Of a DNA stretch of 37,875 nt, positions 1 through 37,875 are shown in pieces. The first letter of the stretch is position 1; each line of letters opens with the position of its first letter. Origin of the DNA: Candidatus Rokuibacteriota bacterium (GTDB taxonomy: Bacteria; Methylomirabilota; Methylomirabilia; Rokubacteriales; CSP1-6); NCBI GenBank assembly GCA_003220675.1, contig QHTD01000056.1, positions 1 to 37,875 of the forward strand, read 5' to 3'. A program made the position numbers and the translations under genes. A model generated the notes under the pieces. That model did not search any database and had not been told where the DNA came from. It was given only the letters and a program-made list of their open reading frames with translations.

Positions 1-251
1 TGGTCGAGGCGAGCGACCATTACCGGCAGGCGCTGCAGATCAAGCCTGACTCTGCCGAAGTCCACATCATCTGGGGTACTGCGCTCGCTGACCGGGGCAG
101 GCTGGCCGAGGCGGGCGAGCACTATCGGCAGGCCCTGCGCATCAAGCCTGACCACGCCGCAGCCCAGTCCAACCTGCTCAATGTTCTCCGGCGGCTCGGC
201 ACGGGCAAGGAGGACGCGGCCCCGAGCCGCAAAGGCGAAAAGAACCAGTAG
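1..251 (+). CDS. TPR-repeat protein, C-terminal part (5' truncated by window edge)
   Basis: Reading from base 3: VEASDHYRQALQIKPDSAEVHIIWGTALADRGRLAEAGEHYRQALRIKPDHAAAQSNLL...KNQ*; two TPR-like repeats. Confidence 0.75.
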   Translation, partial: VEASDHYRQALQIKPDSAEVHIIWGTALADRGRLAEAGEHYRQALRIKPDHAAAQSNLLNVLRRLGTGKEDAAPSRKGEKNQ

Positions 252-284
252 TGTAGCCCCGCCGGGCCTTCTTACGTGGCGCGA

Positions 285-1208
285 CTAACCGTGGAAGGTC
301 CGGCGCCCTTCGTTGCGGTGCCACAAGCGAATCAGGTGGCGCTTGAGGTGCGGCTCCTCGGCATCCTTGAACCTCGTGCGACTGTGGGCGACGCAAAGAT
401 TGTTGAGGTACTGGATCTGTCCCCTCTCGATCGTGAACTCCACCCGGACCTCTGGCGAGTCGGCGATCGCGCGCATTCCGGCCAGGGCCTCTCGTCCCTC
501 GCGATCCAATGGCGCGCCCGTCAGGGCCTCGGCGTTCCCGATCAGGGTCTCGTTGTAGCGAGCCACGAGGTCCCGGCCGGCCGAGTGGAACACCGGCTGC
601 CACGCGACCTTGTCGTCACCGGGCGCATGCTCGGCCTGCCGGTCCCAGGGGAACGGACGATAGAGCCGCGGGAGGAGGTCAGGATGTCGGCGCCGCAGCT
701 CGTTGTGCACCGTGGCGAGGCTGACGACCTGGCTCACCCCGCCCTCGCGCGCCGGGCGCAGGCAGAGCAGCCCGACGCGCTCGGGAGGGAGTGCGAGCCA
801 CGGAGCGTCGGTGTGGAACTGAAGCTCCAGGTTGGTCACCGAGCGGCGCACCCCGTACTCGAGCGCCTTCCCCGTGTCCCGGACGTCGTAGATCATCGTG
901 CCGTCCCACTTCTGCGCGACCGGCCGGCCGAGGAGCGACCCCAGCAACCAGTAGAGCGCGCAGTTCTCGTCCGCCGAGAAACGCTCCACCGGGATGCGGT
1001 CGATCACGGCGAGCCCGATGGAGTGACGCAGCTTCCGATTCACCGCGGTCATTACCGCCGCGCACGCCGACAGGGCGAACTGCGCCGGCGAGAGAAGCAG
1101 AAGCGGCAGCGGATCGCGGCGGAGTCTCTGGAGCGCCTGCTCTAGCTCGTCCACGGCGGCCCTCGGGAAGGGCACCATCCAGTCGGACTCCGAGATCGTG
1201 CCCTGCAC
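285..1208 (-). CDS. TauD/TfdA-like Fe(II)/2-oxoglutarate dioxygenase
   Basis: 307 aa; FHTDAPW (HxD) motif, distal HSRTRF, overall TauD-like pattern. Confidence 0.75.
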   Translation of the reverse strand: MQGTISESDWMVPFPRAAVDELEQALQRLRRDPLPLLLLSPAQFALSACAAVMTAVNRKLRHSIGLAVIDRIPVERFSADENCALYWLLGSLLGRPVAQKWDGTMIYDVRDTGKALEYGVRRSVTNLELQFHTDAPWLALPPERVGLLCLRPAREGGVSQVVSLATVHNELRRRHPDLLPRLYRPFPWDRQAEHAPGDDKVAWQPVFHSAGRDLVARYNETLIGNAEALTGAPLDREGREALAGMRAIADSPEVRVEFTIERGQIQYLNNLCVAHSRTRFKDAEEPHLKRHLIRLWHRNEGRRTFHG

Positions 1209-1252
1209 CCAGGCGCGCCGGCCACGAACTTCGGGAGCGAGCAGGACGGTTG

Positions 1253-1348
1253 TCAGGGGTCACCTCCATTGCCGAGAAGCCCCTCGGGACGTCCGAGGAG
1301 TACCACGATGATGAGCAGGAACGCGAGCGTGCTCTTATGCGGGACCGT
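1253..1348 (-). pseudogene. Possible C-terminal remnant of a LivH-type branched-chain amino-acid ABC permease
   Basis: Minus-strand frame TVPHKSTLAFLLIIVVLLGRPEGLLGNGGDP*; resembles the LivH C-terminus (hydrophobic stretch + RPxGLLG), has an upstream in-frame stop and no start. Confidence 0.4.
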
Positions 1349-1366
1349 CTAACCCCGGATCACCAG

Positions 1367-2245
1367 TCACTTGAGGAACGCGACGATGACCGGGACGACC
1401 TGTTCGGTGGCCTCCTCCATGAGCCAGTGACCGGAGTTCTTCACCACGGTGCCGGACACATTGGTCGCGACCATCTTCGCTTGGTCGATGAGGAACGTGC
1501 CAGAGGCCTTCTCACCAGTAAGGACGAGGAAGGGCATGTTCAGTCTGGTTGCCGAAAATGCTGCGAAGTGCTTGGCGTCCTGCTCGAAGGTCTTGAAATA
1601 CTCGAAGCCCGCCCGCATGCCGTCCGCTCGCGCGTAGGCTGCGGCGTAGATTCGACGATCCGGGTCGGGTACCGACTTGGTCTTGTCGGCGGCGAAGTCA
1701 TTCCAAAAGTGTTCGAAGTAGAGGCGTTCCCGCCCCTTGACCAACGCGAGGGGCGTGGGGCCATAGAAGTGAAAGTGCCAGAGGTCGCGCAGCAGCCAGA
1801 CGTCCTTCCAATTGCCGACACCCGGTAAGAACGCGTCCATCAGGACGACCTTGCTGACCTCCGCGGGATACTGTGCCGCGTATGCATACGCCACCATCAG
1901 ACCGATGTCGTGCCCAACCACCTGCACCTGTTCATAGCCGAGCTGATGCACGAGACCTCGAATGTCCTTTGCCAGCGTCTTCTTGTCGTACCCATCCTGC
2001 GTGCGTTCAGAGCCTCCTGCGCCGCGCAGGTCGGGAGCGATCACGGTGTGGGACATCGCAAGCAAGGGCATCAGCGGCGTCCACATGTGGCTCGTCTGGG
2101 CGTAGCCGTGGATCAGGACGACCACCGACCCGCGGCCCCCGATCTTGTAGTTGATTCTCACCCCGTTCACGTTGGCGCTCTTTTCGGTGAACCCCTTGGG
2201 CAGGCGAGCGGCCAGCGCGATCTTGCCTGTGAGTTTCTTTGGCAT
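1367..2245 (-). CDS. alpha/beta hydrolase (epoxide hydrolase/haloacetate dehalogenase-like)
   Basis: Starts MPKKLTGKIALAARLPKGF; HGYAQTSHMW oxyanion region, GHDIGLMVAYAYA nucleophile elbow with Asp, C-terminal GHWLMEE. Confidence 0.85.
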   Translation of the reverse strand: MPKKLTGKIALAARLPKGFTEKSANVNGVRINYKIGGRGSVVVLIHGYAQTSHMWTPLMPLLAMSHTVIAPDLRGAGGSERTQDGYDKKTLAKDIRGLVHQLGYEQVQVVGHDIGLMVAYAYAAQYPAEVSKVVLMDAFLPGVGNWKDVWLLRDLWHFHFYGPTPLALVKGRERLYFEHFWNDFAADKTKSVPDPDRRIYAAAYARADGMRAGFEYFKTFEQDAKHFAAFSATRLNMPFLVLTGEKASGTFLIDQAKMVATNVSGTVVKNSGHWLMEEATEQVVPVIVAFLK

Positions 2246-2279
2246 TGTCTTCTTTCCTTCCGTCTCTCGCGGGCGGTCT

Positions 2280-3431
2280 CTAACCGGGCGGCCGCACATC
2301 GCGCTTCGGCGGCAGCAGGGTCGCGGGGATCACGGCGCCCTCGCCGAAGCGCTCTGTGAGCCGGTCAACCACCCGCGCGAGCCGTTCGCGGCGCACGGCG
2401 TGGGGATCGAAGAGCCCGAGCTGGCCCACGCCCGCAGGCCCGAGGCGCCCCGCCGAGAGGCCGATGAGCCGCACCGGGCGTGTCACCCGCTCGCGCTCCA
2501 ACAGCACGCGCGCCCGGCGGTAGAGCTCGAGCCCGTCCTGCGTCGGCTCCCCCGTGGCACTCCGGGTATGCGTCTCGAAGGGCGCCAATCGGAGCTTGAG
2601 CGTGATGCGCGCGGCCGCGAAGCCCCCTTCTCTCAACTCGGCGGCGACCCGTTCGGCCTGGGCTCTGAGCGTCGTCCTGAAGAGCTCGGCGTCCGTGCAG
2701 TCAGCGTCGAATGTTTCCTCGGCCCCGACAGACTTCGGCAGACCGAAGGGCTCGACGGGACGGTCGTCGCGGCCGAACGCGAGGTCGTGCAGGTGCTCGC
2801 CGTGCTTTCCGAACCGCCTCGCCAGGACGGAGCGCGGCATCGTCTGAAGCCGGCCGATCGTGGCAAGGCCAAGGTCTCCGAGGGCCTTCGCCGTCACGCG
2901 GCCGACTCCCCAGATCAGATCAACGGGGAGCGGCGCGAGGAAGCGTGCCTCCCCGCCTGCGGCGACCGCGACGAGGCCGTCGGGTTTTTGGAGGTCGGAG
3001 GCGACCTTCGCGACGAACTTGTTCGCGGCGAGGCCGGCAGAGGCGGTCAGCTGCGTCTCGTCGCGGATCCGTTGTTTGATCCGTCGCACGGCCTCGAGCG
3101 GACTCCCGAAGAGGGACTCGGTCCCCGTGAGGTCGATGAACGCCTCGTCCACCGATACGGGCTCGACGAGCGGCGAGAAGTCGGCCAGGATGCCCATGAT
3201 CTGCACGGAGACTGCCCGGTACTTGGCCATGTCCACCGGGAGGAAGGCGGCGTGCGGGCAGAGCCTGGCTGCGCGGGAGATCGGCATCGCCGAGCGGACG
3301 CCGAAGCGGCGCGCCTCGTAGGACGCTGCCGAGACCACGCCACGCCCCTTCGGATCGGCACCGACGATGACCGGCCGCCCCCGCAAGTCGGGCTGATCGC
3401 GCTGCTCGACCGACGCGTAGAAGGCGTCCAT
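2280..3431 (-). CDS. dinB: DNA polymerase IV (Y-family)
   Basis: MDAFYASVEQRDQPDLRGRPVIVG; SVDEAFIDLTG; helix-hairpin region; start may be slightly upstream (in-frame AIAHVDMDAFYA). Confidence 0.93.
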   Translation of the reverse strand: MDAFYASVEQRDQPDLRGRPVIVGADPKGRGVVSAASYEARRFGVRSAMPISRAARLCPHAAFLPVDMAKYRAVSVQIMGILADFSPLVEPVSVDEAFIDLTGTESLFGSPLEAVRRIKQRIRDETQLTASAGLAANKFVAKVASDLQKPDGLVAVAAGGEARFLAPLPVDLIWGVGRVTAKALGDLGLATIGRLQTMPRSVLARRFGKHGEHLHDLAFGRDDRPVEPFGLPKSVGAEETFDADCTDAELFRTTLRAQAERVAAELREGGFAAARITLKLRLAPFETHTRSATGEPTQDGLELYRRARVLLERERVTRPVRLIGLSAGRLGPAGVGQLGLFDPHAVRRERLARVVDRLTERFGEGAVIPATLLPPKRDVRPPG

Positions 3432-3570
3432 ATCGACATGTGCGATCGCTCGGATGGACGCGGCGCCGGGGCCGGGCTGCGCGCTCGGAGACCCGTGTCT
3501 CAGGGAAAGGCCCTCGCGCGCGGCTCAGCGAGCGTGATCGAGGAGCACACGCCCCGGGCGCGTCGGAGAG

Positions 3571-4134
3571 TCACGCACGGGCGAGACCGATCTCGGAGGC
3601 GACGCCGGCGAGCGCGGCGATGACGAATGCGATGTGCTCGTCGAGATCGACGCCGAGCTCGGCGGCGCCGCGGTAGACGTCGTCGCGGTTGACGGTGCGC
3701 GCGAACGCCTTGTCCTTGAGCTTCTTCCGGACCGAGGGCGGCTCGAGCCCGGTGATGACGCGGCCGGGGCGAACGAGCGCCACCGCGTGGACGAAGCCCG
3801 ATAGCTCGTCGCACGCGTAGAGGGCCCGGTCGAGGAGCGAGACGCGGGGCATCCCGGAGTAGTCCGCGTGGGCGAGAACCGCGTAGACGATCTGGAGCGG
3901 CACGCCGCGGACCAGGAGAATTTCGCCGCCCTTCATGGGGTGGTGCGGGCCGCGCGGGTGCACCTCGTAGTCGAAGTCGTGGAGCATGCCCGCCACCCCC
4001 CACGTGTCCGGATCCTCGCCGTGCTTCGCCGCGTAGGCCCGCATCGAGGCCTCGACGGCGCGGGCGTGCTTGCGGAGGCTGTCGCTCTTGGTGAACTCGG
4101 TGAGGATCGACCAGGCGCGCTCGCGGGGGATCAC
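3571..4134 (-). CDS. HD-domain phosphohydrolase-like protein
   Basis: HDFDYEVHPRGPHHPMKGGEIL; GTG start overlaps upstream stop (GTGA); ORF track gives ATG at 4161. Confidence 0.75.
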   Translation of the reverse strand: MIPRERAWSILTEFTKSDSLRKHARAVEASMRAYAAKHGEDPDTWGVAGMLHDFDYEVHPRGPHHPMKGGEILLVRGVPLQIVYAVLAHADYSGMPRVSLLDRALYACDELSGFVHAVALVRPGRVITGLEPPSVRKKLKDKAFARTVNRDDVYRGAAELGVDLDEHIAFVIAALAGVASEIGLARA

Positions 4135-4310
4135 GTGCGCCGCTGCTGCTGGCTCCGCCACTTGTCGATCGACTTTTTCGAGAACACCCAGCTTCCCTCG
4201 TGCTGGAGCGACGGGATGCGGCGCTCCGTTGCGAGCCGCGCCAGGGTCGTCTCGTCCATCGCGAGGTACGTCGAGGCTTCCTTGAGGCTCAGAACGTCCT
4301 TCGGGGTCAC
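4131..4310 (-). CDS. Excisionase/MerR-family helix-turn-helix DNA-binding protein (59 aa)
   Basis: GTG-start ORF not in track: [59 protein letters not shown]; classic excisionase-type HTH; overlaps cysE stop and HD gene start. Confidence 0.8.
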
Positions 4311-4969
4311 GGGCGCTCCTCCTCCATCTTCTTTCGCAGCGTCTCGAGCTCGGCCTCCAGCGTGCGGATCCGCTCGGCGAGCTGCTCGATCCCCTTGCTC
4401 AAGGGGTCCGGAAGGTCCGTCTGGTTGAGGTCGATCTCCCCCGCGACCCGCCGACCGTCGCGATATGTTACCCGGCCCGGAACGCCCACGACAACGGAGT
4501 TCGGCGGCACCTCGCGGACGACCACGGAGCCGGCGCCGATGCGGCTGCCGTCGCCGATCTTGAACCCGCCGATGATCTTGGCGCCGGCGCCGACGACGAC
4601 GTTGTTCCCGAGGGTGGGGTGGCGCTTCTCGCGCTTGAGGCTCGTCCCCGCCAGGCTCACGCCCTGGTAGATCGTCACGTTCTCTCCTACCTCTGAGGTC
4701 TCACCGATCACGACGCCCATGCCGTGGTCGATGAAGAGGCCGGGTCCGAGCTTCGCCGCCGGGTGGATCTCGATGCCGGTGAGGAACCGCTCGACGTGCG
4801 AGATGAACCGCGCCGTCGTCGGCCAGCCGCGGTTCCACAACCGGTGCGCCAGCCGGTGGAAGGCGAGCGCGTGCACGCCCGGGTAGCAGAGCAGCACCTC
4901 GAGCGCCGAGCGGGCGGCCGGGTCGCGCTCGCGCACCGCTCGGACGTCACGGCGGAGGGCGTCAAACAT
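4307..4969 (-). CDS. cysE: serine O-acetyltransferase
   Basis: 220 aa; hexapeptide repeats, [29 protein letters not shown]. Confidence 0.93.
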
Positions 4970-5342
4970 GACGCCGCCCTCGGCTCAGATGATCACGGGC
5001 GGCCGCCCGGAGCGCGCCCGCGGCGATCTCGGCCGCGTGCTTGCGGTCCTGGGGCAGCCACTCGAGGGCCCCCTCGATCTCCTCCGCCTCGAGGTGGCCG
5101 AGGTCGTCCACGGTCCGCCCCCGGCAGAGCTCGCTCGCGACGCTCGCCGCCGCGATCGTCGGGCCGCACCCGTAGGTCTGGAAGCGCACCTCGACCGCCC
5201 GGCCGTCGCACACGCGCAGGAAGAAGCGCGTGAGGTCGCCGCAGCCCTCGTACTCGTCCTCGCCGATGCCGTCGGGGTCGCGCATGAGGCCCGCGTTGCG
5301 GGGGTTGAGGAAATGGTCCACGAGCGTCGGGCTATACCTCAT
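4962..5342 (-). CDS. IscU/NifU-like iron-sulfur scaffold paralog (divergent)
   Basis: [18 protein letters not shown]...EGCGDLTRF...[22 protein letters not shown]; third ligand Cys absent. Confidence 0.85.
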
Positions 5343-6496
5343 GCGGCGCCGACGGGCATCGCCTGCCGGAGCTTCCGCACGAGCGGCTCCACGCACTCGA
5401 TCACGTAGTCGATGTCTTCTGCCGTCGTCGAACGGCCGAGCGAGCAGCGCACGGCGCCCATCGCCCAGTCGAGCGGGACACCCATCGCCACGAGCACGTG
5501 CGACGGCTCGATGTTGCCCGCGGTGCATGCCGAGCCGGCCGACACGCCGATGCCCTTGAGATCGAGCCCGAGGACGATGGATTCCGACTCGACGTGTCGG
5601 ACGAGGAAGCTCGCCGTGCCGGGCAGCCGCTGGGTCGGGTGGCCGGAGAGCCGCACCTCGGGCACGCGCGCGCAGACGCCGTCGATCAGGCGGTCCCGCA
5701 GTGCGGTGACGCGCTCGGCCTCCGCGTGCATGTCACGCGCCCGCACCTCCACCGCCTTGCCGAGGCCGACGATTCCGGGCACGTTCTCCGTGCCCGCGCG
5801 CCGCCTCCGCTCGTGCTCGCCGCCGTGCTGGATCGCGACCATGCGGGTGCCCTTGCGGATCCAGAGAGCGGCGACGCCCTTGGGTCCATAGATCTTGTGG
5901 CCCGAGAAGGACAGCACATCGACCCCGAAGGCGTCGAGGTCGAGAGGGACCTTGCCGAGGGTCTGGACGGCGTCGACGTGGAGCGGGATCCCGTGCTCGC
6001 GCGCGATGCGGCCGATCGCCGCGATCGGCTGGATCGTCCCCACCTCGCTGTTGGCGTGCATGATGCTGATCGCGATCGTGTCGGGCCGGATGGCGCGGCG
6101 GACGTCATCGGGATTCACCATCCCATGCTCGTCGACTCCGACGTAGGCGACGTCGAATCCCTGCGCCTCGAGCGCCTGGCACGTCCGGAGCACGGCGTGG
6201 TGCTCGACCTTCGACGTGATGAGGTGGCCTTTGCCGCGCGCGGCCGCGAGCCCCTTCACCGCGAAGTTGTCCGACTCCGTCCCGCCCGAGGTGAACACGA
6301 TCTCCTGGGGCGAGACGCGGAGGAAGCGCGCCACCCGTTCCCGGGCGCGGTCGACGCCGTCCCGTGCCTCGCGTCCGAAGGCGTGGATGCTCGAGGGGTT
6401 GCCGAAGATCTCCGAGAAATACGGGAGCATCTCAGCGACGACCTCGGGATGGATCGGGGTCGAGGCGTTGTGATCGAGGTACACGTGGCGGCTCAT
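5339..6496 (-). CDS. cysteine desulfurase (IscS/NifS family), second copy
   Basis: YLDHNASTPIHPEVV; FSGHKIYGPKG (PLP Lys); SAGSACTAGNIEPSHV (catalytic Cys loop); alternative ATG at 6511. Confidence 0.92.
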   Translation of the reverse strand: MSRHVYLDHNASTPIHPEVVAEMLPYFSEIFGNPSSIHAFGREARDGVDRARERVARFLRVSPQEIVFTSGGTESDNFAVKGLAAARGKGHLITSKVEHHAVLRTCQALEAQGFDVAYVGVDEHGMVNPDDVRRAIRPDTIAISIMHANSEVGTIQPIAAIGRIAREHGIPLHVDAVQTLGKVPLDLDAFGVDVLSFSGHKIYGPKGVAALWIRKGTRMVAIQHGGEHERRRRAGTENVPGIVGLGKAVEVRARDMHAEAERVTALRDRLIDGVCARVPEVRLSGHPTQRLPGTASFLVRHVESESIVLGLDLKGIGVSAGSACTAGNIEPSHVLVAMGVPLDWAMGAVRCSLGRSTTAEDIDYVIECVEPLVRKLRQAMPVGAA

Positions 6497-6538
6497 GCGG
6501 TTGCTCTCCATTTCTTACGGTGCTACGCTCGATCCGCG

Positions 6539-6862
6539 ATGGATCTCGCGAAGAAAAAACTTGGCGTGCTCCTGTCCACGGGCCTCGAGCATGGAAACCT
6601 CGAGACCGCGATCGGGCTGTCCGAGGCGGCACTCCACCGGGGCGCCGCCGTATACCTCTACCTCATCGACGAGGGCGTCCGCGCGCTCGACGATCCACGC
6701 ATCCGGGCCCTGCCCGAGAGCGGCGCGAAGCTGTTCGTGTGCGCGTACGGCTGCCAGAAGCGCGGGATCCCGCTGCGCGATTCGGACCGCCTCACGTACT
6801 GCGGCCTGGTCGTGCTCACCGACCTGATCAACGGCACCGATCGCTTCATCGCGCTCAACTGA
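6539..6862 (+). CDS. DsrE/TusD-like sulfur-relay protein
   Basis: MDLAKKKLGVLLSTGLEHGNLETAIGLSEAALHRGAAVYLYLIDEGV...FVCAYGCQKRGIP; conserved-type Cys present. Confidence 0.75.
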   Translation: MDLAKKKLGVLLSTGLEHGNLETAIGLSEAALHRGAAVYLYLIDEGVRALDDPRIRALPESGAKLFVCAYGCQKRGIPLRDSDRLTYCGLVVLTDLINGTDRFIALN

Positions 6863-6866
6863 TCCC

Positions 6867-7223
6867 GTGGACGACAACCAGCCGGTGCTCGTGCTGATCG
6901 GGCTCGATCCGCGCGCCTCGCACCGCGCCAACGAGGCGATGCGCATCGGGCTCGGCGTCGTTTCCGGCGAGAACGAGGTGACGTTCGTGCTCCGAGGCCC
7001 GGGCGTCCACCTGCTCGACGCCGACACCGACGAGCTAGTCGACGGCGACGACATCGCGAAGTTCCGTGGCAACCTCAAGGCGCTCGGCATCCCCTTCCAC
7101 GTCGAGGAGACGGCGGTGCCCGCCGACCCCGACTGGAACGCCGACGGGCACCCCATCGTCCCCGTGAGCCTTGAGCGTATCGCCGACCTCGTCCGGCAGA
7201 GCCGGCGGGTGCTGGCGTTCTGA
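6867..7223 (+). CDS. DsrE/DsrF (TusC)-like protein
   Basis: 118 aa DsrE-fold-like pattern, immediately downstream of the DsrE-like gene; no Cys. Confidence 0.6.
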   Translation: MDDNQPVLVLIGLDPRASHRANEAMRIGLGVVSGENEVTFVLRGPGVHLLDADTDELVDGDDIAKFRGNLKALGIPFHVEETAVPADPDWNADGHPIVPVSLERIADLVRQSRRVLAF

Positions 7224-7447
7224 TGGCCACGATCCTCCACCTGATCAAGAGCGCCGACGCCGCGCTCGCGCGCACGGTCATCGAGCAGCACGTCGGCGCC
7301 GGCGACCGCGTCACGGTCGCCCTCCTGCCCGGCGGCATCGCGCCCGCGCTGCCGCCCGGCGTGGCGATTCAGCACGTCGGAAGCGAGCTCTCCTACTCCC
7401 AGCTCCTCGACTTGATTTTCGAGTCCGACCGGGTGGTGACCTGGTAG
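7223..7447 (+). CDS. DsrH/TusB-like protein
   Basis: 74 aa MATILHLIKSADAALARTVIEQHVGAGDRVTVALLPGGI...; third member of a DsrEFH-like trio; stop-start overlap with upstream gene. Confidence 0.6.
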   Translation: MATILHLIKSADAALARTVIEQHVGAGDRVTVALLPGGIAPALPPGVAIQHVGSELSYSQLLDLIFESDRVVTW

Positions 7448-7470
7448 GCGCGCGGTGCCGAGACCGACGG

Positions 7471-7591
7471 GGGCGGGAGCGGGGACCGCTCCGAGAGCCG
7501 TAGCTTCTGGGGGTCGCCAGAACCGCGGTGCACTGAGCAGGCCTCGCGTGTTGCGGCTAGCGTGCTCGAGGAGGGGCCCCCGCTCCCGCCC
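7471..7591. repeat. 121-bp element bounded by perfect 14-bp inverted repeats, with internal hairpins
   Basis: gggcgggagcgggg (7471-7484) / ccccgctcccgccc (7578-7591); internal ttctgg-gggtcg-ccagaa (7505-7522). Confidence 0.7.
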
Positions 7592-7599
7592 TGTGCCGC

Positions 7600-7806
7600 T
7601 CATCGGTCCCGGTGCTCGTCGAGCCAGGCCATCTGGATCGCCTCCAGGAGGCCCTCGTTCGACGCCTTCGGGTCGTCCGAGAAACCGGGCAGCTCCGTCA
7701 CCTGGCGGTGCAGGTCGGTGAACCGCACCGTGAGCGGGTCCGTGTCCGGATAACGCTCGCTCAGGGCGATCGCGATCTCCTCGGCATCCTTCCAGGTCAA
7801 GCCCAT
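7600..7806 (-). CDS. iscX: Fe-S cluster assembly protein IscX
   Basis: 68 aa MGLTWKDAEEIAIALSERYPDTDPLTVRFTDLHRQVTELPGFSDDPKASNEGLLEAIQMAWLDE; strong IscX signature. Confidence 0.93.
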   Translation of the reverse strand: MGLTWKDAEEIAIALSERYPDTDPLTVRFTDLHRQVTELPGFSDDPKASNEGLLEAIQMAWLDEHRDR

Positions 7807-7825
7807 GCGCGTCCTCCCCGCCGGT

Positions 7826-8175
7826 TCACTCGGGAGCCTTGTGGCCGCCGCGTCCGGACGGCGGGATCTCGACCACGACGTCGCCGCCGACGACGGCCTG
7901 GCAGCCCAGCCGCGAATGGAGCGTCAGCCCCTCGGCGGTGTCCAGCCGGTCCTCCTCGTCCTCCTCCATCTTGGAGAGGTTCTCCGCCGCCGACCGGACG
8001 ATCACGTGGCAAGTCGTGCAGGCGCACTTGCCGCCGCAGTTGTGCTGCAGATCGATGTTGTTCCCCAGCGCGATGTCCAAGATCGAGCCGGGCAGGCCGT
8101 CCTCCTGCAGCGGGAACTTGGCCGGGTCCACCTCCACGGTGACGTTCAAAGGTAGGAACGTGACCTTGTACGTGG

Positions 8176-8179
<4 letters not shown>
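7826..8179 (-). CDS. fdx: [2Fe-2S] ferredoxin of the ISC system
   Basis: HNCGGKCACTTCHVIV cluster motif; position in isc operon. Confidence 0.93.
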
Positions 8180-9988
<1,809 letters not shown>

Positions 9989-10011
<23 letters not shown>

Positions 10012-10579
10012 AGCCTTCCTGGCTCTCCCCGAGGGCGTCGTTCAGGTCGTCGATCACCGTGCGGAGGTACGCGCGGATCGCCAGCGCCTCCTTCATGGCA
10101 GCGAGCACGCGCTGCCGCTCCGCCGGCTGGGAGGCGTCCCACCCCTGACTGAGAGGCCCGACGAGCCGGGTCTCCTCGTCCCCCAACCGCGCCATCAGGC
10201 GGTCACGCTGGACGACGAGCGCGGCGCGGCCGGCCTCGTCGAGGCCGCCCGCCTTGGCCTCCGCGAGCGCCTCCTGGATCTCGAACATCTCCTCTAGCAG
10301 CTCGGGCGGGGCCTTGGGCTTGACCGTGGCGCCCTCCTTCGTGTCGCGGCCCTCCTCGAGGCGCACGAGGTACTCGATGCGCGCGATCGGGTCCCGGAGG
10401 GTTCGGTAGGCAGCGTTCAGCCCCGCCGACGCCTCGAGCGCCCGCACCTGCTCCTCGGGCGGCGCCGCCTGGTGGAAGTCCGGGTGGTACCGCCGCGACA
10501 GCTCGTAGAACTTCCGCTGCAACTCCGCCGTATCGACGGCGAGCCGCCGCGGAAGTCCGAAGACCTCGAAGTGGTCCAT
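9989..10579 (-). CDS. hscB: J-domain co-chaperone HscB
   Basis: HPDFHQAAPPEE (HPD motif), C-terminal HscB helical domain. Confidence 0.92.
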
Positions 10580-10612
10580 TCGCTCACGCCCTCCCGCTCA
10601 CGCCGTCAAAAT

Positions 10613-10642
10613 AAGAACGGGCCCTCTGCCGGGCCCGTTCTT
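10613..10642 (-). terminator. Intrinsic terminator between iscA and hscB (minus strand)
   Basis: Perfect 12-bp stem aagaacgggccc-tctgcc-gggcccgttctt, followed on the minus strand by ATTTTG. Confidence 0.8.
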
Positions 10643-10661
10643 GGTGGTTCGACTGACCCGG

Positions 10662-10991
10662 CTACGCCGAGAACGACGTGCCGCATCCACAACTCGACTT
10701 CGCGCTGGGATTCAGGAACGTGAACCCCCCTGTCAGCCCCTGCTGCACATAGTCGAGCGTCGTGCCGTTGAGGTACAGGTAGCTCTTCTTGTCCACAACG
10801 ACCCTGATGCCGTCGATCTCGAACTCTTTGTCGTGCGTCCCGATCTCGCTGTCGAACTCCAGCGAATACGAGAGTCCCGAGCACCCCCCGCCCTTCACGC
10901 CCATCCTCAGGAAGACGTTCTCCGGCAGGTTCTGGGCTCGCTTGAGCTCTCTGACCTGCTTGGCCGCCGCCTCGGTCAACTCGACCGCCAT
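10662..10991 (-). CDS. iscA: HesB/IscA-type Fe-S assembly protein
   Basis: GGGCSGLSY and SSCGCGTSF motifs. Confidence 0.93.
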   Translation of the reverse strand: MAVELTEAAAKQVRELKRAQNLPENVFLRMGVKGGGCSGLSYSLEFDSEIGTHDKEFEIDGIRVVVDKKSYLYLNGTTLDYVQQGLTGGFTFLNPSAKSSCGCGTSFSA

Positions 10992-11013
10992 AAAGCGCTC
11001 CCCTCCTCGATCG

Positions 11014-11427
11014 TCACGTGGTGGACGCCGCGGCGGCGCCCGCCTTCAGCCACTTCTCTTTGCAGTCCGCCAGCGCCGCCTTGATCGCGTCCTCGGCGAG
11101 CACCGAGCAGTGGATCTTGACGGGCGGCAGCTTCAGCTCATTCACGATGTCGGTGTTCTTGATCTTGGCCGCCTCATCGACCGTCTTGCCCTTCAGCCAC
11201 TCGGTGGCCAGGCTCGACGACGCGATCGCGCTGCCACACCCGAACGTCTTGAACTTCGCGTCCTCGATGACTCCGGTCTGGAGGTCCACCTTGATCTGCA
11301 GCTTCATCACGTCGCCGCACTCGGGCGCGCCGACGAGGCCCGTGCCCACGCCCGGCGTGTCCTTCGGGAAGGACCCGACGTTGCGTGGGTTGTTGTAGTG
11401 ATCGACGACCTTCTCGCTGTACGCCAT
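11014..11427 (-). CDS. iscU: Fe-S cluster scaffold IscU
   Basis: 137 aa MAYSEKVVDHYNNPRNVGSF...GAPECGDVMKL...FGCGSAIASSS...LPPVKIHCSVLAEDAI; all three Cys and LPPVK present. Confidence 0.96.
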   Translation of the reverse strand: MAYSEKVVDHYNNPRNVGSFPKDTPGVGTGLVGAPECGDVMKLQIKVDLQTGVIEDAKFKTFGCGSAIASSSLATEWLKGKTVDEAAKIKNTDIVNELKLPPVKIHCSVLAEDAIKAALADCKEKWLKAGAAAASTT

Positions 11428-11441
11428 GATCCGATCCCCCC

Positions 11442-12668
11442 TTACTCGGCCTTCCACCGGATGGACTTCAGGTCCACGCCTTCTTTCGCCAGCTCGTAGA
11501 GCGGCGACATCTCCCGGAGCCGCTTCACCACCTGGATCGTCCGCCCGGCCACGAACTCCACCTCCTCCTCGGTGTTGAACCGGTGGAGGCTGAACCGGAT
11601 CGACGAGTGGGCGAGCTCCGAGCTCGCGCCGAGCGCCGCGATCACGTACGAGGGCTCGAGGGTGGCCGACGTGCACGCCGAGCCCGACGACAGCGCGGTC
11701 TCCTTGTTGAGCCCCATCAGGACCGACTCGCCCTCCACATAGGCGAAGGAGATGTTCAGGTTGTGCGGCAACCGCCGCTCGGGATCGCCGTTGAGGTACG
11801 CCTCGTCGACGCTTCCGAGAATCGAATCCTGTAGATGGTCGCGGAGCTTCCCCAGCCGCGCGCTCTCCGCCGGCATGACCTCCTCGCAGATCTCCGCCGC
11901 CCGCCCGAAGCCCACGATGAGCGGCACCGGCAGGGTCCCCGAGCGCATGCCGCGCTCGTGCCCGCCACCGTCGATCATGGGCGCGAGCCGCACGCGCGGC
12001 CCCTTGCGCCGCACGTAGAGCGCGCCCACACCCTTGGGGCCGTAGATCAGATGCGCCGTGCACGAGAGGAGGTCGATGCCCATTGTCTCCGCGTTCACAG
12101 GGATCTTGCCGACCGCCTGGGTGGCGTCCGTGTGGAAGATGATCCCCTTCTCTTTCGCGAGCTTCCCGATCGCGGCGATGTCCTGGATCGTGCCGATCTC
12201 GTTGTTCGCGAACATGACCGAGATGAGGATCGTCTTGTCCGTGATCGCCTTCTTCACGTCGTCCACGTCCACGAGGCCGTTCGGCTGCACCGGGACGGAC
12301 GTCACCTCGCACCCCTGCCGCTCGAGCCGCTTGCAGGTGTCGAGCCCCGCGCGCTGCTCGATCGCCGTCGTGACGATGTGGTGACCCTTCTCGCGGTACA
12401 TCTCGGCGACGCCTTTCAGCGCCAGGTTGATCGCCTCGGTGCCACCCGAGGTGAACACGACCTCCTTGGGGTCGCGCGCGCCGATGAGGCGCGCGATCTT
12501 CGCCCGCGCGGCGTCGACGGCGCCCTCGGCCTCCCACCCGAAGGGATGGTTCCGGCTCGCGGGATGACCGAACCTCTCGGTGAAGTAGGGCAGCATCGCC
12601 TCGACGACTCGCGGGTCGCACGGTGTCGTCGACTGCGCATCCATGAAGATCGGGAACTTCACGGCCAT
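11442..12668 (-). CDS. iscS: cysteine desulfurase IscS
   Basis: MAVKFPIFMDAQSTTPCDPRVVEAMLPYFTERFGHPASRNH; SSGSACTSATLEPSYV catalytic Cys loop. Confidence 0.95.
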   Translation of the reverse strand: MAVKFPIFMDAQSTTPCDPRVVEAMLPYFTERFGHPASRNHPFGWEAEGAVDAARAKIARLIGARDPKEVVFTSGGTEAINLALKGVAEMYREKGHHIVTTAIEQRAGLDTCKRLERQGCEVTSVPVQPNGLVDVDDVKKAITDKTILISVMFANNEIGTIQDIAAIGKLAKEKGIIFHTDATQAVGKIPVNAETMGIDLLSCTAHLIYGPKGVGALYVRRKGPRVRLAPMIDGGGHERGMRSGTLPVPLIVGFGRAAEICEEVMPAESARLGKLRDHLQDSILGSVDEAYLNGDPERRLPHNLNISFAYVEGESVLMGLNKETALSSGSACTSATLEPSYVIAALGASSELAHSSIRFSLHRFNTEEEVEFVAGRTIQVVKRLREMSPLYELAKEGVDLKSIRWKAE

Positions 12669-12688
12669 CGCCTCGGTCTCCTCTCCCC

Positions 12689-13120
12689 TCAGGCCCGGAT
12701 CGACAAGAGCTTCGGGACGTCGTCGTTCGTCAGCTCCGCCAGGCTCATCGTGTCCAGCATCTGGGTGATCGCCGCCTGGAGCTTCTGGACCGGCCGGCGC
12801 AGATTGCATCGCGGCTCTTGTGGACAACCGCCATGGTCCAGACAGCTCACAATGTTGATGGGCCCCTCCAGTGCCCGGATCACCTCGCCCACCGTGATCT
12901 CGCTCGGGTGGCGCGAGAGCACGTAGCCGCCCTTCGGGCCGTTATGGCTCGCGATCAGCCGCCGCTTCGCGAGACGCTGGAGGATCTTGGCGAGGAGCTC
13001 CGGCGGAATGCCAAACTCCTCGGCGATCCGTTTGGCGCTCACTGCACCGACGTCTTCCTGAACGGCGATATAATGAATCGCCATCAAGCCGTAGTCGGCG
13101 CGCTTGGTGAAACGGAGCAT
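12689..13120 (-). CDS. iscR: Rrf2-family [2Fe-2S] regulator IscR
   Basis: MLRFTKRADYGLMAIHYIA; C-x5-C-x5-C (SCLDHGGCPQEPRCNLR). Confidence 0.93.
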   Translation of the reverse strand: MLRFTKRADYGLMAIHYIAVQEDVGAVSAKRIAEEFGIPPELLAKILQRLAKRRLIASHNGPKGGYVLSRHPSEITVGEVIRALEGPINIVSCLDHGGCPQEPRCNLRRPVQKLQAAITQMLDTMSLAELTNDDVPKLLSIRA

Positions 13121-13141
13121 CTGCTTGACCCTCGCTTAACG

Positions 13142-13173
13142 GCGACTTTATCGGTCGGCGACTCTTTCAGTCG
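13142..13173 (-). promoter_or_regulatory. Two adjacent 16-bp IscR type-1-like operators
   Basis: Minus strand CGACTGAAAGAGTCGC|CGACCGATAAAGTCGC (13/16 identical); matches the GACY-N5-AGTC core of type-1 IscR sites. Confidence 0.65.
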
Positions 13174-13174
13174 T

Positions 13175-13202
13175 ACTTTACATCAGCCAGGGGGTCTGTC
13201 AA
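13175..13202 (-). promoter_or_regulatory. sigma70-like iscR promoter
   Basis: Minus strand TTGACA (13197-13202), 16-bp spacer, TAAAGT (13175-13180). Confidence 0.65.
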
Positions 13203-13207
13203 GCGAA

Positions 13208-14476
13208 ATGGCCGAGATGACGGACACATCCGAGTTCGACTCCCACCTTTTCCGGACCGCCCTCGTCCAGCTCGACCGGGTAGCCGCCCGACTCAATCTG
13301 GACCCCAACATCCACGAGAGGCTCCGTCACCCCCGACGAGCGCTCGTGGTATCGGTCCCGGTCCGCATGGACAGCAAGGATATCAAGGTGTTCCGTGGGT
13401 ATCGCGTCCAGCACAGCACGGTGCTGGGGCCCACGAAGGGGGGCCTCCGGTATGACGCCGACGTCAACCTGGGCGAGGTAACAGCTCTGGCGATGCTCAT
13501 GAGCTGGAAGTGTGCCCTGGTCGGTCTACCGTACGGGGGCGCCAAGGGAGGCGTGCGGTGCAACCCGCGGGCAATGTCGGTGACCGAGCGGGAGCACCTC
13601 ACGCGACGCTATACCGCCGAGATCATGCTCGTGATCGGCCCCGATCACGACATCCCGGCGCCGGACCTCGGCACCGATGAGCAGACGATGGCGTGGATGA
13701 TGGACACCTACTCGATGACTCAGGGCAAGACCGTCCCGGGCATCGTCACCGGCAAGCCGCTCATCGTCGGCGGCTCCGCCGGGCGGCGGGAAGCCACGGG
13801 CCGCGGCATCGTCTACGCCCTCTACCAGGCGGCGCGCCACCTTCAACCGCTCCGCGGGCAGCGCGTCATCGTCCAGGGGTTCGGCAACGTCGGCAGCGTC
13901 GCGGCTCGCCTGCTCTGGCGCGAGGGCTGCGTGATCGTCGGGGTGAGCGACGTCAAGGGGGGAATCCTCAACCCGCACGGGATCGACATCCGCCAGCTCG
14001 AGGCTCACGTCGCCGAGACCGGTAGCGTCGTGGGATTCCCCGGCACCGAACCCGTCTCGAACGCTGAACTCCTCGAGCAGCCGTGCGACATTCTGCTGCC
14101 GGCCGCGACCGGCTCCCAGATCCACGCGGACAACGCCGACCGCATCAAGGCAACAATCGTCGTGGAGGGGGCGAACGGGCCGACGACGCCGGAGGCCGAC
14201 GTGATCCTGCGTGACCGCGGGGTGACCGTGATCCCCGACATCCTCGCCAACGCCGGCGGCGTCATCGTCTCGTACTTCGAGTGGGTCCAGGGTCTCCAGT
14301 ACTATTTCTGGCGCGAGAGCGAGATCACGACCCGGCTGCAAGAGATCATGACGCGGGCCTTCAATCGCGTCTGGGCGCTCGCCGCCAAGGAAGGCACCGA
14401 CCTCAGGACGGCCGCGCTCATGGAGGGCGTCCGCCGCGTCGCGGAAGGCTACCGGGTGCGGGGGTTCTACCCCTAG
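13208..14476 (+). CDS. gdhA: Glu/Leu/Phe/Val dehydrogenase (glutamate dehydrogenase)
   Basis: 422 aa; LVGLPYGGAKGGVRCNP; Rossmann VQGFGNVGSVAA. Confidence 0.93.
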   Translation: MAEMTDTSEFDSHLFRTALVQLDRVAARLNLDPNIHERLRHPRRALVVSVPVRMDSKDIKVFRGYRVQHSTVLGPTKGGLRYDADVNLGEVTALAMLMSWKCALVGLPYGGAKGGVRCNPRAMSVTEREHLTRRYTAEIMLVIGPDHDIPAPDLGTDEQTMAWMMDTYSMTQGKTVPGIVTGKPLIVGGSAGRREATGRGIVYALYQAARHLQPLRGQRVIVQGFGNVGSVAARLLWREGCVIVGVSDVKGGILNPHGIDIRQLEAHVAETGSVVGFPGTEPVSNAELLEQPCDILLPAATGSQIHADNADRIKATIVVEGANGPTTPEADVILRDRGVTVIPDILANAGGVIVSYFEWVQGLQYYFWRESEITTRLQEIMTRAFNRVWALAAKEGTDLRTAALMEGVRRVAEGYRVRGFYP

Positions 14477-15468
14477 CCGCCGGCGCGCGGCCAGGCGTCA
14501 CGGAGCCGGGCGGCGGAGACCTCAGGCGGCGTCTCGTTGACGAAGATCCCGCCGACCCGGTTGACGTGCTCTGGCTGGACGACGACCTCGAGGTGCCAGT
14601 GATAGTCATCGCGGATCGTCGCCCAGTCTCCCTGCAGGATGCGCGACCGGAGGTTCGGCGCCGTGTGGAGCACCATCTCGTAACCCGGATCGCCGAGGCC
14701 CGAGGCGAGCGTGCGGAAGTAGTCCGAGAGCAGGCGCGCGAGCTCGCGCGCGGTCTCCGCGGTCAGCCCCTCCTCGAACGAGCAACCGTGCTGGCGCGGG
14801 AGGACCCAGGTCTCGAGCGGGCCGCGCGGCGCGTACGGCACGAGCGCGGCGAAGGCCGGGGTGAGGCGCACGACGCGCTCCTCGGCGGCGATCTCCTGGC
14901 GGAGCATGTCGCAGTAAAGACAGCGCCGCTTGTACTGGTAGTACTCGCGCGCCTCGCGGAGCTCGCGGCGCATCTCATCGAAAACGATCGGGATCGCGCT
15001 CACGCGCGAGTACGGGTGATGCAGCGGCACGCCTGGCTTCTTGTGGTGCCGCGAGACGAGGATGTCGCGGATCTGACCGTCGCGCTTGAGATCCACGAGG
15101 CGGTCGCGGTACATCCACAGCACCGCCTCGAGCGCCTCGGGCGCCATCGTGGCGAGCGTGTCGTCGTGGCGGGGCGACTCGACGACGATCTCGGAGGCGC
15201 CGCGCGGCGTGAGCATGTCGAACATCCCTACGCCCTCGCGCACCAGCTCCCACTCGATGCGGAAATACGCGTCGCCCTCGGGCACGACGCGCACGGTCCA
15301 GCCCGGGCCGTTCGGCGGGGAGCCCTCCTTGCGGTACGCCGCGATCTCCGGCCCGGTGAGGTGCTCGGCGCCGGCACAGTAGGGGCAGTCGCCTTGGGAC
15401 AGTCCCTTGCCCTTGGGGCGGATCAGCACCCAGTGGCCCCGCATCGGGTCCTTCCTCAGCTCGTCCAC
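14473..15468 (-). CDS. Galactose-1-phosphate uridylyltransferase-like HIT-superfamily protein (altered active site)
   Basis: CPYCAG zinc motif, GVPLHHPYSRVSA where HPHxQ is expected, YHWHLEVV. Confidence 0.8.
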   Translation of the reverse strand: MDELRKDPMRGHWVLIRPKGKGLSQGDCPYCAGAEHLTGPEIAAYRKEGSPPNGPGWTVRVVPEGDAYFRIEWELVREGVGMFDMLTPRGASEIVVESPRHDDTLATMAPEALEAVLWMYRDRLVDLKRDGQIRDILVSRHHKKPGVPLHHPYSRVSAIPIVFDEMRRELREAREYYQYKRRCLYCDMLRQEIAAEERVVRLTPAFAALVPYAPRGPLETWVLPRQHGCSFEEGLTAETARELARLLSDYFRTLASGLGDPGYEMVLHTAPNLRSRILQGDWATIRDDYHWHLEVVVQPEHVNRVGGIFVNETPPEVSAARLRDAWPRAGG

Positions 15469-15560
15469 GCGATCCCCCGAAACGATATGGCGGATGGCGG
15501 CATCCCAAATATGATACCTATGGCCGTGCGGGGGCCCGCCAGATAAACGCGGAGGTCCGA

Positions 15561-15803
15561 ATGAGCGCTCACGCCGTCACCGTGTATTCGAGCCCCACCT
15601 GAGGGCCCTGCAAAGCGGCGAAAGAGTTTCTTTCGTCTCAGGGCGTGCCGTTCGAGGACGTCGACGTGATGGCGAACGCGGAAGCCCGCGAAGAACTGGT
15701 GAGGCTCACCGGGCGCATGGCCGTTCCCGTGATCGTCGTCGACGGTCAGGTCGTCGTCGGCTTCGATCGAGCGAAGCTCCAGGCGCTCCTGGCTATTCTT
15801 TGA
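15561..15803 (+). CDS. Selenocysteine-containing glutaredoxin/NrdH-like protein (UGPC active site; UGA at 15600-15602 read as Sec)
   Basis: MSAHAVTVYSSPTUGPCKAAKEFLSSQGVPFEDVDVMANAEAREELVRLTGRMAVPVIVVDGQVVVGFDRAKLQALLAIL*; SD ggaggt upstream; SECIS-like hairpin downstream of UGA. Confidence 0.88.
15605..15643 (+). promoter_or_regulatory. Candidate bacterial SECIS element in the glutaredoxin mRNA
   Basis: GCCCTG-CAAAGC-GGCGAAAG-AGTTT-CTTTCGTC-T-CAGGGC; apical loop begins about 23 nt after the UGA. Confidence 0.75.
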
Positions 15804-17148
15804 TCTGACCCTTCAATTTCCGGAGGTGCTGCCGGGCAACGTCCACCCAGTCCTTCTCGGACTGAAGGGGTGAGGCGAGCTCGATGTAGCGCTCCCACTG
15901 GGCGATCGCCTCCCTGGGGTCGATCTTCTCGTAGACGAGGGCGAGGTTGTACAGGGCGCCCGTGTGCGCGCTCTCCACGTCGATCACACGCTTGTACTCC
16001 TCCACCGCTTCCTTATACAGCCCCTTCTCCTCATAGACCTCGCCAAGCCCCATGCGCGCCTCGACGAGCTGCGGGTCGAGCTCGATGGCCTTCTTGTACG
16101 CGTTGACGGACTCGTAGTAGAGCCCCTTCTCCGCGTAATAGATCTTGCCGAGGCTCAGATAGACCTTGGGGTTGACCGGGTTGAATACGAGCGCCTTCTG
16201 GTACGCCGCGATCGCCGGATCGATCTCACCCTTGGCGGCGCGCGCGTCTCCGAGCCCGACGTGGGCATCGGCGTAGAAGGGCCGGAGCTCGAGCGCCTTG
16301 TTGTACGCCTCGACGGCCTGATCGAAGAGGCGCCGCGGCGCCGCCAGGAACAGGTCCCCGAGCGCCTTGAAAGGCTCAGGATAGGCCGCGTCGAGCTGCG
16401 TCGAGGCGCGGAACTGCGCGGCCGCCTTCCAGCGGTTGCCGAGCGTCTGGTGCACCGCCCCGAGAGTGTAGTGCGCGACGACGAAGTTCGGATCGGTCTC
16501 GATCGCGCGCGCGAGCAGGTCCACCGCGGCCTCGTTGCCCTCCTGGGTGGATCGCTGGAGCGCGATCGCCCCTCGGGCGAAGAGCTCGAAGGCGCGCAGC
16601 GAGCGGGTCGGCAGCGCCGCGCGCTCGACCCGCGCGGTCTCGGCGGCCGTGAGCGAGACCTTGAGGGCCCGCGCGTAGAGGACCGGCAGGCCCGCGATCT
16701 TCGCGAGCAGCTCGCCCTCCGGCACCGTGATCGGGTCGAGCGACACGGTGTCGCTCGCGGCCGCCTTGACCTCGAGAAGCCGCGGCTGGATCACGAGCTC
16801 CGCGGACTGCCGGGTCACCGAGCCGAACAGCGCCGCGTCGGCACGCACGGCGCGGGCGGCCCGACCGAGCGTTGCATCGCCCCAGGCTTCCGGCTGGCCG
16901 TACGCCCGCAGACGCACGCGCTCGACCTGGACGAACGCCGGATGCTGCGCGAGCCCGAGCGACAGAATCTGGGCGACGCCCTCGCCCACCCACTGCTCCT
17001 CGCGGTCGAGCGCGCTCGCGTCGAAGGGCACGATCAGCAGCACGCGTGGCTTGACGCTCGCCGTCGCGGCCACCGGCAGCGAGAGCGCGATCAGACTCCC
17101 GAGCACCAGGATCCAGAGCGTCCACCCAGACTCGCGGGCACGCCTCAC
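15793..17148 (-). CDS. TPR-repeat protein with N-terminal signal/TM segment
   Basis: VRRARESGWTLWILVLGSLIALSL...; multiple TPRs; GTG start overlaps upstream stop (GTGA). Confidence 0.85.
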   Translation of the reverse strand: MRRARESGWTLWILVLGSLIALSLPVAATASVKPRVLLIVPFDASALDREEQWVGEGVAQILSLGLAQHPAFVQVERVRLRAYGQPEAWGDATLGRAARAVRADAALFGSVTRQSAELVIQPRLLEVKAAASDTVSLDPITVPEGELLAKIAGLPVLYARALKVSLTAAETARVERAALPTRSLRAFELFARGAIALQRSTQEGNEAAVDLLARAIETDPNFVVAHYTLGAVHQTLGNRWKAAAQFRASTQLDAAYPEPFKALGDLFLAAPRRLFDQAVEAYNKALELRPFYADAHVGLGDARAAKGEIDPAIAAYQKALVFNPVNPKVYLSLGKIYYAEKGLYYESVNAYKKAIELDPQLVEARMGLGEVYEEKGLYKEAVEEYKRVIDVESAHTGALYNLALVYEKIDPREAIAQWERYIELASPLQSEKDWVDVARQHLRKLKGQIKE

Positions 17149-20100
17149 TGGACCTCCCTCCGGTCCCCGCCCCGACGACCGAGGGTGACCACCCGGGCGA
17201 GCGCGCCCGGGCCGAGACGGCGCAGCGCGATGTCCGGGATCAGCAGGAACGCGACGAGTCCGACGAGCCACGGCCAGATCTCGACCGCGATGCGGGACTG
17301 CCGGCGCGCCTTGAGGAAGGCATCGCGCGGCGACTCGAGCGCCGACCCGCCGGTGAGCTCCGCAAGCTCGCGGAGGAGCGCCTCGTCCACCCCGAGGTCC
17401 CGCAGCTCCTGGGCGTACGGCACCACCAGGCCCGCCAGCTGCGAGCCGATGACCCGATCGCCCCGCCGCTGCGACATGCCGACCAGGTACACGCCCTCCT
17501 GCGTGATCGGGAAGCGCCCGCGGTAGCGGCCCGGCCCGACCTGCTCGAGGTCGATCACCGTGCGCTCCCGGTTGGGCGCCACGACCCCCACCTGGGAGTC
17601 GAGGAAATTGATGAACTCGCCCTTCGTATCGACCGCGTCGACGACGATCTCGCCGGCGTCGTCGTGGCGCTCGACGAGCGCCACCGTGTCACTGCGCGAC
17701 CCGCTCCGCAGCGTCCACCGGACGAGCTGCGCCCAGAACTTGTTGAAGTCGCGCCAGCGGAGCCAGAGGACCGCCCACTTTGCCTTGGCGTCCGATGTGA
17801 ATGCGGCGGCGCGACCGAGCCCGTACCGCCACGTCGCGAGCACCGGGTCTTCCTGGTGGCTCATCAGCACCAGCTCGGCAGTGGACTTGAGCGTCGTCGC
17901 CACGTAGCCGCCGAGCGGCGGCACGTTCTTCCAGTCGATATCCTGCATCGCCTCGTGGTTGGGCGACGTGAGCTGAGGCTTGAACGGCTGCTCGATGAGC
18001 GAGGCCTTCGACGCGAGCTGCGTCTCGAGCGTGAAGATGCGCGGGATCGTCTGCGAGTCCTCGGTGTAGTAGAAGCGCCCCCTCCCCCACTTAGCGATGT
18101 CCACCATGAGCTGGACGTCGGCGTCCTTGCCGATCGCCACCGTGGACACGGTGATCTTGTCCTTCGCCATCCGCCGCAGCAGGCCCTGGAAGTCGCCGCG
18201 CGTCATCTGGCCGTCGGAGAGGAAGATCACGTGCTTGAGGAGCGCGGGCCGGTCGAAGAGCACCGCGTACGCGTCCTTGAGTGCGGGGTAGCCGTCCGTG
18301 CCGCCGCCCGCCTTGATCGTGGCAATCGCGTGGTGGATCGCCTGCCTGTCCCTCGCCGGCCTCACCGGGGCGTCCCAGACGAACTCGGTGTCCCAGCTCA
18401 TGACGCCGACTTCGTTGCGCTCGTCGAGGAGATCCACGACGAGGTGCGCCGCCTCCTTCGCCAGGTCGAGCTTGGTGACCTTCTCGTCGGTCGCCATCGC
18501 CATGGAGCCGGACCGGTCGATCGAGAGCACGACGGCCAGGCTCGGGATCTCGACCTTCTGCTTGACCTCCATCGTGACCGGCAGCGCCTCCTCGATCGGC
18601 GTGCGGTAGTAGCCGCCGAGCCCGAAGCTCTCCTCGCCGCCGACCATCAGGAGACCACCACCCCCGTCCCGGACGTAGTCACGGATGTGGGTCATCTGCG
18701 TCCGCGTGAGCTTGAGCGAAGAGACGTTGGAGAGGACGATGCCGTCGTACTTCTGCAGGCCCGCCAGATCGGTTGGGAGCTGCGGCGGCTCGACGACGGT
18801 GACCTCGATGTTCTGCGACCGGAGCGCACCGGCGAGCGACTGCGCGTGGCTCCGGTCCCGATCCGCGAGCAGCACTTGGGGCCGGCCGCGCACGACGACC
18901 GTGCCGACGGCACGGTTGTTCTCCTCGATCGTGTCGCCCTCGACCTCGATCGACGCCTGGTAGACGTGGATGCCGCTCGCGTCGAGCGCCTGACGGTAGC
19001 TGAACACGTTCTTGCCCGCGCTGAACCTGACCACCTGTGAGCCGAGAAACTCGCCGTTGCGGAAGAGCGAAAGCCGACCCTGCGTGTCCTTATAGCTCCA
19101 CGCGACGACCTTCGCCTGGAACGGCTCGCCGTACTTGACCTCCTGCGGCAGCACGAGCGCCTCCGCCACCACTTCCTGCGTGAAGGTCAGCGGCGCAGCG
19201 ACGTAGTGGATGTCGCTCCCGGCGTTCTTCGCGGCCTGGGCCCCGGCGAGGGCGTTGCCCGCGTTCTGCCGCCCGTCCGTCAGCATCACGATCCGGTTCG
19301 CGTGCCCGGGGGGCAACACCGCGAGGGCAAGCTGGATCGCCTGGAAGATGTTGGTCCCGCGCCCATCCACCTCTGACTTCGGGCGGTCCAGCGTGGGCCG
19401 GCTCGTGAGCTGTTGGTCAACGACCGCGGCGTCGCCGAACACGATCAGACTCTGGCGGTCGCCCGGCTTCATCGACTTGACGGCCTCGGCGACGAACCGG
19501 TACGCGCGCTCGCGCGCGGCGAGGCTCACGCTGTCCGACATGTCGAGGAGGAACACGACGTTCATCCGGTCCACCCAGCGCGGCAACGCCGGGCGCGCGA
19601 GCGTCAGGAAGAGGGTGACGACGAGCGCGCCCCGGAGGACCAGCGCCCAACGGTCGCCGGGGCTCGCGGGCGGCCGGAGCCGCCCCGCGCTCTGACGCCG
19701 CCAGTAGAGCAGCCCCTCGGCGGCGAGCAGGAGCGCGGCGATGACCACGAACAGCGGCCAGAGCTCACGATGGATCGGCACGGGCGCCGGCGCCGCGGCG
19801 GCGGGCGCGGCGGACACCGGCAAGGGCCGCGGTTGCAGATTCGATTCCTCGGCGTCCATCAGGTTCACCGCGACCCGCGTCTCGCCTCGCGCGCTCGACA
19901 GCGTGTAGACGCCAACCTCGTCGGTCTCGGTGAAGCTCACCACGCCGCGGGTCACGTGGGCCTTGACGATTCGACCGCGCGGCGTCGTCACGGTCACGCT
20001 CGTCACGCCGTGCGCCACCGGCAGCAGGATCGGCTGGCCCGCCGCGAGCTGCAGGCTCGACTGGTCCAGCCCCGCCGGGTGGAGCCAGCGCAGACTGTTG

Positions 20101-21521
20101 GAGAGGATCAGCGGGAAAGCGACGCGCAGCGGGAAGTCCGTCTTGAAGAGGTCGAAGCCGATGAAGATCCCCTTCCGGTCGGGTTCCTCGAGGGCGTAGA
20201 TGAGGGGCCCGCCCACGGCCTCCACGAGCGGCCGGCCCGCAGCGAGCGGGCGGATCCGCAGCGCGTCCTCGATCGCGACCTTCGCTAACTCCACGTGGCG
20301 CATGATCGGGTGCGCGCGGTCCCAGTCCATGATGATCGGCCGCTCGATCCTGCCGAGGACTTCGAGCGGGACGTCCGGGGGTACGGCGTTCACGAACACG
20401 AAGCGCCCCGGGCCCGCGCGCAGCGGCGTGACGGAGTCCAGGATGACGACGTCCGCCTCGGCCATCCCGCCCTGGTACTGGTCTGGCGTGCGGATCTCGA
20501 GCGAGACCTGGGGGTCGGTCCTGAGGACCTTTTCGAGGAAGAGGTTGCCCGGGCTCACGAGCAGGACGTTGATCTTGCGCGGAGGCGGCAACACCGCGTA
20601 GGCGACGTCGTCCACCGCGAGGTCGTCATCGATCTGGAGGCGCGCCGTGATGATGCCGCCACCGCTGTGGCTGAACGGGAGCACGACGGAGCGCCGCACA
20701 CTCGGCTCAAGCGTCACATCTTTCTCGGCGATCTTCCGGCCGTCGAGCTCGAGGGCGAACGTGAAGGTCTGGGGCTCGGGCGAGTAGTTCACGAGCGCGA
20801 CGAACGCCTGATAGTCGGAGGAGCCGAAATAGCTCCTCCGGATCGCCAGGCTCGTGATGCCGACGTTCCAGCTTCGCCGCCCCACGCCGACCCAGTGGAT
20901 TCGCGGGTCCGCGAGCGCCTCGGCGTGCGACAGCGAGAACGCGCCGTCGGTGAAGACGTGGATCTCGGCGCGCGGGTCGGCGCCGACCAGCGCGCGCGCC
21001 GCCCGGACGGCCTCGACGAGCCGATTCGGAAGGTCCCGGGCCTGCGCCTGGCCGATGGCGGCCAGGGCGAGCTGGCGGTCACGTCCGAGCGCGGCGGCGA
21101 CCTTCGGCTGGACGCCCGTCTCGATGACCATCACCTCGGCGCCCTCGCTCAGGCGCCCCACGAGCTGGGTCGCCTCCGCCCTCGCGACGTCGAACCGCGA
21201 GGGACTGACGTCGCGCGCCTTCATGGACGCCGAGGTGTCGAGCACGACCACGACCTTGCGGGCGCCATCGCCCATCAGGGTGACGGCCGGCCGGGCCAGC
21301 GCGAGGGACAGCGCGACGAGGGCCAGGATCTGAAGGATCAGCAGCGGATCGCGCTGGAGCCGCTGGAAAAACGCGGACGCCTCGCGGTCGCGCAGCGACG
21401 GATCCCACAGGAACAGGCTCGGCACCCGCCGCTCGCGCCGGCGGACCTTGAGGAAGTAGAGCAGGACGAGCGGCAGGGTCAGCGTCACAAGGGCGAACGC
21501 GAGCGGCGAGAGGAAGCTCAT
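17145..21521 (-). CDS. Multi-VWA membrane protein (BatA-like N-terminus, three VWA domains, GATase1-like segment), 1458 aa
   Basis: BatA-like MSFLSPLAFALVTLTLPLVLLYFLKVRRRERRVPSLFLW; MIDAS-like DTSAS, DMSDS, DRSGS. Confidence 0.88.
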   Translation of the reverse strand: MSFLSPLAFALVTLTLPLVLLYFLKVRRRERRVPSLFLWDPSLRDREASAFFQRLQRDPLLILQILALVALSLALARPAVTLMGDGARKVVVVLDTSASMKARDVSPSRFDVARAEATQLVGRLSEGAEVMVIETGVQPKVAAALGRDRQLALAAIGQAQARDLPNRLVEAVRAARALVGADPRAEIHVFTDGAFSLSHAEALADPRIHWVGVGRRSWNVGITSLAIRRSYFGSSDYQAFVALVNYSPEPQTFTFALELDGRKIAEKDVTLEPSVRRSVVLPFSHSGGGIITARLQIDDDLAVDDVAYAVLPPPRKINVLLVSPGNLFLEKVLRTDPQVSLEIRTPDQYQGGMAEADVVILDSVTPLRAGPGRFVFVNAVPPDVPLEVLGRIERPIIMDWDRAHPIMRHVELAKVAIEDALRIRPLAAGRPLVEAVGGPLIYALEEPDRKGIFIGFDLFKTDFPLRVAFPLILSNSLRWLHPAGLDQSSLQLAAGQPILLPVAHGVTSVTVTTPRGRIVKAHVTRGVVSFTETDEVGVYTLSSARGETRVAVNLMDAEESNLQPRPLPVSAAPAAAAPAPVPIHRELWPLFVVIAALLLAAEGLLYWRRQSAGRLRPPASPGDRWALVLRGALVVTLFLTLARPALPRWVDRMNVVFLLDMSDSVSLAARERAYRFVAEAVKSMKPGDRQSLIVFGDAAVVDQQLTSRPTLDRPKSEVDGRGTNIFQAIQLALAVLPPGHANRIVMLTDGRQNAGNALAGAQAAKNAGSDIHYVAAPLTFTQEVVAEALVLPQEVKYGEPFQAKVVAWSYKDTQGRLSLFRNGEFLGSQVVRFSAGKNVFSYRQALDASGIHVYQASIEVEGDTIEENNRAVGTVVVRGRPQVLLADRDRSHAQSLAGALRSQNIEVTVVEPPQLPTDLAGLQKYDGIVLSNVSSLKLTRTQMTHIRDYVRDGGGGLLMVGGEESFGLGGYYRTPIEEALPVTMEVKQKVEIPSLAVVLSIDRSGSMAMATDEKVTKLDLAKEAAHLVVDLLDERNEVGVMSWDTEFVWDAPVRPARDRQAIHHAIATIKAGGGTDGYPALKDAYAVLFDRPALLKHVIFLSDGQMTRGDFQGLLRRMAKDKITVSTVAIGKDADVQLMVDIAKWGRGRFYYTEDSQTIPRIFTLETQLASKASLIEQPFKPQLTSPNHEAMQDIDWKNVPPLGGYVATTLKSTAELVLMSHQEDPVLATWRYGLGRAAAFTSDAKAKWAVLWLRWRDFNKFWAQLVRWTLRSGSRSDTVALVERHDDAGEIVVDAVDTKGEFINFLDSQVGVVAPNRERTVIDLEQVGPGRYRGRFPITQEGVYLVGMSQRRGDRVIGSQLAGLVVPYAQELRDLGVDEALLRELAELTGGSALESPRDAFLKARRQSRIAVEIWPWLVGLVAFLLIPDIALRRLGPGALARVVTLGRRGGDRREVQ

Positions 21522-22405
21522 ACGAGCAGGCGGCCTCGGATCTGGGAGAGCACGAACTCCTCCGCTGGGGTGTCGCCCGTCACACGATGGTAACCGATCT
21601 CCTGCGTGCGGCTGAACGTCTCGACACGGTCGAGGAACTGCCGGAGGCGCTCACGATAGGCGCGGAGCGCCTCACCGTCGGCGGAGAGCTCACGGATCTC
21701 GCCGGTCTCGGCGTCCACGAGCCGCAGGTCGCCGGTGAGCTCCGGGTCCATCTCCTCGGGAGCCAGCACGTGGATCAGGTGGACGTCGAACCGCCGCTCG
21801 AGGAGGGCGCGCACTCCCGTCTCGAACCCGCCGGGATCCATCAGGTCGGAGATGACGACCGCGAGTCCCGGCTCGCGCGCCCGCATCGCGTAGTTGCCGA
21901 GCCCGTCGTTGAGGCTCGTCCCGCCCGCCGGGTTGACGCGGCTCAAGAACTCGAACAGGTTCACCACCTGGTTGCGCCCGCGCGTGGGCGGCCAGCCCTC
22001 GGCGACACGCTCGCGCAGCACACCGACGCCGACGCGTTCCATGCTGACGAGTCCGATGAAGCCGAGCGCGGCCGCGAGGCGCGCCCCGTACTCGAGCTTC
22101 GTCGGCGTGCCGAAGTCCATGGACGCCGAGGCGTCCAGGAGGAGGTGGAGGCACAGGTCCTCCTCGTCCACGAAGAGCTTGACGTGGAGCCGGTCGAGGC
22201 GCCCGTAGATGTTCCAGTCGACGTACCGGAGGTCGTCGCCGACCCCGTAGGCGCGGTAGTCGCAGAACTCGACGCTGTGCCCGCGGCGCGGGCTTCGCCG
22301 CTCACCCCTCACGCGCCCGCGGAACGTGCGGCGCGAGAGCAGCGTCAGGCGCTCCAGCTGCGCCAGGAACTCCGACGCGAAGGGCGCGGGGCGCGTGGCG
22401 GGCAT
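21518..22405 (-). CDS. DUF58-family protein
   Basis: RRTFRGRVRGERRSPRRGHSVEFCDYRAYGVGDDLRYVDWNIYGRLDRLHVKLFVDEEDL; DUF58 signature. Confidence 0.92.
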   Translation of the reverse strand: MPATRPAPFASEFLAQLERLTLLSRRTFRGRVRGERRSPRRGHSVEFCDYRAYGVGDDLRYVDWNIYGRLDRLHVKLFVDEEDLCLHLLLDASASMDFGTPTKLEYGARLAAALGFIGLVSMERVGVGVLRERVAEGWPPTRGRNQVVNLFEFLSRVNPAGGTSLNDGLGNYAMRAREPGLAVVISDLMDPGGFETGVRALLERRFDVHLIHVLAPEEMDPELTGDLRLVDAETGEIRELSADGEALRAYRERLRQFLDRVETFSRTQEIGYHRVTGDTPAEEFVLSQIRGRLLV

Positions 22406-22409
22406 CGCT

Positions 22410-23861
22410 CTATCGCTCGTCGAGCGCCTGGAAGTAGTTTCTGATCTGGTCGTGATAGTCGCGCGGCACCTGCTCGCGCGTGATCGCGTCCTCCATCATC
22501 TTGCGGTACTGCCCGACCACCCCGAGGTACATGAGGCGCGACGGCATCGAGCCTGCGCGGCCGGTGAGGTTCGTGTCATAGCCATCCTTCCTGCCGCGGC
22601 GCGACTCACCCTCGACGCCGACATCGTAAGGGTTGCCGCGCACCCGCGCCGTCGGATCGCCCTTCGGCATGGTGCTCCTGCCCTTGCCGGGCAGGAGCCC
22701 CTCGCCCTCGCCGAAGTCCTGGTCCTCAGGCCCGACGCCCTCGCCGCCGCGGGCACGCTCACGCCCGCGCGCGCCGCGCTCGTTCTCGCGACCGCCGCGC
22801 AGGCTCTTCCCCGAGCGCCCCGCCTCCTCCATCGCGCGCATCTTGTCGAGCGCGCGCTGCATGGCCTCGAGGGCGCGGTCCGTCTGTCCCCCCTCGAGCG
22901 CGTCCATGCCCTCGCTCGCGTCCGAGCTCCAGTTACCGCCCTTGCGCCCGAGGCGCTCCATTTCGTCGAGCAGCTCGCGTAGCTTCTGGGGCGAGATATC
23001 GGGAGAGAGGCCGCTCATGAGCGACTTGGACTTGCGGAACACCATCTTGTACTGCGTGGTCGTGAAGTCCGACTGGAGGTCCGGCAACCGGTCCACCTGC
23101 TCCAGCAACCGGAGCCGCTCGTCGCCCTTCTTCAGAAAGCTGTTGAAGTCGGGCCGCTGGTTCGACAGCGCGGTGTCCTTGAAGATCGCCGAGAGGTCAC
23201 CCGCGGTCGACCCGCTGCCCGTACCGGTGCGCTGCGCAAAGTCGCGCTCCTCGAACGACGGCCGCTTGAGGGGGTCCCTCGGCAGCGGCCGCGACCGCTC
23301 CGCCGTCATTTCGGTGCTGGCCCGGTCCTCGTGCTGCTCCTGCTCTGCGGACGGCGTGAAGTCGAGGATCGTCCCGGTCGGGAGGTGGATCGCCGGGGCC
23401 AGCGCCAGGACCAAGCCCGCGAGGAGCGGCGCGGGCAGCCAGCGGCCCTCGAGCGGGATCACGCGCCGGACGATTTGCCGCGGCTCGAGGGCCAGGACAC
23501 GCGCCACGGTGTCGGCGACGAGCGCGTCCACGAGCGGTGTGCGGTCGGGGTGGTCGGCCCACTCGAGCGCGGTGGCGACGCGGTCGGCCAGGCCGAAGGC
23601 ACGGTCGGCCAGCCGCGCCGCGTCTCGGGGGGCCACGCGCCTGGCGAGCCCGTACGCGGCGCCGGCGAGCGCGCCCAGGAGCACGAGCGCGGGAGCGAGG
23701 ACGAGCGCGGCGAGGCCGAGGACGGCTTTGAAGGCGAGCACGGCCGCGGCGAGGAGAGCACCCCAGAATGCGCCGCGCAGGCCCCAGTGCTCGGCGCGGC
23801 GCACTCCGACCTGCCGCGCGACCCGCCGGACAAGGACTTCGATCGCCTGCGGATGAGCCAT
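22410..23861 (-). CDS. DUF4175-like membrane protein
   Basis: 483 aa, N-terminal TM segments, charged helical C-terminus; position between MoxR and DUF58 genes. Confidence 0.7.
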   Translation of the reverse strand: MAHPQAIEVLVRRVARQVGVRRAEHWGLRGAFWGALLAAAVLAFKAVLGLAALVLAPALVLLGALAGAAYGLARRVAPRDAARLADRAFGLADRVATALEWADHPDRTPLVDALVADTVARVLALEPRQIVRRVIPLEGRWLPAPLLAGLVLALAPAIHLPTGTILDFTPSAEQEQHEDRASTEMTAERSRPLPRDPLKRPSFEERDFAQRTGTGSGSTAGDLSAIFKDTALSNQRPDFNSFLKKGDERLRLLEQVDRLPDLQSDFTTTQYKMVFRKSKSLMSGLSPDISPQKLRELLDEMERLGRKGGNWSSDASEGMDALEGGQTDRALEAMQRALDKMRAMEEAGRSGKSLRGGRENERGARGRERARGGEGVGPEDQDFGEGEGLLPGKGRSTMPKGDPTARVRGNPYDVGVEGESRRGRKDGYDTNLTGRAGSMPSRLMYLGVVGQYRKMMEDAITREQVPRDYHDQIRNYFQALDER

Positions 23862-23877
23862 GGGTCCCCTCCCGCGC

Positions 23878-24891
<1,014 letters not shown>

Positions 24892-25287
24892 CGAGCTCTC
24901 CTCTCTCGGACGATCATTCGGGTAGCCCTCCCAATGCGCATCCGGAAATCCCCTGAGACGACCGTCAAGCCGGCGCGGCCGGCGCCGCTCGCACCTCCAC
25001 CTCCCCTCATCGTAACCCCAAGGCCCGTGCAATGCGCACGCCATTTCCTTCTAAGGGCGCTCGCCGAGCAAGTGACCGTCGCGTTTGACTTAGCGCCCGG
25101 GCCGTAACCGGTGCCTGGGGAGCCTTGCCCGCCACGGAAGCGGGGTCGACACGCTCTGCCTACTCACACGGCAGGCGCCTCTTTCGTAAGTGCGACGCGA
25201 AGATCGACGGCCAGCGCCCCGCAGCACCGCTCCCGGACCATGATCGGGTCGCCTCGAGCGGGGTCAGGAAGGCCGCGAGCCGGGAGC

Positions 25288-26355
25288 TCACGCGGAGACC
25301 GGGACCAACTGCCGGTAGACGTCGAGATAGCCGTCGATCTCCCTCGTCGCCGGGTACCGGCGCTCGACCAGGTCGCGGCCCGCGGCGCCCAGGCGGGCGC
25401 GGAGCGCCGGATCGGACGCGAGGAGCTCCGCGCGACGCTCGAACTCGGCCTCGTCCCGGAACAGGAAGCCGGTGACACCGTCCTCGATCAGCGATCGGTT
25501 GCCCTCGATGTCGGAGGCCAGCACCGCGCGGCCGAGCGCCAGCGCCTCGAGCACGGAGTTGGCCATCCCGCCCTCGGAGATCGAGCAGTTCAGCACGACA
25601 TCTCCCAGCGCGAGGAGCGAGCCCATCTGGGCGTGGGGCACAGGACCGATCCAGCGGGCCCACGGCCGACCCTCGAGGGCGCGGTGGAGCGCGTCGCGCT
25701 CGTCGGCGTCGAGCACGGGCCCGACGTAGAGGAGGCGCACGCTCGGACGGCGGGCGACGACGCGTTCGAGCGGCTGGAGGGGAAAGCGCGGGCGCTTCAC
25801 CATTCGAATGCCGGCGGGAAAGGCAAGCAGGACGCGCTCCTGCGGGAGGTCCCAGTGGGCGCCGAGGTCGAAGGGCTCCAGCGTGTCGAGCAAGGCCGCC
25901 GACTGCGGGACGACGATGAGCCGCCCGCGGAGGTCGGGCAGCGCGCCGGCGATCCGCTCGGCGATCGAGGCGTGGAAGACGGTCAGCCGCGAGGCGCCCT
26001 CGAGCACGCGGCGCACGACGGATGCGCGCTCGGGATCGAAGAGGTCATGGTTGGCATCCGTGCCCGTCAGCGTCACGACCAGCGGGATCTCGGCCCGGCG
26101 CGCCAGGCGCAGCGCGAGGGGCCCGACACGGTAGGCGTGGAAGGCATGGATCACCGCGGGCCGGAACGCGTCCACCTCGGCCTCGACGGCCGCCTCGGGC
26201 CGGAGCGAGAGGTCCCAGACGTCGAGCTCGACGCCGCGCGCGCGAAGGCCCCGAGCCACCCGCGCGACGGTCACGGCGTTGCCGCGCACCGAGGGGAACG
26301 CGAACGGCGAGAGCAGCGCCACGCGCGGCGACATCGGCCCCGAGCATACGGGCAT
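25288..26355 (-). CDS. Glycosyltransferase family 4-like
   Basis: VALLSPFAFPSVRGNAVTVARVARGLRARG; C-terminal EGGMANSVLEALALGRAVLASDIEGNRSLIEDGVTGFLF. Confidence 0.88.
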   Translation of the reverse strand: MPVCSGPMSPRVALLSPFAFPSVRGNAVTVARVARGLRARGVELDVWDLSLRPEAAVEAEVDAFRPAVIHAFHAYRVGPLALRLARRAEIPLVVTLTGTDANHDLFDPERASVVRRVLEGASRLTVFHASIAERIAGALPDLRGRLIVVPQSAALLDTLEPFDLGAHWDLPQERVLLAFPAGIRMVKRPRFPLQPLERVVARRPSVRLLYVGPVLDADERDALHRALEGRPWARWIGPVPHAQMGSLLALGDVVLNCSISEGGMANSVLEALALGRAVLASDIEGNRSLIEDGVTGFLFRDEAEFERRAELLASDPALRARLGAAGRDLVERRYPATREIDGYLDVYRQLVPVSA

Positions 26356-26429
26356 CGGCGCCTCCCGTCCAGACGCCGCGCGACAAAATTGCCAGGTCCG
26401 GAATCCCTGCCCACGGGCCGATCCTCACA

Positions 26430-26435
26430 TATAAT
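26430..26435 (+). promoter_or_regulatory. Consensus -10 (TATAAT) inside palindrome cacatataatgtg
   Basis: TATAAT 14 bp upstream of the ATG at 26450; no convincing -35. Confidence 0.45.
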
Positions 26436-26449
26436 GTGGTTGGACGCTG

Positions 26450-26728
26450 ATGTCTGAGTGCGGATCGTCGGGGCCCTCATCGCTCGAGTGCCGGCAGATC
26501 GCCGAGCTCCTGGGCGATTACCTCGAGGGGACCCTCCCCGGCCAGACGCGTGAGCTCCTCGAGTGGCACATTGAGGGCTGCGCCCCCTGCGTCGCGTTCG
26601 TCAACACCTACCGCGGCACGATCAACGCCGCCCGAAAGCTCCGCGACGTCGAGATTCCCCCCGAGCTGAAGAACCGGCTGCTCGCCGTCCTCCGGAGCCA
26701 GCGCGCCTCACACGAGCCGCGCGCGTAG
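26450..26728 (+). CDS. Anti-sigma factor-like zinc-finger (zf-HC2/ZAS) protein
   Basis: LECRQIAELLGDYLEGTLPGQTRELLEWHIEGCAPC (HxxxCxxC). Confidence 0.75.
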   Translation: MSECGSSGPSSLECRQIAELLGDYLEGTLPGQTRELLEWHIEGCAPCVAFVNTYRGTINAARKLRDVEIPPELKNRLLAVLRSQRASHEPRA

Positions 26729-26788
26729 ATACGCGCTGACCGCGTCCACCAGCGTCACGATCGCGTAGATCGTGACGATCAGCGTCAT
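26708..26788 (-). pseudogene. 26-aa hydrophobic ORF, possible C-terminal remnant of a PhnE-like ABC permease
   Basis: MTLIVTIYAIVTLVDAVSAYLRARLV*; frame open further upstream (DQPLQEHQL); resembles the last TM helix and tail of PhnE-type permeases. Confidence 0.35.
26753..26777. repeat. Perfect 10-bp inverted repeat (5-nt loop)
   Basis: cgtcacgatc-gcgta-gatcgtgacg. Confidence 0.7.
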
Positions 26789-26861
26789 GAGCTGATGCTC
26801 CTGAAGGGGCTGATCGCGACGTGGATACGCTGGCCGAGCCCCCACGCCGGAACGAGGTGAG

Positions 26862-27398
26862 CTAGCGCAGGAGCTCGGTGATCGTCTTCACCGCTTCGTC
26901 GCTCGCCCAGTCGAACTCTCCGAGCACGCTGTAGCGAGGGCGACCGTCGGCATCGACGACGAAGCTCACCGGCAACACGCGGACGCGCCAAGCCTTCACC
27001 GCATCCTGGTTGGGATCCAGCACGACCGGGAAGTCGACGGACAGACTCTTGACGTATTCGCGGACCCTGGTGGGCGATTCACCAAAGTTCACGGCGACGA
27101 TCTCGAAAGGCCGTCCCGCCAATCTCTGCCGCAGTTGCTTCATCGCCAGCATCTGCTCGCGACAGAACTCGCACCATGTCGCCCAGAAGCTGACGAGCAC
27201 GACCCTGCCGCGGTATTCGGCGACCGGTGTGGGGCGACCGGCGAGATCGTTCAGGACGACGGACGGCGGCGGCGCATCGGTCCAGGGAAGAAAGCGCGTC
27301 GGCTCGGTGTGGGCGGCGCGCGGGAGCGCGAACGTCGCACACACCGCGACCAGCGCAACGAAGGCGGTCCAGCGCCGGTGCTCCGTGGTCAGTGTCAT
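26862..27398 (-). CDS. TlpA/ResA-like thioredoxin-fold protein
   Basis: Signal peptide; VSFWATWCEFCREQ (CxxC). Confidence 0.9.
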   Translation of the reverse strand: MTLTTEHRRWTAFVALVAVCATFALPRAAHTEPTRFLPWTDAPPPSVVLNDLAGRPTPVAEYRGRVVLVSFWATWCEFCREQMLAMKQLRQRLAGRPFEIVAVNFGESPTRVREYVKSLSVDFPVVLDPNQDAVKAWRVRVLPVSFVVDADGRPRYSVLGEFDWASDEAVKTITELLR

Positions 27399-28510
27399 CC
27401 CGTGATCTCGCGCGCCGTGATCGTGTACTTGAAGCTGTCCGGATCGAGGCTATCGCGGCGACCTTCCGCCGTCTCTGCCTGCGGGTACATCAGGAAGCCG
27501 AGCTTGCCACCCTTGGTCGCGTTCGGAAGCGCGACATCGTGGGCGGTGTTGAAGGCGAGCCAGTTGCCTTCCCATCCTCCGAAGAGCTTCGGACGCACCG
27601 CCTGCACGAGCGGATGATCGAGCTTGAGCCACTCGCTCGTCTCCTCGCGCGCGACCTTGCCGACGTCGGCGGGATCCATCGCCACCCAGCCGTAGTCCCT
27701 CAGGAAGACCTCGGCCCGGCAGTGCTGCGCCTTGCTGACGTTGGCGCTTCCGGCGCCGAGCGCCTTGTAGCCGAAGGCGGAGGGCGCCACCCGGATGCCG
27801 TAGATATCGCGCGCCGGTATACCGACTGCTCGCACGAGACCGACGAAGAGCGCGTTGATGTCGCCGCACTTGCCTCCGAAGTTCCGGGTCTCGAGCATGG
27901 TCTTGATGTCACCCACGCCACAGCCCCGCACGTTCGGCTCGCGGTACGTGTTGGCGAGGATCCAGTCGTAGATCGCCGTCACTTTCTCTACATCCGTCGT
28001 CTTGCCCTGGGTGATCTCGTCGGCCGTCACCTTCACGATGCCGTCGGTCGGTATCAGGTCGGTCGGTTGCGTCCACATCCGTAGCTCCGCCGGATCGGCG
28101 GTGGCGGCGACCTTCTTCGACCAGTCGATCGCGCGGTTCTGCGTGCGGAAGCGGCTCGTCAGCTCCACGACGGGCGCCGCTTCGCCCTCGGCGAATTCAG
28201 CGTACAGCGTGCTCGCCCCGTACTTCCCGTCCGTCATGGGTCGCATGATCTTGGCGTTGCCCGACCACCGATCACCGAGCGTGCGCTGGTACTCCGAGTT
28301 CACGACCGGGATCGGGAGCCACACGCGCGTGACTCCGGTCGGCTGCAGCACCTCCGCCCGCGTCGTGATCTCGAACGTGCGCCACGTGCCCGGCCGCGGG
28401 TCGAACACCTTCTCATCGGCACGTACGATCGCGACCAGACGCGGCAACGTCGCCGCCACGGCCAATGCAGACACTGCCGTCGAGGTCTTCAGGAACGCGC
28501 GTCGATGCAT
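27395..28510 (-). CDS. Transglutaminase-like domain protein, exported
   Basis: N-terminal signal; GKCGDINALFVGLVRAVGIPARDIYG (Cys), HCRAEVFLRDYGWVAMDPADV (His/Asp). Confidence 0.88.
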   Translation of the reverse strand: MHRRAFLKTSTAVSALAVAATLPRLVAIVRADEKVFDPRPGTWRTFEITTRAEVLQPTGVTRVWLPIPVVNSEYQRTLGDRWSGNAKIMRPMTDGKYGASTLYAEFAEGEAAPVVELTSRFRTQNRAIDWSKKVAATADPAELRMWTQPTDLIPTDGIVKVTADEITQGKTTDVEKVTAIYDWILANTYREPNVRGCGVGDIKTMLETRNFGGKCGDINALFVGLVRAVGIPARDIYGIRVAPSAFGYKALGAGSANVSKAQHCRAEVFLRDYGWVAMDPADVGKVAREETSEWLKLDHPLVQAVRPKLFGGWEGNWLAFNTAHDVALPNATKGGKLGFLMYPQAETAEGRRDSLDPDSFKYTITAREITG

Positions 28511-28641
28511 CGGTAGTTCTCCCTCCGGTGAGTTTGAGCCCGTTGGCCTTGGGACGCGCGCTCAGCTTATCGGGATTCTTCGACTAATCAAATCGGAGTC
28601 GCCGATCGTTCGGCAGTTGACCTATCGGCGTGGGGGCGAGG

Positions 28642-29706
28642 CTAGGGGGTGACGCGGATGACCGGCTCGGAAATCACCTCACCGAGCTCCCAGCCCTCCT
28701 CGCCGCGGCGGCGGAACGCGTCGATCACGCCTCGTGCGCGATCGGGCGCGACCGAGAAGAGGAGGCCGCCAGATGTCTCCGATTCCGCGAGGAGGGAGAC
28801 GAGGTATCCGGGGATCGAGGGATCGATGCGGAGGCCCTGGCCGAAGACCGCGTCGATGTGGCGGCGGTTGCGCTTCATTCCCCCACTCCAGTGCCCAGCT
28901 TCGGCGAGCTCGCGTGTTCCCGGAAGCAGGGGCAGGCGCGACGCGCTGATCGTGACGCCGGCGCCCGACGCTTTCACCATCTCGCCGGCGTGACCGAGAA
29001 GCCCGAAGCCCGTGATGTCGGTCGCGCCCCGGGCGCCGGCCTCGCGCGCCACCTCGGCCGCGACACGGTTGAGCCTGAGCATGCTCTTGATGGCGCCGTC
29101 GAGCACCTCGGCCCTCGCGGCGTTGTCCTTCGCGGCGGTCGTGATCACGCCCGTCCCCAGGGGCTTCGACAGGAAGAGCCGGTCGCCGGGGCGGAGGCCG
29201 CCCTTGATGAGGATGCGGTCGGGGTGGACACGCCCGGTGACGCAGAGGCCGTACTTCGGCTCGTTGTCGACGACGGTATGGCCGCCCGCGATCACGCCGC
29301 CCGCCTCCACGACCTTGTCGCTCCCTCCCCGGAACACCTCCGCGATGATCGCCTTCGACATCTCGCGCGGAAAGCCGGCAACCGCGAGCGCGAAGAGCAC
29401 CTCGCCGCCCATCGCGAAGACGTCGGACATGGAATTCGCGGCCGAGATCGCGCCCCAGGTCCACGGGTCGTCCACGACCGGTGGGAAGAAGTCCACTGTC
29501 TCCACGATCGCGAAGTCGGAGGTGATGCGGTAGACCGCGGCGTCGTCGGCCGCCGCCAGGCCCACGAGCAGGTCAGGGTGGGCGCGACCCGCGGGCTTGA
29601 GCGCCTCGAGCACCTCCTGGAGATCCCCAGGAGCCATCTTGGACGCTCAGCCGGCACAGGCGGCGTACGAGGTGAGCCGGACCTCCGTGTGCGTGTGCTC
29701 GGCCAT
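28642..29706 (-). CDS. selD: Selenide, water dikinase SelD, selenocysteine-containing (UGA at 29647-29649)
   Basis: MAEHTHTEVRLTSYAACAGUASKMAPGDLQEVLEALK... continuous with the 331-aa SelD ORF; SECIS-like hairpin after UGA. Confidence 0.92.
29614..29633 (-). promoter_or_regulatory. Candidate bacterial SECIS element in selD
   Basis: Minus strand CTCCTGG-GGATCT-CCAGGAG, perfect 7-bp stem, loop starts 21 nt after the UGA. Confidence 0.75.
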
Positions 29707-29713
29707 CGCTGAC

Positions 29714-30619
29714 TTAAGACGTCTCCGCTGGAGACTCCGATTCGACGAACCCGACGAAGGCTTGGGCGAGCGGCGAGCGGCTCCTGTCGCGGTGAGTGAC
29801 GAGGTAGAAGGCCCGGGCGACACGCAGGTCCTTCACGCGGAGGCAGAAGAGGAGCCCCGCACGACACTCGTCCTCGACCGCCCGCTTCGAGACGAGCGCG
29901 ATCCCGACGCTCGCGCGCACCGCCTGCTTGATCGCCTGGGTCGAGCCCATCTCGCCGACGACGCGGAACGTCGACAGGTCGCTGTTCACCTGGTCCAGCG
30001 CCCGTTCGAGTGCCTCACGCGAGCCCGAGCCCCGCTCGCGAACGATGAGGGGCTCCTGCTTCACGTCGGCGAGGGTCACGCTCTTGCGTCCCGCCCACGC
30101 GTGCCCTGCCGGGACGATGACCACGAGCTCGTCGGCCATCAGCTCCCGCGCGACGAGGGCCTTCGGGCCTGGCGGCGCGCCGACCACGCCGACCTCAACG
30201 CGCCCCGCCTCGACCCACTCGGTGACCTGGCGGCTCGAGCCGATCAAGAGACAGATCGAGATGTCCGGATACTTGCCCTTGAACCGTCCGATCAGGGCGG
30301 GCAGCACGTACTCGCCGGGGATCGTGGAGCCGCCGACGACGAGCTCACCGGACATGCGCCCCTGGAACTGGTCGAGCGCCTGTCGCGCCTCGCGCTGGAG
30401 CGCGAGCATGCGGCGCGCGTAGCCGAGGAGGAGCCGGCCGGCGTGGGTGGGCGTGGCGCCGCGGCCGAGCCGGTCAAGGAGCTGGACGCCCAGCTCGTCC
30501 TCGAGGGCGCGGACGTGCTCGGAGACGGTCGGCTGGGTCAGGGAAAGCGCGTCGGCGGCGCGGGAGAAGCTCCCCAGCTCTGCCACCTTCGCAAACACCT
30601 CGAGGCGGCGAAGATCCAT
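29714..30619 (-). CDS. LysR-family regulator, probably selenium-metabolism associated
   Basis: MDLRRLEVFAKVAELGSFSRAADALSLTQPTVSEHVRALEDELGVQLLDR; 7-bp gap to selD. Confidence 0.88.
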   Translation of the reverse strand: MDLRRLEVFAKVAELGSFSRAADALSLTQPTVSEHVRALEDELGVQLLDRLGRGATPTHAGRLLLGYARRMLALQREARQALDQFQGRMSGELVVGGSTIPGEYVLPALIGRFKGKYPDISICLLIGSSRQVTEWVEAGRVEVGVVGAPPGPKALVARELMADELVVIVPAGHAWAGRKSVTLADVKQEPLIVRERGSGSREALERALDQVNSDLSTFRVVGEMGSTQAIKQAVRASVGIALVSKRAVEDECRAGLLFCLRVKDLRVARAFYLVTHRDRSRSPLAQAFVGFVESESPAETS

Positions 30620-30647
30620 GGGGAACCGGGACGGCGGGAGGCTCGCG

Positions 30648-30857
30648 TCAGTGGCAGCCGCAGCCGCCGCCGCAGCAGCCGCCCGTCGACATCGTCGACG
30701 GGGCGAAGCTGCCGGCGGTCTTCAGACCGAACACCGACAGCTTGCGCATCACGTCCGGGCTCGCGCACGCGGGACACGCGACGGCGGTCGTCGCACCCGC
30801 GAGGTACTTCTCGAACTCCTCCTGGCAATGCTGGCAGCGGTACTCGTAGATCGGCAT
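30648..30857 (-). CDS. FmdB-family zinc-ribbon protein with Cys-rich tail
   Basis: MPIYEYRCQHCQEEFEKYL...CPACAS...GGCCGGGCGCH*. Confidence 0.88.
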   Translation of the reverse strand: MPIYEYRCQHCQEEFEKYLAGATTAVACPACASPDVMRKLSVFGLKTAGSFAPSTMSTGGCCGGGCGCH

Positions 30858-30860
30858 CAG

Positions 30861-31064
30861 CTACTCACCGCCGCGCTGGACGTAGCTCTTCACGAACTCC
30901 TCGGCGTTCTCCTCGAGGATGTCGTCGATCTCGTCGAGAAGCTTGTCGATGTCTTCCTTGATCTTCTTGCCCTTCTTGGCGAGCTCCGGACTGCCGGCGG
31001 CGCCGTCGCCGCCCTCTGCGGGCTTGGTGGGCCGGGTCTCTTTCTTCTTCTGCTGCTCAGCCAT
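30861..31064 (-). CDS. pup: Prokaryotic ubiquitin-like protein Pup (C-terminus GGE)
   Basis: MAEQQKKKETRPTKPAEGGDGAAGSPELAKKGKKIKEDIDKLLDEIDDILEENAEEFVKSYVQRGGE*. Confidence 0.9.
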   Translation of the reverse strand: MAEQQKKKETRPTKPAEGGDGAAGSPELAKKGKKIKEDIDKLLDEIDDILEENAEEFVKSYVQRGGE

Positions 31065-31112
31065 CGCGCCCTCCCTTGACGCATTCTACCATTCTTCCCC
31101 CGCTTTCCCGGG

Positions 31113-32249
31113 TCAACGGCGAAAGTGTTTACTGAGGGTCAGGGTCTGGTGCTGATACGCGGAGCCCAGGCCGACCCCGTAGACCCTTTCCGGCCGCGAC
31201 CGGAGCCGCTCGAACCCGACCTTGAACGAGGTCTGGCCGTCGTAGACCAGGAACGGCACCTCCCGGGCCCTCACTTCCATAACCACCTTCGTGCCCAGAA
31301 CGCTCCCGTCGCCGAAGCCGAAGCCCGGGTCGAAGAAGCCAGCGTAGTGGGTGCGGATCTCCCCGGCGCCCGCGTCATAGACGACCATCTCAGCCGCGAA
31401 TTCCGGCGGCACGCGGATGCGCTCCTTGGACACGAGGATGTAAAAGCGGTTCGCCTCCAAGATGTACGCGTCGCGGGCGGGCCGCTTGATCGGCTCCCAG
31501 AACTCGACCGGGTCGTAATGGGCGACACGGCTCCAGTCCACGGCCGGCGGGTTCGGCTGGGCGCGGTAGCCGATGTTGCCCCCGGTCAGCCGCCCCGAGA
31601 GGTCGACGCCCATGCAGAGGCCGTCGTTGAAGGCGACGCGCTCGAGGGGGATCGGGCGCGCGTCGTCGTCGTAAAGGAGCGGCGTCTCGTGGTAGATCCG
31701 CGCCAATTCGCCGTCGGCGATATCGGTCCGCCCCGAGAGGAGGCGGAGCTGGTTGAGCGAGACGCCCGCATGCACGCGGACCGGGAACGACTGGGGCGAG
31801 ACCTCGAGATAGAGAAGCCCCTGATACCCCGGGCGGATCTCGTCGAAGCGCGGTGTCTCATCGGTGATGACGCGGGTGAAGATGTCGAGGCGGCCTGTCG
31901 TGCTCTTGGGGTTCGACCGGCCACGCACGTGCGGCGGGAGGTGGAGTGACTCGAGCAGCGGCACCAGGTAGACCGAGCCGCGCTGCAACGTGGCCCCAGA
32001 GTCTAGCGACAACCGGTCGATGACCAGGTCGCTGTCGGAGAGGTCCCGCTCCTCGAGCCGGCTCTGGACCGCCTGCCGGAACGGCAGGAAGCTCGCGCGG
32101 AGCTGATAGGCGCTCGGACCGAGGCGGAGGTCGAGGCTCGCGGGCTGATACTGGTCGTCCGCGATCGGCCGCTCGGCGCGGATCCACCCGTCGCGGACCG
32201 CGGCGCGGAGCTCGTGGTCGGGCAGGACGCCGTCAGGCACGCCGCTCAA
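31113..32249 (-). CDS. 2'-deoxycytidine 5'-triphosphate deaminase-like protein (long form)
   Basis: 378 aa; tandem dcd-like halves (ARGRSNPKSTTGRLDIF..., GFFDPGFGFG). Confidence 0.82.
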   Translation of the reverse strand: MSGVPDGVLPDHELRAAVRDGWIRAERPIADDQYQPASLDLRLGPSAYQLRASFLPFRQAVQSRLEERDLSDSDLVIDRLSLDSGATLQRGSVYLVPLLESLHLPPHVRGRSNPKSTTGRLDIFTRVITDETPRFDEIRPGYQGLLYLEVSPQSFPVRVHAGVSLNQLRLLSGRTDIADGELARIYHETPLLYDDDARPIPLERVAFNDGLCMGVDLSGRLTGGNIGYRAQPNPPAVDWSRVAHYDPVEFWEPIKRPARDAYILEANRFYILVSKERIRVPPEFAAEMVVYDAGAGEIRTHYAGFFDPGFGFGDGSVLGTKVVMEVRAREVPFLVYDGQTSFKVGFERLRSRPERVYGVGLGSAYQHQTLTLSKHFRR

Positions 32250-33148
32250 CCTATCACGCGGCTGACGGCGCCCGCCGTGTCCACGTCGAACCGGCGCGCG
32301 GCGCCGGCCATCCCCGCGCGGCGCAGCGCCGCCTCCATCGCAGCCGCGACCGGGGTGTCGTCACCGGCGACCACGGCGAGCAGCGACGGCCCCGCGCCAC
32401 TCAGGACGCAGCCGAGCGCCCCCGCGGCGCGCGCCGCTCGGACGACTTCGGGCATCCACGGGAACAGCCGGAGCCGGTAGGGTTCGTGCAGGCGGTCCTC
32501 GAGAGCCGCCGCGAGCGCGGCGGGCCGGCCGGCCCAGAGGCTCGCGAGGAGCAGCGCGACGCGCTGGACGTTGAAGACCGCGTCATGGTACGGCACGGAC
32601 GCCGGAAGGACGGCGCGCGCCTGGGCGGTGGCGCTCGTGACCTCGGGGATGAGCGCCACCCAGCGGAGGCCCGCGGGTACCGGGAGCGAGACCGCCGTGA
32701 CCGTCGGGCCGCTCGCGCTGGAGACGGTCAGCCCTCCGAAGAGCGCCGCGGCGACGTTGTCCGGATGCCCTTCGGCGCGCGCGGCGAGGGCGAGGAGCGC
32801 GTCCTTCGTGAGGGGCGAGCCGAGGAGGGCGTTGCCTGCGACGAGCCCGCCGACCCAGGCCGCCGCGCTCGAGCCGAGCCCGCGCGCGGCGGGCACGCGG
32901 TTCGTGCATTCGAGCGCGCACCCGGTGAACCGTCGCCCCGCCGCCTCGTAGGCGAGCTTCACGCCACGGGCGACGACGTTGTCAGCGCTCCGCGGCAGCC
33001 GGGTGGCGCCCTCGCCCTCGATCGCGACGCTGACGCCCTCGGCCTCGGACGCGCCGACCTCGTTGTAGAGCGTCAGGGCCAGCCCGAGGGTGTCGAACCC
33101 CGGGCCGAGGTTGGCGGACGTCGCGGGGACGCTGACGTGGACGCGCAC
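32246..33148 (-). CDS. thrB: Homoserine kinase
   Basis: VPATSANLGPGFDTLGLAL; PAARGLGSSAAAWVGG GHMP kinase motif. Confidence 0.93.
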   Translation of the reverse strand: MRVHVSVPATSANLGPGFDTLGLALTLYNEVGASEAEGVSVAIEGEGATRLPRSADNVVARGVKLAYEAAGRRFTGCALECTNRVPAARGLGSSAAAWVGGLVAGNALLGSPLTKDALLALAARAEGHPDNVAAALFGGLTVSSASGPTVTAVSLPVPAGLRWVALIPEVTSATAQARAVLPASVPYHDAVFNVQRVALLLASLWAGRPAALAAALEDRLHEPYRLRLFPWMPEVVRAARAAGALGCVLSGAGPSLLAVVAGDDTPVAAAMEAALRRAGMAGAARRFDVDTAGAVSRVIG

Positions 33149-33152
33149 GCGG

Positions 33153-33890
33153 CTAAAGCCGCTTGAGGAGCCAGTCGGGGGTCAGCGAGATCGCCCAGGC
33201 GTTGAGGACGACGTAGTAGTTGGTGAAGACAAGCACGCCCACGACGACCAGGATCACGCCCGCGGCCCGCTCCACCACGGGAATGAACGGGCGGTAGCGC
33301 CTGAAAGCCCTCAGAAAGGGGCCGAGCGCCGCGGCCGCGAGGAGGAACGGGAGGCCGAGCCCCGCGGAGTACGCGACCAGCAGGCCGACGCCGCGTCCGA
33401 CGTTCTCGGCAGTGGACGCGAGGGAGAGGATCGCGCCGAGGATCGGCCCGACGCACGGAGTCCAGCCGATCGCGAATGTGACGCCGACCGCGAGCGAGCC
33501 GAGGTAGCCCGCCGGCTTCTCCCGGAGCTGCCACTGCCGGGTGCGCCCGAGGATCCCGATCCGCAGCGCCCCGACGATGTAGAGGCCGAAGACGACGATG
33601 AGGACGCCGCCGATCCGGCGGATCCAGTCGCGATGATCGAGCAGGAACTGGCCGAGCGCGCTGAACGAGGCGCCGAGCGCGACGAAGACGATCGAGAACC
33701 CCACGACGAAGGCAAGCGCATGGCCGAGGATCCGCCGCCTCACCCGCGCCGACAGCTCCCCGGTGAGGTCGGCGACGGACATCCCGGTGATGAACGACAG
33801 GTACGAGGGAAAGAGCGGCAGCACGCACGGCGACAGGAACGAGAAGAGCCCCGCGCTGAACGAGACGGCGACGCCGACGGACTCGCCCAT
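33153..33890 (-). CDS. ccdA: CcdA-like cytochrome c biogenesis/thiol-disulfide transmembrane protein
   Basis: FSAGLFSFLSPCVLPLFPSYLSFITG; GWTPCVGPILGAIL. Confidence 0.92.
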   Translation of the reverse strand: MGESVGVAVSFSAGLFSFLSPCVLPLFPSYLSFITGMSVADLTGELSARVRRRILGHALAFVVGFSIVFVALGASFSALGQFLLDHRDWIRRIGGVLIVVFGLYIVGALRIGILGRTRQWQLREKPAGYLGSLAVGVTFAIGWTPCVGPILGAILSLASTAENVGRGVGLLVAYSAGLGLPFLLAAAALGPFLRAFRRYRPFIPVVERAAGVILVVVGVLVFTNYYVVLNAWAISLTPDWLLKRL

Positions 33891-33893
33891 GGC

Positions 33894-34556
33894 TTACCTC
33901 AGCAGCCCCTCGATCAGCGAATGGGACGCGTCGTTGTCCCACGCCCGCGGCCCCAGCGCGAGCGCGGTGAGATTGCCGTTTCGGTCCACGATGAAGCTCG
34001 AGGGCAGCGCACGCACGCCGTAGGTGTTCGCGAGGTCCATTTTCGGGTCGAGCCCCACAGGGAACGCGAGCTTGTGCTCGTCGAGGTAGGGCTTGACCTT
34101 CTTCGTGTCCGCGTCGACCGACACGGCGACGAGGACGAAGCCCTGGCCCTTCTGCTGCTGCCAGAGGCGCTCCATCGCCGGCATCTCCTCGCGGCAGGGC
34201 GGGCACCAGGTCGCCCAGAAGTTGATCAGCACGACCTTCCCCCGCTGCGCGGAGAGTCGGAGCTTGTCTCCACCCACGAGCGGCAGCGTGAAGTCCTCGG
34301 CGAGCTTCTGGCGTGACGGCCGGATGAGATCGAGCTCCTTCACCGCGTCGGCGACGCTGAGGACGCGTCCCTTGCGGGCCTTGAGCGCCACCGGCGCGGG
34401 CACCGGGGCGCCGGCTGGCGCGTCCTCGGCACGGCTCGCGACGGCCGCACCCGACTGTGTGACCTCGGGCGCCGGTCGCATCGCCGCGACGAGCACCACG
34501 CCGACGATGGCGGCGGCGACGGCGATCAGCGCGGTCAGCGCGAGCTTCTGTGACAT
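33894..34556 (-). CDS. TlpA/ResA-like thioredoxin-fold protein
   Basis: MSQKLALTALIAVAAAIVGVVL; INFWATWCPPCREEMPAMERL. Confidence 0.9.
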   Translation of the reverse strand: MSQKLALTALIAVAAAIVGVVLVAAMRPAPEVTQSGAAVASRAEDAPAGAPVPAPVALKARKGRVLSVADAVKELDLIRPSRQKLAEDFTLPLVGGDKLRLSAQRGKVVLINFWATWCPPCREEMPAMERLWQQQKGQGFVLVAVSVDADTKKVKPYLDEHKLAFPVGLDPKMDLANTYGVRALPSSFIVDRNGNLTALALGPRAWDNDASHSLIEGLLR

Positions 34557-34642
34557 CGGGGCTCCAGAACGATGGCCATCGTCACGATACGGAACACGCA
34601 AAGTATACCCCCACATTCCGTGAACCTCCCGTAAACCCTTGC

Positions 34643-34648
34643 TATAGT
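34643..34648 (+). promoter_or_regulatory. -10 element TATAGT directly upstream of the ATG at 34659
   Basis: TATAGT with 10 nt to the ATG; no SD in between. Confidence 0.45.
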
Positions 34649-34658
34649 AGGCCGCTCG

Positions 34659-35702
34659 ATGGCGCTCATTATTGTGGCCGACGACCTCACCGGCGCCTGC
34701 GACGCGGGCACACTCTTCGCCGGCAAGGCTCCCGTCCCCGTCACGGTCTGGCCAGACCCGCCCGTTGCCGCGGAGGTCGCCGTCGTCGACACGGAGTCGC
34801 GACGCCTCGATCGCGCCGCAGCGACGGATCGCGTCAGCGACGCCGCGGCGCAGCGGGCGGGAGCGACGTCGTGGTTCAAGAAGATCGACTCGACGCTCCG
34901 CGGCCACGTCGGCGCCGAGATCGTCGCGCTCCTCCAGGCCACCCGCACGCCGAGTGCCGTCGCCTGCCCCGCGTTCCCGTCCGAAGGCCGTACCGTGCTT
35001 GACCGCGTGCTGCGGGTCGACGGCACCGCGGCGGCGCACGTCGTGGACTTGATCCGTTCCGAGAGCGACCGGCCACTCGCGTGGATCCCGCTTGCCGAGG
35101 TGCGCGCGGGCGTCGCCGCGCTCGCGGTACGCCTGGCGCGCCTCGCGGGGATGATCGCCGTCGCAGACGCCGAGACGGACGACGATCTCGACACGATCGT
35201 CGGCGCCGCGCTCGCGCTCGACCCCGTACCGCTCCTCGCCGGTTCCGCCGGCCTGGCCCAGCCCCTGGCCGAGCGTCTCGGCCTCCACGCGGGGTGCGCG
35301 ACGCTGCCCGGTGGACGCTGGCTGATCATCGCCGGGAGCCTCCATCCCGCGACGCGGCGCCAGATCGCCGCGGCGGGGCGCGCGGGCCTCCACGTGCTGG
35401 CGACGGCCGACGCCGAGCACGCGGACGTGGGCGACGCCGCCGCGACGCTCGCCCGGGAGGCCGCGAGCTTGCTCGCGACTGAATCCTTTGATCTGATCGT
35501 CCTCACCGGAGGCGACACCGCTGTCGCGTTCTATCGGACGCTCGGCGCCGCGCGCATCGACCTCGTCGGGGCGCCGGGTCCGGGCCTGGCCCTTGGCTAC
35601 CTGCGAGCGCCCGGGTATCCCGCGCTCCCCGTGCTGACCAAGGCGGGGGGCTTCGGTCCGCCGGAGCTGTTCGTCTCGCTCCGGAAGGAGGCGATGACAT
35701 GA
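34659..35702 (+). CDS. DUF1537 four-carbon acid sugar kinase family protein
   Basis: IIVADDLTGACDAGTLFA; WFKKIDSTLRGHVGAEI; LTGGDTAVAFYRTL. Confidence 0.9.
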   Translation: MALIIVADDLTGACDAGTLFAGKAPVPVTVWPDPPVAAEVAVVDTESRRLDRAAATDRVSDAAAQRAGATSWFKKIDSTLRGHVGAEIVALLQATRTPSAVACPAFPSEGRTVLDRVLRVDGTAAAHVVDLIRSESDRPLAWIPLAEVRAGVAALAVRLARLAGMIAVADAETDDDLDTIVGAALALDPVPLLAGSAGLAQPLAERLGLHAGCATLPGGRWLIIAGSLHPATRRQIAAAGRAGLHVLATADAEHADVGDAAATLAREAASLLATESFDLIVLTGGDTAVAFYRTLGAARIDLVGAPGPGLALGYLRAPGYPALPVLTKAGGFGPPELFVSLRKEAMT

Positions 35703-36748
35703 AGAACCCGATCCTCGGCGTGACGATGGGCGACCCCGCGGGGGTGGGCCCGGAGATCATCGTGCGCGCGGGCGCCGAGCCCGAGGTGCAGCGCACGAGC
35801 CGGCCGGTCGTGATCGGCGCGGCCGCGACGCTCGGGGAGGCGCTGGCGCTCGTCGGCTCGCCGCTCCGTCTCCACAGCGTCACGCAGGTCGCGGAGTGCC
35901 GATGGCAGCCGGGGACCCTCGAGGTCCTCGACCTCGCCAATGTGGACATGGCGACGCTGCCCCGCGCGCGGGTGAGCGCGGCCGCCGGGCGCGCGGCGTA
36001 CGAGTACATCGAGATGGCGGTGGCCCTCGCCAAGGCCGGCGCGATCGACGGGATCGTCACGGCGCCGATCAACAAGGAGGCGCTCGCGGCGGCCGGCATG
36101 ACGCACTCGGGCCACACCGAGATCCTCGCGTCCCTCTCCGGCACGCGCGACTTCGCGATGCTCCTGATGGGCCACGAGCTGCGCGTGATCCACGTGACGA
36201 CCCACGTCGCGCTCCGGCGCGTGCCCGATCTGGTCACGCGCGATCGGGTCCTCCGGACCATCCAGCTCGCCCAGCGAACGCTCGAAGGGCTCGGGATCCC
36301 TCGGGGCCGCATCGCGGTCGCCGGGCTCAACCCCCACGCGGGCGAGGACGGGCTCTTCGGCGACGAGGAGAAGACCGCGATCGTCCCGGCGATCGAGGCG
36401 GCGCGCGGGGAGGGCCTGAACGTCGCCGGCCCGCTGCCCGCCGACACGCTGTTTTCGCGCGCCCGCGGCGGCGAATTTGATATCGTCGTCGCTATGTATC
36501 ACGACCAGGGGCACATTCCCGTGAAGACGCTCGGCTTCAACTACGACGAGACGACGAAGCGGTGGGTGGGGCTCTCCGGCGTCAACGTCACCGTGGGGCT
36601 CCCCTTCCTGCGCGTCTCCGTGGACCACGGCACGGCGTTTGACCGCGCCTGGAAGGGCATCGCGAACCACGAGAGCATGGTCGAGGCGCTGCACGTCGCC
36701 GTCCGCATGCTCAGCGCACCGGGCGCGCGGCGCTCTTCATCAAGCTGA
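35699..36748 (+). CDS. PdxA-family dehydrogenase (PdxA2-like)
   Basis: GVTMGDPAGVGPEIIVRA; GLNPHAGEDGLFGDEE; YHDQGHIPVKTLGF; ATGA overlap with the kinase gene. Confidence 0.92.
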   Translation: MKNPILGVTMGDPAGVGPEIIVRAGAEPEVQRTSRPVVIGAAATLGEALALVGSPLRLHSVTQVAECRWQPGTLEVLDLANVDMATLPRARVSAAAGRAAYEYIEMAVALAKAGAIDGIVTAPINKEALAAAGMTHSGHTEILASLSGTRDFAMLLMGHELRVIHVTTHVALRRVPDLVTRDRVLRTIQLAQRTLEGLGIPRGRIAVAGLNPHAGEDGLFGDEEKTAIVPAIEAARGEGLNVAGPLPADTLFSRARGGEFDIVVAMYHDQGHIPVKTLGFNYDETTKRWVGLSGVNVTVGLPFLRVSVDHGTAFDRAWKGIANHESMVEALHVAVRMLSAPGARRSSSS

Positions 36749-36761
36749 ACGGGGGATCTCC

Positions 36762-37875
36762 ATGGACGAGCGCGAACTGAAAGAGCTGATCGGCCAGGTG
36801 AAGGCACGAACCTTGAGCCGCCGTCGCTTCGTGCAGCTTATGGTGGGGCTGGGGCTCACCGCCCCCATGGCCGCGCACATGCTGGCCTCGGCGGGCGTCG
36901 CCCAGGCGCAGGTGAAGTGGTCGTTCAACCCGACGAAGCGCGGCGGGGGCGGGATCCTGAAGACGCTCTGGTGGCAGTCGCCCACGCTCCTCAACCCGCA
37001 CTTCGCCAACGGCACGAAGGACCAGGACGCCTCCCGGATCTTTTACGAGCCCCTCGGCTCCTACGACCCCGACGGCAACATCATCCCCGTCCTCGCTGCC
37101 GAGGTCCCCAGCCTCCAGAACGGGCTCCTCGGGAAGGACGGCCTGTCAGTGACCTGGCGGCTGAAGAAGAACGTCACGTGGCACGATGGCAAGCCTTTCA
37201 CTGCGGATGATGTGGTCTTCAACTGGGAGTACGTCATGGACCCGGCGACGGCCGCGGTGAGCGTCGGCCAGTACCGTGATATCGTCCGGATCGACAAGCT
37301 CGACAGCCACACCGTGAAGATCGTCTTCAAGTCGCCCACGCCCTTCTGGTCGTCGCCCTTCTGTGGGCCGTACGGGCAGGTCATCCCGAAGCATCTGTTC
37401 CAGGCGTACCAGGGCGACAAGTCGCGCGAGGCGCCGAACAATCTGAAGCCCGTCGGCACCGGCCCCTTCCGCTTCGTGGACTTCAAGCCAGGCGACATCG
37501 TCCGGGCGGAGCTCAATCCAAACTACCACGTGCCGAACCGGCCCTTCTTCGACCAGCTCGAGATGAAGGGCGGCGGCGATGCCGTGTCGGCGGCGCGCGC
37601 GGTGATCCAGACCGGGGAGTTCGACTACGCATGGAACATGCAGGTCGAGGACGAGATCCTGAAGCGCCTCGAGCAGGGCGGCAAGGGTCGCGCCGACATC
37701 GTCGCCGGCGGCAACATCGAGCACATCCAGGTCAACAACACCGACCCGTGGACGGAGGCGGACGGCGAGCGATCGTCCATCAAGACGAAGCACCCGTTCC
37801 TGACCGACCCCGCCGTGCGCCAGGCGCTGAACGTCCTCGTCGACCGCGGGTCGGTCCAGGAGCAGATCTACGGGC
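36762..37875 (+). CDS. ABC transporter substrate-binding protein (SBP_bac_5 family), 3' truncated by window
   Basis: Tat-like signal SRRRFVQLMVGLGL; VTWRLKKNVTWHDGKPFTADDVVFNWEYV. Confidence 0.9.
   Translation, partial: MDERELKELIGQVKARTLSRRRFVQLMVGLGLTAPMAAHMLASAGVAQAQVKWSFNPTKRGGGGILKTLWWQSPTLLNPHFANGTKDQDASRIFYEPLGSYDPDGNIIPVLAAEVPSLQNGLLGKDGLSVTWRLKKNVTWHDGKPFTADDVVFNWEYVMDPATAAVSVGQYRDIVRIDKLDSHTVKIVFKSPTPFWSSPFCGPYGQVIPKHLFQAYQGDKSREAPNNLKPVGTGPFRFVDFKPGDIVRAELNPNYHVPNRPFFDQLEMKGGGDAVSAARAVIQTGEFDYAWNMQVEDEILKRLEQGGKGRADIVAGGNIEHIQVNNTDPWTEADGERSSIKTKHPFLTDPAVRQALNVLVDRGSVQEQIYG

Follow-up and report, generated by a model that had tools for sequence, protein, structure and literature searches.

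Control of Fe-S cluster assembly is known mainly from Proteobacteria. The isc operon of a Candidatus Rokuibacteriota genome (assembly GCA_003220675.1) raises the question of why two closely similar inverted repeats stand back to back at the promoter of its first gene, and which protein would bind them. The operon is encoded on contig QHTD01000056.1, the 37,875 nucleotides of which are referred to below as the window.

The window encodes, on the minus strand and in the order rrf2(iscR-like)-iscS-iscU-iscA-hscB-hscA, an Rrf2-family regulator in the operon position of IscR (12689-13120) with the putative NsrR/RisR-like ligands Asp9, Cys93, Cys99 and Cys105, the cysteine desulfurase IscS (11442-12668; NF010611, 601.6 bits, cut-off 548), the scaffold IscU (11014-11424; TIGR01999, 212 bits, cut-off 192), an IscA-like A-type carrier (10662-10991; TIGR00049), the co-chaperone HscB (9989-10579; TIGR00714) and the chaperone HscA (8176-10011; TIGR01991, 735 bits). 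A second NifS/IscS-like cysteine desulfurase, which is 47% identical to the IscS of the operon, is encoded at 5351-6484 on the same strand. Divergently from rrf2, a glutamate dehydrogenase gene (gdhA) is located at about 13208-14476 on the plus strand, a neighbour that is not present in all relatives. Its product matches archaeal/haloarchaeal Gdh models best, with scores under their cut-offs, and no gdhA promoter was recognised in a promoter scan of 400 bp on the plus strand.

Upstream of rrf2, the sigma-70-type promoter TTGACA-N16-TAAAGT (13202-13175, minus strand; 10/12 matches) consists of a -35 hexamer at 13197-13202, identified by promoter scan, and a -10 hexamer at 13175-13180, and is the sole promoter-like site within 400 bp (mean of 0.1 in shuffled sequences). 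Operator unit 1 (CGACTGAAAGAGTCGC; 13158-13173, minus strand) starts 1 bp past the -10 hexamer and is followed 16 bp further 3' by unit 2 (CGACCGATAAAGTCGC; 13142-13157, minus strand). Re-reading of the sequence confirmed that the two units are contiguous and identical at 13 of 16 positions, and that each contains the type-1 core GACY-N5-AGTC, equivalent to GAC-N7-GTC. Transcription is predicted from the promoter spacing to start at 13167-13168 (minus strand), at a purine approximately 7 nt past the -10 hexamer and inside unit 1, which would place the twin site at about -5 to +27. The sequence-only reading had described the sites as lying just 3' of this promoter, covering the transcription start of the regulator's own operon and offset by approximately 1.5 helical turns, all of which agrees with the promoter found, the predicted extent and the 16-bp spacing. 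Read as 25-mers, the units match the published IscR type-1 consensus at 17 and 18 of 25 positions (hand count), and footprinted P. aeruginosa IscR sites match the same consensus at 17 and 19 of 25 (68% and 76%; PMC6599224).

A genome-wide motif scan, proposed in the sequence-only reading, recovered the exact twin pattern once in 4.08 Mb, at the rrf2-isc promoter. A profile of the twin site, the training sequences of which include the site at 13142-13173 itself, scored E=2.5e-8 at this position, and the next best match in the genome had E=0.1. Outside rrf2 promoters, the profile search yielded weak or chance-level matches only, and thus no wider regulon is claimed. The genome also encodes a second Rrf2 protein, on contig C245; its gene has no such site. 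Within the window alone, a loose 16-mer search (three or fewer mismatches) found 3 sites against 3.1 expected, which is not significant, and proof of the twin site therefore rests on comparison.

Conservation of the 16-bp tandem

Orthologues of the rrf2 gene are present throughout the family, and the upstream sequences of 58 of them, 52 of which are distinct and many of which derive from MAGs, were compared. Conservation upstream of orthologous regulator genes, on which the sequence-only reading had staked its claim, was borne out: an alignment-free search identified a GAY-N7-RTC pair exactly 16 bp apart in 55 of the 58 promoters, compared to a mean of 0.005 in shuffled promoters, and every other spacing occurred in at most two. 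In the assemblies of four relatives, neither an rrf2 orthologue nor an intact isc operon is present, and loss of the regulator and loss of the operator are therefore inseparable there.

The promoters align without gaps as TTGACA, spacer, a -10 hexamer with the family consensus NARAMT, 1 bp, CGACTGAAANRGTCGC, CGATNGAAANNGTCGG and then NNATA. The spacer between the -35 and -10 hexamers is 17 bp long in 37/54 orthologues and 16 bp in the window, and alignment columns 6-7, around the predicted transcription start, are mostly purine. Four sets of columns never vary among the 52 distinct promoters: CGA and TCG in unit 1, GA and TC in unit 2. Unit 1 is more similar to unit 1 of other genomes (0.75 identity) than to unit 2 of its own genome (0.63), and the difference between the units is, as judged from this comparison, inherited. 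Unit 2 is less conserved between genomes (0.65 identity) than unit 1, and its left half reads GAT in most relatives, not GAC, which may be because it coincides with the stretch where unit 1 would be expected to have its AT-rich outer flank. On these comparative grounds, 13142-13173 is a real, conserved operator array.

Individual promoters depart from the common layout. One Rokuibacteriota genome (G026) contains a triple array, and at another locus (L020), in the last 22 bp before the rrf2 start codon, unit 2 runs into that codon, so that the operator overlaps the coding sequence. A further genome (G001) contains two rrf2-iscS loci, on contigs C231 and C26; the rrf2 protein and promoter of the C231 copy are identical to those of the window, and the bin may be mixed. 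Promoters without gdhA keep the twin site. For this reason, and because no gdhA promoter was recognised, co-regulation of gdhA as the reason for the twin site was rejected, and its location between iscR and divergent gdhA, which the sequence-only reading had pointed out, is incidental.

A search of named genomes identified 34 more distant loci with regulators 45-56% identical, nearly all from Nitrospirota and one from Terriglobia; as these include many near relatives, the counts that follow are not independent. The gene iscS follows rrf2 in 34/34 loci, and iscU is also seen in most of them within the DNA fetched. The 16-bp pair is present in 27/34 of these promoters and a triple array with 16+16 spacing in 18/34, including that of Ca. 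Nitrospira defluvii (L227; CGACTGATTTGATCGG AGATCATTATAGTCTC CGACTTGAAGGATCGG). No 16-bp pair was found in the promoters of 21 other Rrf2 genes from unrelated genomes. The fixed 16-bp tandem grammar of two or three units spans Rokuibacteriota and the nitrite-oxidizing Nitrospira, both of which are environmentally important. At three Nitrospirales loci (NPIRA; L216, L217 and L218), the triple array is located over and upstream of the -35 hexamer, approximately 108-143 bp before the start codon, and L218 contains a further clear unit downstream of the array, a layout unlike that of other Nitrospira.

The same alignments bear on whether the inverted repeats could instead act in RNA, as two small leader hairpins rather than DNA operators, which we consider hardly credible. 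A stem of 4-5 bp is possible in each unit and the greater part of the two units falls within the predicted leader; however, covariation between paired columns (0.114) is close to that of shuffled columns (0.108), and the outer pair of unit 2 is broken in 14/52 promoters and the inner pair of unit 1 in 12/52. As pair counts resemble those of shuffled columns and some Nitrospirales arrays lie upstream of the -35 hexamer, and hence are not transcribed with the gene, a function as leader hairpins is improbable in the extreme.

The Rrf2 regulator and related systems

The likely regulator of the twin site is the co-encoded Rrf2 protein. The sequence-only reading had named it IscR, a name that suits its position at the head of isc but does not apply in the strict sense. 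The protein scores 80.8 bits against the curated IscR equivalog model (cut-off 207.55), 74.1 bits against PRK10857 (cut-off 275) and 69.5 bits against the curated NsrR model (cut-off 182); it passes the Rrf2 superfamily cut-off only and falls below those of the IscR, NsrR, RirA, CymR and SUF-regulator models, a behaviour shared by the Nitrospirota proteins. In E. coli IscR, the [2Fe-2S] cluster is coordinated by Cys92, Cys98, Cys104 and His107. Whereas His107 is present in IscR of both E. coli and P. aeruginosa, the corresponding position is Arg or Lys in 58/58 orthologues of the regulator described here, and Asp9, Cys93, Cys99 and Cys105 are invariant in the same 58. Furthermore, Ala is found in 58/58 where IscR has Glu43, which contacts DNA bases (PMC9338935, PMC9973013).

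Asp and three Cys are also the ligand pattern of Streptomyces coelicolor NsrR, the [4Fe-4S] cluster of which is held by three Cys and by Asp8 of the other monomer (PMC5411485), and the C-terminal cluster segments of the two proteins are similar in alignment. As these residues are shared, the protein described here could plausibly use these ligands too, and by analogy a [4Fe-4S] rather than a [2Fe-2S] cluster would be plausible as well. Contrastingly, known NsrR regulons concern nitric oxide and have single 23-bp operators, while the protein described here heads isc. Its nearest relatives found are from Nitrospirota and one acidobacterium (Terriglobia), and the phyla Nitrospirota and Acidobacteria are both listed within Rrf2 group IS6 (PMC9973013).

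Binding of a [4Fe-4S] cluster and repression by the holo form would be expected of a RisR/IS6 member. RisR of Myxococcus xanthus belongs to the Rrf2 family but is only distantly related to IscR; it represses isc and suf via GAC-N7-GTC, and its footprint at isc lies over the -10 hexamer and transcription start (PMC9973013). Site anatomy at the rrf2-isc promoter matches RisR sites closely, with the same core in the same position, with sites also at the suf promoters of some relatives, and with three conserved Cys in the regulator (for RisR by published description). The two systems differ in that one palindrome is reported per RisR promoter, compared to the 16-bp tandem, and in that Cys spacing is C-x9-C-x5-C in RisR but mostly C-x5-C-x5-C here.

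The iscR promoters of E. coli and P. aeruginosa likewise contain two GACY-N5-AGTC-type dyads before an isc-heading, autorepressing Rrf2 gene. Their type-1 sites, however, lie side by side with 25 bp between centres (site starts measured on the E. coli promoter sequence, L132, are 25 bp apart), while the units described here are interleaved at 16 bp; the tandem is thus built unlike the IscR operators of these two species. The P. aeruginosa sites at -67 to -43 and -42 to -18 (PMC6599224) also cover a region upstream of the start, whereas the units described here are downstream of the -10 hexamer. No description of an interleaved 16-bp layout in the Rrf2 family was found in the open-access literature searched. 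The 16-bp grammar would operate under a regulator with a ligand set differing from that of IscR. It could serve to test whether proteins of the IscR and RisR types read a common DNA code, and the motif is ready for use in finding the targets of these Rrf2 regulators.

Some Rrf2 relatives have other targets and rrf2 adjoins gdhA in the window, so that the operator might serve another factor, such as an iron or nitrosative regulator, instead of the co-encoded protein. This is quite improbable, as site and rrf2 gene stay together before isc or suf, the core is that of known Rrf2-family sites (IscR type-1, RisR), and the site persists where gdhA is absent.

Proposed autorepression by stacked dimers

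We propose, with a probability of approximately 0.8, that the twin site serves Rrf2 autorepression, with dimers stacked over the transcription start on opposite DNA faces. A holo (Fe-S-loaded) Rrf2 dimer would bind each GAY-N7-RTC dyad, placing two dimers 16 bp (~1.5 turns) apart on nearly opposite faces over -5 to +27, where they would block RNA polymerase. Plentiful clusters would keep isc shut, and a regulator losing its cluster would let it open. We infer that the holo form represses and that both dimers are bound together, cooperatively; at 16-bp spacing, two 25-bp sites overlap by 9 bp.

At slightly under even odds, Rrf2 dimers may furthermore assemble cooperatively into phased stacks, two or three deep, on alternating faces of a 16-bp-periodic array, which would make isc autorepression a steep multi-dimer switch governed by an NsrR/RisR-like cluster. 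If so, this operator architecture of the Rrf2 family, common to Methylomirabilota and Nitrospirota, would be undescribed in the literature searched. The 9-bp overlap, calculated from the 25-bp length of IscR type-1 sites, could also mean that the units are mutually exclusive, with never more than one Rrf2 dimer bound and the second unit raising local occupancy; the lower conservation of unit 2 and the single site at some suf promoters are in keeping with this alternative. We regard it as unlikely, since mutual exclusion would place no demand on phase, yet hardly any spacing other than 16 bp occurs, also where a third unit is present in Nitrospirota and in G026. Stacking on opposite faces is the reading we prefer, and the system could serve to test whether Rrf2 dimers bind interleaved sites and cooperate.

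Sites at suf operons

SUF is absent from 48/57 genomes of the family, including that of the window. In three genomes (G039, G047 and G056), an Rrf2 relative heads an rrf2-iscA-suf operon bearing the site, with both units in G056 and one good unit each in G039 and G047. Since sites are found at suf operons as well, the motif tracks the regulator and its Fe-S targets and not isc alone. In five further genomes, the suf operon has no rrf2 next to it and contains a single type-1-like 25-bp site, for example ATAGGCGACCGATTTGATCGGATAT, and a single suf-type site was also identified in a genome in which no rrf2 orthologue was found (G010), probably due to incompleteness of the assembly. In the SUF-bearing Rokuibacteriota without an adjacent rrf2 (L152-L156), the single type-1-like sites are located upstream of sufB, and the site of L155 (approximately 1576-1600, plus strand) matches the E. 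coli consensus at 20 of 25 positions by hand count.
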